Shown: piece by piece, positions 1-64,000 of the stretch
Numbering within the stretch: the stretch's first letter is position 1
Layout: every line of letters begins with the position of its first letter
Source: Haloplanus sp. GDY1
GTDB lineage: Archaea; Halobacteriota; Halobacteria; Halobacteriales; Haloferacaceae
DNA length: 64,000 nt
Assembly: GCF_023703775.1 (NCBI RefSeq)
Contig: NZ_CP098514.1
Coordinates: 186,001-250,000 of the forward strand
Reading direction: 5' to 3'
Position numbers and translations under genes: made by a program
Notes under the pieces: model-generated
Databases searched by the model: none
Told to the model about the DNA's origin: nothing
The model's input: only the letters and a program-made list of their open reading frames with translations

Positions 1-1
1 A

Positions 2-532
2 GCGACGGTCACGGCCGACGACCTGCCCCCGAACACGACGGTTCGCGCGACGGTGCCGATGCACGTCCCGACGACCAACCAGACGTTCAGTTACCGCCAG
101 GAGGCCCGGACGAACGCCGACGGGGAACTCTCGATGACGCTCCCCTACTCCACGACGGGGTACGACGAGTACGGCCCCGAGAACGGGTACACGAACGTCA
201 GCGTCCGCGCGGAGGGGCCGTACCTGCTCCAGACGGCGCTGCTGAACGACAACGGCTCGCTCGTCCAGTACCGCGCCCAGGTCAACGTCAGCGAGGGCCG
301 GGTCAACGGCGACGTCGCCGAGCCGAAGCCGGTGACGTTCGAGGCGCGCAACCCGCTCCAGAACATCTCGCTCAGTCCCGGCAACGACTCCGCCGAGTCG
401 CTCGACCCGGCCGAACCGGTCGCGCCGGCGGACGGGTCGACCGACGGCGAGGATCCCGACGGATCGACCGACAGTGACGCGTCGCCGACCGGACCGTCGG
501 CGCTCCGCGCACCCGATGCCGTCCGGACCTGA
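2..532 (+). CDS. aglB: Oligosaccharyltransferase AglB, C-terminal fragment (5' end outside window)
   Basis: The open frame enters from the left edge, so only the last 176 residues are present. The segment is a Thr/Asn/Tyr-rich extracellular beta-type domain; the stretch YSTTGYDEYGPENGYTNVS followed by GPY matches what I remember of the C-terminal domain of haloarchaeal AglB, the STT3-type transferase that moves a dolichol-phosphate-linked glycan onto Asn of S-layer proteins. It ends in an acidic Asp/Ser/Gly-rich tail. Transmembrane helices and the WWDYG motif would lie upstream and cannot be checked. The next gene, a DUF368 membrane protein, starts 4 bp after the stop, suggesting one operon. 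Identification rests on the C-terminus alone, so another large glycosyl or surface protein with this domain is possible. Confidence 0.65.
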   Translation, partial: ATVTADDLPPNTTVRATVPMHVPTTNQTFSYRQEARTNADGELSMTLPYSTTGYDEYGPENGYTNVSVRAEGPYLLQTALLNDNGSLVQYRAQVNVSEGRVNGDVAEPKPVTFEARNPLQNISLSPGNDSAESLDPAEPVAPADGSTDGEDPDGSTDSDASPTGPSALRAPDAVRT

Positions 533-536
533 CGGG

Positions 537-1481
537 ATGGAGCGACGCCTCCGTCCCCTGGTCGTCGTCTACCTCAAGGGGATCTGCATGGGGGCGGCCG
601 ACGCCGTCCCGGGCGTCTCGGGGGGCACCATCGCCCTCATCACCGGCATCTACGAGCGCCTGATCGCCGCCATCACCGCCGTCACGCCCGAACGGGTGTG
701 GTCGCTCCTGGCCGCGCCGCTGCCGGGCCGCCGCGACGACGCCCGGGCCGCCTTCCGGGCGGTCGACGGCTGGTTTCTCGGCGCACTCGGTGGTGGAGTT
801 CTCACGGCCGTCCTCGTGGCGACGCGGGTGCTCCACGTCGCCCTCGACGCCGAACCGGTCGTCACGTTCGGCTTCTTCTTCGGCCTGATCGCCGCCTCGG
901 CCGTCGTCCTCGCGGGCGAGGCGACCCTCGATACGCCGGGACGGGTCGGCGCCGCCGTCGCCGGCTTCCTCCTGGCCTTCCTCTCGGCCGGGCGCGCGGG
1001 GACGGCGCTCCCCTCGACGCCGCTGGTCACCGTCGCCGTCGGCGCCGTCGCCATCAGCGCGATGGTGTTGCCCGGCATCTCGGGGTCGCTCATCCTCGTC
1101 ATCCTCGGACAGTACGAGTTCCTGATCGAGCGGCTGACGGCCTTCGTCGACGCGCTCCTCGGACTCGTCGTCGGGGGCACCGTCGCCGCCGCCGTCGGCC
1201 CCGCGACCACCGTCGTCGCCTTCGGCGTCGGCGCCCTGGTCGGCCTGTTCACCGTCGCCCACGCCGTCCGCTGGGCACTCGACTGCTACCGCCACGCGAC
1301 GCTCGCCTTCCTCGTGAGCCTCGTCGTGGGCGCGCTCCGCGCCCCGGTCGTCGAGGCGGGCGAGGCGCTGGCGCCCGGGGGGTGGACGACCGACGCGATC
1401 CTCGCCTTCGCGCTCGCGGCCGTCGTCGGCGTCGTCCTCGTGGCGGCGCTCGAACGCTACACCGACGGCATCGAGATCTGA
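537..1481 (+). CDS. DUF368 membrane protein, likely polyprenyl/dolichyl-phosphate translocase
   Basis: A 314-residue polytopic membrane protein. The N-terminal motif KGICMGAADAVPGVSGGT and the second repeat VLPGISGS are the paired signatures of DUF368, with about eight hydrophobic segments between residues 15 and 310. Bacterial DUF368 proteins (PopT) are reported to return undecaprenyl phosphate across the membrane. Placement directly after aglB suggests recycling of dolichyl phosphate released by glycan transfer; that role is inferred. Start chosen at the ATG 4 bp after the aglB stop; an in-frame ATG at 516 would overlap aglB and add seven residues, and a GTG at 474 is less likely because it adds an Arg-rich stretch absent from the family. 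Confidence 0.85.
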   Translation: MERRLRPLVVVYLKGICMGAADAVPGVSGGTIALITGIYERLIAAITAVTPERVWSLLAAPLPGRRDDARAAFRAVDGWFLGALGGGVLTAVLVATRVLHVALDAEPVVTFGFFFGLIAASAVVLAGEATLDTPGRVGAAVAGFLLAFLSAGRAGTALPSTPLVTVAVGAVAISAMVLPGISGSLILVILGQYEFLIERLTAFVDALLGLVVGGTVAAAVGPATTVVAFGVGALVGLFTVAHAVRWALDCYRHATLAFLVSLVVGALRAPVVEAGEALAPGGWTTDAILAFALAAVVGVVLVAALERYTDGIEI

Positions 1482-1491
1482 TCCCGACGGC

Positions 1492-1641
1492 TCACTCCCG
1501 CGTGACCGCCAGGTTCCGCACCTCCGCCCCACACTCCGGACAGACCGTCAGGCGCTGCTCGCTCGCCTCCCGGTGGGCACACGACCGGCACTCGTAGTAG
1601 CCGCCCGCCGGAGTGTACGGATCTATGCGATTGTGACTCAT
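1492..1641 (-). CDS. Rubrerythrin-like zinc-ribbon small protein
   Basis: A 49-residue protein beginning MSHNRIDPYTPAGGYYECR. Four cysteines form two pairs, C..C (ECRSC) and CPEC, typical of the rubredoxin-like knuckle of haloarchaeal proteins named rubrerythrin-like domain-containing. It probably binds one zinc or iron atom; no enzymatic residues are present, so a redox or protein-interaction role is unknown. It lies downstream of the methyltransferase in the same direction but has its own promoter-like gap containing a palindrome at 1664-1679. Its stop lies 10 bp from the stop of the DUF368 gene on the other strand. Confidence 0.75.
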   Translation of the reverse strand: MSHNRIDPYTPAGGYYECRSCAHREASEQRLTVCPECGAEVRNLAVTRE

Positions 1642-1663
1642 ACTCACGACGGTCGTACACCGT

Positions 1664-1679
1664 ACAGTCAAATTACTGT
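1664..1679. promoter_or_regulatory. Palindrome ACAGT-N6-ACTGT in promoter of the rubrerythrin-like gene
   Basis: Perfect 5-bp arms flank an A/T-rich 6-bp core that reads as a TATA-like element on the minus strand. It sits 23-38 bp upstream of the ATG at 1641, where the archaeal TATA box is expected, so a protein bound here would block TBP. Regulator unknown. Confidence 0.35.
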
Positions 1680-1722
1680 TTCGATCGGAGTAGTGAACGT
1701 GGACGAGTCGACGGACGTTTGC

Positions 1723-2286
1723 TCAGTCGTCGAGGCGGGCGACACAGACGAACGTCTCGGGGCGGGACGCCGCGCGCTCGATAGCGAAGCCGGCGTCGGT
1801 CTGGAGGGCGACGGCGTCGCCGAGGGCGTAGGTCTCCTCGCGCGGCGGGCCGGCCTCGCCGGCGCCCGCCCGGTCCCAGTCGACGGTGACGAGGCGGCCC
1901 CCCGGGCGGAGGACGCGAGCGACCTCGGCCATCGCCTCGGGATCCGCGAACTCGTGGAAGGTCATCGTCGAGACGGCGGCGTCGAGTTCGCCGTCGCCGA
2001 ACGGCAGGTCGGCGGCGTCCGCCTCGACGAGTTCGACCCCGTCCGGGACGCCCTTCTCGCGGTAGCGGTCGTGCATCTCGGCCTGCACGTCGACGGCGTA
2101 GGCCGTCCCGACGTGCGGGGCCAGGTCGTCGGTGTAGAAGCCGGTGCCGCTCCCGAGGTCCGCCACCCGCATGCCCGGATCCGGCGCGAGGAGCGCGTGG
2201 AGTTCCTCGCGCGAGCAGTAGCGGTACCGGGTCGCGGCGTCCTCCAGTTTGTCGGCCCGGTCGCTGTCGAAGGTGTGAAAGCCCAT
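1723..2286 (-). CDS. Class I SAM-dependent methyltransferase
   Basis: A 187-residue Rossmann-fold methyltransferase of the Methyltransf_11/25 type. Motif I is VADLGSGTGFYTDDL (about residues 40-54), the acidic end of beta-2 is AVDVQAEM, motif post-I LVEADAADLPF, and motif III includes LRPGGRLVTVDW. The substrate is not predictable: the family includes menaquinone, lipid, arsenite and small-molecule methyltransferases. No arsenite-type cysteines are seen. The gene is monocistronic or leads into the rubrerythrin-like gene 81 bp downstream. Confidence 0.85.
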   Translation of the reverse strand: MGFHTFDSDRADKLEDAATRYRYCSREELHALLAPDPGMRVADLGSGTGFYTDDLAPHVGTAYAVDVQAEMHDRYREKGVPDGVELVEADAADLPFGDGELDAAVSTMTFHEFADPEAMAEVARVLRPGGRLVTVDWDRAGAGEAGPPREETYALGDAVALQTDAGFAIERAASRPETFVCVARLDD

Positions 2287-2378
2287 ACGCCCCGCTGCGT
2301 CCGGGTGGGCATAAGTCCCACGTGCGGCGACGGTGCCCCGACGGTAGGGTTAAATCCCCGCCAACCGCTCTTTCGGCC

Positions 2379-2585
2379 ATGGGCGTGACCATCAGGAAAC
2401 CCACCGCCCGCCAGTGCGAGGACTGTGGCCGGCGGGAGGTCTGGAACGACGCGACGAGCACGTGGCGCATCGCCGTCGACGACGGCGGCGAGCGACTCGT
2501 CGGCGAGGTGTACTGCATCCACGAGTGGGACATCAACGGCACGTTCGTCCCCATCGAGGGGGACGCCGCCGACGCCGACGCGTGA
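2379..2585 (+). CDS. HEWD family small zinc-ribbon protein
   Basis: A 68-residue haloarchaeal protein. It carries an N-terminal CEDCG knuckle and the sequence HEWDINGTFVP that names the HEWD family. Function is unknown; the single CxxC plus the conserved Cys/His (YCIHEW) could bind zinc. Start chosen at the ATG at 2379 because a TATA-like TTAAAT lies at 2350-2355, about 27 bp upstream, giving a leaderless transcript; the longer frame from 2322 runs through that promoter. Its TGA overlaps the GTG of cutA, so the two are translationally coupled. Confidence 0.8.
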   Translation: MGVTIRKPTARQCEDCGRREVWNDATSTWRIAVDDGGERLVGEVYCIHEWDINGTFVPIEGDAADADA

Positions 2586-2893
2586 CCACCACCGCCCTCG
2601 TCACCGCGCCGCCGGCGGAGGCGCGGGAACTGGCGCGCCGACTCGTCGACCGGCGACTCGCCGCCTGCGTCAACCTCGTCCCCTGCACCTCGATCTATCG
2701 GTGGGAGGGTTCGGTCGCGGAGGACGACGAGGCGATCCTCCTCGCGAAGACGACCGAGGACCGGTTCGACGAACTCGTCGACCGGATCGTCGAGTGGCAC
2801 TCCTACGACGTACCCTGCGTCGAGCGCGTCGACGTCGCGGACGCCCACGAACCGTTCGCGTCGTGGTGTGCCGAGGCCGTCGCGGAGGAGTGA
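2582..2893 (+). CDS. cutA: Divalent-cation tolerance protein CutA
   Basis: A 103-residue CutA1 protein: TALVTAPP, then LVDRRLAACVNLVPCTSIYRWEGSV, ILLAKTT and WHSYDVPC are the standard family blocks. CutA forms a ferredoxin-like trimer linked in bacteria to copper tolerance; its biochemical role in archaea is unclear. Length is usual for the family. Starts at a GTG overlapping the HEWD stop (GTGA). The stop abuts the stop of the convergent HPP gene with no spacer. Confidence 0.9.
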   Translation: MTTTALVTAPPAEARELARRLVDRRLAACVNLVPCTSIYRWEGSVAEDDEAILLAKTTEDRFDELVDRIVEWHSYDVPCVERVDVADAHEPFASWCAEAVAEE

Positions 2894-3415
2894 TCACTCG
2901 GCGTACGCCGGGTGGGTGTCGCCGACCAGTCGCTCGAACGCCCGGATGGCGACCCCGTGGACCTCGACCAGGACGACGACGCTGGCGACGATGATGGCCA
3001 CCTGCCGGGGCGTCGAGAGGAGGCCCAGGGAGACGATGAGCGTCGTCGCGCACGCGGGGGCGTGGGTCGTGTCCGTGGCGATCATCCCCCACGCCGTCAG
3101 GACGATGGACAGCACGCCGCTGCCGACGAGGTGGAGGGCGCCCGGGGAGAGCGCCGCGGGCGTCGTCGTGAGCGTCACGCCGGCGCCGAACAGGGTGTAG
3201 GAGAGCAGGCCGGCGACGCCGCCGATCAGGTGACTCCCGACGACCCGGTAGGTCCGGGTGCGCTCGCCCCGGCGCTCGAACGCGAGGACGAACGCCGAGG
3301 GGCCGAGGCTCGGGAAGACGAACGGCTGGCCGCTCGCCCACGTGACGGCGCCGAGGACGGTGAACAGGACGCCGGCGTAGAGGCTGGTCCCGAGGCGGCG
3401 ACGGCTCGGCGTCAC
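2894..3415 (-). CDS. HPP family membrane protein
   Basis: A protein of about 173 residues with four to five hydrophobic helices. The motif FPSLGPSAFVLAF and the segment TDTTHAPACATTLIVSLG match the HPP family, named for a conserved His-Pro-Pro (here HAP) and including a plastid/cyanobacterial nitrite transporter. Transport specificity here is unknown. I chose the GTG at 3415 because it overlaps the TGA of the upstream gene (GTGA); a GTG at 3421 would add two residues. It forms an operon with pgp. Confidence 0.8.
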   Translation of the reverse strand: MTPSRRRLGTSLYAGVLFTVLGAVTWASGQPFVFPSLGPSAFVLAFERRGERTRTYRVVGSHLIGGVAGLLSYTLFGAGVTLTTTPAALSPGALHLVGSGVLSIVLTAWGMIATDTTHAPACATTLIVSLGLLSTPRQVAIIVASVVVLVEVHGVAIRAFERLVGDTHPAYAE

Positions 3416-4080
3416 GAACACGCCGCGAGGGCTTCGAGCGTCCCGTCCATGTGTGTCCCCTCGGTGACCGAATCCGCGGCGGCCCGCGCCCGGTCGTCGG
3501 CGTTCGCCACCGCGAACGACCGCCCGGCGACCTCGAACGTGGAGACGTCGTTCTCGCTGTCGCCGACGGCGACGAACTCGGCGGGGTCGCGGCCGAGCGT
3601 CTCGGCGACCGACCGGAGGCCGTCGCCCTTCTCGACCCCCGGCGCCTTGAGGTGGTAGGCGTAGCCGGTGTCGACCACCTCGAGGCCGAACTCCTCGGCG
3701 ACGGCCCGGAGGAGCGCCTCGTCGGCGTCGAGACGGATCGCCACCTCCGTCTCACGCCACCGGTTGACCGTGTCGGCCGCCCCCCACCCGAGGTCACCGC
3801 CCCGGTCGACGAACGCCCGCGCGGCCGTCCGGGGGCGGTCGGCCTCGTCCACCGTCACGGTCACCTCGTCGTCGGCGTAGACCACGCCGCCGTTCTCCGC
3901 GATCACCCGCTCCGGGATGTCCACGAAGTGACAGAGCGCGACCGGATACGGGAACGCCTTGCCCGTCGCGAGGACGACGGGCGCGTCCCACCCGCGAAGC
4001 GCCTCGAACGCCCGCGGATCGATCCCTCCCTCGGGCCTCGTCAGCGTCCCGTCGATGTCGAGCACGAGCGGCGGAGCCAT
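3412..4080 (-). CDS. pgp: Phosphoglycolate phosphatase, archaeal HAD type
   Basis: A 222-residue HAD-superfamily phosphatase with a type IIB cap. Motif I is DIDGTLT (nucleophile Asp8, acid Asp10), motif II lies in VVLATGK, motif III Lys in VEKGDGL, and motif IV is GDSENDVSTF. Length and order fit the archaeal phosphoglycolate phosphatase family (TIGR01487), which hydrolyses 2-phosphoglycolate; sugar-phosphate or mannosyl-3-phosphoglycerate phosphatases are close relatives. Start at the ATG at 4080; the frame stays open far upstream only as an artefact of high GC. A 17-bp tandem repeat begins 57 bp upstream of the start. Confidence 0.85.
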   Translation of the reverse strand: MAPPLVLDIDGTLTRPEGGIDPRAFEALRGWDAPVVLATGKAFPYPVALCHFVDIPERVIAENGGVVYADDEVTVTVDEADRPRTAARAFVDRGGDLGWGAADTVNRWRETEVAIRLDADEALLRAVAEEFGLEVVDTGYAYHLKAPGVEKGDGLRSVAETLGRDPAEFVAVGDSENDVSTFEVAGRSFAVANADDRARAAADSVTEGTHMDGTLEALAACS

Positions 4081-4137
4081 ACCCCCACTCTGCGCCGGGG
4101 GCGTGATAAGCGACGCGTCACGGACTCGCCCCCGTCG

Positions 4138-4281
4138 GTGCCGTGGTCCCGCCAGTGCCGTGGTCCCGCCAGTGCCGTGGTCCCGCCAGTGCCGTGGTCC
4201 CGCCAGTGCCGTGGTCCCGCCAGTGCCGTGGTCCCGCCAGTGCCGTGGTCCCGCCAGTGCCGTGGCCCCACCGGTGCCGTG
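4138..4281. repeat. 17-bp minisatellite, 7 perfect copies plus degenerate copies
   Basis: The unit GTGCCGTGGTCCCGCCA is repeated seven times without a change (4138-4256), followed by one diverged copy and an 8-bp partial copy. It fills most of the 228-bp divergent intergenic region between pgp and the FAD dehydrogenase, ending 27 bp before the ATG at 4309. Units are not multiples of three, so the apparent ORFs through it are not genes. There are no spacers, so it is not a CRISPR. Confidence 0.95.
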
Positions 4282-4308
4282 AAGTGAGGGGCACCCCCAC
4301 GCTCGCGT

Positions 4309-5526
4309 ATGCGAACGACCGTCCTCGTGATCGGCGGCGGCGCGACGGGCGTCGGCGTCGCCCGGGACCTCGCGCTCCGCGGCGTCGACGTGACGCTCGT
4401 GGAGCGTGGTCCCCTCGCGGCCGGCACCACCGGCCGCTCGCACGGCGTCCTCCACAGCGGCGCCCGGTACGCCGAGGCCGACCCCGACGACGCCGCCGCC
4501 TGCCTCGCCGAGAACCGCATCCTCCGGGAGGTGGCGCCCGCCTGCGTCCGCGAGACCGGCGGCTACTTCCTCCAGTTGGACGGCGACGACCCCGACTACT
4601 TCGAGCGAAAGCGCCGGGCCTGTGCCGACCTCGGCATGGGGGCGACGGTCCTCGACGGCGACGAACTCCGCGACCGGGTGCCGGCGGCGAGTCCCGCCGT
4701 CTCCCGCGCCCTCGCCGTCCCCGACGCCGTGATTTCGCCCGCGCGACTGGTCGTCGCGAACGCCGTCGACGCCCGCGAGGCGGGCGCGACGATCCACACG
4801 GGCGCGCCGGTCGAGTCGATCAGCGTCGACGACGGTCGGGTCCGGAGCGTCGAGGTGGGCGGTGACCTCGACGCGACGGTCGAGGCGGCGGCCGTCGTGA
4901 ACGCGACCGGCCCGTGGGCCGAGCGGTGTGCCCGCCTCGCGGGCGTCTCGGTCCCCATGCGCCCGACGCGGGGGGTCATGGTCGCCGTCGAGAACCCCGG
5001 CGTCGACGCCGTGTTGAACCGGTGTCGGCCGCCGGCCGACGGCGACATCGTGGTCCCCCGCCCCGACGAGGTGGTACTCGGCACCACGAGCGTCGCTGTC
5101 GACGACCCCGACGACTTCGAGCGGTCGGCCGCGGAGGTCGAGCGCACGGTGTCGGAGTGTGCGGCCATGTGCCCCGCCGTGGCCGACGCGCCGACCGTCC
5201 GGACGTACTGGGGCGTCCGGCCGCTGTACGCCCCGGACGACCCCGACGACGCCCGCGCCATCTCCCGCGGGTTCGCCCTGCTGGATCACGCCGCCGACGG
5301 CGCCGAGGGGCTCTATACGGTCGTCGGGGGCAAACTCACCACCTACCGTCGGATGGCCGAGGCGACGGCCGACCGGGTGTGTGACCGCCTCGGCGTCTCG
5401 GCCACCTGTCGCACCGCGGACCGGCCGCTCCCCGGACACGACGACCCCGACCGCCTCGACGACCTCGTCGGCGAATTCGGCGTCGACGCGCCGGCCGACG
5501 GCGTGGGCGAGGGGACGCCCCGCTGA
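4309..5526 (+). CDS. FAD-dependent oxidoreductase, GlpA/DAO family
   Basis: A 405-residue flavoprotein. The N-terminal FAD motif is VIGGGATGVG (residues 7-16), followed by LVERGPLAAGTTGRSHGVLHSGARYA, characteristic of glycerol-3-phosphate dehydrogenase GlpA/GlpD; a C-terminal GGKLTTYRRMAE segment closes the FAD site. It therefore probably oxidises glycerol-3-phosphate or a similar hydroxy acid. Haloarchaeal GlpA is longer, about 570 residues, with a C-terminal iron-sulfur (BFD-like) domain; this one lacks that domain and has no glpB, glpC or glpK neighbours. It may be a paralogue with another substrate. Downstream gene is convergent. Confidence 0.75.
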   Translation: MRTTVLVIGGGATGVGVARDLALRGVDVTLVERGPLAAGTTGRSHGVLHSGARYAEADPDDAAACLAENRILREVAPACVRETGGYFLQLDGDDPDYFERKRRACADLGMGATVLDGDELRDRVPAASPAVSRALAVPDAVISPARLVVANAVDAREAGATIHTGAPVESISVDDGRVRSVEVGGDLDATVEAAAVVNATGPWAERCARLAGVSVPMRPTRGVMVAVENPGVDAVLNRCRPPADGDIVVPRPDEVVLGTTSVAVDDPDDFERSAAEVERTVSECAAMCPAVADAPTVRTYWGVRPLYAPDDPDDARAISRGFALLDHAADGAEGLYTVVGGKLTTYRRMAEATADRVCDRLGVSATCRTADRPLPGHDDPDRLDDLVGEFGVDAPADGVGEGTPR

Positions 5527-5545
5527 CCGCGAGCGGCCGCCGCCC

Positions 5546-6094
5546 TCACCAGTGGACCACGTACGTACAGCGGTCCGCACCCTCCCGACGACAGCGCTCC
5601 CCCCGTTCCTCGACGAACACGAACGACTCGACGGGGGAGTACTGCCTCGCGACGGCCCGGATCAGCCCGCGGTCGAACGGGCACGGATACGGATTCCGGC
5701 ACTCGACCCGGCCGCGCCCGTCCGCGACCTTCTCGAACCGGTAGTGACCGATCTCGCCGCCGCGGTGGTTGCGGTGGTAGGCGTCGTCGATGGAGCGCAG
5801 GCCCTCGGCGACGCCCGAGACGCCGCTCGGCCACCTCGCGACCGCCGGGATCTGCTCGCCCAGCCGATCCAGCAGGTGTGGCTCCAGTTCCTCGGCGATC
5901 GTCGCCAGCACGTCGAGTTCGGCCCCCTGTGGATACCAGTCGTCGGGATTGGGATCGTCGATGCCCTTCTCGGACAGCGCCGCCCGCACCCGGGTTCGGT
6001 ACTCCTCGCGGAACCGCGAGAGCCCCGATTCGATGGCGATGATGACTCTCCCGCGGGCCTCGACCCCCTCCTCGAACGGTTCGTACTGAGCCAT
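5546..6094 (-). CDS. Conserved haloarchaeal protein of unknown function
   Basis: A 182-residue soluble protein, family not recognised. The first third is predicted alpha-helical (YEPFEEGVEARGRVIIAIE). The C-terminal third has CPFDRGLIRAVARQY and ends with CRREGADRCTYVVHW; a Cys-x(n)-G-x-x-x-C-x-y-x-x-x-W ending resembles V4R-like small-molecule-binding domains, but this is only a visual similarity. Start at the ATG at 6094. It follows the glmU-like gene by 62 bp in the same direction, so it could be the last gene of the amino-sugar operon. Confidence 0.6.
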   Translation of the reverse strand: MAQYEPFEEGVEARGRVIIAIESGLSRFREEYRTRVRAALSEKGIDDPNPDDWYPQGAELDVLATIAEELEPHLLDRLGEQIPAVARWPSGVSGVAEGLRSIDDAYHRNHRGGEIGHYRFEKVADGRGRVECRNPYPCPFDRGLIRAVARQYSPVESFVFVEERGERCRREGADRCTYVVHW

Positions 6095-6156
6095 GGGCGT
6101 GTCGGCTCTCCCGTCCACGTATTCCCTACCTGTCAATAAACGTTCGTGCCGCTCGC

Positions 6157-7347
6157 TCAGGCCGACCGATCGCGGTCCCGTCGAACCGTCTCGCCCGGCG
6201 TCGTCCGCGCGCCGGTGCCGAGGACGACCCCCGCGTTCAGCGCCGTCTCGATCCCCGTCTTGGCGTCGTCGCCGCAGACGACGCCGAACTTCCGCCGGCC
6301 CGTCGAGGTGGGGTCGCCCTTCACGCGGACGACCACCGGCTGGTCGTCGTGACGCAGGTTCGCGACGGTCGTTCCGGCGCCGAAGTTCACGTCCCGCCCC
6401 AGGACGCTGTCGCCGACGTACGAGAGGTGCCCGACCGTCGCGCCCGCCATCAGCACGCTGTTTTTCACCTCGACGCCGTGGCCCACCGTCGCCCCCTCGC
6501 CGACGAGCGTCGCGCCGCGGACGTAGGCGTTCGGGCCGACGGACGCGCCGGCGCGGACGAGCGCCGGCCCCTCGATCACCACCCCCGCGTCGACGGACGC
6601 CCCGTCCTCGACGACGACTGGGCCCCGGAGGTCGGCGTCCGGGTGGACCTCCCCCTCGATCCGGCGATCCAACTCGCCCAGCTTCCACTCGTTGGCCGCC
6701 AGGAGTTCCCACGGCCGCCCCACGTCGAGCCAGCGCTCGACGGTCACCGCTCGCATCTCGACGGCGCCGCAGGCCCTGGTCAGCACGTCCGTGAGTTCCA
6801 ACTCGCCGCGGTCGCTCTCGCCCACGTCCAGCCAGTCCCGCGCCGCCGCCGGGAAGACGTACGCGCCGGCGTTGACGAGGTCCGAGGCGGGGTCGTCGGG
6901 CTTCTCGACGACGCCGCGGACGCGGCCGTCCCCGTCGGTCTCCAGCACGCCGTAGTTGCTCGGATCGTCGACCCGTGCGGCGCCGACCCCGGGGCCGGCG
7001 TCGTAGAGCCGCGAGAGCGACGCGCGGTCGTAGAGCACGTCGCCGTTCAGGACGGCGAAGGGGGCGTCGTCGAGGCGGTCGCGGGCCGCCCGGACCGCGT
7101 CGGCCGTGCCGCGCTGGCGCTCCTGCGTGACGAACTCGACGGTCGTGCGGTCGCCGAGGGCGTCACGGACGGCGTCGGCGCCGTAGCCGACGACGACGAC
7201 GACCCGAGCGGCGCCCGCCGCCTCGGCCGCGTCGACGACGTGTTCGACGAGCGTGCGGTCGGCGACCGGAACGGTCGGTTTCGGCCGACGGTCGGTGAGC
7301 GGGCGCAGCCGCGTCCCCTCGCCGGCCGCGAGGACGACTGTCTGCAT
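6157..7347 (-). CDS. glmU: Bifunctional sugar-1-phosphate nucleotidylyltransferase/acetyltransferase (GlmU-like)
   Basis: A 396-residue enzyme. The N-terminal half is a nucleotidyltransferase: VVLAAGEGTRLRPLT with Arg and KPTVPVADR, FAVLNGDVLY for metal binding, and NAGAYVF. The C-terminal half is a left-handed beta helix of hexapeptide repeats (about residues 235-370), ending VNFGAGTTVANLRHDD and GRRKFGVVCGDD, as in archaeal GlmU that makes UDP-GlcNAc from glucosamine-1-phosphate. It follows glmS by 36 bp in the same direction, which supports the amino-sugar role. A second, similar enzyme lies upstream of glmS; which one is the housekeeping GlmU cannot be settled by eye. Confidence 0.85.
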   Translation of the reverse strand: MQTVVLAAGEGTRLRPLTDRRPKPTVPVADRTLVEHVVDAAEAAGAARVVVVVGYGADAVRDALGDRTTVEFVTQERQRGTADAVRAARDRLDDAPFAVLNGDVLYDRASLSRLYDAGPGVGAARVDDPSNYGVLETDGDGRVRGVVEKPDDPASDLVNAGAYVFPAAARDWLDVGESDRGELELTDVLTRACGAVEMRAVTVERWLDVGRPWELLAANEWKLGELDRRIEGEVHPDADLRGPVVVEDGASVDAGVVIEGPALVRAGASVGPNAYVRGATLVGEGATVGHGVEVKNSVLMAGATVGHLSYVGDSVLGRDVNFGAGTTVANLRHDDQPVVVRVKGDPTSTGRRKFGVVCGDDAKTGIETALNAGVVLGTGARTTPGETVRRDRDRSA

Positions 7348-7383
7348 AGCGGTGAGAGGGCGAGCGCCGACAAAGGGGTTTCT

Positions 7384-9189
7384 CTACTCCACGGTGACGC
7401 TCTTGGCCAGGTGTCGGGGCTTGTCGATGGAGCGATCCAGCCTCGCCGCCCGGTGGTAGGCGACGAGCTGGAGCTGGACGTTCGCCAGCAGGGGTGCCAG
7501 CCGCGGGTCGGTCTCGGGGATTTCGAGGACGTGATCCGCGTAGCGACCGGCCTCGGCGGCGCCGTCGGTGACGACGACCACCGGCGCGTCCCGCGCCTCG
7601 ACTTCCTTCACGTTGCCGATGGTCTTGCGCGCCGCCTCGCCGTCGCCCGTGACGACGGCGAAGACGGGCGTCTCGCCGGTGACCAGCGCCAGCGGCCCGT
7701 GTTTCAGCTCGCCGGCCGCGAACCCCTCCGCGTGTTCGTAGGTGATCTCCTTGAACTTGAGCGCGCCCTCCAGCGCGACGGGGTAGCCGAGTCCGCGACC
7801 CAGGAAGAAGAAGGCCTCACTGTCGGCGAACGCCTCGACGACGGAAGCGGCCCCGCTCTCGTCGAGGACCGCCTGGACGTCGTCCGGAACGCGCCGGAGC
7901 GCGTCCACGAGGTCGCGCTGTCGGTCGCCGCCGGCGAGGCGCGCGGCGAGCAGGTTCAGGCCGACGAGCTGCGAGGTGAAGGTCTTGGTCGCGGCGACGC
8001 CGATCTCGGGCCCGGCGCGGATGTAGACGGCGTGGTCGCACTCGCGGGCGGCGGTGCTGCCGACGACGTTCGTGAGCACGAGCGTCTCGGCGCCGCGACC
8101 CGCGGCCTCCCGGAGCGCGCTCAGCGTGTCCGCCGTCTCCCCGCTCTGGGTGACGCCGATCACCAGGTCCCCGTCCGCGATCGGTGCCGGCGCGGTGGCG
8201 TACTCGTGAGCGTAGTGGGCGGTCGCGGGAGTCCCCCGGTCGCGAAGCAACTGCGCGCCGTAGAGCGCGGCGTGATAGGAGGTTCCGCAGGCGACGAACT
8301 GCACCGACGCGGGCGCGTCGATCCCGTCGAGTTCCTCGACCGTGACTCGGCCGCCGAGTTCGTCGAGACGGCCGCTGAGACACTGCCGGAGCGAGCGTGG
8401 CTGCTCGTGGATCTCCTTCAGCGTGTAGTGGTCGTACCCGCTCTTGCCGGTCTCCTCGGCCTCCCACTCGACGGTGTGGACGGGCTTCTCGACCTGCCGC
8501 CCCTCGGCGTCGGTGACCGTCCATCCGCCGGGGTCGAGTCGGACGAACTCCCCGTCGTCGAGGTAGACCACGTCGCGGGTGTGGTCGAGGAAGGCGGGCA
8601 CGTCGCTGGCGACGAAGGACTCCCCCTCGCCGACCCCGAGGACGAGCGGCGAGTCCTGTCGGGCAGCGAACAGGGCGTCGATCCCCTCGATCACGACGGC
8701 GAGCGCGTAGCTCCCCTCCAGTCGTTCGGTCGCTGCCCTGACCGCCGCCTCGGGGTCGGCTTCCCCGCGGAGTTCGCGGGCGATCAGGTGCGGGACCACC
8801 TCCGTGTCCGTCTCCGAGGTAAACGCGACGCCCTCGGCCTCGAGTTCGTCCCGGAGGTCGCGGTAGTTCTCGACGATCCCGTTGTGGACGACCGCGACCC
8901 GGCCGTCCTCGTCGGTGTGCGGGTGAGCGTTCTCGTCCGTCGGGGGGCCGTGCGTGCTCCAGCGGGTGTGACCGAGGCCGACTGGCCCCTCGAATCGCCG
9001 CCGGTCCGCGCTGCCGACCGCCGCCTCCAGGGTCTCCAGTTCGCCCGCCCGCTTCTCGACCCTGAGGGTCTCGCCGCCCACGGCCACGCCCGCGGAGTCG
9101 TAGCCGCGGTACTCGAGGTTCGAGAGGCCGCCGAGGAGCACGTCCAGCGTCGACCCGGAGTCGCCGACGTAGCCGACGATGCCGCACAT
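7384..9189 (-). CDS. glmS: Glutamine-fructose-6-phosphate aminotransferase (isomerizing)
   Basis: A 601-residue GlmS. It starts MCGIVGYVG so that Cys2 becomes the N-terminal nucleophile of the Ntn glutaminase domain (residues 2-220; LEYRGYDSAG, LGHTRWSTHG, HNGIVENY). Two SIS isomerase domains follow, with CGTSYHAAL and TQSGETADT in the first, and the C-terminus KSVTVE is the conserved loop that closes over fructose-6-phosphate. It makes glucosamine-6-phosphate for UDP-GlcNAc. Start fixed by the required MCG; the longer open frame is spurious. Located between two GlmU-type genes, 25 and 36 bp apart, in a clear operon. Confidence 0.97.
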   Translation of the reverse strand: MCGIVGYVGDSGSTLDVLLGGLSNLEYRGYDSAGVAVGGETLRVEKRAGELETLEAAVGSADRRRFEGPVGLGHTRWSTHGPPTDENAHPHTDEDGRVAVVHNGIVENYRDLRDELEAEGVAFTSETDTEVVPHLIARELRGEADPEAAVRAATERLEGSYALAVVIEGIDALFAARQDSPLVLGVGEGESFVASDVPAFLDHTRDVVYLDDGEFVRLDPGGWTVTDAEGRQVEKPVHTVEWEAEETGKSGYDHYTLKEIHEQPRSLRQCLSGRLDELGGRVTVEELDGIDAPASVQFVACGTSYHAALYGAQLLRDRGTPATAHYAHEYATAPAPIADGDLVIGVTQSGETADTLSALREAAGRGAETLVLTNVVGSTAARECDHAVYIRAGPEIGVAATKTFTSQLVGLNLLAARLAGGDRQRDLVDALRRVPDDVQAVLDESGAASVVEAFADSEAFFFLGRGLGYPVALEGALKFKEITYEHAEGFAAGELKHGPLALVTGETPVFAVVTGDGEAARKTIGNVKEVEARDAPVVVVTDGAAEAGRYADHVLEIPETDPRLAPLLANVQLQLVAYHRAARLDRSIDKPRHLAKSVTVE

Positions 9190-9214
9190 CAGCGACCCCC
9201 TCCCGTGGCGAGGC

Positions 9215-10408
9215 TCATCGCCGCACCTCCGTCCCCTCGGGGACGACGCCGCTCGCGTGCGCGCCGACGCCGACGCGCACGCCGGTGCCGAGGAGCGTGC
9301 CCGGCGCGACGCTCGCCCCGCCGGCGACGTGTGCTCGGTCGGCGGCGACACAGCCCAGACGGCGGTTCTCGTGGATCATGCTCCCGACGCGAACATCGGC
9401 TTCGCCGCCGGGGACCGTCGCCCCCGGGCCGACCACCGCGCCCTGTCCGGTGACGGCGTCGACGACCGTCGCGTTCGGCCCGATCCGTGTGTCGATGTCG
9501 AGGACCGACCCCTCGACGACGGCGCCCGCGCCGACGGTCGTGTGCCGGCCGAGCGCGCTGTCCGGGCCGATCACCGATCCGGGGCCGACGACCGCGTCGG
9601 GGCCGACGACGACCGGCGGCCGGAGGACGGCGTCGTCGTGGACGCTCGCCGTCTCGTCGACGTACACTCCCCGCCGGCGTTCGGGCTCGTCGACCAGCCC
9701 CTCCGCCAGCAGGTCGCGCGCGACGGTCAGCAGGTCCCACGGGTACGTGGCGGTCGACCACAGGCCGCCGATCCGAACGCCGCGGACGGCGTTCTCCCCC
9801 CGGATCCGCTCGGCGAGCGTGTCCGTCAGACGGAGTTCCCCCGCCCGGCGCTCGGTCGTCTCGATGTCGGCCAGCATCGACGGCCCGAAGGCGTAGATGC
9901 CGGCGTTCAGCAGGCGGTAGGAGTCGTCGTCCGGACGCTCGACGAGTTCGACCACCCGGTCGCCGTCGAGGCGGACGGCGCCGTACTCCGGGGCCCGGTC
10001 GCTCTCGACGACGGCGAGGGTCGCGGCGTCGCTTCTCGTGTGCGCGTCGATCACCGCCTCCACCATCTCCCCCGTCACCACCTCGTCGCCGTTGACGACC
10101 AGGAAGTCGCTGTCGAGGGCATTGCGGGCCTGCAACACCGCGTGGCCCGTCCCGAGCTGTTTCTCCTGTACGTGATAGGTGACGGAGCGACCGCGGTAGG
10201 TCGCCCCGACGTGGTCCTGCACCCGGTCGCGCCGGTAGCCGACGACGACGTGCAGGTCCTCGACGCCCGCGTCGACCAGCGCGTCGAGGACGTACTCCAG
10301 GATCGGGCGGTTCGCGGCGGGCAACAGGGGTTTCGGCCGATATTTCGTCAGCGGCCGCAGGCGGGTCCCCTCCCCAGCCGCGAGGACCACCGCGGAGTCG
10401 AGTTGCAT
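9215..10408 (-). CDS. Sugar nucleotidyltransferase with beta-helix acyltransferase domain (GlmU/glucose-1-P thymidylyltransferase-like)
   Basis: A 397-residue paralogue of the glmU-like gene. The N-terminus VVLAAGEGTRLRPLTKYRPKPLLPAANRP and KQLGTGHAV, FLVVNGDE, NAGIYAF define the nucleotidyltransferase domain. The C-terminal region has hexapeptide repeats (VVGPDAVVGPGSVIGPDSALG). It lacks the VNFGAGT / KFGV-x-GDD segment seen in the glmU-like neighbour, so its acetyltransferase site may be different or absent; it could act on glucose-1-phosphate. First gene of the glmS operon and divergent from aglM (91 bp), pointing to UDP-sugar supply for surface glycans. Confidence 0.8.
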   Translation of the reverse strand: MQLDSAVVLAAGEGTRLRPLTKYRPKPLLPAANRPILEYVLDALVDAGVEDLHVVVGYRRDRVQDHVGATYRGRSVTYHVQEKQLGTGHAVLQARNALDSDFLVVNGDEVVTGEMVEAVIDAHTRSDAATLAVVESDRAPEYGAVRLDGDRVVELVERPDDDSYRLLNAGIYAFGPSMLADIETTERRAGELRLTDTLAERIRGENAVRGVRIGGLWSTATYPWDLLTVARDLLAEGLVDEPERRRGVYVDETASVHDDAVLRPPVVVGPDAVVGPGSVIGPDSALGRHTTVGAGAVVEGSVLDIDTRIGPNATVVDAVTGQGAVVGPGATVPGGEADVRVGSMIHENRRLGCVAADRAHVAGGASVAPGTLLGTGVRVGVGAHASGVVPEGTEVRR

Positions 10409-10498
10409 GAACACCCGTTCACGGTGGCTCCTCTTAAGACTGATCCGCACGGTCGTCCATCCGAATCCTCTTTGCTCCGCCGTCTCACTGCGTAGGTG

Positions 10499-11791
10499 AT
10501 GAAGATCGGTATCGTCGGTAGCGGATACGTCGGAACGACCGTCGCGGCCTGTCTCGCGGACTTCGGCCACGACGTGATCAACGTCGACGTCGACGAGTCG
10601 GTGGTCAGGCGGCTGAACGAGGGGGAGTCGCCGATCTCCGAACCCGGCCTCGACGACCTGCTCGACCGTCACGCCGGCGAGTCGCTGTGGGCGACCACCG
10701 ACTACGAGGATCTGGCGACCGCGGACGTCGTCATCCTCGCGCTCCCCACCCCCGCGAACGACGACGGGAGCATCGACACCGCCTACGTCGAGGCGGGCGC
10801 CGAGTCGCTCGGGGCGGTCCTCCCCGACTTCGAGTCCCCCCCGACCGTCGTCGTCAAGAGCACGGTCCTCCCGGGCACGACCGAGGACGTGATCCGGCCG
10901 GCGCTGGAGCGGGAGTCGGGGCTGCGGGCCGGCGAGGACTTCTCCGTCGCGGTCAACCCGGAGTTCCTGCGCGAGGGGAGCGCCGTCGAGGACTTCCGGA
11001 ACCCGGACAAACTCGTCTTCGGGACGGCCGACGACCGCGCGCTCGACGCGCTGGAGGCGGTGTACGCCCCGCTGATCGAGGACGTCCCCGTCGTTCGCAC
11101 CGGCCCCCGCGAGGCCGCGATGATCAAGTACGCCAACAACGCCTTCCTGGCGACGAAGGTCAGCCTCGTCAACGAACTCGGGAACATCTGCAAGGAGTAC
11201 GGCGTCGACGCCTACGAGGTGGCCGACGCCATCGGCCTCGACGACCGCATCGGGGAGCGGTTCCTCCGGAGCGGGGTCGGCTGGGGGGGAAGCTGCTTCC
11301 CGAAGGATCTGGCGGCGCTCGTCGCCGCCGCCCGCGAGACGGGGTACGAGCCCGCCCTCCTGCAGGCCGCAATCGACGTGAACGACCGCCAGCCCCGGCG
11401 GATGCTCGACCTGCTTGACGACCACGTCGACGTCGAGGGCGAGCGGGTGGCCGTCCTCGGCCTCGCGTTCAAGCCGGGCACGGACGACGTGCGCAACTCC
11501 CGCGCGATTCCGATCATCGAGGGGTTGCAGGAGCGGGGTGCAGAGGTCATCGCCTACGACCCGAACCGGGGCGCCGTCGACGAGATGCGCGAGCGCTTCC
11601 CCGACGTGGAGTATCTCGCCTCGGCGTCGCCCACCCTCTCGGGGGCGCGCGCGGCCCTGGTCGTCACCGACTGGCCGGCGTTCGCCGACCTCGACCTGGA
11701 GTTCGACCTGATGTCCGGCGACGTGGTGATCGACGGCCGGCGGATAATCGAGCGCCGCGACGGGATCACCTACGAGGGGCTGACCTGGTAG
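10499..11791 (+). CDS. aglM: UDP-glucose 6-dehydrogenase
   Basis: A 430-residue UDP-glucose/GDP-mannose dehydrogenase. Residues 1-30 hold the NAD motif [24 protein letters not shown] and STVLPGTT follow; the catalytic cysteine is in GGSCFPKD (about residue 266); the C-terminal domain has [13 protein letters not shown]. In Haloferax, AglM makes UDP-glucuronic acid for the S-layer N-glycan. Gene name is by analogy with that pathway and the nearby aglB, glmS and glmU genes. ATG at 10499 preferred over the GTG one codon upstream. Its stop is directly adjacent to the stop of convergent ileS. Confidence 0.9.
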
Positions 11792-14700
11792 CTACGCCGC
11801 CCGCTGTTCGGCTTCCAGGCGCTCGATGCCGATGGTGACGGCGACGCCCTCCACGTCCCACTCCTCGGTCAGATCGTCGGCGTCGGCGTCGAACTCCGCG
11901 GTCCGGGTCTCCTCCGCGATCAGGTCGCGCCGCTCGTCGACGAAGCCGGCGACCCGGTCGTCGGCGACGTCGACCCGCGTGCGGATGCGCTCGTCCACGT
12001 CCAGATCGAGGCGCTTGCGCATCTCCTGGATCCGCCGCACCACGTCCCGGGCGTAGCCCTCGGCCTCGATGTCCTCGGTGAGCGAGGTGTCGACGTAGAC
12101 GGTGCCGCCGACGCGGTCCTCGTCGTCGACCGTCAGGTCGAAGTCCGTCCCGGTGACGTCCTCGGGCGGTTCCGCGCGGAACGACACCATCCCCTCGGAG
12201 AGGCCGTAGCGCTCGCCGTCGACGGTGACGGCGTAGGGCTCCTCGCCGGCGTCTGCCGCCAGGTCCTCGCGGCGGCGCCCCTCGACGGCCGCCATGATCT
12301 CCTGGGCGTCGCCGCCGAAGGCGGGGCCGATCTCGCCCATCTCGGGGTCGGCCCGCTCGACCAGTTCGTCGAAGGCGTCGACCACCGCGACCGACCGGGC
12401 GTTCACCCGGTCGGCGAGCAGGTCGGAGAGCGAGCGAACCGCCGACGCGACGGCCTCGTCCTCGGTCTCGACGACGATCCGCGGGACGGGCCAGCGGAGC
12501 TTCCGGCCTCCCTGCTGGCGGGCGTTCGCCGCCGCCTCCTCGACCGCCCGGAGGACCGCCACGTTCCGCTCCAGTTCGGGGTCGTGGCGGGCCTCGTCGA
12601 CCGTCGGGTAGGACAGTTGGTGGACCGTCGTCGCGCTCCCGTCGAGGGTCCGGTACATCTCCTCGGTGAGGTAGGGGGTGATCGGCGCGAGCAGCCGGAT
12701 CGTCTCGTCCAGCACGGTCGAAAGCGTCGCGTAGGCGCCGCGCTTGCCGGCCGAGTCGGCCGCCTCCCACATCCGCTCGCGGGTCGCCTTGACGTAGAAG
12801 CGGGAGACGTCCTCCGTGACGAACTCGAGGACGGCGTTGAGCGCGTCGTGGACGGCGTACTCGTCCCACGCGTCGTCGACCTCGGCTTTCACCGACTGGA
12901 GCCGGGAGAGCACCCACTCGTCGACGACGGTCAACTCGCCGTCGTCGAGGCTCGCCTCGGCGGGGTCGTAGCCGTCGAGGGCCATGTACTGCAGCGGGAA
13001 GCGGAAGACGTTCCAGAAGATGTTGAGCGTCGACTGGGTCTCCTCCAGGCCCTCCCACTCGAAGGAGAGGTCGACCCCGTGCTGGTCGTGACCGAGGAGG
13101 TAGGCCCGGAGCGGGTCGCGCCCGTAGCGGTCGATGGCCTCCTGGGGCGTGACGATGTTGCCGAGGGACTTCGACATCTTCCGGCCCTCGCTGTCGTTGG
13201 CGAAGCCGTGCATGACGACCTCCTCGTAGGGGATCTCGCCGAGCGCGGCCGTCCCCATCCCCAGTTGCGACCAGAACCAGCCGCGGGTCTGGTCGTGGGC
13301 CTCGACGATGAGGTCCGCGGGCCAGAGTTCCTCGAAGTCGTCCGCCTCGCCGGGGTAGCCGAGCGTGCCCCACGTCGCCACCGAGGAGTCGATCCACACG
13401 TCGAACACGTCGGGGACGCGCTCGTAGGTGGTGCCGTCCTCCGTGATGGTGATGGGGTCGACGCTCGGCCGGTGCAGGTCGACCGTCTCGGGGTCGACCT
13501 CCTGGTCCGCACGGTCGGCCAGTTCCTCCCGCGTCCCGACGACGAGGATGTCCTCGGCGTCGGGATCGGGGTCGCCCTCGGGAACCCAGACGGGCAGGGG
13601 GATGCCCCAGTAGCGCTGCCGGGAGACGTTCCAGTCGGGGGCGTCCTCGACGAAGTTCCGGAACCGGTTGTCACGCGCCCAGTCGGGGTGCCACTCGCTG
13701 TCCTCGATGTTCTCGAGCAACTCGTCTTTGACGTCGGTGACGGTGATGAACCACTGGTCGGTCGCGAGGTAGACGATGTCGGTGTCGCAGCGCCAGCACT
13801 GCCCGTAGCGGTGGGTGGTGGTGCCCGAGGCGAGCAGGAGGCCCTTGGCCTCCAGGTCGGCGATGATGTCGTCGTTGGCGTCGCGGACGAACTGGCCGGC
13901 GTAGTCGCCGGCCTCGTCGGTGAAGGTGCCGTCGCCGGCGACGGGGGAGAACACCTCCAGCCCGAGTTCCTGCCCGCGCTCGAAGTCCACTTCTCCGTGC
14001 CCGGGCGCGGAGTGGACGAGCCCCGTGCGGTCCGCCTCCACGTAGTCGGCGGCGTACACCTGCCCGGTTCCCTCGCCGTCGGCGTGGTCGGGCACCTCCG
14101 CGGCGAGCGGGTGGTCGTACTCCCAGCCGAGCATCTCCTCGCCGGTCAGTTCCTCGATTACCTCGTACTCCTCGTAGCGCCCCTCGCGGAGGACGTCCTC
14201 GACGCAGGGGTCGGCGACGTACAGTCGGTCGGTCTCCCCGCCCTTCACCGCCTCCACCGCCCGATAGGTCATCTCGGCGTCGACGGCGACGAACTCGTTG
14301 GCCGGAATCGTCCACGGCGTCGTCGTCCAGACGACCAGCGACCCCTCGCGCTCCCGGAGGGGGAACTTCACGTAGATGGAGGGGGACTCGATCTCGTGGT
14401 ACTCGACCTCGTTGTCGGCGATGGCGGTCTCACACCGGGGACACTGGTTGATCGCCCGCTTGCCGCGCTCGACGAGGCCGTTCTCGTGGACCCGCTTGAA
14501 CGCCCACCACGTCGCCTCCATGTACTCCGGCGAAACGGTTCGATAGGGGTCCTCCCAGTCCATCCACGCGCCGATGGACTGGAAGTCCTCGTCCATCTTC
14601 TCCCGGTTGCGCTCCGCGAAGGACTTGCACTCCTCGATGAACGCCTCCATCCCGTACTCCTCGATGTCCTTCTTCGAGTCGAAGCCGAGTTCCTCCTCGA

Positions 14701-14983
14701 CTTTCACCTCGATGGGGAGGCCGTGCATGTCGTAGCCCGGCCGGTCGGTCACGTCGTACCCCTCCATCCGCTTGTAGCGGATGATGGCGTCTTTCAGCGT
14801 CTTGTTCCACGCCGTTCCGAGGTGCATCTGCCCGCTCGTGTACGGCGGCCCGTCGACGAAGAAGAAGGGCGGATCGTCCGCGTGGGCCTCCTTGGCCGCC
14901 TCGTAGGCGTCGTGCTCGTCCCAGTAGTCGTTCACCGAGGATTCCACGTCCTCGGGGGCGTACTGGTCGCTGACGTCGTCCAT
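11792..14983 (-). CDS. ileS: Isoleucyl-tRNA synthetase
   Basis: A 1063-residue class Ia synthetase of the archaeal/eukaryotic-like type. The HIGH-equivalent is GQMHLGTAWNK near residue 57, the connective peptide editing domain carries TTTPWTIPAN, and KMSKSLGN lies near residue 600. The DRPGYDMHGLPIE segment and a C-terminal anticodon-binding domain (LSRLQSVKAEVDDAWDEY) are typical of IleRS. Length is normal. A TATA-like TTTTGATATA element lies about 20-30 bp upstream of the ATG on the minus strand. Single-gene unit. Confidence 0.97.
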   Translation of the reverse strand: MDDVSDQYAPEDVESSVNDYWDEHDAYEAAKEAHADDPPFFFVDGPPYTSGQMHLGTAWNKTLKDAIIRYKRMEGYDVTDRPGYDMHGLPIEVKVEEELGFDSKKDIEEYGMEAFIEECKSFAERNREKMDEDFQSIGAWMDWEDPYRTVSPEYMEATWWAFKRVHENGLVERGKRAINQCPRCETAIADNEVEYHEIESPSIYVKFPLREREGSLVVWTTTPWTIPANEFVAVDAEMTYRAVEAVKGGETDRLYVADPCVEDVLREGRYEEYEVIEELTGEEMLGWEYDHPLAAEVPDHADGEGTGQVYAADYVEADRTGLVHSAPGHGEVDFERGQELGLEVFSPVAGDGTFTDEAGDYAGQFVRDANDDIIADLEAKGLLLASGTTTHRYGQCWRCDTDIVYLATDQWFITVTDVKDELLENIEDSEWHPDWARDNRFRNFVEDAPDWNVSRQRYWGIPLPVWVPEGDPDPDAEDILVVGTREELADRADQEVDPETVDLHRPSVDPITITEDGTTYERVPDVFDVWIDSSVATWGTLGYPGEADDFEELWPADLIVEAHDQTRGWFWSQLGMGTAALGEIPYEEVVMHGFANDSEGRKMSKSLGNIVTPQEAIDRYGRDPLRAYLLGHDQHGVDLSFEWEGLEETQSTLNIFWNVFRFPLQYMALDGYDPAEASLDDGELTVVDEWVLSRLQSVKAEVDDAWDEYAVHDALNAVLEFVTEDVSRFYVKATRERMWEAADSAGKRGAYATLSTVLDETIRLLAPITPYLTEEMYRTLDGSATTVHQLSYPTVDEARHDPELERNVAVLRAVEEAAANARQQGGRKLRWPVPRIVVETEDEAVASAVRSLSDLLADRVNARSVAVVDAFDELVERADPEMGEIGPAFGGDAQEIMAAVEGRRREDLAADAGEEPYAVTVDGERYGLSEGMVSFRAEPPEDVTGTDFDLTVDDEDRVGGTVYVDTSLTEDIEAEGYARDVVRRIQEMRKRLDLDVDERIRTRVDVADDRVAGFVDERRDLIAEETRTAEFDADADDLTEEWDVEGVAVTIGIERLEAEQRAA

Positions 14984-15084
14984 ACCCGACCCAGTTTCCG
15001 CGCGTATATCAAAACGGTGGTCACGGTCCCGTCGGCCGTCGCGACGACCACAGGTTTCAGGTACCGGCAGCCCACAGCCGGACC

Positions 15085-16449
15085 GTGGACAGTCGATTCC
15101 GTCCCCGGCAGGCGTTCGCGCTCGCCCTCCTCGTGTTGCTCCTCGCCTCGGCCGGCTCGTCCCTCGCCTACGACCCGGTCGACGACGGCGCGCTCGGTCC
15201 CGGGACCGTCGAGCGCGAACCCCGGAACGCGACGGTCGTCAGCACGCAGGGCGTCCACTTCGGTGGCACCTACGACTTCGCGCGTCCGCCACGGCTCCTC
15301 TCGATCCAGCCCGACGGCTCGCTCGCGTGGCAGCGCCGGTCGAGTCGCGAGAACCCCGGCTGGTTCTACGACGTCGACCCGCTGCCGAACGGCAATCTGC
15401 TGGTGGTGAACCCGCGCGGCGGGACGACGCTCGTCTACGAACTCGACCGCGAGACGCGCGAACGCGTCTGGACCGAGCGACTCCCCTTCCGTGACACCCA
15501 CGACGTCGACCGCCTCGACGACGGCCGCCTGGTCGTCGCCCACATGCGAGCGAACGTGACGAACGGCACCAGCGGCGACCGGGTCGTCGTCTGGAACCGC
15601 TCCCGGGACGAGGTCACGTGGGAGTGGCGGTTCGCGGAACACTTCCCGCACGACACCGCCGGCGGCGTCGACGACCCGGACTGGACCCACGTCAACGACG
15701 TCGACCCCGTCGGGGAGGACCGCCTCCTGGTCTCGCCGCGGAACTTCGATCAGGTGCTCATGCTCGACCGCACCACCGGCGAGATCGAGTGGCGCCTCGG
15801 GAGCGACGGGGAGACCGACGTCCTGCACGCCCAGCACAACCCCGACTACCTGCGCGGCCGGAACGGCACCCCGACGGTCCTCGTCGCCGACAGCGAGAAC
15901 GACCGCGTGGTCGAGTACGCCCGCCGCGGCGACGACTGGGAGCGGACGTGGACGCTCACCGGCAACCTGACGTGGCCCCGCGACGCCGACCGCCTGCCGA
16001 ACGGCAACACGCTCGTCGTCGACAGCCTCGGCCACCGGGTGATCGAGGTGACGCCGACCGGGGAGGTCGTCTGGGAGTTCTACGCCACCTGGGCGCCCTA
16101 CGACGCCGAGCGACTGGGGACCGGCGACGGGTCGAACGGGCCGACTACCCGGGAACTGAACGCGACGGGAACCCACGTCGTCCACGGTGGCGCGGGCGAG
16201 TCCCCCGGCGCGGGGAGCCGAACCCCCGACGCGTGGCTCGACCGGGTCAGCGACGGGACGCCCGTCGAAGCGCCGGGGACCCACCTCGCGGCGTGGTGGG
16301 GACACCGGGCGCCGTGGTTCCGCCCCGTCTGGCTGTCGCCCTGGGGGTTCCTCGCGGCCCTCCTCGCCGCCGGCGTCGGCATCGCCTGGTTGGCCACGGA
16401 GGCGTACTGGCGGTGGGGCGGGCGGGTCACCGCGGGGCGTCGCGGCTGA
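15085..16449 (+). CDS. Arylsulfotransferase (ASST)-family membrane-anchored protein
   Basis: A 454-residue protein with an N-terminal hydrophobic helix (about residues 8-27) and a C-terminal helix (WGFLAALLAAGVGIAWLAT). Between them lies an extracellular beta-propeller with repeated W-(F/Y)-DVDPLPNGNLLVV-type blades, e.g. RDADRLPNGNTLVVDS and HDVDRLDDGRLVVA, and GHRVIEVTPTGEVVWEF, as in the arylsulfotransferase family. Whether it transfers sulfate is unproven: many haloarchaeal members are annotated only by fold. Conserved His residues (HAQHNPDY, THVNDVDP) could be catalytic. Start is a GTG at 15085; divergent from ileS. Confidence 0.75.
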   Translation: MDSRFRPRQAFALALLVLLLASAGSSLAYDPVDDGALGPGTVEREPRNATVVSTQGVHFGGTYDFARPPRLLSIQPDGSLAWQRRSSRENPGWFYDVDPLPNGNLLVVNPRGGTTLVYELDRETRERVWTERLPFRDTHDVDRLDDGRLVVAHMRANVTNGTSGDRVVVWNRSRDEVTWEWRFAEHFPHDTAGGVDDPDWTHVNDVDPVGEDRLLVSPRNFDQVLMLDRTTGEIEWRLGSDGETDVLHAQHNPDYLRGRNGTPTVLVADSENDRVVEYARRGDDWERTWTLTGNLTWPRDADRLPNGNTLVVDSLGHRVIEVTPTGEVVWEFYATWAPYDAERLGTGDGSNGPTTRELNATGTHVVHGGAGESPGAGSRTPDAWLDRVSDGTPVEAPGTHLAAWWGHRAPWFRPVWLSPWGFLAALLAAGVGIAWLATEAYWRWGGRVTAGRRG

Positions 16450-16521
16450 CGGCGACGCCGGAGACGACACGTCCGCCCACCAGGGGCCGGCGAGCGTCCG
16501 CCGCCGATCGGGGCCGCAGCA

Positions 16522-16800
16522 CTACTCGACGTCGGGCGCCTTCTCGTCGGTCCGTCCCGGGAGCGTCAGTTCGACCTCGAGTTCGGGGTCGCCGACGCCC
16601 TCGAAGTCGATCTCGAGTTCGACGGGGTCGCCGAACGCGAAGGGCAGTTCCCACTCGTCGGTTCCGAGTGTCAGTTCGTCGCCGTCGCGGAGTTGCTCGC
16701 CGAGGTCGATCAGGAACGCCCCCGCTTCGCTCGCGTCGAGGCGGTACTCCTGTTCGAACTCGCGGCCGGCTCTGATCGTCGTTCGCTCGGTGTCAGACAT
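16522..16800 (-). CDS. Amphi-Trp domain small protein
   Basis: A 92-residue acidic protein. It opens MSDTERTTIRAGREFEQEYRL and has the pattern LIDLGEQLRDGDELTLGTDEWELPFAFGDPVELEIDFEG, with the single Trp in an amphipathic strand that defines the haloarchaeal amphi-Trp domain. Function is unknown. It lies 6 bp downstream of a DUF7331-like gene, and the pair is preceded by a TTTAGG-N4-CCTAAA operator, suggesting metal-dependent expression. Confidence 0.8.
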   Translation of the reverse strand: MSDTERTTIRAGREFEQEYRLDASEAGAFLIDLGEQLRDGDELTLGTDEWELPFAFGDPVELEIDFEGVGDPELEVELTLPGRTDEKAPDVE

Positions 16801-16806
16801 GAGGTA

Positions 16807-16974
16807 TCACCGACGCACGTCGACGGTCACGTCGCTCGCGATCCAGCCGTCCGTGTTCCCCGATTCGAGGAACACCGCCGTCTCGGGACCGCCCTCACAG
16901 ACGGCGATCTCGGGGCCGGATGGCTGGTCCCGTTCCGATTCTCCGTCGGCGTGTGACCGGGGGTCGACGTCCAT
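16807..16974 (-). CDS. DUF7331-like small protein
   Basis: A 55-residue acidic protein too short for usual ORF cut-offs. The C-terminal half, ETAVFLESGNTDGWIASDV, matches the ESGNT-(D)-W-I-x-SD pattern I associate with the haloarchaeal DUF7331 family. One cysteine only; no known function. The ATG at 16974 lies 8 bp from an operator (16983-16998), and a TATA-like TTTTTG lies just beyond it, so the transcript is probably leaderless with the operator covering the initiation site. First gene of a two-gene unit with amphi-Trp. Confidence 0.7.
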   Translation of the reverse strand: MDVDPRSHADGESERDQPSGPEIAVCEGGPETAVFLESGNTDGWIASDVTVDVRR

Positions 16975-16982
16975 CGGTGGCG

Positions 16983-16998
16983 TTTAGGCATACCTAAA
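16983..16998. promoter_or_regulatory. DtxR/IdeR-type iron-box-like operator, copy 1
   Basis: TTTAGG-CATA-CCTAAA, perfect 6-bp arms. It lies between a TATA-like TTTTTG and the DUF7331 ATG, where binding would block initiation. The arms are like those of DtxR/IdeR/SirR metalloregulator sites (TTAGG..CCTAA). The same arms recur at 17268-17283 and 29639-29654. Confidence 0.65.
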
Positions 16999-17110
16999 AC
17001 AAAAAGGGTGCGGTTCGGGTCGGCGTGGGCCGCTGGACCCCGTACCGGTTGCGCCGTGGGCCACGGCTCGCTCGTCCGGGATCAGCCCCCCTCCCGGGCC
17101 CGGAGCGGGG

Positions 17111-17264
17111 TCACCCGCGGCCCGTGATCCGTCCGTTCCACCTCGGCGTCGACCGCGAGCGCGACGCCCCCGCACAGCCCGCGAGCAACCCGCCACTGAG
17201 CGTCGCCCCGCCGTACCGCAGACAGTCGCGTCGGTGCGCCGGCCCCGCTCGGTTCGGTGATCAT
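17111..17264 (-). pseudogene. Remnant of a TAT-lipoprotein, probably iron/siderophore ABC substrate-binding protein N-terminus
   Basis: From the ATG at 17264 an N-terminal coding segment is visible only if the frame changes once in the first dozen codons. It then reads RRDCLRYGGATLSGGLLAGC, a twin-arginine signal followed by a lipobox (LLAGC), a form common in haloarchaeal iron-siderophore ABC substrate-binding lipoproteins. About 20 codons after the lipobox it stops at 17111 and no mature domain follows. An operator of the iron-box type lies 3 bp before the ATG. An alternative 60-residue ORF in the ATG frame (17082-17264) has no recognisable features. Call is inference from signal and operator. 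Confidence 0.5.
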
Positions 17265-17267
17265 GAT

Positions 17268-17283
17268 TTTAGGCTCACCTAAA
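17268..17283. promoter_or_regulatory. DtxR/IdeR-type iron-box-like operator, copy 2
   Basis: TTTAGG-CTCA-CCTAAA, arms identical to copies 1 and 3. It sits 3 bp upstream of the ATG of the lipoprotein remnant with a TATA-like GATTTAAC immediately behind it on the minus strand, the same TATA-operator-ATG order as copy 1. Confidence 0.65.
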
Positions 17284-17555
17284 CCGTTAAATCGGTTTCG
17301 GAGTGCCGGCTCTCCGCTCCCGTGGCCTCGCCCGTCCCGGCCGGACGTTCGGACGCTGTCGGTATCGAATGCCGGCATGCGAGCATTGATAAGATTGGAC
17401 ACACGTTTCCGGGACAACGGAGTGTGTAACTTGACTCACAGGCCCTCCTTCGGCACTCCCCGGAATCCACGCCGACACCGCGGGTCCGGCGCCGGTCGCC
17501 CCCCCTCGCGGCGGCGACGGCACCGCGCGGCCTCGGCCTCCCGGGGGTGGCACCG

Positions 17556-17858
17556 GTGACGGTCGTGGCGCGGTTCGACCTCCCCGCCGAGGAGTTCGTC
17601 CTCGGGCGCGTCCTCTCGGACCTCGACGACTACTACGCGGAACTGACGCAGTTCGTCCCCACGGACGAGCAGTTCATCCCCTGTGTCTGGATCGAGGCCG
17701 ACGACCTCTCGGCCGTCGAGTCGTGTCTCGCGGACCACCCGCGCGTCGGCGACACGACGCGGTTCGACGAACGGGCCGGCCGCGCGCTCTACGAAATCGA
17801 GTGGGTCGCGCCCTTCGACGACCTCCTCTCGATCCTCATGGTCGGGACTGTCTGGTGA
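17556..17858 (+). CDS. Bat-like HTH regulator, N-terminal part (split gene)
   Basis: About 100 residues, VTVVARFDLPAEEFVLGRVLSDL through ALYEIEWVAPFDDLLSILMVG. This is the N-terminal sensor half of bacterio-opsin-activator-type regulators (the GAF/HTH_10-associated domain), normally fused to the HTH that here lies in the next frame. The reading frame ends GTVW-stop; a shift of one base would instead read GTDCLVTEASGTPDGWEF and continue into the HTH ORF, giving a normal ~215-residue protein. GTG at 17556 preferred; GTG at 17547 is possible. Either a frameshift mutation, a sequence error, or two coupled subunits (the stop overlaps the next GTG). Confidence 0.65.
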   Translation: MTVVARFDLPAEEFVLGRVLSDLDDYYAELTQFVPTDEQFIPCVWIEADDLSAVESCLADHPRVGDTTRFDERAGRALYEIEWVAPFDDLLSILMVGTVW

Positions 17859-18205
17859 CCGAGGCCAGCGGCACCCCCGACGGCTGGGAGTTCGAACTGC
17901 TCGCGAGCGAGACCGAGGACCTCCGCGAGTTCCAGTCGGCCTGTACGGAGAGCGGCGTCTCGATCACCGTCCGGACGATCCGACGCTCCGACGTCCCCGC
18001 CGAGACGCGGGACGGCCTCACCGACCCACAGCGCGAGATCCTCCGACTGGCCCACGACGCGGGCTACTTCGGGGTGCCACGCGAGACCACCGTCTCCGAA
18101 CTCGCGGCGGAACTGGACGTCTCGCCACAGGCCGCGTCGAAACGGATTCGCCGGGCCGTCGAGGCCGTGGTCGACCACACGCTCCGGACGACCCGGTCCA
18201 GGTAA
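17855..18205 (+). CDS. Bat-like HTH regulator, C-terminal part with HTH_10 domain (split gene)
   Basis: About 116 residues. The first half (SGTPDGWEFELLASETEDLREFQSACTESG) completes the Bat-type alpha/beta domain. The C-terminal half, LTDPQREILRLAHDAGYFGVPRETTVSELAAELDVSPQAASKRIRRA, is a classic HTH_10 DNA-binding domain. GTG start overlaps the stop of the N-terminal ORF (GTGA), so it could be translated as a separate coupled protein, but in relatives I know the two halves are one chain. Signalling genes follow downstream, so it may control them. Confidence 0.7.
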   Translation: MTEASGTPDGWEFELLASETEDLREFQSACTESGVSITVRTIRRSDVPAETRDGLTDPQREILRLAHDAGYFGVPRETTVSELAAELDVSPQAASKRIRRAVEAVVDHTLRTTRSR

Positions 18206-18325
18206 AAAGGGGTTGACGTGTGTAACCCGCGACACCTTCCGGAAGCGGCGATACCACGGAGACGTGACTCGGACCCTCACACGTCGTCGGCCGTCGGGAC
18301 CCGTGGAGGCCGAGCTCCGCTACGC

Positions 18326-18538
18326 ATGGACTGGACACCACCGGACGAGCCGACCGACGAGGAATCGCTTCGCCAGGCACTCGAAACCGTCGTCGGCACC
18401 GCGCATCGCAACGGGGTCGTCGTGGAGCGTGACTGGCCCTGTCGCGGTCCCGGCGACCACGACTGGGGCGTCGACATCGTCCGTCTCGCGACGGTCGACG
18501 ACGGTGGCGCGGGCGCACAGGAGGGCGGGGGTGAGTGA
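18326..18538 (+). CDS. Small conserved haloarchaeal protein
   Basis: A 70-residue acidic protein starting MDWTPPDEPTDEESLRQAL and containing GVVVERDWPCRGPGDHDWGVDIVRL. Family not recognised. One Cys and three Trp residues; probably a short alpha/beta fold. The stop overlaps the GTG of the next gene (GTGA), placing it at the head of an operon with the DUF7522-like protein, a PAS histidine kinase and a HalX response regulator. ATG at 18326 preferred over an upstream in-frame start that would add an Arg-rich stretch. Confidence 0.55.
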   Translation: MDWTPPDEPTDEESLRQALETVVGTAHRNGVVVERDWPCRGPGDHDWGVDIVRLATVDDGGAGAQEGGGE

Positions 18539-18915
18539 CCGTGTCCGACGTCGGTGACGTCTCGCTTGTCGAGTTCGTCGAGGGGGAGGTCGGGAGCGCC
18601 CTGCGCGGGATCGTTCGCTACCGGGACGAGGGCAGTGCGTGGCTCTCCCTGCGACCCGACCTCGCGAACGGGGATCGGACCGACCTGGCGCTCCACGCGC
18701 TCGCCGAGCGCCTGCGGGACCGCGAGCGGACCGCCGCGGAGACGACGCTCCACGTCCCGGAGGACGCGGTGATCGTCAGGTTCCCCCACGACGAGGGTGG
18801 CACGCTCGTCAGCCTCGACCCGCACACCGCCGTCGAACCCGGGTTCGTGCGGGCGTGCGAGGCCATCGTCGAGGCGGGAGCACCGCAGCAGTCGGAGCGG
18901 GTGGTGGAACCGTGA
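18535..18915 (+). CDS. DUF7522-like protein
   Basis: A 126-residue protein: LVEFVEGEVGSALRGIVRYRDEGSAWLSLRPDL, a central helical part (ALHALAERLRDRER), and LHVPEDAVIVRFPHDEGGTLVSLDP. The order (helix, RYGE-like strand, helices, final strand pair) resembles the haloarchaeal DUF7522 family often found next to PAS kinases; assignment is from memory. Function unknown, possibly a partner of the downstream kinase. Start is a GTG overlapping the upstream stop; 34 bp separate it from the kinase. Confidence 0.55.
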   Translation: MTVSDVGDVSLVEFVEGEVGSALRGIVRYRDEGSAWLSLRPDLANGDRTDLALHALAERLRDRERTAAETTLHVPEDAVIVRFPHDEGGTLVSLDPHTAVEPGFVRACEAIVEAGAPQQSERVVEP

Positions 18916-18949
18916 ACCGGCGTCGGCGAGCATCGGGCGGGGGCGACCG

Positions 18950-21760
18950 ATGAGTCGGGAGCCATCCGCCGACGCGCTGAGCCGCGGGCTCGTCAGAGCG
19001 CTCCCCGACCGCGGGTTCGTCCTCGACGCCGACGGCCGGTTCCTCGAGGTCCTCGGCGACGGCGCGGTCGACGCCGATCCGGAGCGGTTCCTCGGTCGGA
19101 CCGTGTTCGACGTGTGGCCCGAGCGGACGGCCGAGCGATGGCTCGCCACGATCCGGGCGGCGGTCGAGGCGGACGCGGTCCGGACGCTGACGTACGACCT
19201 GTCGACCGACGGGCGCACCCGCACCGTCGAGGCGAGATGCGCCCCGATCCCCGGCGACGACGGCGAGCCCTCGTCGGTCGTCTGGGCTCCCGAGGAGGTC
19301 ACGTCGAGCGCCGACCCCGCGCGGTGGCTCTCCCGACTCGCCGACGTCGTGGCCGGCGGAAGCCGGCCGCTCGCGGAGCGCCTCGACTCGCTGTTCGACC
19401 TCGGCTGCGAGCGGTTCGGCCACGACGTCGGCCTCCTCGCCCGGCACGACCCCGGGGCGGATCGGGCGGCGATCGAGTACACCAGCGCCGAGGACGGCCC
19501 CTTCGCCGCGGAGGAACGGCTCTCGCTCGACGGCGCCGCCGCGGAGGGCGGCCGTGCCGTGTCGGCGGTCGACCTCGGCGACGACGCGACCGTCTCGCTC
19601 GGCCCCCGGATCGGGGTCGACGGCGGTCCGGACCGAACCCTCGCCTTCGTCTCGACCGGCTCCCGCGACCGATCGCCGTCCGACGAGGAGCGTCTCTTCC
19701 TCGAACTGGCGGGTCGGTGGGTGACGTACGAACTCGGGCGTCGGGTACGCGAGGCTCGCGAGCGGCGGATGGCGGCGGTCTTCGACGGCACGGCCCGGTT
19801 CATGGGGCTGCTCGAGCCGGACGGGACGCTGATCGAGGCCAACCGCGCGGCCCTGGAGTTCGGCGGCGTCGACCGCGAGGCGGTGACCGGCCGGAAGCTG
19901 TGGGACACGTACTGGTTCAGCGGCTCCGAGGGGACCCGGCGGCGTGCGCGCGAGGCCGTCGACCGGGCGGCCGACGGCGAGTACGTCCGCGACGAACTCA
20001 CGGTTCGCGGCGCGGACAGCGAGACCGTCATCGACCTGTCGATCCGTCCGGTCACCGACGAGGACGGGACCGTCACCCTGCTGGTCTCCGAGGGGCGGGA
20101 CGTCACCGAACGCGAGGAACACGCGGCGCGGTTCCGTGCGCTCACGGACGCCAACCGGCGGCTCTGGGAGGCCGAGTCCGAGGCGGAACTGGCCGAGGTG
20201 ACCGTCGACGTCGTCGAGACGGTGCTGGACGAGGGGCTGGCGGTCGTGTGGTCGTACGACGAGTCCGACGACGAACTCGTCCCGCTGGCGGCGTCCGACG
20301 CCGCGACGGCGCTCGACGGGTCGCTCCGGGCGGACGACATCGACCCCATCGCGGACGACACGACGGAGATGGCGGCCTTCCGGCGGGGCGAGACCACCGT
20401 CGTCGAGGACTACGGGACCGCCGAGGGGACCGGCCACCCGGAGACGCCGCTCGGGGCGCTCCTGATCGCGCCACTCGGCGAGTTCGGGCAGTTACACGTC
20501 GGCGTCCACTCCGCCTCGGGGTTCGACGACGAGGTCCGGAAGCTACTCGACGGCCTCGCGAACACCGTCGAGGCGGCGCTGGAGCGACTGTCGAGGGAGC
20601 GGAAACTCGAACGGAGCCGGGAGCGGCTGGCGCGGACCGAGCAGTTGGCCACCGTCGGCGGGTGGGAACTCGACGTCGAGACTGAGGCGCTGACGTGGAC
20701 CGACGGCACCCGGCGCATCTACGGGACCGACGACGACTACGAGCCCACCCTCGAGGAGGCCGTCGACTTCTTCCACCCCGAGGACCGGTCGGACGTCACA
20801 GAGGCGCTCGAACGGTGTCGGGCGACGGGGGCGCCGTACGAGCTGGAGGCGCGCCTCGTCACCGCGACGGGACACGAGCGGCGGGTCGAGGTGGCCGGCG
20901 AGGCCATCGTGTCTGACGGCGACGTGGTCCGTCTGGCCGGGGCCATCCGCGACGTCACCGACCGGACACACCGGGAACAGCAGCTGTCGGTCCTCCATCG
21001 CATCCTGCGACACAACCTGCGGAACGACCTCAACGTCGTCCGTGGCTTCGCCGACGCCATCGACCGGGAACTCGACCGCCTCGACGCCGCCCCCGGGAGC
21101 GACGGGGCGGTGGAGCAGTCCGTCGACGAACTGCGGACGTACACCGACCGGATCCGGGAGACCACGGAGGGCCTCGTGTCCATCGGGGACAAGGCCAACC
21201 GCATCCGGCAACTGATCACCGGCGACTCGGGGGAGGACTCGGTCTGCCGGGTGTCGGCCGCCGTCGACGCCGCCGTGGCCGACGTGGAGTCGGACCACCC
21301 GTCGGTCGACGTGGACGTCGACGACCTCCCGGAGGCCGCCGTCGAGGCGTCCCTGGAAGCGGTGGTCTTCGTCCTCCGGGAGTTGCTCGACAACGCCGTC
21401 GTCCACGCCGAGTCGGCCGACCCCGACGTCGCGGTGCGGAGCGAGCGGGTGAGCGCCGATCACGTCGCGCTCGACGTCGTCGACTGGGGGTCGGGCATCC
21501 CGAGCGACGAACTCGAGGCGCTCCGGCGCGACGAGGAGGCGGCCCTGTCACACGGGAGCGGGATCGGCCTCTGGGTCGTCAACTGGCTCGTGTCGTCGGT
21601 CGGGGGATTCCTCGACTTCGAGACGACCGACGGCCGGGGAACGGCCGTCACGGTGACCCTCCCCGTCGCCAACGACTCGCCGGACGCGCCGACGGCGGCC
21701 GTCCCCACGCGGGCCGCGGGCGGGAGCGGGACGCCGACGGGGGGTGGCGGCGGTGCGTGA
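18950..21760 (+). CDS. Multi-PAS/GAF sensor histidine kinase
   Basis: A 936-residue soluble sensor kinase without clear membrane segments. Visible order: PAS (about 10-100), GAF-like (165-260), PAS (275-390, FMGLLEPDGTLIEANRAALEFGGV), GAF (395-540), PAS (560-665, WELDVETEALTWTDGTRRIYG), then dimerisation/phosphoacceptor LHRILRHNLRNDLNVVRG and HATPase_c with LRELLDNAVVHAE (N box), DWGSGIP (G1) and GSGIGLWVV (G2). The ligand is unknown. ATG at 18950 preceded by a G-rich SD-like run. Followed by its likely partner response regulator with an 8-bp overlap. Confidence 0.9.
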   Translation: MSREPSADALSRGLVRALPDRGFVLDADGRFLEVLGDGAVDADPERFLGRTVFDVWPERTAERWLATIRAAVEADAVRTLTYDLSTDGRTRTVEARCAPIPGDDGEPSSVVWAPEEVTSSADPARWLSRLADVVAGGSRPLAERLDSLFDLGCERFGHDVGLLARHDPGADRAAIEYTSAEDGPFAAEERLSLDGAAAEGGRAVSAVDLGDDATVSLGPRIGVDGGPDRTLAFVSTGSRDRSPSDEERLFLELAGRWVTYELGRRVREARERRMAAVFDGTARFMGLLEPDGTLIEANRAALEFGGVDREAVTGRKLWDTYWFSGSEGTRRRAREAVDRAADGEYVRDELTVRGADSETVIDLSIRPVTDEDGTVTLLVSEGRDVTEREEHAARFRALTDANRRLWEAESEAELAEVTVDVVETVLDEGLAVVWSYDESDDELVPLAASDAATALDGSLRADDIDPIADDTTEMAAFRRGETTVVEDYGTAEGTGHPETPLGALLIAPLGEFGQLHVGVHSASGFDDEVRKLLDGLANTVEAALERLSRERKLERSRERLARTEQLATVGGWELDVETEALTWTDGTRRIYGTDDDYEPTLEEAVDFFHPEDRSDVTEALERCRATGAPYELEARLVTATGHERRVEVAGEAIVSDGDVVRLAGAIRDVTDRTHREQQLSVLHRILRHNLRNDLNVVRGFADAIDRELDRLDAAPGSDGAVEQSVDELRTYTDRIRETTEGLVSIGDKANRIRQLITGDSGEDSVCRVSAAVDAAVADVESDHPSVDVDVDDLPEAAVEASLEAVVFVLRELLDNAVVHAESADPDVAVRSERVSADHVALDVVDWGSGIPSDELEALRRDEEAALSHGSGIGLWVVNWLVSSVGGFLDFETTDGRGTAVTVTLPVANDSPDAPTAAVPTRAAGGSGTPTGGGGGA

Positions 21761-22439
21761 GGCCACACCCCTGTCGGGGACCGTCGTGATCGCCGAGGAC
21801 GAACCGGGTCTCGTCGACCTGTACCGCACGTGGCTGTCCGACCGACACGAGGTACGCACCGCCGCGGACGGTCGGGAGGCGATCGATCGGATGGACGGCG
21901 ACGTCGACGTGGCGCTTCTCGACCGCCGACTGCCGCGACGCTCCGGCGACGACGTGCTGGAGTGGATCAGGGCCCACGAGGACTGCCGGGTCGCCATGGT
22001 CACCTGCGTGGCACCGCATCCCGACGACGACCTGCCGGCCGACGCGTATCTGACCAAACCGGTCTTCCGGGAGACGCTGGCGGAGACGGTGATCGACCTC
22101 CTCCTCCGGGGGCGAACCGACGAGGACACGCGCACCCTCCTGGCGCTCGTCTCCCGCAAACTGGCGCTGGAGGAGTCGTACGCCGCCCCCGAACTCGACT
22201 CCCATCCCGGGTACGCGGCCCTCGAAACCCGCATCGACCGGCGACTCGACCGCCTCGGCGCCGAACTGCGGACCGCGGCGTCCCGACACGGGATCGAGGC
22301 CTGTCCCGAGTGTGGCCGGCGTCGCGGCGACGCGGAGCGCGTCGGAGTCGTCGAACTCGGCCCCGCCGCCGTGAAGTGTCTCGGCTGCGGGGCCGTCGTG
22401 AGGGCCGCCGATCCGTCGGAGGGGTCGGACGCGGCGTGA
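21753..22439 (+). CDS. HalX-domain response regulator with C-terminal zinc ribbon
   Basis: About 228 residues. The receiver domain (residues 10-120) has the acidic pair in VVIAEDEPGLVD, the phosphoacceptor Asp in VALLDRRLP, and Lys in YLTKPV. The following helical segment (residues 125-185) corresponds to the HalX output domain. The C-terminus adds CPECGRR and CLGCGAVV, a four-cysteine ribbon not part of the usual HalX protein. Overlaps the kinase stop by 8 bp, so kinase and regulator are a cognate pair. GTG at 21753 preferred; another GTG lies at 21744. Confidence 0.8.
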   Translation: MREATPLSGTVVIAEDEPGLVDLYRTWLSDRHEVRTAADGREAIDRMDGDVDVALLDRRLPRRSGDDVLEWIRAHEDCRVAMVTCVAPHPDDDLPADAYLTKPVFRETLAETVIDLLLRGRTDEDTRTLLALVSRKLALEESYAAPELDSHPGYAALETRIDRRLDRLGAELRTAASRHGIEACPECGRRRGDAERVGVVELGPAAVKCLGCGAVVRAADPSEGSDAA

Positions 22440-22513
22440 GTGTCGGGGCTCCGGGGAGCCTCGACCGAGCGGACGCCGAACAGCTTTATGCCCGCGGTCG
22501 ACGAACGTGAGCC

Positions 22514-22972
22514 ATGTCCCTCGACGTGGCGGTTCCCGATCCACCAGAACTCGAACAGATCGATCCGAACGAGTACGAGGACGCCGACGTGGTCGGGGAC
22601 ACGGACTACAAGCGGGACGAGATCGAGGCGCTCCTCCGGGATGGGGCGTGGGCGGACGCGTTCGCCGAGTGGGCCGACGGGACGCCCCTCGACGAGTCGG
22701 AGTTCGACGTCGTCACTGACCTGGACATGATCGCGCAGTTCGACTTCTTCTGGGACTCCTTCGCGGAGCGCGTCGGCTACCACGCGCCGGGGATCCCCGA
22801 GGACTGGAAGGAGCGGAACTACCACCCCGACCTGGACTCGTGGGGGACCGTCTCGGGGATCAACGCGGCGATGACGGAACTCGGACAGATCGTGTGTGAC
22901 GTGCTGAAAGACGACTACATCGACTGGGAGACGGAGTACGAGGCGCCCGACGACCTGCCGGATTTCGACTAG
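22514..22972 (+). CDS. Conserved haloarchaeal protein of unknown function
   Basis: A 152-residue very acidic protein with no motif I recognise. It has a repeated aromatic/acidic pattern (DLDMIAQFDFFWDSFAERVGYHAPGIPEDWKERNYHP, with WGTVSGINAAMTELGQIVCDVLKDDYIDW) suggesting an all-helical fold. A TATA-like CTTTATG lies about 30 bp upstream of the ATG at 22514, so it has its own leaderless promoter. It is convergent with, and overlaps by 4 bp, the LOV kinase gene. Confidence 0.7.
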   Translation: MSLDVAVPDPPELEQIDPNEYEDADVVGDTDYKRDEIEALLRDGAWADAFAEWADGTPLDESEFDVVTDLDMIAQFDFFWDSFAERVGYHAPGIPEDWKERNYHPDLDSWGTVSGINAAMTELGQIVCDVLKDDYIDWETEYEAPDDLPDFD

Positions 22973-24465
22973 TCGCCGAGCGGCACCGAGAGCGTGACGA
23001 CGGTGCCGCCCGCGTCCGCTTCGGCCACCGAGAACTCCCCGCCGGCCTTCCTGACGATCCAGTGGATCTGCCAGAGGCCCAACCGTTCCGCGTGGTTCAG
23101 CGGCGTCTCGCCGCCGTCGAGGACCTCGACCTCGCGGTCGGGGATGCCGGGGCCGTCGTCCTCGATTTCGACGTCGACCCACTCCCCGCCGCGCGTCCCG
23201 ATCCGGACCTCGACGGAGGGGTGTCGCCCGCGGTTGTGTTCGACGGCGTTCTCCATCGCCTCCTCGATGGCGGTCGTCAGTCCGCCGACGGCCACCTCGA
23301 CCGGTTCGTCCGGGAGGGCGACCGAAAACGTCGCCTCGGGGTAGCGATCCTCGAACATGCTCACCAGTTGCTCGATGCGGTCGTTCAGGACGACGGGCTC
23401 GCCGGCCGACTCGGCCATCGAGATGACCCGGTCGATCCGCCGCACCGACTCCGCGAGCTCCATGAGGTCGACGGCCGCCCGCTCGATCACCCCGAGCGAG
23501 TCCAGGGAGCCGTCCACGTCCGCCTCCTCCCGCAGCAACGCGACGTGGCCCTCGATCAGGTTCATCTTGTTCTTCAGGTTGTGGCTGAGGACGCGGTTCA
23601 ACACCTGGAGCCGTCGCTCCCTGATCTTGCGGTCGGTGATGTCCGTCTGAAAGCCGACGAAGTTCCGGACGGTGCCGTCGTCGCCGCGGACGGGCGCGAC
23701 GTCGAGTTTCTGCCAGTACCGCCGGCCGTTCTTGCGGTAGTTCACGATGTCGACGGAGACCGGCCGTTCGGCGGCGATGTGCTCCCGGAGCGTCCGGCGC
23801 GTCTCCGGGTCGGTGTCCGCGCCCTGCAGGAGGCGACAGTTCCGGCCGACGACCTCCTCCTCGTCGTACCCGGTCAGCTCCTGAAACCGCTCGTTCGCGT
23901 AGATCATCGGGTTGTCGTCGCGGTCCGGATCGGTGATGGTGATGCCGACCGGGGCCTTGTCCATCGCCCGCTCCTTCAGGCGGAGTTCGGCGACCGTCTC
24001 CTCGAGTTCCCGCGACCGGGCTTCGAGTTCGACCGCGGTCAGTCGTCGCTGGATCAGGTTGTCGATCCGGGAGAGGAGTTCGGCCTTCCCGACCGGGAGT
24101 TCGATCACGTCGTCGACGTACTCCCAGACGGCCGGGCCGACGGCGTCCGCGGCGTCGGCGGACACCAGGAGCACGAACGGCAGGAAGGCGTCTTCGGTCC
24201 CGCGACCGGCCTCGGCGACGTCCGCGATGCGGTCGAACTCGGTCCGGTCGATCCCACCCCGGTCGAACACGCAGCAGTCGTACTCCGCCCCGAGCGCTGC
24301 CGGATCGGTCGCCGTCTCGATCCGGTACCGGCGGCCCAGCGTCTCCGCCAGCAGGTCACGGTTGCGACCGGGGCCCATGAACAGCAACACGCGTGGCTCG
24401 TCGCCCGCCCGCCGGCTACCGCCTCCCCGATCGGCCGTGTCCCCATGGCCTAGTTCCTGTGACAT
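22969..24465 (-). CDS. LOV-domain photosensor histidine kinase with receiver-like N-terminus
   Basis: A 498-residue kinase. Residues 25-145 form a receiver-like domain. Residues 155-280 are a LOV-type PAS: GRNCRLLQG with the flavin-adduct cysteine at Cys210, NYRKNG (Asn242), and FVGFQTDIT with the key Gln273. The second flavin-contact Asn (FWN in typical LOV) is Gln252 here. Then LSHNLKNKMNLIEGH (phosphoacceptor His near 296) and HATPase_c (EEAMENAVEHN, DDGPGIP, GLGLWQ-like ERLGLWQIH). A blue-light response is inferred from LOV chemistry. Divergent from a KaiC-type ATPase 123 bp away. Confidence 0.85.
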   Translation of the reverse strand: MSQELGHGDTADRGGGSRRAGDEPRVLLFMGPGRNRDLLAETLGRRYRIETATDPAALGAEYDCCVFDRGGIDRTEFDRIADVAEAGRGTEDAFLPFVLLVSADAADAVGPAVWEYVDDVIELPVGKAELLSRIDNLIQRRLTAVELEARSRELEETVAELRLKERAMDKAPVGITITDPDRDDNPMIYANERFQELTGYDEEEVVGRNCRLLQGADTDPETRRTLREHIAAERPVSVDIVNYRKNGRRYWQKLDVAPVRGDDGTVRNFVGFQTDITDRKIRERRLQVLNRVLSHNLKNKMNLIEGHVALLREEADVDGSLDSLGVIERAAVDLMELAESVRRIDRVISMAESAGEPVVLNDRIEQLVSMFEDRYPEATFSVALPDEPVEVAVGGLTTAIEEAMENAVEHNRGRHPSVEVRIGTRGGEWVDVEIEDDGPGIPDREVEVLDGGETPLNHAERLGLWQIHWIVRKAGGEFSVAEADAGGTVVTLSVPLGD

Positions 24466-24554
24466 GTTGGCAGACGAAAGCGGTGGTATCGACTCTCATG
24501 GGCCACGGCTCCGTAATTGTTGGCTTCTGATACTCCGCTGTCACCACTCCTGTC

Positions 24555-24562
24555 CTTTATGA
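24555..24562 (+). promoter_or_regulatory. TATA-like element of the KaiC-family gene
   Basis: CTTTATGA lies 27-34 bp upstream of the ATG at 24589, the spacing expected for a leaderless haloarchaeal transcript. It supports that start over two longer in-frame starts. Confidence 0.45.
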
Positions 24563-24588
24563 GGCCGAGTGCCGTATCCGGCACATCC

Positions 24589-26046
24589 ATGGCGTCGACC
24601 AGTCGGCTCTCGACGGGCATCGAGGGACTCGACGAGATCCTGCACGGCGGGTTCATTCCGGAGCGCAACTACATGCTCCGTGGGCCTGCCGGCTCCGGGA
24701 AGACCATCCTCGGGTTTCACTTCCTCGAGGCGGGCCTCGCGAACGGCGAGACGGGGCTGTTCGTCAACCTGGAGGAGGACCTCGACGACCTGCGGGCGAA
24801 CGCGGCCGCGCTCGGCTTCGAGACGGACGCCATCGAGTTTCTCGATCTGAGCCCGACCGCGGAGGCGTTCACCGAGGACGACACCTACGACGTGTTCGCG
24901 GCGGCCGAGGTGGAACAGGAACCGGTCACGACCGAAATCGTGGACGCGGTGTCGTCGGTCGACCCGGATCGGGTGGTCGTCGATCCGCTCACGCAACTCC
25001 GCTATCTCACGTCCGATCAGTACCAGTTCCGCAAGCAGGTCGTCGGGTTCATGCGCTATCTCAAGCGACAGGGGGCGACCGTCGCCTTCACCGTACAGCA
25101 CCTCCCCGACCTGCCGACCGAGGACCTGGAGTTCATCGCCGACGGTACGATCAAACTGGGGTCGGCCCCGCACGGACGGACGGTCACCGTCCCCAAGTTC
25201 CGCGGGTCGAGCACCCGAGGCGGGGACCACGCCTACCGGATCGCCGACGACGGCATCCACGTCTTCCCGACGCTGAAGCCGGGGGACCACGCCGCCGACT
25301 ACCCGTTCGAACAGCTCTCCGCGGGCATCCCGGAGGTGGACGACCTCCTGCACGGGGGCCTCGAACGCGGGACGGTCAGCGTCATCAGCGGCCCCACCGG
25401 CGTCGGCAAGACGACGCTCGGCACCCAGTTCATGAAGGAAGCCGCCAGTCGCGGCGAGCGGTCGGTGATCTACCTCTTCGAGGAGACCACCCGGACGTTC
25501 GTCGAGCGGTCGGAGTCGGTCGGCATCCCCGTCGAGGAGATGATCGAGGAAGGCACGCTCTCGGTTCGCGAGGTCGAGGCGCTGGAACTGTCACCCCAGG
25601 AGTTCGCGAACACCGTCCGCGAGGACGTCGAGCGAAACGACACGCGGATCGTCATGGTCGACGGCATCGCCGGCTACCGCCTGACGCTCCGTGGCGAGGG
25701 CGACGTGGTCCTGCAGCGGATGCACGCGCTCGGTCGCTACCTGAAGAACGCGGGCGTGACCACCATCTTCGTCGACGAGACGAGCGCCATCACCGGCGAG
25801 TTCACCGCGACCCAGGAGAACATCAGTTACCTGGCGGACAACCTCGTCTTCCTGCGCCACCTCGAACTGCACGGCGAACTCCGGAAGGCCATCGGCGTCC
25901 TGAAAAAGCGCACGAGCGACTTCGAGCGGACCCTCCGGGAGTTCGAGATCACCGGCGACGGCATCCGCGTCGGCGAGCCGCTCTCGCGGATGCGCGGGAT
26001 CCTTCGCGGAACCCCGGAGCTCATCGACGACGCCGACGACGGCTGA
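24589..26046 (+). CDS. KaiC-family double-domain RecA-like ATPase
   Basis: A 485-residue protein with two KaiC domains. Domain 1: STGIEGLDEILHGGFIPERNYMLRGPAGSGKT (Walker A residues 32-39) with the paired glutamates in NLEED; domain 2: SAGIPEVDDLLHGGLERGT, GPTGVGKT (about 270) and YLFEET. This matches archaeal KaiC-like ATPases, homologues of the cyanobacterial clock protein but without KaiA/KaiB here. C-terminal tail (LKKRTSDFERTLREFEITGDGIRVGEP) is the usual form in haloarchaea. It may act as a signalling ATPase paired with histidine kinases; the divergent LOV kinase is an obvious candidate partner. Confidence 0.88.
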   Translation: MASTSRLSTGIEGLDEILHGGFIPERNYMLRGPAGSGKTILGFHFLEAGLANGETGLFVNLEEDLDDLRANAAALGFETDAIEFLDLSPTAEAFTEDDTYDVFAAAEVEQEPVTTEIVDAVSSVDPDRVVVDPLTQLRYLTSDQYQFRKQVVGFMRYLKRQGATVAFTVQHLPDLPTEDLEFIADGTIKLGSAPHGRTVTVPKFRGSSTRGGDHAYRIADDGIHVFPTLKPGDHAADYPFEQLSAGIPEVDDLLHGGLERGTVSVISGPTGVGKTTLGTQFMKEAASRGERSVIYLFEETTRTFVERSESVGIPVEEMIEEGTLSVREVEALELSPQEFANTVREDVERNDTRIVMVDGIAGYRLTLRGEGDVVLQRMHALGRYLKNAGVTTIFVDETSAITGEFTATQENISYLADNLVFLRHLELHGELRKAIGVLKKRTSDFERTLREFEITGDGIRVGEPLSRMRGILRGTPELIDDADDG

Positions 26047-26049
26047 CCC

Positions 26050-26532
26050 TCAGGACTCCATCCGCTCGACGAGCCGTTCGAGCTGTGTCGCCCGGTCGTC
26101 GAGCGCGGCGTCCCGAAGTCGGCGCTCGGCCTCGGTCGGGCAGCCGAGGTCGGGGACGGGCGTCGGGTCGCCGTCGTCGTCGACGGCCACGAACGTGAAA
26201 AACGAGGAGGTGGTGTCGCGCTCGGTGTCCTCCCGCGGGTTCTCCGCCCGTACCTCGACGTTCACCTCGATGCTCGTCCGCCCGGTCCCGTAGACGTACG
26301 CCTCGACGACCACCACCTCTCCGATGTCGATCGGGCTCTTGAAGTCGACGTGTTCCATCGACGCGGTGACGACCCCCTCGTTGGCGAACCGCATCGCCGC
26401 GATGGCGCCACAGACGTCCATCCAGTGCAGGACGGCGCCCCCGAGCGCCCGGCCGTGCGTGTTCGTGTCGTTCGGGAGCACGATCTCCGTCATCTCGGTG
26501 TGGGACTCCGCGAGGGTCGCCGTCTCCGTCAT
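26050..26532 (-). CDS. Acyl-CoA thioesterase, hotdog fold
   Basis: A 160-residue single-hotdog thioesterase of the YciA/BFIT type: LPNDTNTHGRALGGAVLHWMDVCGAIAAMRFA carries the catalytic Asn/Asp region, followed by VDFKSPIDIGEVVVVEAYVYGTGRTSIEVNVEV and SFFTFVAVDDDG. It would hydrolyse acyl-CoA in the cytosol; chain-length preference cannot be read. ATG at 26532 chosen since the upstream nine residues (MTPPDDPHA) are not conserved in such proteins. Stop lies 3 bp from the convergent KaiC stop. Confidence 0.9.
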   Translation of the reverse strand: MTETATLAESHTEMTEIVLPNDTNTHGRALGGAVLHWMDVCGAIAAMRFANEGVVTASMEHVDFKSPIDIGEVVVVEAYVYGTGRTSIEVNVEVRAENPREDTERDTTSSFFTFVAVDDDGDPTPVPDLGCPTEAERRLRDAALDDRATQLERLVERMES

Positions 26533-26589
26533 GGCGTGAGGGTCGTCGGGGGGCGTCAAAAGTCCCCCCGGTTCGTCGGGGCGGCCCGC

Positions 26590-27051
26590 TCACCGCTCGT
26601 CGTCGAAGTCGTCGATCCGCTCGGGTTCGAACTCGTCCTCCGGGCGGCCGGCCCGGTCGAGGACGCCGTCGGTGACGGTGATGGGGCAGTCCACCCGGAC
26701 GGCCAGCGCGATGGCGTCGCTCGGGCGGGCGTCGAAGACGAACTTCCGGGGCTCGCCCTCCTCGTACCGTTCGACGTCGACCTTGGCGTAGAAGGTGCCG
26801 TCCGCCAGGTCGTCGATGCGGATGCCGTCCACGGCGCCGCCGAACTCCGTCAGCATCTCGACGAGCAGGTCGTGTGTGAGCGGTCGCTCGAACGGCTCCC
26901 CCGACAGTCCGAGCTGGATCGCGCGCGCCTGGTCGGCCGTGATGACGATGGGGAGGTACTCCGATCTGGCGGCGAGGAGAACCGCGGGGACGTTCGATCC
27001 GTCCTCGCTCGTGCCCACGCCGATGCCGCTCACCTCGGCGGTGTGCTCCAT
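26590..27051 (-). CDS. Bifunctional-nuclease (DUF151) domain protein
   Basis: A 153-residue protein with the DUF151 core: VLLAARSEYLPIVITADQARAIQLGLSGEPFERPLTHDLLVEML, then FYAKVDVER and FDARPSDAIALAVRVDCPITV. DUF151 proteins have been described as plant bifunctional nucleases, but the bacterial and archaeal members are uncharacterised; the SDAIALA motif probably lines a ligand or metal site. ATG at 27051. Single gene between the thioesterase and an ArsR-type regulator. Confidence 0.9.
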   Translation of the reverse strand: MEHTAEVSGIGVGTSEDGSNVPAVLLAARSEYLPIVITADQARAIQLGLSGEPFERPLTHDLLVEMLTEFGGAVDGIRIDDLADGTFYAKVDVERYEEGEPRKFVFDARPSDAIALAVRVDCPITVTDGVLDRAGRPEDEFEPERIDDFDDER

Positions 27052-27094
27052 ACCCGCCCGTTCGTACGCGGAGTATGAATAGCTACGGGGCCAC

Positions 27095-27727
27095 CTAGCG
27101 ACGGACGTAGAACGCCGCGGCCACGAGGACGATGGCCGCGAGGCCACCGAGGAAGAAGACGAGCCCCGGTGGGAGCCCCGCGGCCGCGGCGTCGGCCGCC
27201 GTCGTCGTCGCCTCGGTGCTCATCGTGCCCATGCCGCCGTCGCCGCCGTCGGCGGCGCCCGCGCCACCGGTCCGTGCCAGCCCGGGCAGGTCGCCGAAGC
27301 GCCACTGGACGAGGAGGCTCGCGACGCCGAGCAGGCCGACCGCGCCCAGCAGGCGCTTCAGCGCGCTCTCGAGGCCGCTGCTCTCGTCTTCGCTCCCGGC
27401 GAACACCACGAGTGGGCGGTCCGCGGGGGCGTAGACGTTCATCTCCCGGCCCTTCTCGGAGTAGGCGGTGTCGATCACCTCGATGAGCCCCGCCTCTTCG
27501 AGGTTGCCGAGGTGGTACTGTGCGTTCTGGAGGGACGTGTCGACGCGCTCGGCCACGCGGGCGGGCGTGTCCGGTTCGTCGTGGAGGGTCGCGAGCACCT
27601 CGCGGGCGGTGTCCGAGGACAGCGCGGACAACAGGTCGTCGGCGTCCTCGCTGTCCAGACCGACGACGCGCGGATCGGTCTGCTCGGCCGCGGAGGTGTC
27701 GGGACGCGAGGGCAGCAAATCTGCCAT
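27095..27727 (-). CDS. Membrane-anchored ArsR-type winged-helix regulator
   Basis: A 210-residue protein. Residues 25-105 form a winged helix (LLSALSSDTAREVLATLHDEPDTPARVAERVDTSLQNAQYHLGNLEEAGLIEVID), then SEKGREMNVYAPADRPLVVFAG. Two hydrophobic helices follow (about 122-140 and 186-207), separated by a Gly/Ala/Thr-rich linker of some 40 residues. A DNA-binding domain tethered to the membrane is a frequent haloarchaeal design. Target genes are unknown; it is divergent from dps with 179 bp between the starts. Confidence 0.85.
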   Translation of the reverse strand: MADLLPSRPDTSAAEQTDPRVVGLDSEDADDLLSALSSDTAREVLATLHDEPDTPARVAERVDTSLQNAQYHLGNLEEAGLIEVIDTAYSEKGREMNVYAPADRPLVVFAGSEDESSGLESALKRLLGAVGLLGVASLLVQWRFGDLPGLARTGGAGAADGGDGGMGTMSTEATTTAADAAAAGLPPGLVFFLGGLAAIVLVAAAFYVRR

Positions 27728-27906
27728 GGACGCCGCTACGACTCCCCGGGGTACAAAGCTTCCTCTCCCGTCCGATCGGTCCCTCGACCCCCCGACGCGG
27801 ATCGCCGTGGAGATGGCTCTAATCGGCCGATATCCGGCGTCTCGAATCGTGACAACGGCTCACAGCGAAAAAGGGTAAGTGGGTGGAGCCCCTACGCGAA
27901 ACCGCG

Positions 27907-28455
27907 ATGAACACGCAAGAATCCGTCCGACGGCAGGCCGATTCGGTCGAAGCCAGCGAAGCGCTCCGCCTCGAACAGGAGAAGGTCGAACAGCTCGTCG
28001 AGGCGCTCAACACCGACCTCGCGGCGACGTACGTCCTCTACCACCAGCTGAAAAAGCACCACTGGAACGTCGAGGGCGCGGAGTTCCTCGACATCCACGA
28101 GTACCTCGGCGAGGCCGCCGAGGACGCCGAGGAAGCGGCGGACGAACTCGCGGAGCGAGCCCAGGCGCTCGGCGGCGTCCCGCTCGCCGGCGGCAAGCGG
28201 CTGGAGGAGAACGCGCCCGTCGAGCCCGAGGACGACGACGTCTACGACATCCGGACCTCGCTCCGGCACGACATGGAGATGTACGGCGACATCATCGAGA
28301 CGGTGCGCGAACACGTGGAACTCGCCGAGGGCTTCGGCGACCACGCCACCGCCGAGATGCTCCGCGAGCAGCTCGTGGAGATGGAGGAACACGCCCACCA
28401 CCTCGAACACTACCTCGAAGACGACACGCTCGTCCTCGATTCGGCCACGAACTGA
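27907..28455 (+). CDS. dpsA: DNA protection/ferritin-like protein DpsA
   Basis: A 182-residue four-helix-bundle Dps. The ferroxidase motif is YHQLKKHHWNVEGAEFLDIHEYLGEAAEDAEEAADELAERA: His and Asp/Glu residues in the standard spacing, as in the DpsA of Halobacterium salinarum, which stores iron and protects DNA. Start at the ATG at 27907; a GTG eight codons upstream is less likely since MNTQESVRRQA is the typical haloarchaeal start. No TTTAGG-type operator is seen in its promoter. Confidence 0.95.
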   Translation: MNTQESVRRQADSVEASEALRLEQEKVEQLVEALNTDLAATYVLYHQLKKHHWNVEGAEFLDIHEYLGEAAEDAEEAADELAERAQALGGVPLAGGKRLEENAPVEPEDDDVYDIRTSLRHDMEMYGDIIETVREHVELAEGFGDHATAEMLREQLVEMEEHAHHLEHYLEDDTLVLDSATN

Positions 28456-28521
28456 GATCGGCGCCCCTGCTGACGGACGGCGACCGGCCGTTCCGTTCTC
28501 GATTCTCTTCGTCGGTGTCGG

Positions 28522-29295
28522 TTACGCACACCGGGTGAGCTGTGCCCGCACGTTGCGCCGACACCGCTTGCAGGTCGCCACCGCCGTCGCCACGCCGTCC
28601 AGAACCGGGTACTCGACCGGAAGGTCACTGTAGAGGAAGGAAACGAGACAGCGGTGGCCGAGGCCGACCTTCGCGTGTTCGCTCGTCGATCCGTCGAGAA
28701 ACGCCTGTCGCTCCCGGGCCTGGGCCTCACACCGGTCGATGTGGTCGCCGAGGCGGGCGTGTCGCTCCCGCAGGTCGTCGAACCCGAGCGCCGTCAGCGG
28801 CGTCTCGTCGGCCTCGATCAACCACTCGCGGAGCGCCGCGAACGCCTCGCTCGCGGCGTCGAGCGCCGCGGCCTCGCGCTCCAGCGCCGTCGCCATCGTC
28901 CGGAGCTGCCACCGTCGATCGGTCGCCGCCTCGATCACCTGCTCCCTGTACTGGGGGGTGAGCGCGGACCCCGTCGTCGGCGCCAGCGCCACCGCGATCT
29001 CCTCGCCGAGTTCGGCAGCCAGCGTCTCGAAGACGGACTCGTCGTCGTCGACGCCGTCCACCCCCCGAACCGTCGTGTCGAACGCCTCGCGGACGGCCGC
29101 ACACCCGCCTCGCTGGCGCGTCGTCGCCGCGAGCGTCGTCCCGACCGAACTCGGCGCCTCGCCGCCGGTCCCGCCGGTCGACACGTCGCGAACCCGGTCG
29201 ACGAAGTCGTCGTAGGCGGCCAGTTTCGCCCGCACCGCCTCGCGCTCGTCCGCGACGCGCTCCCTGGCCGCCGGGACGTGCGTCTCGACGGTCAC
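28522..29295 (-). CDS. DUF7260-like helical protein
   Basis: A 257-residue protein, long-helical throughout: VTVETHVPAARERVADEREAVRAKLAAYDDFVDRVRDV at the start and LEREAAALDAASEAFAALREWL later, then a C-terminal basic/cysteine region LYSDLPVEYPVLDGVATAVATCKRCRRNVRAQ. The N-terminal pattern is what I recall from DUF7260 proteins. Coiled-coil bundle likely; function unknown. Begins with GTG overlapping the stop of the upstream gene (GTGA), so it is the second gene of a unit controlled from the operator at 29639. Confidence 0.6.
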   Translation of the reverse strand: MTVETHVPAARERVADEREAVRAKLAAYDDFVDRVRDVSTGGTGGEAPSSVGTTLAATTRQRGGCAAVREAFDTTVRGVDGVDDDESVFETLAAELGEEIAVALAPTTGSALTPQYREQVIEAATDRRWQLRTMATALEREAAALDAASEAFAALREWLIEADETPLTALGFDDLRERHARLGDHIDRCEAQARERQAFLDGSTSEHAKVGLGHRCLVSFLYSDLPVEYPVLDGVATAVATCKRCRRNVRAQLTRCA

Positions 29296-29591
29296 GGCTC
29301 GCCCCCCGTCGACGCCGCCTCCCGTCTGGTCCCCGCGGTCGACCGCTCGCCCTCGTCGGTCGGCCGACACTCGTGGACGACCGGCTCGACCCACGCCAAC
29401 GCGGGATCCCACCGCCGCAGCGCCGCGCGGTACGCGCGGGTCAGCCGTGCGGCCCGCGCGGCCGTCTCGCGGTCGGGATACCGCAGTCCGACGACCGGGA
29501 CCGGCTCCTCGCCGGTGCGGGCCGACGCCACGCGGTAGCGACCGCCCTCGGCCAGCGCCTCGATTCGACACCGCGTCTCACGGAGCGCCAC
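29292..29591 (-). CDS. DUF7552-like small protein
   Basis: A 99-residue protein: RIEALAEGGRYRVASARTGEEPVPVVGLRYPDRETAARAARLTRAYRAALRRWDPALAWVEPVVHECRP. The strand-helix layout with CARTG/PDRETA-type motifs resembles the haloarchaeal DUF7552 family (from memory). The GTG start at 29591 is preceded by an unusually strong Shine-Dalgarno run GGAGGGAGGA. A TTTAGG-N4-CCTAAA operator lies 48-63 bp upstream. First gene of a two-gene operon with the DUF7260-like protein. Confidence 0.65.
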   Translation of the reverse strand: MALRETRCRIEALAEGGRYRVASARTGEEPVPVVGLRYPDRETAARAARLTRAYRAALRRWDPALAWVEPVVHECRPTDEGERSTAGTRREAASTGGEP

Positions 29592-29638
29592 GGTCCTCCC
29601 TCCGGTTCGGTACGCCGGGACACGCCTCGACCATATGG

Positions 29639-29654
29639 TTTAGGCTAACCTAAA
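29639..29654. promoter_or_regulatory. DtxR/IdeR-type iron-box-like operator, copy 3
   Basis: TTTAGG-CTAA-CCTAAA; arms identical to copies at 16983 and 17268. It is in the short gap between the glycerate kinase stop and the DUF7552-like start, 48 bp upstream of that GTG, so unlike the other two it would sit near or upstream of the TATA box. Confidence 0.65.
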
Positions 29655-29680
29655 ACATGATAAGCGTTTCGTCGGCCCGA

Positions 29681-31009
29681 CTACTCGACGACCATGACGC
29701 GGATGTCGTTGACGTTCGTGCCCGTCGCGCCGGTGCTGAGGACCGCTCCGCGCCCCCCGAGGAAGCCGTAGGCGTTGCTGTTCGCGAGCGCCCGGCGCGC
29801 GGCCCGGACGTCGTCGACGGTGTCGGCGTCGACGATGGCGCCCGCGAAGTCGCTGCTGCCGTCGTGGCCGTCGGTGTCGACGCAGGCGAGCGTCGTCGAC
29901 TCGGGGAGTTCGACGGCGGCCGCCAGCGCGAAGTCGGCGTTCGGCCCGCCGACGCCGTCGCCGCGGACGGTGGCGGTGGCCTCGCCTCCCGAGAGGACGA
30001 CCACCGGCGCCTCGGCGGGGTTGCCCGTCGCGCCGATCTCCTCCGCGACGGCGACGTGGGTCAGTGCCGCCTCGCGGGCCTCGCCCCGCACCGACGAGGA
30101 GAGGATGCAGGTGTCGTACCCCCGATCCTCGGCCACTTCGCGGGCGGCGTCCATCGCCGTGAAGGCGTCCGCGATGACGTGGTTCCGCACCCGGTCGAAG
30201 ACGGGGTCGTCCGTCCGCGGCGTCTCGGGCAGGTTGCCGGCCGCCCCCTGTTCCAGTCGGTCGCGAACCGGCGCCGGCGGGTCGACGTCGTAGCGTTTCA
30301 GGACGTCGAGGGCGTCCTGGTAGGTCGACTCGTCCGGTGCCGTCGGTCCGCTGGCGATCACGCTCAGGTCGTTGCCGACCACGTCGCTGAACACGAGGCC
30401 GACCACGCGGGCGGGCGCCGCGAGTTCGACGAGGCCGCCGCCCTTGATCGTCGAGAGGTGTTTGCGCACCGCGTTGAGGTCGCCGATCTCGGCGCCCGCG
30501 TTGAGGAGCGCGTCGGTGGTCGTCTGGAGGTCGTCGAGCGAGATGCCCTCCGCCGGTGAGGGGAGGAGCGCGCTCGCGCCGCCGGTGATGATCGCCAGCA
30601 CCAGGGTCCGGTCGTCCGTCTCGGTGATGAGATCGAGGATGCGGTCGGTCCCCTCGACGCCCTCCTGACTGGGGACGGGGTGTTCGCCGTGCCACCGCTC
30701 GATCCGGCCGTCGTCGCCGGCGTCGGGCGTGACGATGGCGCCGGCGTCGATCCGGTCGCCGAGGACGTCCTCCAGCGCCGCCGCGACGCCGTCGGCCGCC
30801 TTGCCGCCGCCCACGACGACGATGCGGTCCACCCCGGACAGGTCGTAGGTCGCCTCGCCGACGCGGAGTCGTTCCTCCTCGTCGACGTGGACGGATTCGG
30901 CGACGACGCGTTCGGGTCTGGCGGCCTCGATGCCGGCGCGGATACAGGCGAGCGCCGTCTCTCGGCCGCCGGTCGATGCCAGCGCGGCTTCGTTCTCTAT
31001 GGAGACCAT
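29681..31009 (-). CDS. Glycerate 2-kinase, DUF4147/MOFRL family
   Basis: A 442-residue type of glycerate kinase. N-terminal domain: VVVGGGKAADGVAAALED and the phosphate-binding AIITGGASALLPSPAEGISLDDLQ; then LNAVRKHLSTIKGGGL with catalytic Lys/Arg; C-terminal MOFRL domain: VVLSGGEATATVRGDGVGGPNADFALAAAVEL and DTDGHDGSSDFAGAIVD. It makes 2-phosphoglycerate in sugar-acid breakdown, as in the modified Entner-Doudoroff or serine routes. ATG at 31009; the upstream extension is not conserved. Divergent from TraB. Confidence 0.92.
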   Translation of the reverse strand: MVSIENEAALASTGGRETALACIRAGIEAARPERVVAESVHVDEEERLRVGEATYDLSGVDRIVVVGGGKAADGVAAALEDVLGDRIDAGAIVTPDAGDDGRIERWHGEHPVPSQEGVEGTDRILDLITETDDRTLVLAIITGGASALLPSPAEGISLDDLQTTTDALLNAGAEIGDLNAVRKHLSTIKGGGLVELAAPARVVGLVFSDVVGNDLSVIASGPTAPDESTYQDALDVLKRYDVDPPAPVRDRLEQGAAGNLPETPRTDDPVFDRVRNHVIADAFTAMDAAREVAEDRGYDTCILSSSVRGEAREAALTHVAVAEEIGATGNPAEAPVVVLSGGEATATVRGDGVGGPNADFALAAAVELPESTTLACVDTDGHDGSSDFAGAIVDADTVDDVRAARRALANSNAYGFLGGRGAVLSTGATGTNVNDIRVMVVE

Positions 31010-31061
31010 ACTCCGCCTCTCTCCGACAAGGGTAAAAAGCGTGCCCCAGTAGCGGCCGGTA

Positions 31062-32741
31062 ATGAGCGACCACGGGACGTCGACCGGCCGGGAGGGCCGC
31101 GTTCGCGTCGTCGGCACGGCTCACGTCTCGGCCGACAGCGTCCGCGAGGTCGAGGAGACCATCGAGGCCGAGCGGCCGGACGTGGTCGCGGTGGAACTCG
31201 ACGAGGGCCGCTACCGCCAGATGCAGGGCGAAACGCCCGACGACATCGAACCCGGCGACCTCCTGCGTGGCAACACCGTCTTCCAGTTTCTCGCCTACTG
31301 GATGCTTTCCTACGTCCAGTCGCGACTCGGCGAGCGGTTCGACATCGAACCCGGCGCGGACATGATGGCCGCCGTCGACACCGCCGAGGAACTCGGCATC
31401 GACGTGGCCCTGGTCGACCGGGACATCCAGACGACGATCCAGCGGTTCTGGGCGCGGATGGGCGTCCTCGAAAAACTGCGCCTCGTCGGCGGCCTCGCCT
31501 TCGGCGTGACGGACGCCCGCGGGATCGGCCTCGCGCTCGGCGTCTTCGCCGGCGTGATCGCCGGCCCGCTGCTCGGCCTGTTCGGCCCCTCGCTCGGCGT
31601 CTCGGCGCCCCTCCTCTCGCGGATCACGGGGGGCGTCCTGATCGCCGTCGTCGTCGGCCTCGTCGTCCACACCCTCGCCGACGTCGCCCTCGGCCCCGAC
31701 GAGGCGCTCGTCGCGGCCGCCGGCAGCGGCGCCGCCGCGGGCCTGATCGGCGGCGTCGGTCTCGGACTCGCGGACGGGGTCGTCGCCTCCTTCGGCTCCC
31801 TCCTCCCCCGCGTCGTCGGGAGCCTCACCCTGGGCCTCCTCGGCGGCGTGTCCGTCGGCCTGCTCGCGGGCGTTCTCGCCGACCGCGCCGGCTACGGCGC
31901 CGCCGAGTCCGACGACCTCGACGACTTCGACGTCGAGGAACTCACCGACGCCGACGTGGTGAGCGTCATGATGGAGGAGTTCCGCTCCTTCAGCCCCGCC
32001 GGCGCCCGCGCGCTCATCGACGAGCGCGACGCCTACATCGCTCACGAACTCGTCTCCCTGCGGGACGCGGGGAAGGACGTGGTGGCGATCGTCGGCGCCG
32101 GCCACCGCGAGGGGATCGAGACCTACCTCGACGCCCCCGAGACGCTCCCACCCTGGGAGTCCCTCGTCGGCACCGACTCCGGCGGCGGCGTGCCGTGGCT
32201 GAAGGCCGCGGGCGTCCTCGTCTCCGTCGGCTTCGTCGCCTTCTTCGTCCTGCTGGCCATGGCGGGGGTTCGCGACGGCTTTCTCCTGCGTCTCTTTGCC
32301 GCGTGGTTCGTCGTCAACGGCGTCTTCGCGGCCGGCCTCGCCAGACTCGCCGGCGCCCGGTGGTCGTCGACGGCCGTCGGCGGCCTCGTGGCCTGGATGA
32401 CCTCGGTCAACCCCCTGCTCGCGCCGGGGTGGTTCACCGGCTACGTCGAACTCCGTCACACCCCCGTCAACGTCGCCGACATCGGCCGGCTGAACGAACT
32501 CCTCAGCGACGAGGAGAAGCCGATCCGCCAGCTCGTCGGCGAGATGTTCGAGGTCCCCCTGTTCAGGCTCATCATGATCGTCGCCATGACGAACGTCGGC
32601 AGCATGATCGCCAGCCTCCTCTTTGCCGTCTACGTCCTGCCGCTGTTCGCGACCGAGATCGGCGGCATCGACGGGGTCACGCGGCTGATGGTCGAGGGCG
32701 CGCGCAACAGCGCCGAACTCCTCTGGAGGACCGTCTCGTGA
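31062..32741 (+). CDS. TraB/GumN-family membrane protein
   Basis: A 559-residue protein. The N-terminal TraB domain (residues 10-125) has RVRVVGTAHVSADSVREVEETI and VVAVELDEGRYRQMQ; the GTAHVS and ELDxxR motifs are the conserved family features. Residues 140-270 are hydrophobic, the TraB C-part returns at MMEEFRSF and VGAGHREGIETYL, and several more transmembrane helices follow (about 385-550). Archaeal TraB proteins may be metalloproteases like the related TIKI family, but this is not shown. The stop overlaps the M50 protease start (GTGA), a tight operon. Confidence 0.88.
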   Translation: MSDHGTSTGREGRVRVVGTAHVSADSVREVEETIEAERPDVVAVELDEGRYRQMQGETPDDIEPGDLLRGNTVFQFLAYWMLSYVQSRLGERFDIEPGADMMAAVDTAEELGIDVALVDRDIQTTIQRFWARMGVLEKLRLVGGLAFGVTDARGIGLALGVFAGVIAGPLLGLFGPSLGVSAPLLSRITGGVLIAVVVGLVVHTLADVALGPDEALVAAAGSGAAAGLIGGVGLGLADGVVASFGSLLPRVVGSLTLGLLGGVSVGLLAGVLADRAGYGAAESDDLDDFDVEELTDADVVSVMMEEFRSFSPAGARALIDERDAYIAHELVSLRDAGKDVVAIVGAGHREGIETYLDAPETLPPWESLVGTDSGGGVPWLKAAGVLVSVGFVAFFVLLAMAGVRDGFLLRLFAAWFVVNGVFAAGLARLAGARWSSTAVGGLVAWMTSVNPLLAPGWFTGYVELRHTPVNVADIGRLNELLSDEEKPIRQLVGEMFEVPLFRLIMIVAMTNVGSMIASLLFAVYVLPLFATEIGGIDGVTRLMVEGARNSAELLWRTVS

Positions 32742-33367
32742 ACCTGCGGTTCAGCTCCCACGAGCTCCGCGACCTGACCGTCGCGTGGGTCGTCCTCGGC
32801 GTCGCCTTCGCCATCTTCTTCGCCGGCGGCGGGAGCCGCGCCGTCTCGATGCTGCTCGATCAGGGGGTGGTCGGGCCGCTGCTCGTCTCGCTGGTCACCG
32901 CCGGCTTCGGCTTCCTCCTCCACGAGCTCGCACACAAGGTCGTCGCGGTCCGGTTCGATCAGATCGCCGAGTTCCGTGCCGACTACGGGATGCTCTTTCT
33001 GGCCGTGATGAGCGCGCTCGTCGGCTTCCTCTTCGCCGCGCCCGGCGCCGTCCACCACCGTGGCCGGCTCACCGCGCGCGAACACGGGCTCATCGCCCTC
33101 GCCGGCCCCGTCACGAACGGCCTCCTCGCCCTCGTCTTCGCGCCCGTCTACGTCGCCGGCCTCCTCGCCGGGTCGCCGCTCCTCTCGCTGCTCGGCGCCC
33201 GCGGCGTCGCCATCAACCTCTTCCTGGCGGCGTTCAACCTCGTCCCCTTCGGGGGGCTCGACGGCCGCACCGTCCTCGACTGGAGCAAGGGCGTCTTCGC
33301 GCTCACCTTCCTCCCCGCCGCCGCGGCCGCCGTGTTCGTGGTGTTCGTGCTGGGCATCGGGTTCTGA
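32738..33367 (+). CDS. M50-family membrane metallopeptidase
   Basis: A 209-residue polytopic protein with five or six helices. The zinc motif is FLLHELAHKVVA (HExxH with His-Glu-Leu-Ala-His) near residue 60 and the third ligand region is NLVPFGGLDGRTVLDW, close to the NPxPxDG of site-2 proteases. The family cleaves within the membrane; substrates unknown. The GTG overlaps the TraB stop, so the two are co-translated and may act together on membrane proteins. Confidence 0.88.
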   Translation: MNLRFSSHELRDLTVAWVVLGVAFAIFFAGGGSRAVSMLLDQGVVGPLLVSLVTAGFGFLLHELAHKVVAVRFDQIAEFRADYGMLFLAVMSALVGFLFAAPGAVHHRGRLTAREHGLIALAGPVTNGLLALVFAPVYVAGLLAGSPLLSLLGARGVAINLFLAAFNLVPFGGLDGRTVLDWSKGVFALTFLPAAAAAVFVVFVLGIGF

Positions 33368-33516
33368 CCCCCGGCGGCGCGCGCGGACTCCACGCCCCCG
33401 AACGAACGGTGTTTCGACGAGCGTGCCGGCCGCGGGTCTCGTCCCTGCCGGACCGACGGCGACGCCTTCGTGTGGGGCGTCCCGCCCGACCGACGAGGCG
33501 GAACGCTTAACATCGG

Positions 33517-33553
33517 GTGTAAAGTACGTTTTACTGTAAAAGGTACTTTACAC
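33517..33553. promoter_or_regulatory. 37-bp palindromic operator abutting the DUF2178 start
   Basis: A nearly perfect palindrome centred on base 33535. Outer arms GTGTAAAGTAC (33517-33527) and GTACTTTACAC (33543-33553); inner arms TTTTAC and GTAAAA flank the single central T. Only the G at 33528 and its partner 33542 fail to pair. Its last base directly precedes the ATG at 33554, and the A/T-rich centre could double as the TATA region. The likely binder is the small HTH protein encoded in the same operon. Confidence 0.8.
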
Positions 33554-33973
33554 ATGTCCGCGACGAACACTGATACGGGATTTTCCCGCCGAACGTACAG
33601 ACGAGTCGTCTACGGTGTGATCGGGGTCGGGATCCTCGGCTTGCTCGTCGGGATGGTGATCGACCGATACCTCGCCGGAACGGTCGTCTACCTGCTCGGC
33701 GCGTGGATCGGCGGCGGTATCGCCTTCGCGGCCCCGCGAGTGAGCGACAGCCGGCTTCAGGACGAACGGGACTACGAGTTGCACAACCGTGCGAGTGGTC
33801 TGGCGATGGGGATCACCATGGCACTCGGCATCGGCATCGTGCCGCCGCTCTACGTTCTCGATGCCGGCGGGTACGTCGAACTCACGGGAGCGGCCGGTGG
33901 CGGGATACTGGTCGCCTCCGCTCTGTTTCTCCTGTACGGGTTCTGCTTTGGACTCGTACAGCGGGGCGCCTAG
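33554..33973 (+). CDS. DUF2178-like membrane protein
   Basis: A 139-residue protein with four hydrophobic segments: VVYGVIGVGILGLLVGMVI, GTVVYLLGAWIGGGIAFA, LAMGITMALGIGIVPPLYVL and GGILVASALFLLYGFCFGLV. Between the second and third is the soluble loop PRVSDSRLQDERDYELHNRASG, the (D/E)ERD-x-x-x-x-x-(R/K)-A pattern of DUF2178. Partner proteins of this type are common next to a YozG/XRE-like HTH, as here (1 bp gap). Function unknown. Begins directly after a 37-bp palindrome, implying a transcript with almost no leader. Confidence 0.8.
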   Translation: MSATNTDTGFSRRTYRRVVYGVIGVGILGLLVGMVIDRYLAGTVVYLLGAWIGGGIAFAAPRVSDSRLQDERDYELHNRASGLAMGITMALGIGIVPPLYVLDAGGYVELTGAAGGGILVASALFLLYGFCFGLVQRGA

Positions 33974-33974
33974 C

Positions 33975-34172
33975 ATGCGGAACGATCTTTCGACCCGGCG
34001 TGCGGACGAGGGGTTGAGTCAGGGGGAACTCGCGGACGCCGTCGACGTCACCCGGCAGACGATCAACGCCATCGAGCGCGACCGGTACGACCCGTCGCTG
34101 GAACTCGCGTTCGAACTCGCGGCGTACTTCGACTGCCACATCGAGGACATCTTCGACCCTTCGCTCGACTGA
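33975..34172 (+). CDS. Small XRE/YgzD-type HTH regulator
   Basis: A 65-residue Cro/CI-like DNA-binding protein: LSTRRADEGLSQGELADAVDVTRQTINAIERDRYDPSLELAFELAAYFDCHIEDIFD. It consists of the HTH only, the type often paired with a small membrane protein. Start ATG at 33975, one base after the DUF2178 stop. It most likely represses its own operon through the 37-bp palindrome; a sensor role for the membrane partner is inference. Confidence 0.9.
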   Translation: MRNDLSTRRADEGLSQGELADAVDVTRQTINAIERDRYDPSLELAFELAAYFDCHIEDIFDPSLD

Positions 34173-34307
34173 ACCGCCGCGGCGACGAACCGCGTCTCGC
34201 GTGGCTCTCGCGGCGGTCGGCGGGCTATCCGGGCGGCTCCCTCACGCGTCGGCACCCGCCGACGGCTGCCGACCCGGCTCCGGTCCCGTTTCCGAAGCCT
34301 TTTGCTG

Positions 34308-34321
34308 ACTGACCGGTCAGT
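34308..34321. promoter_or_regulatory. TetR-type operator ACTGACCGGTCAGT
   Basis: A perfect 14-bp palindrome with the TGACCGGTCA core typical of TetR-family regulators, 6 bp upstream of the GTG of the TetR gene. It would cover the transcription start of the tetR-MATE operon, giving autoregulation that also controls the efflux pump. Confidence 0.75.
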
Positions 34322-34327
34322 TATGCT

Positions 34328-34921
34328 GTGAGCGGCGACGACCCGGTCCCCGAACCGACCGACGACATCATGTGTGCGACCTATCGAGCCCTCTGTCGCC
34401 ACGGGTACGCCGACCTGACGATGCAGGACATCGCCGACGAGTGGTCGAAGAGCAAGCCCGCCCTCCACTACCACTACGACACGAAGCGCGGCCTCCTGCT
34501 CGCCTTCCTCGACCACCTCTACGACGCCTACACGGACCGCGTCGCGGCCCCCGAGGAGGGCTCGCCGCGTGCCCGTCTCGACGCGCTGATCGACGCCGCC
34601 CTCGACCCGCCGCGGACGGACGCGCACCGCGAACTCCGCACGGCGCTGTTCGAGGTGAAAGCCCAGGCTCCCCACGACGAGGCGTTTCGCGAGCGACTGG
34701 AGCGTTTCGACACCCACCTCGCCGACGAGATTCGCCGCCTCGTCGCCGAGGGCGTCGACGCCGGGGCCTTCCGCACCGACGCCGACCCGGAGACTGCGGC
34801 GACGCTCCTCGTGACCCTCGTCAACGGGGCCCACTCCCGCCGGGTCGCCCTCGGCGCCGACGACGGCGTCCGCGCGGCCATCGACGACTTCGTCGCGGAC
34901 TCCCTGGAGGCCGACCGATGA
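34328..34921 (+). CDS. TetR/AcrR-family regulator
   Basis: A 197-residue regulator. The N-terminal HTH (about residues 14-60) reads IMCATYRALCRHGYADLTMQDIADEWSKSKPALHYHYDTKRGLLLAFLDHLYD; the rest is the all-helical ligand-binding domain. GTG at 34328 is chosen since the operator palindrome lies just upstream; a later ATG (codon 15) would cut into helix 1. Its TGA overlaps the ATG of the MATE transporter (ATGA), so regulator and pump are one unit; the inducer is probably a pump substrate. Confidence 0.93.
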   Translation: MSGDDPVPEPTDDIMCATYRALCRHGYADLTMQDIADEWSKSKPALHYHYDTKRGLLLAFLDHLYDAYTDRVAAPEEGSPRARLDALIDAALDPPRTDAHRELRTALFEVKAQAPHDEAFRERLERFDTHLADEIRRLVAEGVDAGAFRTDADPETAATLLVTLVNGAHSRRVALGADDGVRAAIDDFVADSLEADR

Positions 34922-36327
34922 ACCTTCGCGACCTGTTCAAGTCCCGCGAGGAGTTCGACCTGACCGACGGCGACGTTGGCTGGCCGCTCCTCTATCTCTC
35001 CCTCCCCATCGTCGTCACGAACCTGCTCCAGACGGCCTACAACCTCGCCGACACCTTCTGGATCGGGCAGTACAGCACGGACGCCCTCGCCGCGATCAGT
35101 TTCGCCTTCCCGATGGTCTTTCTCATCATCTCGCTCGGGATGGGGCTGGCCGTGGCGGGGAGCATCCTCGTCGCGCAGTACACCGGCGCGGGCGAGGAGC
35201 GCGAAGCCGAGTACGCCGCCTCCCAGACCGTCGGGTTCGCCGGCGTCGCCTCCCTCCTCCTCGGTGCCGTCGCCTACGTCTTCGTCGGCGACGTCCTCGC
35301 CCTCCTCGGTCCCGCCCCCGACGTGTTGCGCCTCGCCACCGGCTACATGGAGATCATCTCGCTGGGCATCTTCTTCATGTTCGGCTTCTTCGTCTTCATC
35401 TCGCTCATGCGGGGGTACGGCGACACCATCACCCCGATGCTGGTCATGCTCGGCTCCGTCGCGCTCAACGTCGTCCTCGACCCGATCCTCATCTTCGGAT
35501 GGGGGCCGTTCCCGCAGTGGGGCATCGAGGGGGCGGCCATCGCCACCGTCTTCTCCCGGGGGCTGGCGCTCGTCGTCGGCCTGTGGATCATGCTCACCGG
35601 CCGGCGCGGCGTCCGGATCCGGCTCCGGAACGTCGTCCCCGACCTCGGGTACGGCCGGCGACTGGTTCGGATCGGCGTCCCCGCCTCCGTCGAGGGCACC
35701 GGACAGGCCGTCGCCATCAACCTGCTCATGTTCATCGTCGGCACCTTCTCCACGCCCGTCGTGGCGGCGTTCGGCATCGGCGTCCGGGTCTTCTCGGTCA
35801 TCTTCCTGCCCGCCATCGCCGTCTCCCGCGGCGTCGAGACCATGTCCGGACAGAACATCGGCGCCGGTAAGCCGGACCGCGCGGCCCTGACCGCCCGCGT
35901 CGCCGCGCGGACGACGTTCGTCGTCCTCGCCGTCGCGGGCGTGATCACCTTCCTCTTCGCCGACCCCATCGTCGCGCTCTTCACGGACGACGACGCCGTG
36001 ATCGAGGTGGGTGCCACGTTCCTCCGCTACGTCGCTCCCTCCTTCGGATTCATCGGCATCATGCGGTCGTACAACGGGGGCTTCCGCGGAGCGGGCCGGA
36101 CGCTCACCGCCGCCGCCATCGCGGTGACGATGCTCGGCGGGGTCCGTCTCCCTATCGCCTGGGTCGCCTCCCGGTTCATGGGTCCGCCGGGCATCTGGGT
36201 GTCCTTCCTCATCTCGAACGTCGTCGGCGCGGTCATCGCCTACGTCTGGTTCCGACGGGGAACCTGGCGCTCCGGTGACGCCCGCGGCCCGGCCGTCGAG
36301 TTCGTCGACGATCCCGCCGACGACTGA
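34918..36327 (+). CDS. MATE-family efflux transporter
   Basis: A 469-residue, 12-helix protein of the MATE family (NorM/DinF-like). Visible motifs include LPIVVTNLLQTAYNLADTFWIGQYSTDALAAISFAFP at helices 1-2, SLMRGYGDT, and the second repeat VPASVEGTGQAVAINLLMFIVGTFSTPVVAAFGIGVR followed by GQNIGAGKPDRA. It should export drugs or metabolites using a proton or Na+ gradient. Coupled to the TetR gene by an ATGA overlap. Confidence 0.95.
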   Translation: MNLRDLFKSREEFDLTDGDVGWPLLYLSLPIVVTNLLQTAYNLADTFWIGQYSTDALAAISFAFPMVFLIISLGMGLAVAGSILVAQYTGAGEEREAEYAASQTVGFAGVASLLLGAVAYVFVGDVLALLGPAPDVLRLATGYMEIISLGIFFMFGFFVFISLMRGYGDTITPMLVMLGSVALNVVLDPILIFGWGPFPQWGIEGAAIATVFSRGLALVVGLWIMLTGRRGVRIRLRNVVPDLGYGRRLVRIGVPASVEGTGQAVAINLLMFIVGTFSTPVVAAFGIGVRVFSVIFLPAIAVSRGVETMSGQNIGAGKPDRAALTARVAARTTFVVLAVAGVITFLFADPIVALFTDDDAVIEVGATFLRYVAPSFGFIGIMRSYNGGFRGAGRTLTAAAIAVTMLGGVRLPIAWVASRFMGPPGIWVSFLISNVVGAVIAYVWFRRGTWRSGDARGPAVEFVDDPADD

Positions 36328-36370
36328 CCGCCGGTAACGTCTAAGTGCGACTCCGCCGTACGACCCGTAC

Positions 36371-37114
36371 ATGTCAGATGGGACACCACACGATCACTCC
36401 TTTCACATCTCCGACCGCACAGCACCGTCGACGACGGTCGTCGCCGGCTTCTCCGCGTTCGGCCTCGCCGGCCTGACCGCCGCGGATTACCTCGTCGAGC
36501 ACCTCGAACTCGAGGAGACGGGTCACGTCACCGCCGACTCGTTGCCCTCGATCACCCCCTTCGAGAACGGTCAGCCGCGTCACCACTCGCGGTTTTTCTC
36601 CCGGCCCGACCTCGATCTGACCGTCTTCGTCAACGAACTGTTTCTGCCGACGCCCGCCGCCGACCCCTTCGCGGAGGCGCTGCTGGACTGGACCGACGAA
36701 CACGGCGTGACCGAAATCGTGGTGCTCTCGGGAATTCCCTACGCGCACGGCCCCGACGCTCACGACACCTTCTACGTCGCTTCGGAGGACTACCGCGAGC
36801 GACGGCTCGCCGACGCCGGTATCGAACCGATGGGCAAGGGCTTTCTCGACGGCGTCAACGGCGCGCTCATGTACCGCGGCATCGAGTCCAACCTCCGGAC
36901 GGCCGTGTTCATCACGCCCGTCCACGCCCAGGTGCCCGACGTCCCCGCCGCGATCCGTCTCATCGAGGCCTTCGACCGCGTCTACGACCTCGGCGTCGAC
37001 GCCGCCCCGCTGGAGGAGTTCGCTCACACCGTCGAGCAGTACTACCAGGACCTCGCCGCCCGCCTCGCCGACGTCGACGAGCGGCAGATCCCCGAGGATC
37101 GGATGTACATGTGA
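36371..37114 (+). CDS. PAC2-family protein (proteasome assembly chaperone-like)
   Basis: A 247-residue PAC2 (ATP-grasp-like) protein: TTVVAGFSAFGLAGLTAADYLVEHLELEETGHVTADSLPSITPFENG, VVLSGIPY and EPMGKGFLDGVNGALMYRGIESN are conserved blocks, ending in a helical segment with EQYYQDLAARL. Haloarchaea usually carry several. A link to 20S proteasome assembly is by analogy to eukaryotic PAC2 and is not shown here. Stop adjoins the convergent corA stop. Cdc48, a possible functional partner, is 3.5 kb away but not in an operon. Confidence 0.9.
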   Translation: MSDGTPHDHSFHISDRTAPSTTVVAGFSAFGLAGLTAADYLVEHLELEETGHVTADSLPSITPFENGQPRHHSRFFSRPDLDLTVFVNELFLPTPAADPFAEALLDWTDEHGVTEIVVLSGIPYAHGPDAHDTFYVASEDYRERRLADAGIEPMGKGFLDGVNGALMYRGIESNLRTAVFITPVHAQVPDVPAAIRLIEAFDRVYDLGVDAAPLEEFAHTVEQYYQDLAARLADVDERQIPEDRMYM

Positions 37115-38110
37115 TCACAGCCAGCCCTCGGACCGGAAGTACTGGAGCATGATCCCCGACGTGAGCGCCATCCCCAGCAACACCGCCGGGTAGCCGAAGC
37201 GCCAGCCGAGTTCGGGCATGTTGTACGGCCCGCCGCCGAAGTTCATGCCGTAGACGCCGACCACGAACGTCAGCGGGAGGATGATCGTCGCGACGACGGT
37301 CAGGCGCTTCATCACCTCGTTGGTCGACTGCGAGAGCGTGTTGAGGTAGATGTCGCGTGCGCCGCTCGCCAGGTCCCGGTAGGTCTCGACGAGTTCGACG
37401 TGCTGGACGAGGTGGTCGTACACGTCGCGGAAGTACTTCTCCGTCGACTCCCGGACGTGGTCGGCGTCGCCGCGCGCCAGCACGCTCACCGCGTCGCGGG
37501 TCGGCCAGACGATCCGCCGGATCGAGAGCAGTTCGCGCCGGAGGCTGTTGAGGATCTCCAGGGTCTCCGTGTCGGGGTCGTCGATGATGCGATCCTCGAC
37601 GGCTTCGATGTCGCGCCCGATCTCGTCGAGGATGCCGAAGTACTCGTCGACGATGGCGTCGAGCACCCGGTAGGCGGTGAAGTCGGCGTCGCGTTCGAGC
37701 AGCCGCGGCTCCTCGCGGTTCACCCGGTCCCAGACCGCCCCGACGGCCGCCGTCTCCTCGGCGGCCACCGTGACGATCCAGTCGTGGCCGAAAAACAGGC
37801 CAACGGGCTGGTCGCGGATCTCCTCCTCGAACGTCGTCTCGCCGCCGCGCAGGCGGGCCGTCTTGACGAGGACGAACGTGTGGTCGGGGAACACCTCGAC
37901 TTTGGGACCGACGTCGCTCCGCACGTCCTCGATTTCGAGGGGGTGGAGGTCGAAGGCGGCGCTCACCCGGTCGAGCTCGTCGTCGGTCGGCGCCGAGACG
38001 CGGACCCACGTCGTTCCCGTCGCGGTCCGCGCCTCGTGAAGCGAGTCGGCGTCCGTTCCCCCGCGGGTCTCGACGATCCCCCGGTCGTAGATCACCGCCC
38101 GGACGGTCAT
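37115..38110 (-). CDS. corA: CorA-type magnesium/cobalt transporter
   Basis: A 331-residue CorA channel. A cytoplasmic alpha/beta N-terminal domain (1-240) is followed by the long stalk helix (DASGARDIYLN-type region, LSQSTNEVMKRLTVVATIILPLTFVVGVYGMNFGG). The YGMNF signature at the pore entrance is intact and the second helix (GYPAVLLGMALTSGIMLQYF) ends before a basic tail. It overlaps the small membrane protein upstream by 4 bp. Confidence 0.95.
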   Translation of the reverse strand: MTVRAVIYDRGIVETRGGTDADSLHEARTATGTTWVRVSAPTDDELDRVSAAFDLHPLEIEDVRSDVGPKVEVFPDHTFVLVKTARLRGGETTFEEEIRDQPVGLFFGHDWIVTVAAEETAAVGAVWDRVNREEPRLLERDADFTAYRVLDAIVDEYFGILDEIGRDIEAVEDRIIDDPDTETLEILNSLRRELLSIRRIVWPTRDAVSVLARGDADHVRESTEKYFRDVYDHLVQHVELVETYRDLASGARDIYLNTLSQSTNEVMKRLTVVATIILPLTFVVGVYGMNFGGGPYNMPELGWRFGYPAVLLGMALTSGIMLQYFRSEGWL

Positions 38111-38271
38111 CCGTCCGCCTCCCGCCGGTCGCCGATGGCCGCGAGCGTGATGCCGACCATGATCGCGGTGAGCGAGAAGGCCCGCCCCGGGTAGGCGACG
38201 ACCACTCCCGTCAGGTATCCACAGATGCCGGCGACCGACAGCACGGCGCCGGCGGGAAACGTTCGATCCAT
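38107..38271 (-). CDS. Small two-helix membrane protein upstream of corA
   Basis: A 54-residue protein with two hydrophobic helices (GAVLSVAGICGYLTGVVVAYPG and AFSLTAIMVGITLAAIG) and a short charged tail. Family not recognised. The stop overlaps the ATG of corA (ATGA), so it is translated just before CorA and might assist or regulate it. ATG at 38271 chosen; the longer frame adds an Arg-rich stretch over the probable promoter. Confidence 0.65.
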   Translation of the reverse strand: MDRTFPAGAVLSVAGICGYLTGVVVAYPGRAFSLTAIMVGITLAAIGDRREADG

Positions 38272-38354
38272 GGCTCTCCCTCGGACGGCGACCACCAAAT
38301 AGGTCGGCCGCCGCAAGCGGTGTGCTTTTGCCGTCGGCCCACGGGGTCTGGCGC

Positions 38355-39326
38355 ATGAGCGACGACGACGAGGAACTCACGTACGCGGCGGCGGGCGTCG
38401 ACATCGCCGAGAGCGAGGCGGCCACGGCCGCCCTCGTCGGCGCCGTCGGCGAGAGCGAGGGCGACTACGCGGGCCTGCTCGACATCGGCGACCGGTATCT
38501 GGGGCTGGCCACCGACGGCGTCGGGACGAAGCTCCTCGTCGCCGAGGCGCTCTCCGATTACTCAACCGTGGGCATCGACTGCATCGCCATGAACGCGAAC
38601 GACCTCGTCGCTGCCGGGGTCCGGCCGGTCGCGTTCGTCGACTACCTCGCTGTCGACGAACCCGACGAGCGCTTCGCCGAGCAGGTGGGCGAGGGGCTGG
38701 CGGCGGGCGCCGACCGGGCGGGGATCGAACTCGTCGGCGGCGAGACGGCGGTGATGCCGGAGGTCGTCTCCGGCCTCGACCTCGCGGGAACGTGTGCCGG
38801 CCTCGCGGCCAAGGAGGGGATCTTTCCGGGGAGCGCCGAGGTCGGCGACGCCCTCGTCGGCGTCCCCTCGTCGGGCATCCACTCCAACGGCCTCACCCTG
38901 GCACGTCGGGCCGTCACGCGCCGGGGCGCGTACACCGATCCCTGTCCGTTCGGCGACTACGACCGCCTCGGCGACGCCTTGCTCGAACCGACGCGGATCT
39001 ACACGGACCTCCTCGACCCGATGCGGGACCACGGCGTCCACGCGGCCGCCCACGTCACCGGCGGCGGGTGGACGAACCTGGAGCGTCTCGGCGACGCGCG
39101 CTACGTGATCGACGACCCGTTCGATCCGCAGCCGGTCTTCGGGTTCGTCCAGGAGGCCGGCAACGTCTCCGACGAGGAGATGCACCGCACGTTCAACATG
39201 GGGACCGGCTTCGTCGCGGCGCTCGATCCGGACGACGCCGAGTCCCTCGCCGACGCGGTCGACGGGCGGGTGATCGGCCGCGTCGAGGCGGGCGACGGCG
39301 TCTCGATCCGGGGACTGGAGCTGTAG
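38355..39326 (+). CDS. purM: Phosphoribosylformylglycinamidine cyclo-ligase
   Basis: A 323-residue PurM: LTYAAAGVDIAESEAA, GLATDGVGTKLLVAEAL, NANDLVAAGVRPVAFVDYLAV, ELVGGETAVMPEVV, and GIHSNGLTLARR followed by HVTGGGWTNLERL are the family blocks for ATP and substrate binding. Converts FGAM to AIR in purine synthesis. ATG at 38355. Monocistronic; the C-terminus and length are normal. Confidence 0.96.
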   Translation: MSDDDEELTYAAAGVDIAESEAATAALVGAVGESEGDYAGLLDIGDRYLGLATDGVGTKLLVAEALSDYSTVGIDCIAMNANDLVAAGVRPVAFVDYLAVDEPDERFAEQVGEGLAAGADRAGIELVGGETAVMPEVVSGLDLAGTCAGLAAKEGIFPGSAEVGDALVGVPSSGIHSNGLTLARRAVTRRGAYTDPCPFGDYDRLGDALLEPTRIYTDLLDPMRDHGVHAAAHVTGGGWTNLERLGDARYVIDDPFDPQPVFGFVQEAGNVSDEEMHRTFNMGTGFVAALDPDDAESLADAVDGRVIGRVEAGDGVSIRGLEL

Positions 39327-39437
39327 CGAGCAGGTGTCGGCGGCGGTTCCGGGACGGGATCGACACGCGACGGCGGACCGGCCCCGGACGAGCGGTCAGG
39401 ACACGTCCCGCCGTGGCCCCGCCTCCGCTCAAAAACC

Positions 39438-39977
39438 TCAGGAAAGTGCGGCCGCGATGTCCGCCTCGGTGATGATGCCGACCGCCTCCCCGCTCTCGGT
39501 CACGATGACCGCCTTGTAGTAGTCGAGCAGGTTGCTGATCTTGTCGACCGAGTCCTCGCGGGAGACGGTGGGGAACTGCTCGCTCATGATCTCGGCGACG
39601 GCCTTCTGGCCGACGTTCTCCCCCTCGTGTCGGATGTCGCTGAAGCTGATCGATCCGACGGGAAGTCCGTTTTGCAACACGGGCAACTGCGAGAAGGCGG
39701 CCTCCTCCATCCGCCGTTCGGCGTCGGCCACGGAGTCGTCCGGCGCGACGCTGACCAGTTCCTCGTTCATCAGGTCCTCGGCCCGAACGACGCTGCCCTC
39801 GGCCTCGTCGAGGGCGTCGACGATGCGCCTGAGCGTCGAGAGTCGGGGATCCACGTCCCCGCCCTCGATGCGCGCGATCAACGGCTGGGAGACGCCGGCC
39901 ATCTCCGCGAGCGCACTCTGTGTCAGGTCCAGCGACGTCCGCCGTTCCCGCAGATCCTGTGGCGTAGGGAGGTCCAT
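39438..39977 (-). CDS. HTH-CBS regulator
   Basis: A 179-residue protein: an XRE-type HTH (residues 7-60; LRERRTSLDLTQSALAEMAGVSQPLIARIEGGDVDPRLSTLRRIVDAL) followed by two CBS domains (about 65-175; DLMNEELVSVAPDDSVADAERRMEEAAFSQLPVLQNGLPVGSISFSDI and EIMSEQFPTVSREDSVDKISNLLDYYKAVIVTESGEAVGIITEADI). Known archaeal members are thought to sense adenosyl ligands such as AMP, ATP or SAM. A 17-bp palindrome lies 8 bp upstream of its ATG, so autoregulation is likely. Located between purM and a zinc-finger gene. Confidence 0.92.
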   Translation of the reverse strand: MDLPTPQDLRERRTSLDLTQSALAEMAGVSQPLIARIEGGDVDPRLSTLRRIVDALDEAEGSVVRAEDLMNEELVSVAPDDSVADAERRMEEAAFSQLPVLQNGLPVGSISFSDIRHEGENVGQKAVAEIMSEQFPTVSREDSVDKISNLLDYYKAVIVTESGEAVGIITEADIAAALS

Positions 39978-39984
39978 GAAACCG

Positions 39985-40001
39985 AATAACCACCGGTTAT
40001 T
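39985..40001. promoter_or_regulatory. Palindrome AATAACC-N3-GGTTATT at the HTH-CBS promoter
   Basis: Perfect 7-bp arms with a 3-bp spacer. It begins 8 bp upstream of the ATG at 39977, with the A/T-rich TTAAAATTAC (TATA-like on the minus strand) next to it. Probable autoregulatory site of the HTH-CBS protein. Confidence 0.65.
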
Positions 40002-40063
40002 AAAATTACTTTCGACCGACGGGCCCCCAAGACTTATGTAAAATCTGACGCGATTTCACTCCG

Positions 40064-40222
40064 ATGCCCGAGTGCCAGAACTGTGGTGCCTTCGTCACGC
40101 GAGATTACGCCCGGGTGTTCACGCCGAACGGCGTCGAGGACCCGCGCGTCTGTCCCCGCTGTGAAGATATGGTCCGTGACGGTGCGGACGTCCGCGATGC
40201 CCGCTCTCCCCGTAACTCCTAG
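40064..40222 (+). CDS. DUF7563-like small zinc-finger protein
   Basis: A 52-residue protein: MPECQNCGAFVTRDYARVF, then PRVCPRCEDMVRDGADVRDARSP. Two CxxC knuckles (CQNC and CPRC) form one zinc ribbon. The sequence closely matches the conserved haloarchaeal family that I recall as DUF7563. Function unknown; nucleic-acid or protein binding are possible. A TATA-like TTATGTAAAAT lies about 25-30 bp upstream of the ATG. Confidence 0.8.
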   Translation: MPECQNCGAFVTRDYARVFTPNGVEDPRVCPRCEDMVRDGADVRDARSPRNS

Positions 40223-40251
40223 CTCCGTCGTCGCCGCGCTCCCGTCTACGA

Positions 40252-40370
40252 TGGAAGGGGCGGGAATCGAACCACGCGAAGCCATGCGCCGACCTGAACG
40301 GCCGACAACCCCGTCGCCGACCCGCGGGGGGCCGCCGACGGCGTGCGCTCTACCACTGAGCCACCCTTCC
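40252..40370 (-). tRNA. tRNA-like gene with probable intron; isotype not assigned
   Basis: The ends pair as a 7-bp acceptor stem (GGAAGGG at 40370-40364 with CCCTTCC at 40259-40253), followed by discriminator A. The D arm GCTC-AGTGGTA-GAGC is canonical, and TTCGATT-CCCGC is a good T loop and 3' T strand. The interior is unusual: about 46 extra bases lie in the anticodon region, the anticodon stem (CACGC with GCATG) has a C-A mismatch, U33 is not evident, and the 5' T strand GCGTGG needs a bulged T. Promoter-like GTATTAG lies about 25-30 bp upstream. Probably an intron-containing or decayed tRNA gene. Confidence 0.45.
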
Positions 40371-40611
40371 ATCCCCGCTACGGCGACGAGTCACTAATAC
40401 GCACCGGCCGGGGGGATCCGGGGCCGTCGTCCGCGACCCGACTCGGTGTTCGTCGCCCCCGCTGTCTCGACGGTCGAACCCACGTCGGTGCCGTCGCGGT
40501 CGCCGGCGTGTTTCAGCGGAGTCTCGTCGGCGCCGACGAACACCGGGTCGGCAGCGGTGGCGTCCCGGATCCCGGAGAGGGGGAAAGCGCCGGTGCCCCC
40601 ACGGAGCGACC

Positions 40612-42840
40612 CTACTGGAAGCCGATGCGACCGCCGCTCCCGCGTTCGGCGAAGCTCTCGCCGCCGCCGCCCTTGAACTGCTCCTCGATGCGCTCGTAGT
40701 AGTCCATGATCTCGTCGGTGATCGTGGGGCGGACGTTCTCCATCGCCTGCCGGAAGTGGCGCATCTCCACCTCCTCGGCGTCGTCGTCCTCGCGGAGCGC
40801 GACCATCGCCGCCTCGCGGGCGATGCTCTCCAGGTCGGAGCCGACGTAGCCGTCGGTGATCTCCGCGATCTCGCGAAGGCTCACGTCCGGCGCCAGCGGC
40901 GAGTGCTGCGTGTGGATCTTCAGGATCTGCTCGCGACCCTCCTGTTCGGGCTCGCCGATGAACACGAGGCGGTCGAACCGCCCCGAGCGGAGGAGCGCGG
41001 GATCGATCATGTCCGGCCGGTTGGTCGCGCCGATGACCATCACGTTGCCCATCTCCTCCAGCCCGTCGAGTTCGGTCAGCAGCTGGTTGACGACGCGCTC
41101 GGAGACGTTGTTCCCGACCTCGTTCCCCCGCGAGGGGGCGAGCGAGTCGAGTTCGTCGAAGAAGATGACCGTCGGGGCCACCTGTCGGGCCTTCCGGAAC
41201 GTCTGCCGGATCGCCTTCTCGCTCTCCCCGACCCACTTCGAGAGGAGTTGCGGGCCGCGAACGCTGATGAAGTTGGCGTTGGTCTCGTTGGCGACGGCCT
41301 TCGCCATCAGCGTCTTGCCCGTCCCCGGCGGGCCGTACAGGAGCACCCCTTTGGGGGGTTCGATCCCCATGCGGTCGAACTTCTCGGGCGAGGAGAGTGG
41401 CCACTCCACGGCCTCCTTGACGTTCTGTTTCGGCTCCTCCAGCCCACCCACGTCGTCCCACGTGATCTTCGGGAGTTCCACCAGCACCTCCCGCATGGCG
41501 GAGGGTTCGACCTCGCCCAGCGCGCCGCCGAAGTCGTCGCGCTTGACGATCATGCGGTCGATCAGGCTCGGCGGGATGTCCTCCTCGTCGAGGTCGATCT
41601 CGGGGAGGTAGCGCCGCAGCGCCTTCATCGCCGCCTCCTTGGTGAGGCTCTCGATGTCGGCGCCGACGAAGCCGTGGGTCTCGTCGGCGAGGTGATCGAG
41701 GCTCACGTCGTCCGAGAGCGGCATCCCGCGGGTGTGGATCTGGAGGATCTCCTTCCGGCCCTCCTCGTCGGGGACGCCGATCTCGATCTCGCGGTCGAAG
41801 CGACCCGGCCGGCGCAGGGCGGGATCGACGCTGTCGACCCGGTTCGTCGCCGCGATGACGATGACCTGGCCCCGCGTTTCGAGGCCGTCCATCATCGTCA
41901 GCAGTTGGGCGACGACCCGGCGCTCTACCTCGCCGGTCACGTCCTCCCGTTTGGGCGCGATGGAGTCGAGTTCGTCGATGAAGATGATCGACGGCGACTC
42001 GTCTTTGGCGTCCTCGAAGATCTCCCGCAACTGCTGTTCGGACTCGCCGTAGTACTTGGAGATGATCTCGGGGCCCGCGATGGAGAAGAAACTCGCGGAC
42101 GTCTCGTTGGCGACGGCCTTCGCGAGCAGGGTCTTGCCCGTCCCCGGCGGGCCGTGGAGGAGGACGCCCTGCGGGGGTTCGATCCCCAACTTCTTGAAGA
42201 TCTGCGGGTGCTTCATCGGGAGTTCGACCATCTCCCGGACCCGCTGGATCTCGTTTTGCAGGCCGCCGATGTCCTCGTAGGTGATGCCGCCGCCGGTCTT
42301 CTCGAACCCGGAGATGGGTTCCTCCCGCAGTTCGACCTCCGTGTCCTCGGTGACCAGACAGACCCCGTCGGGGTCCGTCTCGACGGCGATCAGCGGGATG
42401 GCCTGCCCGGGCGAGCGCATGAACGGGTGGTTCGTGCTGCTCATGACGGGCACGATGTCGCGTTCGACCACCGGGCGCTTCAGGATCTGTCGCTTGACCA
42501 TGCCGGCGGCGTCGGAGCCGAACTGGACGCTCGCCTCCTCCGGCGGCGCGAGGACGAGTTTCTCGGCCTTCGTCGCCTCGGCCTTCCGGATGGTGACGCG
42601 CTCGCCGATCCCCACGTCGGCGTTCTGCCGCGTGAAGCCGTCGATCCGGACGGTGTCGGTGTTCCAGTCCTGTCGGTCGGCACGCCACACCTTCGCAGCC
42701 GTCGTGTCGGCCCCCTCGATTTCGATGATGTCACCCGGAGACAGCTTCAGGTGGAGCAACGTGTCGGGGTCCAGTCTGGCGATGCCGCGTCCCGAGTCGT
42801 TCGGGTACGCTTTCGCCACTTCGAGTTGCACTTCGTTCAT
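40612..42840 (-). CDS. cdc48: CDC48/VCP-type AAA+ ATPase
   Basis: A 742-residue unfoldase. N domain (1-190) has the double-psi barrel ([22 protein letters not shown]) and the second beta domain; D1 Walker A is [14 protein letters not shown] and Walker [17 protein letters not shown]2 has [14 protein letters not shown] and [15 protein letters not shown]; both second-region-of-homology Arg fingers are present. The C-terminal tail is acidic then glycine-rich ([13 protein letters not shown]). It extracts and unfolds proteins, likely feeding the proteasome. Confidence 0.97.
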
Positions 42841-43026
42841 GATGTACCCGCGAGGATGGTGATGTTTGGGCGGTGGCGGGGGATAAGTTTGTTGTTACCC
42901 GGGATCCGGGGGGCCGGTTTCGCGGCACACTGTGTCATGATGTAGCATACGTGCGCGGCGGTACAAACCCTTGCCGATCCGGCGGCGGTCGCAAGCCGTT
43001 TGCCCGTCGAACCCGAGCGACGAGGT

Positions 43027-44334
43027 ATGCACACGCTCGCGTTCGACGGTCGCATGGGGGCGAGCGGCGACATGGTCCTCGGGGCCCTGATCGCCGCCGG
43101 CGCCGATCCGGCCGCACTCGACCCCGTCGAGGCCGCACTCGACGTTCGCTACGTCGTCGGGGCGACGACCAGGGCCGGCATCGACGCGACGACCGTCGAC
43201 GTGGTCCTCGACGACGGAGCCGACGACGACGAGCGCGGGAGGACGCGCGCGCACGATCACGACCACAGTCACGATCACGGCCACAGTCACGACCACGACC
43301 ACAGTCACGACCACGACCACGACCACACTCACGCCGAGGGGGCCGGTCCCCTCAGGACCTACCCCGAGGTCGTCGCCGTCGTCGAGGGGATGGGCCTTCC
43401 GTCGGACGTCGAACGCGACGCGCTCGCGGTCTTTCGCCGTCTCGGCGAGGCGGAGGCGGCGGTCCACGGCACCGACCTCGACGACACGGCCTTCCACGAG
43501 GTGGGTGCGGACGACGCCATCGCGGACGTCGTGGGGGTCTGTCTCCTCCTCGCGGACCTCGGCGTCGAGCGGGTCGTGACCACGCCCGTCGCGGTCGGCG
43601 GGGGGACGGTGTCGATGAGTCACGGCGCCTACCCGGTGCCGGCGCCCGCGGTGACGGAGATCGTCGCGGACGCCGACTGGTCGATCCGTGGCGGCCCCGT
43701 CGAGCGGGAACTCCTCACCCCCACCGGCGCGGCGATCCTCGCCGAACTCGCCGACGGCGTCGACTCCCTGCCGACCCTCGACGCCGACGCCGTCGGCTAC
43801 GGGGCGGGCGACGCCGACGTTCCGGACACCCCGAACGTCCTCCGGGCGCTCGTGGGCGACGGGGCCGGCGGCCTGCGCCGGGAGTCCATCGCCGTCCTGG
43901 AGACGAACCTCGACGACGCCACGCCCGAGGTGCTGGGGAGCCTCCAGGAGACGCTCGCCGAGGCCGGTGCGCTCGACGTGTCCGTCCTGCCGACGACGAT
44001 GAAGAAGTCGCGGCCGGGCCACCTCGTCAAGGTCGTCGTCGATCCGGCGGACGCCGAGCGGGTGGCCCGCCGCCTCGCCGAGGAGACGGGGACCCTCGGG
44101 GTGCGGGAGGCGAGCGCCGGCCACCGCTGGGTCGCCGACCGGACCCTCGAGACGGCGTCGCTGACCGTCGCGGGCGAGGCGTACGACGTCGCGGTGAAGG
44201 TCGCGACGGACGCCGACGGAGCGACCTACGACGTGAGCGCGGAGTACGACGACGCCCTCGCGGTCGCCCGCGAGGTCGACCTTCCGGTTCGCGAGGTGAT
44301 GCGGCGGGCCGAGGCGGCGGTCCGCCCGGAGTAA
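43027..44334 (+). CDS. larC: LarC-type nickel insertion protein (DUF111) with His-rich insert
   Basis: A 435-residue LarC: MHTLAFDGRMGASGDMVLGALIAAGAD at the start, HEVGADDAIADVVGVCLLLADLGVERV and LLTPTGAAILAELAD in the middle, NLDDATPEVLGSLQETLAEAGALDVSVLPTTMKKSRPG toward the end. LarC inserts nickel into the pincer nucleotide of lactate racemase-type enzymes. Residues 76-102 are an almost strict alternation of His with Asp/Ser/Gly, a nickel or zinc reservoir. No larA, larB or larE is seen nearby. ATG at 43027. Confidence 0.9.
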   Translation: MHTLAFDGRMGASGDMVLGALIAAGADPAALDPVEAALDVRYVVGATTRAGIDATTVDVVLDDGADDDERGRTRAHDHDHSHDHGHSHDHDHSHDHDHDHTHAEGAGPLRTYPEVVAVVEGMGLPSDVERDALAVFRRLGEAEAAVHGTDLDDTAFHEVGADDAIADVVGVCLLLADLGVERVVTTPVAVGGGTVSMSHGAYPVPAPAVTEIVADADWSIRGGPVERELLTPTGAAILAELADGVDSLPTLDADAVGYGAGDADVPDTPNVLRALVGDGAGGLRRESIAVLETNLDDATPEVLGSLQETLAEAGALDVSVLPTTMKKSRPGHLVKVVVDPADAERVARRLAEETGTLGVREASAGHRWVADRTLETASLTVAGEAYDVAVKVATDADGATYDVSAEYDDALAVAREVDLPVREVMRRAEAAVRPE

Positions 44335-44365
44335 GCGTTTCGGGCGTTCCCGTCGACGACCCGTC

Positions 44366-44749
44366 ATGGAGCGCGAACGCTACACCTCGGGAACCGAGTG
44401 GGAGTCGACGGTGGGCTACTCGCGGGCGGTCCGCGTCGGCGACGAGGTTCACGTCTCCGGGACGACGGCGACCGACGACGGCGGCGACGTGGTCGGCGTC
44501 GGCGACCCCTACGCCCAGACCGAGCGCGCGATCGAGAACGTCGCCGCGGCGCTCTCGGCGCTCGACGCGTCGCTCGCGGACGTGGTCCGGACCCGGCTGT
44601 TCGTCACCGACGTCGAGAACTGGGAGGCGGTCGGCCGCGCCCACGCCGAGGCGTTCGACGCGGCCCGGCCGGCGACGACGATGGTGCAGGTGGAGCGGCT
44701 GATCGAGCCGGAACTGCTGGTCGAGGTGGAGGCGACGGCCCGGCTCTAG
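44366..44749 (+). CDS. RidA/YjgF-family protein
   Basis: A 127-residue Rid protein: WESTVGYSRAVRVGDEVHVSGTTATDDGG, DPYAQTERAIENVAAALSALDASLADVVRTRLFVTDVENWEAVGRAHAEAF, ATTMVQVERLIEPELLVEVEATA. Arg of TRLFV and the Glu near the end (EVEATA) match the deaminase subgroup that hydrolyses reactive imines; the substrate is not defined. It overlaps the convergent RNase-H-fold gene by 4 bp. 31 bp separate it from larC in the same direction. Confidence 0.92.
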   Translation: MERERYTSGTEWESTVGYSRAVRVGDEVHVSGTTATDDGGDVVGVGDPYAQTERAIENVAAALSALDASLADVVRTRLFVTDVENWEAVGRAHAEAFDAARPATTMVQVERLIEPELLVEVEATARL

Positions 44750-45474
44750 TCGCGGTGTTCGTCCAGCGCCTCCTCGACGGTGAGGTCGCCGGCCGCGACC
44801 CGCCGGGCGAGGGCGTCGTCGATGGTGCGGTCGTCCGTCGAGACGCGGCGGGAGCGATCCTTGATCCGCTGGAGTTCGCCGGCCGTGGGTTCGATCTCCC
44901 GGGAGTCGATCCGCTCGCCCTCCAGGCGGGCGATGTTGACCGCGGCGAGTACGTCGCCCATGCCCCGCGCGCCGGTGCCGAGGTAGGGGGTCGTGCCCGT
45001 CTCGTCGACGAGTTCGACCGGCACGTCGTCGAGGTCGTTGACGAGGCGAGCGCCCTGTAAGCGGGCGCCGTCGCCGATCCGAACGAGGGGGTCGACCGCG
45101 TCCGCCACCTCCCGGCGGACCGCGTCGACGGCGTCCGCGAGGGGGACGTGGAAGGCGGCGACGACCGTCTCGCCGGAGAGGACGGCGATGCCGGGGCGGG
45201 TGCCGGGGTCGACGCCGACCACCGTTCGCCCCTCGCTGCCGCGCAGGAGCGCGAGCGCCTCGTCGACGGCGCGTCTGGCCTCGTCCGCCGTCGCGGTGAC
45301 CCGGTCGGCCGCGGACCGGTCGGCCAGGTCGTCGTCCGGCGCCGTGACGACGACCGACGCGCCGTCCGGGAGTTCGGCGTCGGGTTCGACCGTCGTGAAC
45401 GTCACGCCGCGCTCCCGGAGGCGGTCGACGACCTCGTGGTACAGCTCGAAATCCGCGGTGGCGACGACGATCAC
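44746..45474 (-). CDS. RNase H-fold (RuvC/YqgF-like) protein of unknown function
   Basis: A 242-residue protein. After an N-terminal alpha/beta domain (1-80) comes VVGVDPGTRPGIAVLSGETV (Asp89 in DPG), then ELVDETGTTPY (Glu158) and RGMGDVLAAVNIA (Asp174 in D-x-x-A-A). This spacing and form, G-x-D-x-G, (V)DE-x-x-(T/S)T and (D)-x-x-A-A-x-x-I, matches the RuvC/YqgF nuclease fold with a complete acidic triad. The C-terminus has an acidic/basic helical tail. It is divergent from radB with 122 bp between starts. A nuclease acting in recombination is plausible but unproven. Confidence 0.65.
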   Translation of the reverse strand: MIVVATADFELYHEVVDRLRERGVTFTTVEPDAELPDGASVVVTAPDDDLADRSAADRVTATADEARRAVDEALALLRGSEGRTVVGVDPGTRPGIAVLSGETVVAAFHVPLADAVDAVRREVADAVDPLVRIGDGARLQGARLVNDLDDVPVELVDETGTTPYLGTGARGMGDVLAAVNIARLEGERIDSREIEPTAGELQRIKDRSRRVSTDDRTIDDALARRVAAGDLTVEEALDEHRD

Positions 45475-45567
45475 GGCTCACCTTCGCCGTCGGGGCGGTA
45501 AAACGTGTCGTGCCCGAGCCGTCGGCCGACGGCGGCGTCGGGATCGGCCTGGGGTCGGTGTCGAGGG

Positions 45568-45573
45568 TTTATG
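45568..45573 (+). promoter_or_regulatory. TATA-like element of radB
   Basis: TTTATG lies 24-29 bp upstream of the GTG at 45597, as in leaderless haloarchaeal promoters, and so supports that start over the longer in-frame one. Confidence 0.45.
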
Positions 45574-45596
45574 ATCCGGACCGACCGATTGGGGGT

Positions 45597-46331
45597 GTGT
45601 CCGAGCCAGTCTCCACCGGCTGTCAACCGCTCGACGACCTGCTCGGCGGCGGCCTCGAGCGCGGGACCGTGACCCAGGTGTACGGCCCGCCGGCCGCCGG
45701 CAAGACGAACCTCGCGCTCTCGGCGGCCGTCCAGGTCGCCGCCGAGGGGGGCACCGCGGTGTACGTCGACACCGAGGGGCTCTCGGTCGACCGGTTCCGA
45801 CAGCTCGCGGCGGCCGCGGTGACCGACGGCGAGCGCCGCACCTCGGGGCCGTCGTCGGTGCCCGACGAGGACCTGGAGGCGATCACCTCCCGCATCGTCG
45901 TCACCGAGGTCCACGACTTCGCCGAACAGGAGGAGGCGGTCCGCGACGCCGCCGACTTCGCGCCGCGGGCGGAGCTGATCGTCCTCGACAGCGCCACCGG
46001 CTTCTACCGGCTCGAACGCACCGACGGCGACGAGGGCGAGACCCTCCGACGGGTGGGCCGGCAGGTGACCCACCTGCTGTCGCTCGCGCGGAAACACGAC
46101 CTCGCGGCCGTCGTCACGAACCAGGTGTTCACCGATCCCGAGGCCGACCGGGCGCGGGCGCTCGGCGGTCACACCCTGAATCACTGGACGGGAACGGTGC
46201 TCCGACTGGACCGGTTCCGCGGCGGCAACCGCCGGGCGACGCTCGAGAAACACCGATCCAGGCCCGCCGGCGAGACGGCCTCGTTCCGCATCACCGGCGA
46301 CGGGCTGGCGGCAGGCGAGGAGAGCCTATAG
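45597..46331 (+). CDS. radB: DNA repair and recombination protein RadB
   Basis: A 244-residue RecA-family core without N- or C-terminal additions. STGCQPLDDLLGGGLERGTVTQVYGPPAAGKTNLAL carries Walker A (GPPAAGKT), YVDTEGLSVDRF follows, and ELIVLDSATGFYRLE is Walker B. The L2-like segment and LNHWTGTVLRLDRF fit RadB, the archaeal RadA paralogue that promotes recombination. GTG start at 45597 is supported by a TATA element. Its stop overlaps the CBS-HPF stop by 6 bp, convergent. Confidence 0.93.
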   Translation: MSEPVSTGCQPLDDLLGGGLERGTVTQVYGPPAAGKTNLALSAAVQVAAEGGTAVYVDTEGLSVDRFRQLAAAAVTDGERRTSGPSSVPDEDLEAITSRIVVTEVHDFAEQEEAVRDAADFAPRAELIVLDSATGFYRLERTDGDEGETLRRVGRQVTHLLSLARKHDLAAVVTNQVFTDPEADRARALGGHTLNHWTGTVLRLDRFRGGNRRATLEKHRSRPAGETASFRITGDGLAAGEESL

Positions 46332-47471
46332 CTCGCCCAGCTTCCGGAGCAACTGCCCGCGGTACTGCTCGTCGGCGATGAGGCCCTTCAGCTCGAGGAC
46401 GTTGCGCTCCAGCGTGTCGGCGGCGACGTGGAAGGCGTGATCGGCGCCGTACCCCTCGCCGGAGCCGGCGACCTGGCCGCGGTTGGTCCGCAGGCGGATC
46501 TGACACTGGATCAGGGGCGTGCCGCGGAGCTTCTCCTTGTGTTCGTGGAACCGCACGTGGGCGTGGTGGACCTGCATCTCCTGGTACTTGTCGGCCACGT
46601 CGGTGATGCCCTCGACGATCTCCTCGCGGGCGATCGTGTCGAGCAGGGCGACGTTGGTGATCTGGACGTCCATCTGCCCCTCCTCGGTGAACGTGAGCGC
46701 GCGCAGCACGTCGGTCTTCGTCAACACGCCGGCCACGAGGTCGTCCTCCTCCTCGCTCGGGGTCACGATCAGCCCCGACACGTCGTTGTCGAGCATCGTC
46801 CGCACGGCGTCCTCGACGGTGGCGTCGGACGTGGTCGTCAACACGGGGTTGGTCATCAGGTCGTAGACGGGGAGGTCGAGCATCCGGTCGAGGTCGCCCC
46901 GCCGGTCGCCGCGGCCCTGCCGGTCGGCGTCGCGGACGACGAAGTCGACGATGTCGTGGGTGGTCAGGACGCCGACGAGGGAACCGTCGTCGTCGACGAC
47001 GGGGAGCCGCGAGATGCCGTGTTCGCGCAGGCGGTTGATCGCCTGCCCGACGTGGGACTTCTCGCCGACGGAGATCACCTCCTCGGTCTGGATCTGTTCG
47101 ACCGTCAGCGCGTCGAGGCTGTCGAGCACCGCCTCCAGAATGGCGTCGGCCGTGACGATCCCCCACAGGTTCTCGCCCTCGTAGACCGGGGCGACCTTGG
47201 TGCCGCCCTCGACGAGAACCCGCGCGACTTCGCGGACGTCCTCGGTGCGGTCCACCCGCGGGGCGGACTTCATCAGCACGCTGGCCTTCGTGTCGTCTTC
47301 GATCCGGGATCGAATCAGGTCGCGCTCGCCGATGACGCCCGCGTACTCGCCGTCCCGAGTGACGATGAGTCCCTTCGGGTTCTCGCGATCGAAAATCGAG
47401 CGGACCTTTCCCAACCGCTCGTCCGCGTCGACTTCGATGTACTCGGGGGTCGCAATATCGGCAATATCCAT
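46326..47471 (-). CDS. Four-CBS protein with C-terminal ribosome-hibernation-factor-like domain
   Basis: A 381-residue protein. Four CBS domains in two Bateman pairs occupy roughly 1-275 (e.g. IATPEYIEVDADERLGKVRSIF, EVISVGEKSHVGQAINRLREHGISRLPVVDDDG, DLMTNPVLTTTSDATVEDAVRTMLDNDVSGLIV). The C-terminal 90 residues, KYQEMQVHHAHVRFHEHKEKLRGTPLIQCQIRLRTNRGQ with AFHVAADTLERNVLELKGL, resemble HPF/RaiA (S30AE) hibernation factors. This suggests a protein that binds ribosomes when nucleotide ligands of the CBS domains report low energy; inference. Starts at ATG 47471. Confidence 0.85.
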   Translation of the reverse strand: MDIADIATPEYIEVDADERLGKVRSIFDRENPKGLIVTRDGEYAGVIGERDLIRSRIEDDTKASVLMKSAPRVDRTEDVREVARVLVEGGTKVAPVYEGENLWGIVTADAILEAVLDSLDALTVEQIQTEEVISVGEKSHVGQAINRLREHGISRLPVVDDDGSLVGVLTTHDIVDFVVRDADRQGRGDRRGDLDRMLDLPVYDLMTNPVLTTTSDATVEDAVRTMLDNDVSGLIVTPSEEEDDLVAGVLTKTDVLRALTFTEEGQMDVQITNVALLDTIAREEIVEGITDVADKYQEMQVHHAHVRFHEHKEKLRGTPLIQCQIRLRTNRGQVAGSGEGYGADHAFHVAADTLERNVLELKGLIADEQYRGQLLRKLGEL

Positions 47472-47522
47472 AGGTACACGTGGATCATCCGGTGGCTTGA
47501 AACTTGTTTCTTCAGCGTGGCG

Positions 47523-47555
47523 CCGTGGTAACCGGTGGCGTCACCCGTGGTAACC
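47523..47555. promoter_or_regulatory. Paired CCGTGGTAACC direct repeats, 22 bp apart
   Basis: CCGTGGTAACC occurs at 47523-47533 and again at 47545-47555, exactly 22 bp (two helical turns) apart, each with a GGTAACC palindromic core and with GGTG..CACC between them. It lies 52-84 bp upstream of the CBS-HPF start and further from the C45 gene, so it is a candidate upstream activator or operator site. Confidence 0.4.
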
Positions 47556-47686
47556 TCCGTGTCGAGATCCGTCCACCCCACCGAAAACGGCCTCGCGGGA
47601 TCGGAACGGGCCGGGGCACCGACCTGCCGTGAGGTGTCGATCGGAGCCGAGGCTGCGGGACGCTCCGGCTAGACAGGGTCGCTACT

Positions 47687-47706
47687 CCGAAGTTTTTTGA
47701 CTTCGG
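47687..47706. promoter_or_regulatory. Palindrome CCGAAGT-N6-ACTTCGG at the C45 promoter
   Basis: Perfect 7-bp arms around a T-rich core TTTTTG, 19-38 bp upstream of the ATG at 47725. The core occupies the TATA position, so the palindrome is probably an operator at a leaderless promoter; a hairpin at DNA level is the alternative reading. Confidence 0.5.
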
Positions 47707-47724
47707 ATGGGCGTGTGGTGTGTA

Positions 47725-48849
47725 ATGTCCAAGCAAACGGACCCGTCGAAATACGGGCCGCTTCGGGGACTGAAACTCACCGGACCACCGCGCGAACGGG
47801 GCATCACCCACGGCGAGGCGTTCGCCGACGAAATCGAGACGAACCTCGAAATTTACCTCGACGTGTTCGAGCACAAGGGCACCGACGAGGCGACCGTCTA
47901 CGAACAGGCCGAGGAGTTCGTCCCGCTGATCGAGGACGAAAACGAGGCGTACGCCGAAGAGATGCGCGGCGTCGCCGAGGGGAGCGGCCTCTCGATCGAG
48001 GACGTGACGATCCTCAACGCACGCTACGAGGTGATGTACAGCGCGTTCAAGCAGGCCGCGGACGAACTCAACGAGGACAAACCGGACGCGTGTACCGCGT
48101 TCGGGATTCGGAACTCACGGTCCGAAACCGGGCACACGTACCTCGGCCAGAACTGGGATTGGATGCCGGGGTTGGAAACGTTCGTCATGGACGTCGAACC
48201 CGAGAACGGTGCCGATCACGTCGCCATGACCGAGGCCGGGATCGTCGGCGGCAAGATCGGCGTGAACGACGCGGGACTCGGCATGACGGTCAACGGCCTC
48301 ATCACCGAACGCGACGGCGAGGAACCCTTCCGGAAGCCGTACCACGTCCGCTTCCGGGAGGTCCTCGAATCCGAGCGGATGGACGCTGCCATCGAAGCGG
48401 TGCTCGTCAAGGACCGGGTCTGTTCGGCGAACGTCATCGTCGGCCACGAGAGCGGGGAGCTGATCGACCTCGAACTCGCCCCCGAGAGGGCCAATTACCT
48501 GTACCCCGACGACGGGGTCCTGGTTCACACCAACCACGTCGAAGACACCAGTTCGATGGACAGCGAGTTCGAGAAACTCCTCCCCGATACGCTGTGTCGC
48601 GCACCCAGACTCCGGCGGTTGCTGACGGAGGGCACCGACCGGATCGACGAGGCGACCATCCGGAACGCGCTCCGGGATCACTTCGGCCACCCGAACAGCA
48701 TCTGCCGCCATCCCGACGGCGACGACCACGAACTGGATCGCCTCGAGACCGGCGGCAGTTTCGTCATGGACCTCACCGAGAAGCGCCTGCTCGGCACCAA
48801 CGGTCCGCCCTGCGGGCACGAGTACGTCGAGTTCCAGGTCGGGGGCTAG
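47725..48849 (+). CDS. C45-family autoproteolytic acyltransferase/hydrolase
   Basis: A 374-residue Ntn-type hydrolase of family C45. LKLTGPPRERGITHGEAFADEIETNLEIYLDVF starts the propeptide; the cleavage and nucleophile site is PDACTAFG (Cys123), followed by YLGQNWDWMPG, GKIGVNDAGLGMTVNGL and HTNHVEDTS. Family members hydrolyse or transfer acyl groups on small amides such as 6-aminopenicillanic acid, and many are uncharacterised. Its codon usage and lower GC wobble than neighbours (e.g. many AAC/GAA choices) give a slightly different look. Palindrome 19 bp upstream may be its operator. Confidence 0.85.
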   Translation: MSKQTDPSKYGPLRGLKLTGPPRERGITHGEAFADEIETNLEIYLDVFEHKGTDEATVYEQAEEFVPLIEDENEAYAEEMRGVAEGSGLSIEDVTILNARYEVMYSAFKQAADELNEDKPDACTAFGIRNSRSETGHTYLGQNWDWMPGLETFVMDVEPENGADHVAMTEAGIVGGKIGVNDAGLGMTVNGLITERDGEEPFRKPYHVRFREVLESERMDAAIEAVLVKDRVCSANVIVGHESGELIDLELAPERANYLYPDDGVLVHTNHVEDTSSMDSEFEKLLPDTLCRAPRLRRLLTEGTDRIDEATIRNALRDHFGHPNSICRHPDGDDHELDRLETGGSFVMDLTEKRLLGTNGPPCGHEYVEFQVGG

Positions 48850-49198
48850 CTCCGCTGGCCAGCGGTGCTTCGTTCCCCCCGACCTCGCCCCGAACGACGT
48901 CGAACCCTCCCACACGAACGGATCGGCTCCCGCCTCGCCGTCGTCGCTCGGCCCCGGTGACCTGGGACCTTCGAGGGGGATCGGACCGACCGGCCCACGG
49001 GACTCCGCCCGAGTGGGTCGGCGAACGTATTGTCATCGCCCACGAAGCACTCATCCGACGAACCGTCGTCCGGGTCCCAACTACTCCCTGCACCATCGTC
49101 CCATGTGGGACCTCCCTTTCGACGTCGGGGTCGCCGGTCGGCTCCGGACGGGGAATCGGGCCAACGTTTTTACTGCGGCACGGGGCGACGTGTCGGTG
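48850..49198. other. 349-bp intergenic stretch without a supported gene
   Basis: Both strands have short open frames (e.g. one on the minus strand from 49237) with Arg/Gly/Pro-rich translations typical of shadow ORFs in GC-rich DNA. No RNA gene or repeat was seen. The last 40 bp hold the promoter of the next gene (TTTTTACT at 49167-49174). Confidence 0.6.
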
Positions 49199-49510
49199 AT
49201 GGACTCCGACGAGCGACGGCGGCGGGTTCTGCGTCACCTGTGCCCGTGGATCGGACTCGTCGCCGCGACGGGTGCGCTCACGCTCGGCATACGAGCCATC
49301 GCCGCGGGCTCCGCCGGGAGCGGCGCCGTCGGCTACCTCGCGGGCGGACTGGAACTCGCCGCCGGCTACGTCACCGCCCGACGGGCGTGGACCCGAACCG
49401 TCGACGCCGTCCTCGTCGCGGGCGTCGTCGCCATCGTCGCCCTCTCGGCGTTCGTGCTGACGCAGTTACAGCTTCCACCCACCGTGTTTCAGGAGATGGC
49501 GGGTGGATAG
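49199..49510 (+). CDS. Small three-helix membrane protein
   Basis: A 103-residue protein starting MDSDERRRRVLRHLCPWIG with three or four hydrophobic segments (GLVAATGALTLGIRAIAAG, GAVGYLAGGLELAAGYVTA, AVLVAGVVAIVALSAFVL). Family not recognised. The ATG at 49199 is 25-32 bp after a TTTTTACT TATA-like element, implying a leaderless message. Next to the tRNA-Val repeat block, so possibly part of an accessory region. Confidence 0.65.
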   Translation: MDSDERRRRVLRHLCPWIGLVAATGALTLGIRAIAAGSAGSGAVGYLAGGLELAAGYVTARRAWTRTVDAVLVAGVVAIVALSAFVLTQLQLPPTVFQEMAGG

Positions 49511-49540
49511 CCGCGGCTCGCCGGTGTGAACAACGAAGAC

Positions 49541-49762
49541 GGGTTGGGGCAGAGTTGAACGCTGGCGGACTCCCTCGGGTCGTCCGCTGCTTCCCGGCTC
49601 GCTTCGCTCGCCGGGAATGCCGGCCTCCTCCGAAATCGATAGAATCCGAATGGGTTGGGGCAGAGTTGAACGCTGGCGGACTCCCTCGGGTCGTCCGCTG
49701 CTTCCCGGCTCGCTTCGCTCGCCGAGAATGCCGGCCTCCTCCGAAATCGATAGAATCCGAAT
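49541..49762. repeat. Two 111-bp tandem copies of an interrupted tRNA-Val 3' end
   Basis: Units 49541-49651 and 49652-49762 are almost identical (one clear difference, GGGA versus GAGA near the end). Each starts with the bases GGGTTGGGGCAGAGTTGAAC, matching the first 20 bp of the tRNA-Val 3' end, then an insert of about 57 bp containing two inverted repeats (CGGAC...GTCCG and CCGGC...), then TGCCGGCCTCCTCC, which again matches the tRNA, then about 20 bp of flank. The third period starts inside the intact tRNA at 49763. Confidence 0.9.
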
Positions 49763-49836
49763 GGGTTGGGGCAGATTTGAACTGCCGGCCTCCTCCATGT
49801 CAAGGAGGTGTCATAACCAGACTAGACCACCAACCC
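49762..49836 (-). tRNA. tRNA-Val(GAC)
   Basis: A complete cloverleaf: acceptor GGGTTGG/CCAACCC with discriminator A, D arm with GTCT...TGAC (one mismatched pair), anticodon stem CCTCC/GGAGG and loop TTGACAT (anticodon GAC, reading GUC/GUU valine codons), variable AGGCC, T arm GGCAG-TTCAAAT-CTGCC. No intron. CCA is not encoded. The 3' half of this gene has been copied into the adjacent tandem repeat. Confidence 0.95.
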
Positions 49837-50069
49837 GGTCGTGACGTGCTTTCGGACGCACTCACACGTACCGGCGGCCGGTAATTGAACCTTTCGGAAC
49901 GCCGCCCGGCGCGGCGATTTCGGGGGAACTAAACGCGGGGTTCGAACGGAGCGCGCCGCCGTCCGGGAGTCGTGAGTGGACGCCGCTCCCGACGTCCGCC
50001 GGACGAAAGGGTTAAGATGATGTATAGATTTGTCCATTGTAACCCGAACTAATACACTGGTGTTCATCC

Positions 50070-51065
50070 ATGCAGGACTACATCGAGCGCGTCACCGACG
50101 GCGAGGATCTGACACGGGAGGAGGCACGGGCGGCGGCCCGGGCCGTCTTCGAGGAGGCGACCGAGGCCCAGATCGGGGCGCTGCTCGCGGCGCTCAGGTC
50201 GAAAGGCGAGACGGAGACGGAGATCGCGGGCTTCGCCCAGGGGATGCGCGACGCGGCGCGGACCATCTCCCCGGACCGGACGCCGCTGGTCGACACCTGT
50301 GGCACCGGCGGCGACGACTACGACACGATCAACGTCTCGACGACGAGCGCCGTCGTCGCCGCGGGCGCGGGCGCCGCCGTCGCCAAACACGGGAACTACT
50401 CGGTTTCCTCGACGTCCGGAAGCGCCGACGTACTGGAGGTGGCGGGGGTGAACGTCGAGGCCGAACCGCCCGCGGTCGAGGCGGCCATCGAGCGCGACGG
50501 CATCGGCTTCATGCTCGCTCCCGTCTTTCACCCGGCGATGAAGGCCGTCATCGGCCCGCGGAAGGAACTCGGGATGCGGACGGTGTTCAACGTCCTCGGG
50601 CCGCTGACGAACCCTGCCGGCGCCGACGCGCAGGTTGTCGGCGTCTACGATCCGGACCTCGTGCCCGTCCTCGCCCGCGCGCTCGCTCAGATGGACGTCG
50701 ACCGCGCGATGGTGGTCCACGGCTCCGGCATGGACGAGATCACGATTCACGACGTCACGACCGTCGCCGAGGTCGACGGCGACGAGGTGACGGAGTACAC
50801 GCTGACGCCGGCCGACCTGGGGCTGGAGCGGGCGCCCATCCAGGCCGTCGCCGGCGGCAGCCCCGAGGAGAACGCGGCCGACCTCCGCGGCATCGTCGCC
50901 GGCGAGGTGACGGGCGCGAAACGCGACATCATCCTCGCGAACGCGGGGGCGGCGCTCTACGTCGCGGGCGTCGCCGACGACCTGCCGGGCGGCGTCGACG
51001 CGGCCCGCGAGGCCATCGACTCGGGCGCCGCGGCGGCCAAACTCGACGACCTGCGGGGTGTCTGA
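50070..51065 (+). CDS. trpD: Anthranilate phosphoribosyltransferase
   Basis: A 331-residue TrpD: LVDTCGTGGDDYDTINVSTTSAVVAAGAGAAVAKHGNYSVSSTSGSADVLE contains the PRPP loop (GTGGD) and the KHGN/SS-GSAD substrate motifs; LGPLTNPAG and VHGSGMDEI follow. It joins anthranilate and PRPP. First gene of the tryptophan cluster trpD-trpF-trpE-trpG, with a 230-bp leader region behind the tRNA-Val gene. The stop shares its last base with the trpF ATG. Confidence 0.97.
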   Translation: MQDYIERVTDGEDLTREEARAAARAVFEEATEAQIGALLAALRSKGETETEIAGFAQGMRDAARTISPDRTPLVDTCGTGGDDYDTINVSTTSAVVAAGAGAAVAKHGNYSVSSTSGSADVLEVAGVNVEAEPPAVEAAIERDGIGFMLAPVFHPAMKAVIGPRKELGMRTVFNVLGPLTNPAGADAQVVGVYDPDLVPVLARALAQMDVDRAMVVHGSGMDEITIHDVTTVAEVDGDEVTEYTLTPADLGLERAPIQAVAGGSPEENAADLRGIVAGEVTGAKRDIILANAGAALYVAGVADDLPGGVDAAREAIDSGAAAAKLDDLRGV

Positions 51066-51706
51066 TGGTCCGGTCGAAGATCTGTGGCGTGACGACCGAG
51101 GCGGACCTGCGGGCGGTGTCGGAGGCGGGGGCGGACGCGGTGGGGATCGTCACCGAGGTGTCCGTCGACACGCCCCGCGAGGTCGCTCCCGACCGGGCGG
51201 CCGACCTCGTCGCCGCCGCACCCCCCTTCCTCTCGACGGTGCTTGTGACGATGCCCGACTCGCCGTCCCGGGCGGTCGAACTCGCCGGCGCCGTCACCCC
51301 CGACGCGGTCCAGATCCACGGCGGCTTCGACGTCGAGGACGTGCGGTACGTCCGCCGTGAGGCCCGGACGGACGTGATCACGGCCGTCGACGCGGCCGAC
51401 ATCGCTCGCGCCCGCGCGCACGACGACGTGGCCGACGCGGTCCTGATCGACTCGACGACCGACTCGGGTGCGGGCGGCACGGGCGAGACCCACGACTGGG
51501 GCGCCGCCGCCGACCTGGTCGACGACCTCTCGGCGCCGGTCGTCCTCGCCGGCGGCCTCACGCCCGAGAACGTCGCCGAGGCGGCCCGGACGGTCGGTCC
51601 GTACGCGGTCGACGTCTCGAGCGGGGTCGAGCGCCGCGGCGGCGAGAAGGATCACGAGGCGGTCCGGGCGTTCGTCCGCAACGCCGACGTGGAGGTGCCG
51701 GCGTGA
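51065..51706 (+). CDS. trpF: Phosphoribosylanthranilate isomerase
   Basis: A 213-residue TIM-barrel TrpF: MVRSKICGVTTEADLRAVSEAGADAVGIVTE with the general base Cys (KICG), AVQIHG-type DAVQIHGGFD, LIDSTTDSGAGGTGETHDWGAAADL (GGTG phosphate loop) and LAGGLTPENVAEA, VDVSSGVE. It isomerises PRA to CdRP. ATG overlaps the trpD stop; the stop overlaps the trpE GTG. Confidence 0.97.
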   Translation: MVRSKICGVTTEADLRAVSEAGADAVGIVTEVSVDTPREVAPDRAADLVAAAPPFLSTVLVTMPDSPSRAVELAGAVTPDAVQIHGGFDVEDVRYVRREARTDVITAVDAADIARARAHDDVADAVLIDSTTDSGAGGTGETHDWGAAADLVDDLSAPVVLAGGLTPENVAEAARTVGPYAVDVSSGVERRGGEKDHEAVRAFVRNADVEVPA

Positions 51707-53331
51707 CGCCCGACACCGATCGGGCGACCTTCGTCGATCGGATCGGGGGCGACGACCCGGTCGTCGCCCGTCTCGCCGTCACGCTCGACGTCGAGACGAC
51801 GCCTCTGTCGGCCTACGCCGCCCTCGACGACCGCAGCGACTACGGCTTCCTCTTGGAGAGCGCGGAGAAGACCCCCTCCAGCGACCCCGAGGGCGCCTTC
51901 ACCTCCGGCGAGGGGACGGACCGCCACGCCCGGTTCTCCTTCGTCGGCTACGACCCCGACGCCGTCGTCTCGGTCACCGGCACCGACGTGACGGTCGAGT
52001 CGCTGGGCGGGTCGGCTGCCGACGTCGTCGCCGAGACGGCGGGCGTCGCGGGCGACGACGCCGACGCGGACGTCCTCGACGCGCTCCGAACCGCGCTCCC
52101 CGACCTGGATCGGGTGGGCTTCCCGGCGGCCGACCGCCAGCACCTCGACGGCGGACTGGTGGGCTTTCTCGCGTACGACGCCGTCTACGACCTCTGGCTC
52201 GACGAGGTGGGCGTGGAGCGCCCCGATCCGATCGTTCCCGACGCGGAGTTCGTCCTCACGACGCGGACGCTCGCCTTCGACCACGCCGAGGGGACGGTCC
52301 GACTCGTCTTCACGCCGGTCGTGGATCCGGACGCCGACCCCGGCGCCGTGTACGACGCGCTCCTCGACGAGGCGACCGACGTCGAGTCGGCGCTCGCGGA
52401 CGCGGACGCCCCCGAGACCGGGGGGTTCGAGAAGACCGGCGAGACCGCCGGCCCGCGCGAGGCGTACGAGGACGCGGTGCGGAGGGCGAAGGAGCACGTC
52501 CTCGACGGCGACATCTACCAGGGCGTCGTCTCCCGGAAGCGCGAACTCACGGGCGAGGTCGACCCGCTCGGCCTGTACGAGTCGCTCCGGACGGTCAACC
52601 CCTCGCCGTACATGTACCTCCTGCGCCACGGCGACCGCTCCATCGTCGGCGCCAGCCCCGAGACGCTGGTGTCGGTGCGTGGCACGCGCGTCGTCTCGAA
52701 CCCCATCGCGGGCACCTGTCCCCGCGGGTCGGGGCCGGTCGAGGACCGACGCCTCGCCGGCGAGATGCTCGCCGACCCGAAGGAGCGCGCCGAACACACG
52801 ATGCTGGTCGACCTGGCGCGCAACGACGTGCGCCGCGTCTCGAAACCGGGGTCGGTGCGGGTCGAGGAGTTCATGAACGTGCTGAAGTACTCCCACGTCC
52901 AGCACATCGAGTCGACGGTGACGGGCACGCTCGCCACCGGATCGGACCCGGGCGCGGGCGGCGAGCGCTCGCCCCCGTTCGACGCCTTCGACGCCACCCG
53001 GGCGACGTTCCCCGCGGGGACGCTCACCGGCGCGCCGAAGGTGCGGGCGATGGAGATAATCGACGCGCTGGAGCGCGATCCACGCGGCGTCTACGGCGGC
53101 GGCGTCGGCTACTACTCCTGGTCCGGCGACGCCGAGTTCGCCATCGTCATCCGGACGGCGACGGTCGAACGCGGCGCCGAGGATCGGATCACCGTGCAGG
53201 CGGGCGCGGGCATCGTCGCAGACAGCGACCCCGCGAGCGAGTACGAGGAGACCGAACAGAAGATGGGGGGCGTCCTCGACGCCCTCGAACGCATCGAGAC
53301 GACCGCCCCCGAACCGGAGGCCGGCCGATGA
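51703..53331 (+). CDS. trpE: Anthranilate synthase component I
   Basis: A 542-residue TrpE. The N-terminal regulatory half includes LLESAEKT (the Leu-Leu-Glu-Ser element of the tryptophan-feedback site) and FVGYDPDA. The catalytic half has VSRKRELTG, PSPYMYLLRHGDRSIVGASPETLV, GTCPRGS and AGIVADSDPASEYEETEQKMG near the end. GTG start overlaps the trpF stop. Its glutaminase partner trpG follows with an ATGA overlap. Confidence 0.96.
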   Translation: MTPDTDRATFVDRIGGDDPVVARLAVTLDVETTPLSAYAALDDRSDYGFLLESAEKTPSSDPEGAFTSGEGTDRHARFSFVGYDPDAVVSVTGTDVTVESLGGSAADVVAETAGVAGDDADADVLDALRTALPDLDRVGFPAADRQHLDGGLVGFLAYDAVYDLWLDEVGVERPDPIVPDAEFVLTTRTLAFDHAEGTVRLVFTPVVDPDADPGAVYDALLDEATDVESALADADAPETGGFEKTGETAGPREAYEDAVRRAKEHVLDGDIYQGVVSRKRELTGEVDPLGLYESLRTVNPSPYMYLLRHGDRSIVGASPETLVSVRGTRVVSNPIAGTCPRGSGPVEDRRLAGEMLADPKERAEHTMLVDLARNDVRRVSKPGSVRVEEFMNVLKYSHVQHIESTVTGTLATGSDPGAGGERSPPFDAFDATRATFPAGTLTGAPKVRAMEIIDALERDPRGVYGGGVGYYSWSGDAEFAIVIRTATVERGAEDRITVQAGAGIVADSDPASEYEETEQKMGGVLDALERIETTAPEPEAGR

Positions 53332-53972
53332 AGGTCCTCGTGATCGACAACTTCGACTCCTTCACGTACAACCTGGTCGAGTACATCTCCGATCACCCCG
53401 ACCCGTTGACGGGCGGGCCGATCACGGTCGAGGTGCTGAAAAACACCGCGACGCTCGACGAGGTTCGGGCGGTCGACCCCGACGCTATCGTCGTCAGTCC
53501 GGGCCCCGGCCACCCGAAGAACGACCGCGACGTGGGCGTGACCAACGCCGTCCTCCGGGAGGTGAGCCGGGAGGTCCCGACACTCGGGGTCTGTCTCGGC
53601 CTTGAGGCCGCCGTCTACGCCTACGGCGGGACGGTGGGGCACGCTCCGGAACCGATCCACGGCAAGGCCTTCCCCGTCGACCACGACGGCGAGGGCGTCT
53701 TCGCCGGCCTCGATCAGGGATTCCGGGCCGGCCGCTATCACTCGCTCGTGGCGACGAGCGTCCCCGACGCCTTCGAGGTGACGGCGACGACCACCCACAC
53801 CGACGCCGAGGGGGCGGACCACGAACTCGTCATGGGGATCCGCCACCGGGAGTACCCCATCGAGTGCGTGCAGTTCCACCCCGAGAGCGTCCTGACCGCC
53901 GTCGGCCACGACGTGATCGACAACTTCCTGCGGGCGGCGCGGACGCCGGACGCTACAGCAGGAACGTCGTGA
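53328..53972 (+). CDS. trpG: Anthranilate synthase component II (glutamine amidotransferase)
   Basis: A 214-residue class I glutamine amidotransferase: MKVLVIDNFDSFTYNLVEYI, SPGPGHPKN, the nucleophile elbow LGVCLGLEA (Cys), and the His-x-Glu pair in VQFHPES. The usual GHQ after the nucleophile is GLEA here. Supplies ammonia to TrpE. The final residues overlap the small membrane protein gene on the other strand by 20 bp. Confidence 0.96.
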   Translation: MKVLVIDNFDSFTYNLVEYISDHPDPLTGGPITVEVLKNTATLDEVRAVDPDAIVVSPGPGHPKNDRDVGVTNAVLREVSREVPTLGVCLGLEAAVYAYGGTVGHAPEPIHGKAFPVDHDGEGVFAGLDQGFRAGRYHSLVATSVPDAFEVTATTTHTDAEGADHELVMGIRHREYPIECVQFHPESVLTAVGHDVIDNFLRAARTPDATAGTS

Positions 53973-54159
53973 CCAGCAGCGCGAGACCGATCAGGACGGC
54001 GGCGATGGTCACCAGCCGCCACGCGATCTTCAGGACGACGCGACCGACCAGGATGACGACGCCGACCGCGACGATTGTCAGGAGGATCTGTCCGAGCGGT
54101 CCGCCGAGCGCACCGCCCAACTGGAGGAGTACCTGCGGCGTGAGCGACATATCAGACAT
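53953..54159 (-). CDS. Small membrane protein
   Basis: A 68-residue protein, MSDMSLTPQVLLQLGGALGGPLGQILLTIVAVGVVILVGRVVLKIAWRLVTIAAVLIGLALLVTTFLL, i.e. two strongly hydrophobic helices at about residues 22-42 and 47-67 separated by a basic turn. Family unknown. A second ATG at codon 4 is possible. Overlaps the end of trpG by 20 bp, tail to tail. Confidence 0.65.
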   Translation of the reverse strand: MSDMSLTPQVLLQLGGALGGPLGQILLTIVAVGVVILVGRVVLKIAWRLVTIAAVLIGLALLVTTFLL

Positions 54160-54556
54160 GGACTCACAGCGGGCGCATAAGTCTGTGGGCGGCCACTCGA
54201 CTCCGCCACCGGATTCGGATTATCAGAATCTGGAGGGATCTCCGGCGCCGTCTCGCCCGCAGCGGGCACGTGCGTGACGGTACCGTGACACCTCTCTGTC
54301 AGGCGACGCCGATCGGAGCCCGTCGAAACCCCCCTTCCGTTCGGGTGGATTCCCCGCTCCCATCGGGCGATTCGATCCGAAATATTTCACTTCCACTCCG
54401 GTCTACACACCGTTATGTGTGTCGGGAAGTGATGATGGAGGCGTGTACGCGGCACCGCCGCCGTAGCCGATACCGTGAAGTAGACAGGAATCGGATAGTT
54501 TGGCGACCCGAACGCAAGCCTTTACCCGCCGATTCCACTTACAGCAACCGTCACAG
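54160..54556. other. 397-bp intergenic region with a stem-loop and the nrdJ promoter
   Basis: No convincing gene: open frames on both strands give Arg/Pro/Cys-rich shadow peptides. It contains the inverted repeats at 54387-54432 and, near its end, a TATA-like TTTACCC at 54521-54527, about 30 bp before the small ORF ahead of nrdJ. No cobalamin-box (riboswitch) consensus was recognised by eye. Confidence 0.55.
54387..54432. promoter_or_regulatory. Nested inverted repeats upstream of nrdJ
   Basis: Outer arms TCACTTCC (54387-54394) and GGAAGTGA (54425-54432); inner arms ACACAC (54405-54410) and GTGTGT (54417-54422). Perfect arms at both levels would fold one hairpin with a short inner loop. It is about 90 bp upstream of the TATA-like element, thus outside the predicted nrdJ transcript and perhaps a protein site or part of the other strand's leader. 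Confidence 0.45.
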
Positions 54557-54646
54557 ATGAGCCGATTCGAACCAGTCACCGGACCACGCCCGACGCCCGT
54601 TCGGGGTGGGGGGAACCGCGACGCGACGAGGACGACCGACACATGA
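54557..54646 (+). CDS. 29-codon upstream ORF coupled to nrdJ
   Basis: MSRFEPVTGPRPTPVRGGG and ten more residues, then TGA overlapping the nrdJ ATG (ATGA). The ATG lies about 30 bp from TTTACCC, where a leaderless transcript would start, so ribosomes should meet this ORF first. No homology known; it may be a leader peptide that couples translation, or the true nrdJ message may start lower. Rich in Pro/Arg/Gly. Confidence 0.35.
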   Translation: MSRFEPVTGPRPTPVRGGGNRDATRTTDT

Positions 54647-57600
54647 GTACGTACGACATCGACACCGACGAACTGGAGTTACCGATCAAACGCACCGACG
54701 GGGACACGCTCGAGGAGCGTCTCACTGCCAACGCCTACCACAACATCCTGCCCGCGCGCTACCTCCGGAAGGACGCCGACGGGGACCTGATCGAGGACCC
54801 CGAGGACCTCTTCCCGCGCGTCGCCAAGAACATCGCCCTCGCCGAGGCGGTGTTCGAGGCGCGCAAGCAGGACGTCGAGATCACGGTCACGCCCGACCAG
54901 TTGAAGCCCGATCACCCGCGCCGTGACGAACTCGCGGCCGAGGTGTTCGGTGCGGGGACCACCGCCGACGCGGACGCCGAGACGACCCTCTCGGAGTACA
55001 ACGTCAACAAGTTCGCCTACGAGACGGTCGTGCCGGAACTCCCCGACGAGGTCCGGTCGGCCGTCGAGGAGACCCGCGAGGAGTTCGAACGGCTGATGGG
55101 CGACCTCTCATTCATGCCCAACTCGCCGACGCTGATGAACGCCGGGGACGAACTCCAGCAGCTCTCGGCCTGCTTCGTCGACTCGCCCGACGACGACATC
55201 GACGACATCCACCAGACCGCCAAGGAGGCCGCCCAGGTGTTCCAGTCCGGGGGCGGCATGGGCTACGCCTTCTGGCGGCTTCGCCCCTACGGCGACCCCG
55301 TGGGTTCCACCGGCGGCATCGCGTCGGGACCGATCACCTTCATGCGGACCTTCGACCAGATGTGCTTCCCGCCGGGGACGAGCGTGCTCACGCCCGACGG
55401 CCAGCGGAACGTCGAGGACCTCCGCGTCGGCGACCTGGTGATCGACGAGACGGGCGAGACACAGCCCGTCGTCGAGACGATGGAACGCGGAGTCGACGAG
55501 GAGCTCGTCGAGGTAACGCCGGACCGGCTGAACGAGCCCATCCGAGCGACGAGCGAACACCCGTTCAAGGTGGCCCGTGACGACGGGGTGGAGTGGGTCG
55601 ACGCCCGCGATCTCGACGAGGGAGATCTGCTCGTGCTCGGTCACGCGACCGAGAGCAACGACCTTGAGCTCGACGCGACCGCGGACCTATCGACGCTTGC
55701 GTCCGGCCCGATGACGTTCGCCGACGGCGGCGTGAGCATCAACGGCGAGTACTACGCCGCTGACAGGGGGCCGCGTCCGGATCCCGTGGAGACCGAGGTC
55801 CCGGTCGCCGACCTCGCGACGCTCGCCGGCTGGTACCTCGCGGAGGGGTGTGTCGTCTACCGGCGCGGGATTCCGAACGAGGTCACGTTCACCCTCCATG
55901 CCGACGAGGGCGAGGCGGCCGAAGAGATACTCGACGCCCTCGTGTCCTTCGGCGTGACGGCGCGAACCGAACGAGTCGAGGAGCGCAACACCCTCCACGT
56001 CCACGCCGAAAGTTCGAGCCTCGCCCAGCTCGTCGAGGGGCTGTTCGGCACCGGCGCGTCGGAAAAGCGGGTCCCCGACTTCCTGTGGAACGCTCCAGTC
56101 GAGACGCAGGCGCGGGTCATCGAGGCGCTGTTCGACGGTGACGGCACGCTCGAAACCCGTGGCAAGAGCCAGCGGGCGAAGCTCCAACTGACCTGTGAGG
56201 AGGTTGTCGACTTCGTTTTCCAAGCTGGCCTCCGGTGTGGCGTCCAGTTCTCCCGCCACAGCCGCACCCCCGAGGATCGGAAGCCGTCCTACTGGGTGAG
56301 CGCGAGCGTCAGCACGGCGCTCGGCACCCCGCTCGAACCCCTGTTCGATGACGTTCCGGATGACTTCCAGCCGCGTGACCGGACGCAGCGGGCACACGGT
56401 CGCGAGGTCGTCGCAGTCGACTCGGTTGAGCGGGTCGCGTACGAGGGGTCGGTCCACAACGTCGAGGTCGACGGGACCCACACCTACGTCGCCGAGGACG
56501 TGGTCGTCCACAACTGCGAGACCATCGCCCAGGGCGGCGCCCGCCGCGGCGCCCAGATGGGCGTCATGCGGGTCTCGCACCCGGACGTCATCCAGTTCAT
56601 TCACGCCAAGAACAAGGACGTCTCGCTGGCCCACACCCTCCGTCTCAACGACCCCGACGACTACACCCACACCACCTTCGCCGACGCCCTGGAGGAGGCC
56701 CGCGAACTCATCGACGACGAGGGCAAGGTGCCGAAACACCTCCGCAACGCAGTCGAGGGCCATCTCTCGAATTTCAACATCTCGGTCGGCGTCACCGACG
56801 ACTTCATGGCGGCCCTGGATGCGGGCGAGGAGTTCACGTTCACCAACCCGCGCACGGGCGACCCCCACGTCGCGACGCCCGAGACGAAGGAACTGTACGA
56901 GATGTTCGGCCTCGGCGAGTACGTCGAGGTGGGCGAGGAACTGTCGATGCCCGCCGAAGTCCTCTGGGAGGACATCGTCGAGGGCGCCCACGAGAACGGC
57001 GAACCCGGCGTCATCTATCTGGAGCGGGTGAACAAGCAGCATTCGTTCGACGTGGAGGAGAACCCGGATCACCGCATCCTCGCCACCAACCCCTGTGTGA
57101 CCGGTGACACGCTGGTCAGCACGGAGAACGGGCTGGTCACCGCCGAGGAACTGTACGAGAGCGGCGTCGCCCGCGACGTGGTCGTCGACGGCCGACTCGA
57201 CGAGGAGACGCTGAAGGAGGCGAGTAGCGTCTACAAGACCGGAGAGAAGGACGTGTACGAACTGACGACCGAGGAGGGGTACACCCTCCGCCTCACCGCC
57301 GATCACCGCGTCATGACCGACGACGGCTGGACCGAGGCGGTCGACCTCGACGCCGGCGACACGGTTCACATCCAGAACCGCAAGGGTGCGTTCGGTCGCC
57401 ACGGGAGCGCGGAAGAGGGCCGCGTCCTCGGCTGGCTCGTCGGCGACGGACACCTGAAGGGGGACGAGGAGCGGGCCGTCCTGAACTTCTACGACGAGGA
57501 CGCCGAGGTGTCCGAGGCGTTCGCCGAGGACGTGAACGCGGTCGTCCGGGAACCGACCGGAAACGCCGACTACGAGGTCGGCGTCAACGAGATCAGTCGC

Positions 57601-60006
57601 GGCGACGACTATCGCGGGGCGCGAGCGGTCGAGCAGCGGATTCGCTCGGCGCGGCTCTACGAGTACGCCGAGGAGGCCGGGCTCGTCGAGGACAAACTCA
57701 GCGTTCCCGACGCCGTGATGCGAGGGAGCGAGGAGATGGCCCGTGGCTTCCTGCGGGCGCTGTTCACCGCCGACGGGAGCGTCCAGGGCACCGTCGAGAA
57801 GGGCGTCTCCGTTCGGCTGTGGAGTGCCGACGCCGACCTGCTCGGCGACGTTCAGCGACTCCTCCTGAACTTCGGCATCGCGAGCAAGGTGTACGAGAAC
57901 CGGGAGGACGCGGGCACGACGGAACTCTCGGACGGTCGCGGGGGGACGAAGGAGTACGAGACGCAGGCCCAGCACGAACTCGTCGTCGTCAAGGACAACC
58001 TCGAACGGTTCCGCGACGAGATCGGCTTCCTGCTGGACTACAAGACGGAGGCGCTCGACGAGCGGCTCGACGGCTACGACCGCGGGCCGTACAGCGAGCG
58101 ATTCGAGGCGACCGTCGAGTCCGTCGACCGAGACGGCCACGAGGCGGTGTACGACCTGACCGAACCGGACACGAACTCCTTCGTCGCCAACGGGCTCGTG
58201 GTCCACAACTGCGGCGAACAGCCGTTGGAGGAGTACGAGGCCTGCAACCTCGGCCACATCAACCTCTCGACGCTCGCGGATCTGGACGCGCCCGACTGGC
58301 GCGTGTGGGCCGACGAGCACGCCGACGAGTACGACTCCCAGTCCGCGGCCGTCGAGGCGTTCCTCGACGAGGCAGTCGACTGGGAGGCCTTCGACCACCG
58401 CATCGCGTACGGCACGCGCTTCCTGGAGAACGTCGTCACGATGTCGGACTTCCCGGTCGAGGAGATCGAGCGGAAGGTCCGGGAGATGCGCAAGATCGGG
58501 CTGGGCGTCATGGGGCTGGCACAGCTGTACGTCCAGCTCGGCATCCGCTACGGCAGCGAGACGGGCAACGAGGTGGCCCGCCAGCTGATGACCCACATCA
58601 ACCACGAGTCGAAGTGGACCTCCCACGAACTCGCCGAGGAGCGCGGCGCCTTCGAGGACTGGGGGGACTCGAAGTTCGCCGACCCCGTCCGCTACCGCGA
58701 GTGGTTCGAACACCACACGGGCCTCGACGCCGACGAGTGGGCCGAGGGCTTCCCCATCCGCAACCACAACACCACCACCATCGCACCGACGGGGACGACG
58801 TCGATGGTCGGCAACACCACCGGCGGCTGTGAACCCATCTACAACGTCGCCTACTACAAGAACGTCTCCGACGACGTGCAGGGCGACGAGATGCTCGTCG
58901 AGTTCGACGACTACTTCCTGCGGACGCTGGAGGCGAACGACCTCGACATCGACGCGGTGAAGGAGGAGGCCCAGGAGCAGATGGCGGAAAACGAGTTCGA
59001 CGGGGTCGAGGGGCTGGACACCGTCCCGAACGCCATCGGCGAACTGTTCGTCGTCACCGGCGACCTCTCCGGGAAGGAACACGCCGCGGTCCAGTGTGCG
59101 TGTCAGGAGGGCGTCGACTCCGCCATCTCGAAGACCTGTAACTTCCCCAACAGCGCCACGGTCGAGGACATGGACGAGGTGTACCGCTACATCTACGACC
59201 ACGGCGGGAAGGGCGTCACCGTCTACCGCGACGGCACGCGCTCGAAGCAGGTGCTGACCACCCGCGCGAAGAACACGGAGTTCGCCGACGAGAGCGAGGC
59301 CGCGGAGGCGCTGGTCGAGCAGATCGAGGAGGTGTTCGGCGGCATCGAGGGCTTCCTCGACAACGAGGACGTGCAGGCCGCCCTCGACACCCAGCTTTCG
59401 GACCTGCTCGCGGCCGCCGACGGCGAGCGCGAACTCGGCACGAAGCGGCCGCGTCCGGACGTCCTCCACGGCGTCACCCAGCGGATCGACACCGGCTACG
59501 GGAAGCTCTACGTCAACATCAACGAGGACGAGGGCGGTCGGCCGTTCGAACTGTTCGCCAACATCGGCAACTCGGGTGGCTTCACCGCCTCCTTCACCGA
59601 GGCACTGGCGAAGACCATCTCGACGGCCCTGCGCTCGGGCGTCGACCCCCGGGAGATCGCCTCGGAACTCCAGGGCATCCGGTCGCCGAAGGTGGCCTGG
59701 GACAAGGGCGAACAGATCAACTCCATCCCCGACGCCATCGGGACGGCGATGCGGCGCTACCTCGACGGCGAAATCGACAAGCCGTACCCGAAACAGCAGA
59801 ACCTCACCGAACTGGAGAAGGCGGAGGCGGAGGCGATGGACGGCGGCCCCGAGGCCGACGGCGGCGCGGCCGCGGCGGCCGACGACGACACCGCGGACCT
59901 CCTCGCCGCCGGCGAGAGCCCCGAGTGTCCCGAGTGTGGCGCGATGAGCCTCTACTACTCCGAGGGCTGCAAGACCTGCGAGTCCTGTGGCTGGTCGGAG
60001 TGTTGA
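54643..60006 (+). CDS. nrdJ: Adenosylcobalamin-dependent (class II) ribonucleotide reductase with two inteins
   Basis: 1787 residues of which 384 + 372 belong to two inteins, leaving a 1031-residue extein of normal size. Extein landmarks: LMNAG..[13 protein letters not shown], then [16 protein letters not shown] and [22 protein letters not shown] (active-site Cys and CGEQ motif), [18 protein letters not shown] and the C-terminal CPECG..[9 protein letters not shown] zinc/redox tail. It reduces ribonucleotides using B12. The inteins sit at both catalytic motifs. No antisense or internal frame disruptions are visible. Coupled to a 29-codon ORF at its start. Confidence 0.95.
   Translation: [1787 protein letters not shown]
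55363..56514 (+). mobile_element. Intein 1 of nrdJ (LAGLIDADG type)
   Basis: 384 residues from [13 protein letters not shown] (block A, Cys1) to [18 protein letters not shown] (blocks F and G, His-Asn end), followed by Cys of the extein. A LAGLIDADG homing endonuclease is visible: [14 protein letters not shown] and [16 protein letters not shown]. All splicing residues are intact. Insertion is in FDQM/[8 protein letters not shown], a conserved motif of the reductase. Bases look slightly less GC at wobble than the host. Confidence 0.93.
57094..58209 (+). mobile_element. Intein 2 of nrdJ (LAGLIDADG type)
   Basis: 372 residues from [13 protein letters not shown] (block A) to [13 protein letters not shown], followed by Cys of the extein. 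Endonuclease motifs [15 protein letters not shown] and [13 protein letters not shown] are present. Inserted in NP/CGEQ, the catalytic cysteine motif of the reductase. It is distinct from intein 1 in sequence, so the two are independent acquisitions. Confidence 0.93.
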
Positions 60007-60140
60007 CCTGATCGGCTGACCGCACCTCCCGACGGGATCGGGTTCCGAAACGGGCACCGCCGGGGATCGAACGTTCCGACCCCGACAGTCCGGGCGACGC
60101 CGGCGGAACAGTCATGTCGATGTGGACCTGAAGGAGTGAC

Positions 60141-60260
60141 ATGTCAGCGTCAGGTGGACGTCCCTGCCCTCGCTGTGAGACGGCGATGCGCCGTCGTCAC
60201 TGCAAGTACGTCTGTCCGAACCACGGGGTCGTCTACGACTGCAGCGACACGTTCTGGTGA
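60141..60260 (+). CDS. HVO_2523-family small zinc-finger protein
   Basis: A 39-residue protein: RPCPRCETAM, then HCKYVCPNHGVVYDCSDTFW. CPRC and a second Cys/His set (HC..C..H..C) form a compact zinc finger; the C-terminal DCSDTFW is typical of the haloarchaeal HVO_2523 family. Function unknown. The ATG at 60141 has a strong AGGAGTGA Shine-Dalgarno 1-8 bp upstream. Too short for ordinary ORF cut-offs. Confidence 0.8.
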   Translation: MSASGGRPCPRCETAMRRRHCKYVCPNHGVVYDCSDTFW

Positions 60261-60329
60261 CATGACGAGCCGAGAACACTCCCAACCCGGGAACCGCTGG
60301 TGCGCGTGCGCGCCGACCGGAGCGAACCC

Positions 60330-61331
60330 ATGGTGAGCGACGACGGCGTCGCTCGCGGGAAGGCGATCCAGCGGCGGACGGGCAAGACGTTCCACCTCGC
60401 GACGCGACTCCTCCCCGAACGCGTCCGGGAGGCGACGTACGTCCTCTATGCCTTCTTCCGGGTGGCCGACGAGGTGGTCGACGACGCCGAGGGCGTCCCG
60501 CCGGCGGAGCAACGCGCGGAGCTGGAGCGGCTGCGCGCGGCGGCGCTCGGCGAGGAGCCGACCGACGACCCCGTCCTCGCGGCCTTCGCCGACCTTCGCG
60601 AGCGACACGGCATCAGCGACGCGGACGTGAACACGTTCGTCGACGCGATGTTGACCGACGTGACCAAGGACCGCTACGAGACCTTCGAGGAACTTCGGGC
60701 GTACATGGACGGCTCGGCGGCCGCGGTCGGTCGGATGATGACGGCGGTGATGGCGCCCGAGCGCCCGGAGCGGGCGCTCCCCCACGCGACGGCGCTCGGC
60801 GAGGCGTTCCAGCTTTCCAACTTCCTGCGTGACGTTCGCGAGGACATCGTCGAACGGGATCGGATCTACCTGCCACAGGAGACGCTGGACGAATACGGCG
60901 TCTCGGAGGCGGACCTCCGGAACTTCGAGGCGACCGACGAGTTCCGGCGGGCGATGGAGCGGGAACTCCGGCGGACGGAGGCGCGCTACCGCGAGGGCGT
61001 CGCCGGCATCGAGTATCTCCCCGACGACTGCCAGTTCCCGGTGCTGGTCGCCGCGGTGCTGTACGCGGACCACCACCGACTGATCCGCGGACGGGATTAC
61101 GACGTGCTCTCGGCGACGCCGAGCATCGGCCGGGTCCGGAAGCTGGCGCTCGTCGCCCGGACGCGCTGGCACTGGGCGTGGAACCGCGACCCCGAAACCG
61201 TGTTCCGGCGCGTGAGCGCGGTGTCGGACGCGACGGGTGATCCGGACCCCGACCGCGACCGCGGGACGAACCGCGGGTTCGGGCGGCGCCTCGTTCACGG
61301 GGCGGTCGAGGGGATCCGCCGGCTGACCTAG
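60330..61331 (+). CDS. crtB: Phytoene synthase
   Basis: A 333-residue squalene/phytoene synthase. The two Asp-rich motifs are DEVVDD and DVREDI within EAFQLSNFLRDVREDIVERDRIYLPQETL; TYVLYAFFRVAD and MDGSAAAVGRMM are also conserved. It condenses two GGPP to phytoene, the first step of bacterioruberin synthesis. ATG at 60330 chosen; the GTG at 60300 is possible. The stop is 4 bp inside the convergent cruF stop. Confidence 0.95.
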   Translation: MVSDDGVARGKAIQRRTGKTFHLATRLLPERVREATYVLYAFFRVADEVVDDAEGVPPAEQRAELERLRAAALGEEPTDDPVLAAFADLRERHGISDADVNTFVDAMLTDVTKDRYETFEELRAYMDGSAAAVGRMMTAVMAPERPERALPHATALGEAFQLSNFLRDVREDIVERDRIYLPQETLDEYGVSEADLRNFEATDEFRRAMERELRRTEARYREGVAGIEYLPDDCQFPVLVAAVLYADHHRLIRGRDYDVLSATPSIGRVRKLALVARTRWHWAWNRDPETVFRRVSAVSDATGDPDPDRDRGTNRGFGRRLVHGAVEGIRRLT

Positions 61332-62191
61332 CCCGTCGGCACGTCGAAGCGGTCGGTGCGGAGCAGGCCGACCCCGAACAGGCCCCCCACTGCGGCCGCA
61401 CCCCAGTTACCGAAGTAGACGTTGATCGCCCCCCAGAGCAGGACGAAACTCACCAGGTCGTCGAGGGCGAACTCGCAGGTTTCGAGGCGCGCGCGCAGCG
61501 CCGCCCGGTCGAGGACGGCGTCGAGGACGAGGACCGTCACCGTCGCGGACAGCACCCACCCCGCGAAGTTCGACAGCGGGACGCCGTAGACGGGACCGCC
61601 GCCCGGGTAGGTCCAGAACCCGAGCGCCACGGCCCCCGGATCGAGGACGAGGTCCATGGCGACGACGGTGCCGATCACCGCGGGCAGGCGCACCCGTGCC
61701 GTTCCCGCCCGCGCCCCGAGCAGGAGCACGCAGAGCAGGTAGGCGTTACACACTAGCGGCAGGAAGAAGACCGGCAGACCGATGGGGACGCCCGCGACGG
61801 TCGGTCCGAGGTCGACGGCGTAGTGGAAGTCGCCGTAGGGCCACCCCGTCCGGAGGCCGACGAACTCGACGGCGTAGGCGTAGAGCGCGAGCCCGGCCAC
61901 GCCGATCGCGCCCCGGCGGTCGATCAGCGGCGCCACGCCGACCAGCAGCGGCGAGCGCATGACGAGCGTCCCCAGGAGGATCAGGAGGGGATCGAACGCC
62001 AGCGGGGGCGGGAGCAGCCTCTCCGCGCTGGCGACGAGGAGGACGGCCCCGACCACGGGGAAGACGACGGCGACGGTGACCCGATTCTCCCGGATCAGGT
62101 CGTCGAGTCGGGCCTGCAGTTCGGGCCGCGTCGACCGAGCCGCCGTCGTCGGGGCGGCGACCGCCCCGTCGCCGCCGTCCTCGCTACCCAT
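61328..62191 (-). CDS. cruF: Bisanhydrobacterioruberin hydratase-type carotenoid enzyme (CruF/DUF422)
   Basis: A 287-residue membrane protein with about seven helices. AYAVEFVGLRTGWPYGDFHYAVDLGP, VGVPLFF-type segment PIGLPVFFLPLVCNAYLL, and AMDLVLDPGAVALGFWTY with LSNFAGWVL are the DUF422 motifs. In Haloarcula and Haloferax, CruF hydrates the ends of bisanhydrobacterioruberin. Overlaps lyeJ by 8 bp, so both are one operon with crtD. Confidence 0.93.
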   Translation of the reverse strand: MGSEDGGDGAVAAPTTAARSTRPELQARLDDLIRENRVTVAVVFPVVGAVLLVASAERLLPPPLAFDPLLILLGTLVMRSPLLVGVAPLIDRRGAIGVAGLALYAYAVEFVGLRTGWPYGDFHYAVDLGPTVAGVPIGLPVFFLPLVCNAYLLCVLLLGARAGTARVRLPAVIGTVVAMDLVLDPGAVALGFWTYPGGGPVYGVPLSNFAGWVLSATVTVLVLDAVLDRAALRARLETCEFALDDLVSFVLLWGAINVYFGNWGAAAVGGLFGVGLLRTDRFDVPTG

Positions 62192-63026
62192 GCGCCAGCC
62201 TCCAGAGCCCGCCCATCGTGAGGACGGCGCCCACCGCGGTGTTCACGGCCGGATACCACCAGTAGGCCCGCGAGACGTCGACCGAGGTCCCCGCCACGAG
62301 GGCGACGGCAACGGGGTACAGGCCGAGCAGGAGGCCGAGTCGGGGGTCGAGGAGGCCGAAGGCGACGGCGGCGAGCGTCCAGCAGGCGGCACAGTAGGCG
62401 TAGGTCCGCCGCTCGCCGAGGCGGGTGGCGGTCGTCTCGATGCCCGCCCGGCGGTCCGGTTCGATGTCGGGAATCGCGGAGAAGGTGTGCATCGCCATCG
62501 ACCAGAGCCAGCCGCCGCCGACGGCCAGGACGGGAGGATGGGAGCCGGCGACGGCGGCGTAGGCGGCGGCGCCGGGCAGGACGTACAGGCCGTTCGAGAG
62601 CGAGTCCAGCGGCGGCCGCGTCTTCAGGCGGAGTGGGGGTGCGCTGTAGGCGACGCCGAGGACGAGGAAGCCGCCGATCCAGAGCCACGCGACCCGGGGA
62701 ACCAGGGCGAGCGGGAGGGCGACGAGCGCGCCGCACAGGGCGACGGCCGCGGGGATCAGGGAGTCGCCGCCGTACCGAACCTCCCGGGTTTCCTTCTTCG
62801 GATTCTCCGCGTCGACGTCGGCGTCGAACACGTCGTTGACGCCGTACAGCAGGACGTTCGCGGGGAGCAGGAAGTACGCGAAGAGCGCGAGCGTCGCGGG
62901 GGTGAACAGGGCCGCGGTCGAGCGTGCGCCGTAGACGACCCCCACCGCCACCGGGCCGGCCAGATAGAGCCAGAACCGCGGCCGCGAGGTCCGGAGCAGG
63001 TAGCGGAGGCGGTCGTCCGGCATCAT
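62184..63026 (-). CDS. lyeJ: UbiA-family lycopene elongase
   Basis: A 280-residue prenyltransferase: SRPRFWLYLAGPVAVG, the first Asp motif NDVFDADVDAENPKKE, AYSAPPLRLKTRPPLDSLSNG, and the second motif AIPDIEPDRRAGIETTATRLG. It adds C5 units to lycopene. Start at the first of two ATGs, which overlaps the crtD stop (ATGA). The order crtD-lyeJ-cruF is the standard haloarchaeal cluster. Confidence 0.93.
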   Translation of the reverse strand: MMPDDRLRYLLRTSRPRFWLYLAGPVAVGVVYGARSTAALFTPATLALFAYFLLPANVLLYGVNDVFDADVDAENPKKETREVRYGGDSLIPAAVALCGALVALPLALVPRVAWLWIGGFLVLGVAYSAPPLRLKTRPPLDSLSNGLYVLPGAAAYAAVAGSHPPVLAVGGGWLWSMAMHTFSAIPDIEPDRRAGIETTATRLGERRTYAYCAACWTLAAVAFGLLDPRLGLLLGLYPVAVALVAGTSVDVSRAYWWYPAVNTAVGAVLTMGGLWRLAHG

Positions 63027-64000
63027 CGGGCGTTCGCCATCGTCTCCGCCGTCAGGCGGCCGCTGATGAGGCACATGGGAACCCCGATGCCCGGGGTTGT
63101 GAACGACCCCGTGAAGTAGAGGCCGTCGACCTCGGTCGAGGCGTGTGGCGGCCGGAGCAACGAGGTCTGACGGAGCGTGTGCGCGAGGCCGAGGGCGGTG
63201 CCCTTCGTGCTGTTGTACCGGTCCGCGAACTCGGAGACGGAGAAGGTCTCCTCGACGACGATCCGGTCCCGGAGGTCGACCCCGGTGTGGTCGGCGATGT
63301 CCTCCAGCAGCAGGTCGCGGAACGCCGCCCGGCGCTCCGGCCCGTCGTCGAGGCCGGGCGCGATGGGCGCGAGAACGAACAGGTTGCTGTGGCCCTCGGG
63401 GGCGACGGTGTCGTCCGTCTCGCTCGGAACGCAGAGGTAGTAGGCGGGGTCCTCGGGCCACGTGGGGTCGTCGCCGAAGATGGTCTCGAAGTGGTCGTCC
63501 CAGTTCGTCGGGAGGACGAGCGTGTGGTGGGCCAGCGGTTCGACGTCACCCTCGACGCCGAGGTAGAGTAGGAACGCGGAGGGCGCGTAGGTGCGGGAGT
63601 CCCAGTAGTCGGCGTCGTACTGGCGGTCCTCGGGCACGAGGAGTTCCTGTTCGGTGTGGGCGTAGTCGGCGTCGGAGACCACCTCGTCGGGGAAGAACTC
63701 CCGGCCGTCCTCGGTGCGGACGGCGAACGCGCCCTCCCGGCCCCTGATCTCGGCGACGGGGTGGTCGGTCCGGAAGTCCACGCCGAGTTCCTCGGCCATG
63801 GCGACGACGCCGTCGACGACGCCCCCCATCCCGTCCTCGGGGTAGTAGACGCCGAGGTTGAAGTCGACGTGGCTCATCAGGTTGTAGAGCGCGGGCGTGT
63901 TGTTCGGCGCGCCGCCGAGGAAGACCAGCGAGTACTGGACGATCTGCTGGAGTTTGGGGTGGTCGAAGTAGTCCTCGACGTGGTCCTGCATCGTCCCCAG
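63023..64000 (-). CDS. crtD: Carotenoid 3,4-desaturase, C-terminal part (5' end outside window)
   Basis: The open frame continues past the right edge, leaving 325 residues of the C-terminal part. YSLVFLGGAPNNTPALYNLMSHVDFNLGVYYPEDGM, SDADYAHTEQELL and GLYFTGSFTTPGIGVPMCLISGRLTAETM match phytoene-desaturase-type flavoproteins. The C-terminal FAD motif (GIGVPMCLISGRLTA) is intact. First gene of crtD-lyeJ-cruF; its desaturase role is assigned from this cluster, since related phytoene desaturases share these motifs. Confidence 0.9.
   Translation of the reverse strand: MGTMQDHVEDYFDHPKLQQIVQYSLVFLGGAPNNTPALYNLMSHVDFNLGVYYPEDGMGGVVDGVVAMAEELGVDFRTDHPVAEIRGREGAFAVRTEDGREFFPDEVVSDADYAHTEQELLVPEDRQYDADYWDSRTYAPSAFLLYLGVEGDVEPLAHHTLVLPTNWDDHFETIFGDDPTWPEDPAYYLCVPSETDDTVAPEGHSNLFVLAPIAPGLDDGPERRAAFRDLLLEDIADHTGVDLRDRIVVEETFSVSEFADRYNSTKGTALGLAHTLRQTSLLRPPHASTEVDGLYFTGSFTTPGIGVPMCLISGRLTAETMANAR

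Follow-up and report, generated by a model that had tools for sequence, protein, structure and literature searches.

Two neighbouring genes raise the question of whether a photosensory histidine kinase and a KaiC ATPase act together in a halophilic archaeon and, if so, through which part of the kinase. They lie in what is here called the window, the whole stretch of 64,000 nucleotides that was analysed. The gene on the minus strand (22969..24465) encodes a protein of 498 amino acids consisting of a predicted pseudo-receiver, a LOV domain and a histidine kinase, and the gene on the plus strand (24589..26046, the start being taken as the ATG at 24589) encodes a double-domain KaiC ATPase of 485 amino acids. 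A preliminary description of this DNA had placed a 123-bp intergenic region between them, which corresponds exactly to 24466-24588, and had proposed that the pair forms a light-response or timing module. For archaeal KaiC the pairing names both a partner protein and a candidate docking domain. How light might be coupled to KaiC where KaiA and KaiB are missing is a further question on which a photosensor encoded next to KaiC has a bearing.

The ATPase is a double KaiC homologue, as previously described. Its reading frame gives two matches to the Pfam KaiC family (E 3e-76) and also matches structures of full-length KaiCs, at E values as low as 6e-62. The Walker A motifs of the first domain (GPAGSGKT, 24682..24705, plus strand) and of the second (GPTGVGKT, 25390..25413, plus strand) are intact on inspection, and the Walker B motif and catalytic Glu pair of each domain are likewise kept, together with the lysine/arginine motifs. 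KaiC residues T426, S431 and T432 correspond to T408, S413 and Y414 here; the codons of the S413-Y414 pair lie at 25825..25830 (plus strand), and Ser and Tyr occupy these positions in 35/35 members of the divergently oriented clade described below. Tyrosine as the second phosphosite is known in some cyanobacterial KaiC3 proteins. Only six residues of the protein follow the final aligned block of KaiC, whereas the solved chain continues, and in this alignment the KaiA-binding C-terminal tail is not present. The nearest named match is from Haloplanus ruber (81% identity).

The kinase is very likely a LOV photosensor, judging by its residues and its resemblance to solved structures. Pfam recognises a PAS_9 domain at amino acids 172-278 (E 1e-22) and a HATPase_c domain at 395-496 (PF02518, E 2e-14; the domain is taken as 395-498, 22972..23283, minus strand), and among PDB entries the protein is best matched by blue-light histidine kinases and by LOV proteins, with a lowest E of 2e-34. 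Matches to the NCBIfam blue-light families YtvA and BluLightHisKinLov fall below the cut-offs of those families. The LOV domain (amino acids 163-285; 23611..23979, minus strand) contains GRNCRLLQG, which agrees with the pattern GXNCRXLQ and places the flavin-adduct cysteine at C210 (codon 23836..23838, minus strand). From the flavin-contacting Asn/Asn/Gln set N242 and Q273 are present, and the second Asn, found in most LOV domains, is Gln252 (codon 23710..23712, minus strand). A predicted phosphoacceptor, H295 (codon 23581..23583, minus strand), together with the HATPase domain, identifies the protein as a histidine kinase. The residues previously listed were thus borne out, and light sensing by the window protein is likely because the LOV residues are kept and because a photocycle in up to 3 M salt has been shown for a haloarchaeal LOV domain (PMC12202551). 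A full-length AlphaFold model of the kinase (pLDDT 61, pTM 0.38), in which the LOV region was poor, was set aside. A plasmid search with the kinase returned distant PAS kinases only, none covering 80% of the query.

Orthologues of the kinase were fetched with its sequence from genomes of the family, with extra ones added via KaiC loci; 33 distinct sequences were aligned, and one further orthologue stops at a contig end. N242, Q273 and H295 are each invariant (33/33), and C210 is retained in 29/33, its substitutes being Trp, Phe and, in two genomes that are almost identical, His. Three of the four kinases without the cysteine nevertheless adjoin an intact KaiC, and one group of tandem KaiC partner kinases has Pro at this position. 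Position 252 is Asn in 24 orthologues, Gln in eight and Glu in one. The preliminary description, which suggested that Gln252 may alter the photocycle, was correct in reporting Gln in place of the usual Asn, but the replacement is limited to the window's genus (8 Gln and 1 Glu among 9, against Asn in the other 24/24), and Gln252 was therefore rejected as a trait of the family.

The survey of neighbourhoods that the preliminary description had called for, in which random neighbours would have spoken against the pairing, showed a non-random association: KaiC is the divergent neighbour in 29/33 orthologues and has been lost in 4/33. Seven of the 33 (L060-L063, L082 and like) were fetched by KaiC and are paired by construction; those fetched by the kinase alone are paired in 24/28 cases or better. 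Within the window's genus the pair is flanked by a conserved hypothetical gene and a thioesterase, and in another genus (g14, inferred to be probably Halorubrum) the pair is intact with none of these flanking genes present. A KaiC tree (FastTree, 131 rows) unites all of the divergently oriented KaiCs in a single 35-member clade (support 99), and their partners comprise 31 canonical LOV kinases, three with the cysteine replaced and one other PAS kinase.

Beyond this clade, a script found a kinase within 1.2 kb of 103/145 collected KaiC reading frames (divergent in 40 cases, with the kinase downstream in 58 and otherwise arranged in five), 50 of these kinases being canonical LOV kinases; these counts include near-copies and a few double counts and so describe the sample, not independent events. 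Many KaiC partner kinases are without any LOV domain, and the catalytic cores of KaiC-neighbour kinases fall in two deep kinase lineages. LOV domains occur in 31/81 partners and 25/67 non-partners, a comparison that is uninterpretable because the non-partners were fetched by their similarity to a LOV kinase. We thus claim recurrence of LOV beside KaiC and not enrichment.

Four genomes keep the kinase frame where KaiC has decayed or gone, and in three of these the LOV cysteine is intact. Two of the four losses have left remnants of KaiC, and in one of these the matched stretch contains a stop codon in frame. The kinase can therefore matter without its KaiC neighbour, although in two of these genomes (G083 and G111) other double KaiCs of at most 50% identity are encoded elsewhere and are possible substitutes. 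No conserved response regulator adjoins the pair in the neighbourhoods compared. A REC-HalX-HalOD2 regulator in the window (21744-22439) was considered as the cognate partner and rejected, as it lies near none of the orthologues.

The intergenic region (24466..24588) appears to be a divergent promoter region. Many g14-type loci have a TATA-like box, CTTAG, some 27 nt away from the start of the kinase, back to back with a TTTATAT box upstream of KaiC and about 10 bp from it. This back-to-back arrangement suggests that kinase and KaiC are co-regulated; the pattern matched 18/27 loci when any spacing was allowed. The kinase-side box is still present in one genome without KaiC, and the spacer in the window is longer than in the g14-type loci.

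The N-terminal region of the kinase (amino acids 22-150; 24016..24402, minus strand) matches no Pfam model and is predicted to have a receiver fold. A model built from 15 sequences (pLDDT 77) has the strand-helix order of receivers, and Foldseek searches with it returned receivers at TM of about 0.7-0.77 by target length. The best PDB match to a profile of 41 diverse sequences of this domain was residues 154-276 of PleD (E 8.5e-17), a receiver-like region, although PleD itself is no kinase but a response regulator with diguanylate cyclase activity. The aspartate that corresponds to the phosphoacceptor of receivers, D68, is conserved in 40/41 sequences. Notwithstanding this residue, the domain is named a pseudo-receiver because the acidic pair is degenerate (M30, G31 and P32 in the window protein) and because the receiver lysine is at its position in at most 2/41; a phosphorylatable receiver was rejected on these residues, the fold being that of a receiver. 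The preliminary description makes no mention of this domain, which provides the strongest link to KaiC.

The distribution of the pseudo-receiver follows that of KaiC. After one iteration the profile found it in 98/100 KaiC-adjacent kinases. The genome from which the window comes amounts to 3.44 Mb in 4 contigs; 2/27 of its kinases examined (a few being cut by locus ends) carry the domain, namely the window kinase and one on contig 3 that adjoins KaiC remnants. Across 89 genomes of the order, 61 matches were obtained with a profile which, having been trained on KaiC partners, favours their relatives; 51 of them have a double KaiC no more than 3 kb away, where about 0.003 (0.3%) per match would be expected by chance, and three of the ten exceptions adjoin KaiC remnants. 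Nothing in the profile search forces its matches to lie next to KaiC. Counted per genome, 40 have both the domain and KaiC, four the domain only, two KaiC only and 43 neither (Fisher p = 3e-18, a value that overstates independence since the test assumes independent genomes and these are related). In 145 genomes of one cyanobacterial class there were 14 matches, 12 of them with KaiC in the 1.5 kb flanks, and in 4/5 cyanobacterial genomes a single match scored 114-141 bits, with none of the others exceeding 43. The distances between pseudo-receivers also follow those between KaiCs (partial correlation 0.57) more closely than do those of the kinase core (0.29), as they do in a thinned set (0.32 versus 0.15). 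These comparisons suggest that the pseudo-receiver marks KaiC-partner kinases in archaea and cyanobacteria and that the two lineages share a signalling module.

We cautiously favour the view that kinase and KaiC form a two-protein signalling module with a blue-light input, in which KaiC docks on the pseudo-receiver. Going by the families to which the proteins belong, the LOV domain would bind flavin and form an adduct at Cys210 in blue light, the adduct would alter autophosphorylation at His295, and KaiC would be an ATP-driven, autophosphorylating hexamer. The remaining steps, namely the docking, its direction and the output, are what we infer. The phosphoryl group may pass from His295 to a response regulator encoded elsewhere, the N-terminal pseudo-receiver may serve as the docking site for KaiC, and the nucleotide or phosphorylation state of KaiC may gate the kinase or else the kinase may reset KaiC. 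Docking is the simplest reading of a domain that is distributed with KaiC and whose analogue in CikA binds KaiB (PMC12632262). The broader proposal, that the pseudo-receiver is a dedicated KaiC-docking domain in a module common to haloarchaea and some cyanobacteria, with exchangeable inputs of which the blue-light LOV domain is the one found here, we regard as evenly poised. If it is true, archaeal KaiC gains a direct partner that is free of KaiB.

Other explanations have to be weighed against this one. Had only a single genome been in view, an ordinary LOV kinase might have come to lie beside an unrelated KaiC by chance; with 29/33 orthologues paired amid differing flanks and 51/61 pseudo-receivers near KaiC, this is scarcely credible. 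The LOV domain might no longer be a photosensor, Gln252 or a loss of flavin binding having reduced it to a plain PAS adaptor, as the loss of the cysteine in four orthologues and the replacement of Asn252 in the window's genus would allow. This is improbable given that the window protein has C210, N242 and Q273 and a strong match to LOV structures, and that a photocycle has been shown for a haloarchaeal LOV domain (PMC12202551). A light-entrained Kai-type clock, with KaiC as the timekeeper and the LOV kinase as its light input, would account for the intact motifs of the double ATPase and the conserved phosphosite serine; moreover, transcripts of kaiC homologues, one of them beside a fixL kinase, cycle in light-dark culture of Haloferax volcanii (PMC3941300). 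Yet no KaiB above the Pfam cut-off was found in this genome or in 59 others of the family, a search in which the Synechococcus elongatus control was found and this genome gave no match at all; the second phosphosite is Tyr, KaiC is without the C-terminal tail, and KaiC has repeatedly been lost while the kinase was kept. A clock here is very improbable. The earlier proposal is partly supported, by a LOV photosensor that is very likely and by a conserved neighbourhood; its timing part is not supported given the missing KaiB and tail and the independent losses.

The alternative that deserves most attention, though we consider it rather unlikely, is that the two proteins, though regulated together and active in one pathway, make no contact: the kinase would signal light to a remote regulator, KaiC would act on another target and the pseudo-receiver would control nothing but its own kinase. 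The divergent, apparently overlapping promoters of many loci and the persistence of the kinase after loss of KaiC fit this, and a pseudo-receiver can act on the kinase that carries it, CikA being an example (PMC12632262). Against it stands the finding that, of the parts of the kinase, the pseudo-receiver is the one that accompanies KaiC from genome to genome, which neither the core nor the sensor does.

A module with docking on the pseudo-receiver, which we prefer, may be compared with known systems. KaiC-like ATPases are reportedly hubs of archaeal signal transduction that are wired to two-component proteins, a proposal made by Makarova in 2017. The hub idea already exists (Makarova 2017, as cited in PMC5847659), as does the observation of a double KaiC beside the PAS-type kinase fixL. 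The pairing with LOV, which would add a light input to KaiC in one clade, and the KaiC-linked pseudo-receiver are apparently new, in so far as a limited literature search, whose silence is weak evidence, found no description of either; a 2025 review was aware of no publications on what archaeal pseudo-receivers do (PMC12632262).

As is proposed for the pair in the window, the double-ring KaiC of Synechococcus elongatus works with histidine kinases, SasA and CikA. CikA has a KaiB-binding pseudo-receiver (PMC12632262), and that of the window kinase differs in being N-terminal. The N-terminal KaiB-like (thioredoxin-fold) domain of SasA was not found in the window kinase, whose N-terminus matches receivers, and the window pair further differs from the SasA/CikA system in that no KaiB was found, the input is a LOV domain and the kinase gene adjoins KaiC. 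In Haloferax volcanii, cirC, a double KaiC whose transcript cycles in light-dark culture, lies next to fixL as KaiC lies next to a PAS-type kinase here; unlike the window kinase, FixL is described in the available text neither as a LOV photosensor nor as carrying a pseudo-receiver (PMC3941300). Similarly, a link to KaiC such as that of the window kinase is not reported in the available part of an account of haloarchaeal LOV domains from Lake Diamante, which are mostly contained in multi-domain kinases, some of them with receiver domains (PMC12202551).

A number of KaiCs may have two partners, because at loci L181, L186, L217, L230, L232, L233 and L234 KaiC precedes two kinases, each of which carries a pseudo-receiver. 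The same pseudo-receiver kinase also adjoins KaiC on the cyanobacterial contigs L075, L078, L079 and L080, the KaiCs of which share 50-58% identity with the haloarchaeal KaiC. Haloplanus sp. GDY1 itself (genome G000) encodes a second pseudo-receiver kinase on contig 3 (locus L250, 4219-7179), comprised of two PAS domains and a HATPase in addition to the pseudo-receiver, and broken KaiC pieces lie adjacent to it.

The adduct Cys is replaced by Pro (GRNPRFLQ) in the LOV-like PAS domain of tandem KaiC-partner kinases at L190, L191, L198, L199, L207, L218 and L225, in which the Asn is retained and the Gln mostly so. Orthologues of the window kinase have His (L060 and L061), Trp (L089, genome G111) or Phe (L094, genome G074) at this position, and among these KaiC is also gone only in G111.

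A perfect inverted repeat, GTGCCG-TATC-CGGCAC (24569-24584), is found shortly 5' of the KaiC start; none was seen in the nearest relative (L090). Elsewhere in the window, overlapping genes (18797-22439) encode a PAS-GAF-PAS kinase and a REC-HalX-HalOD2 regulator, HalOD2 being a rare output domain found in 14 proteins (PMC5847659).
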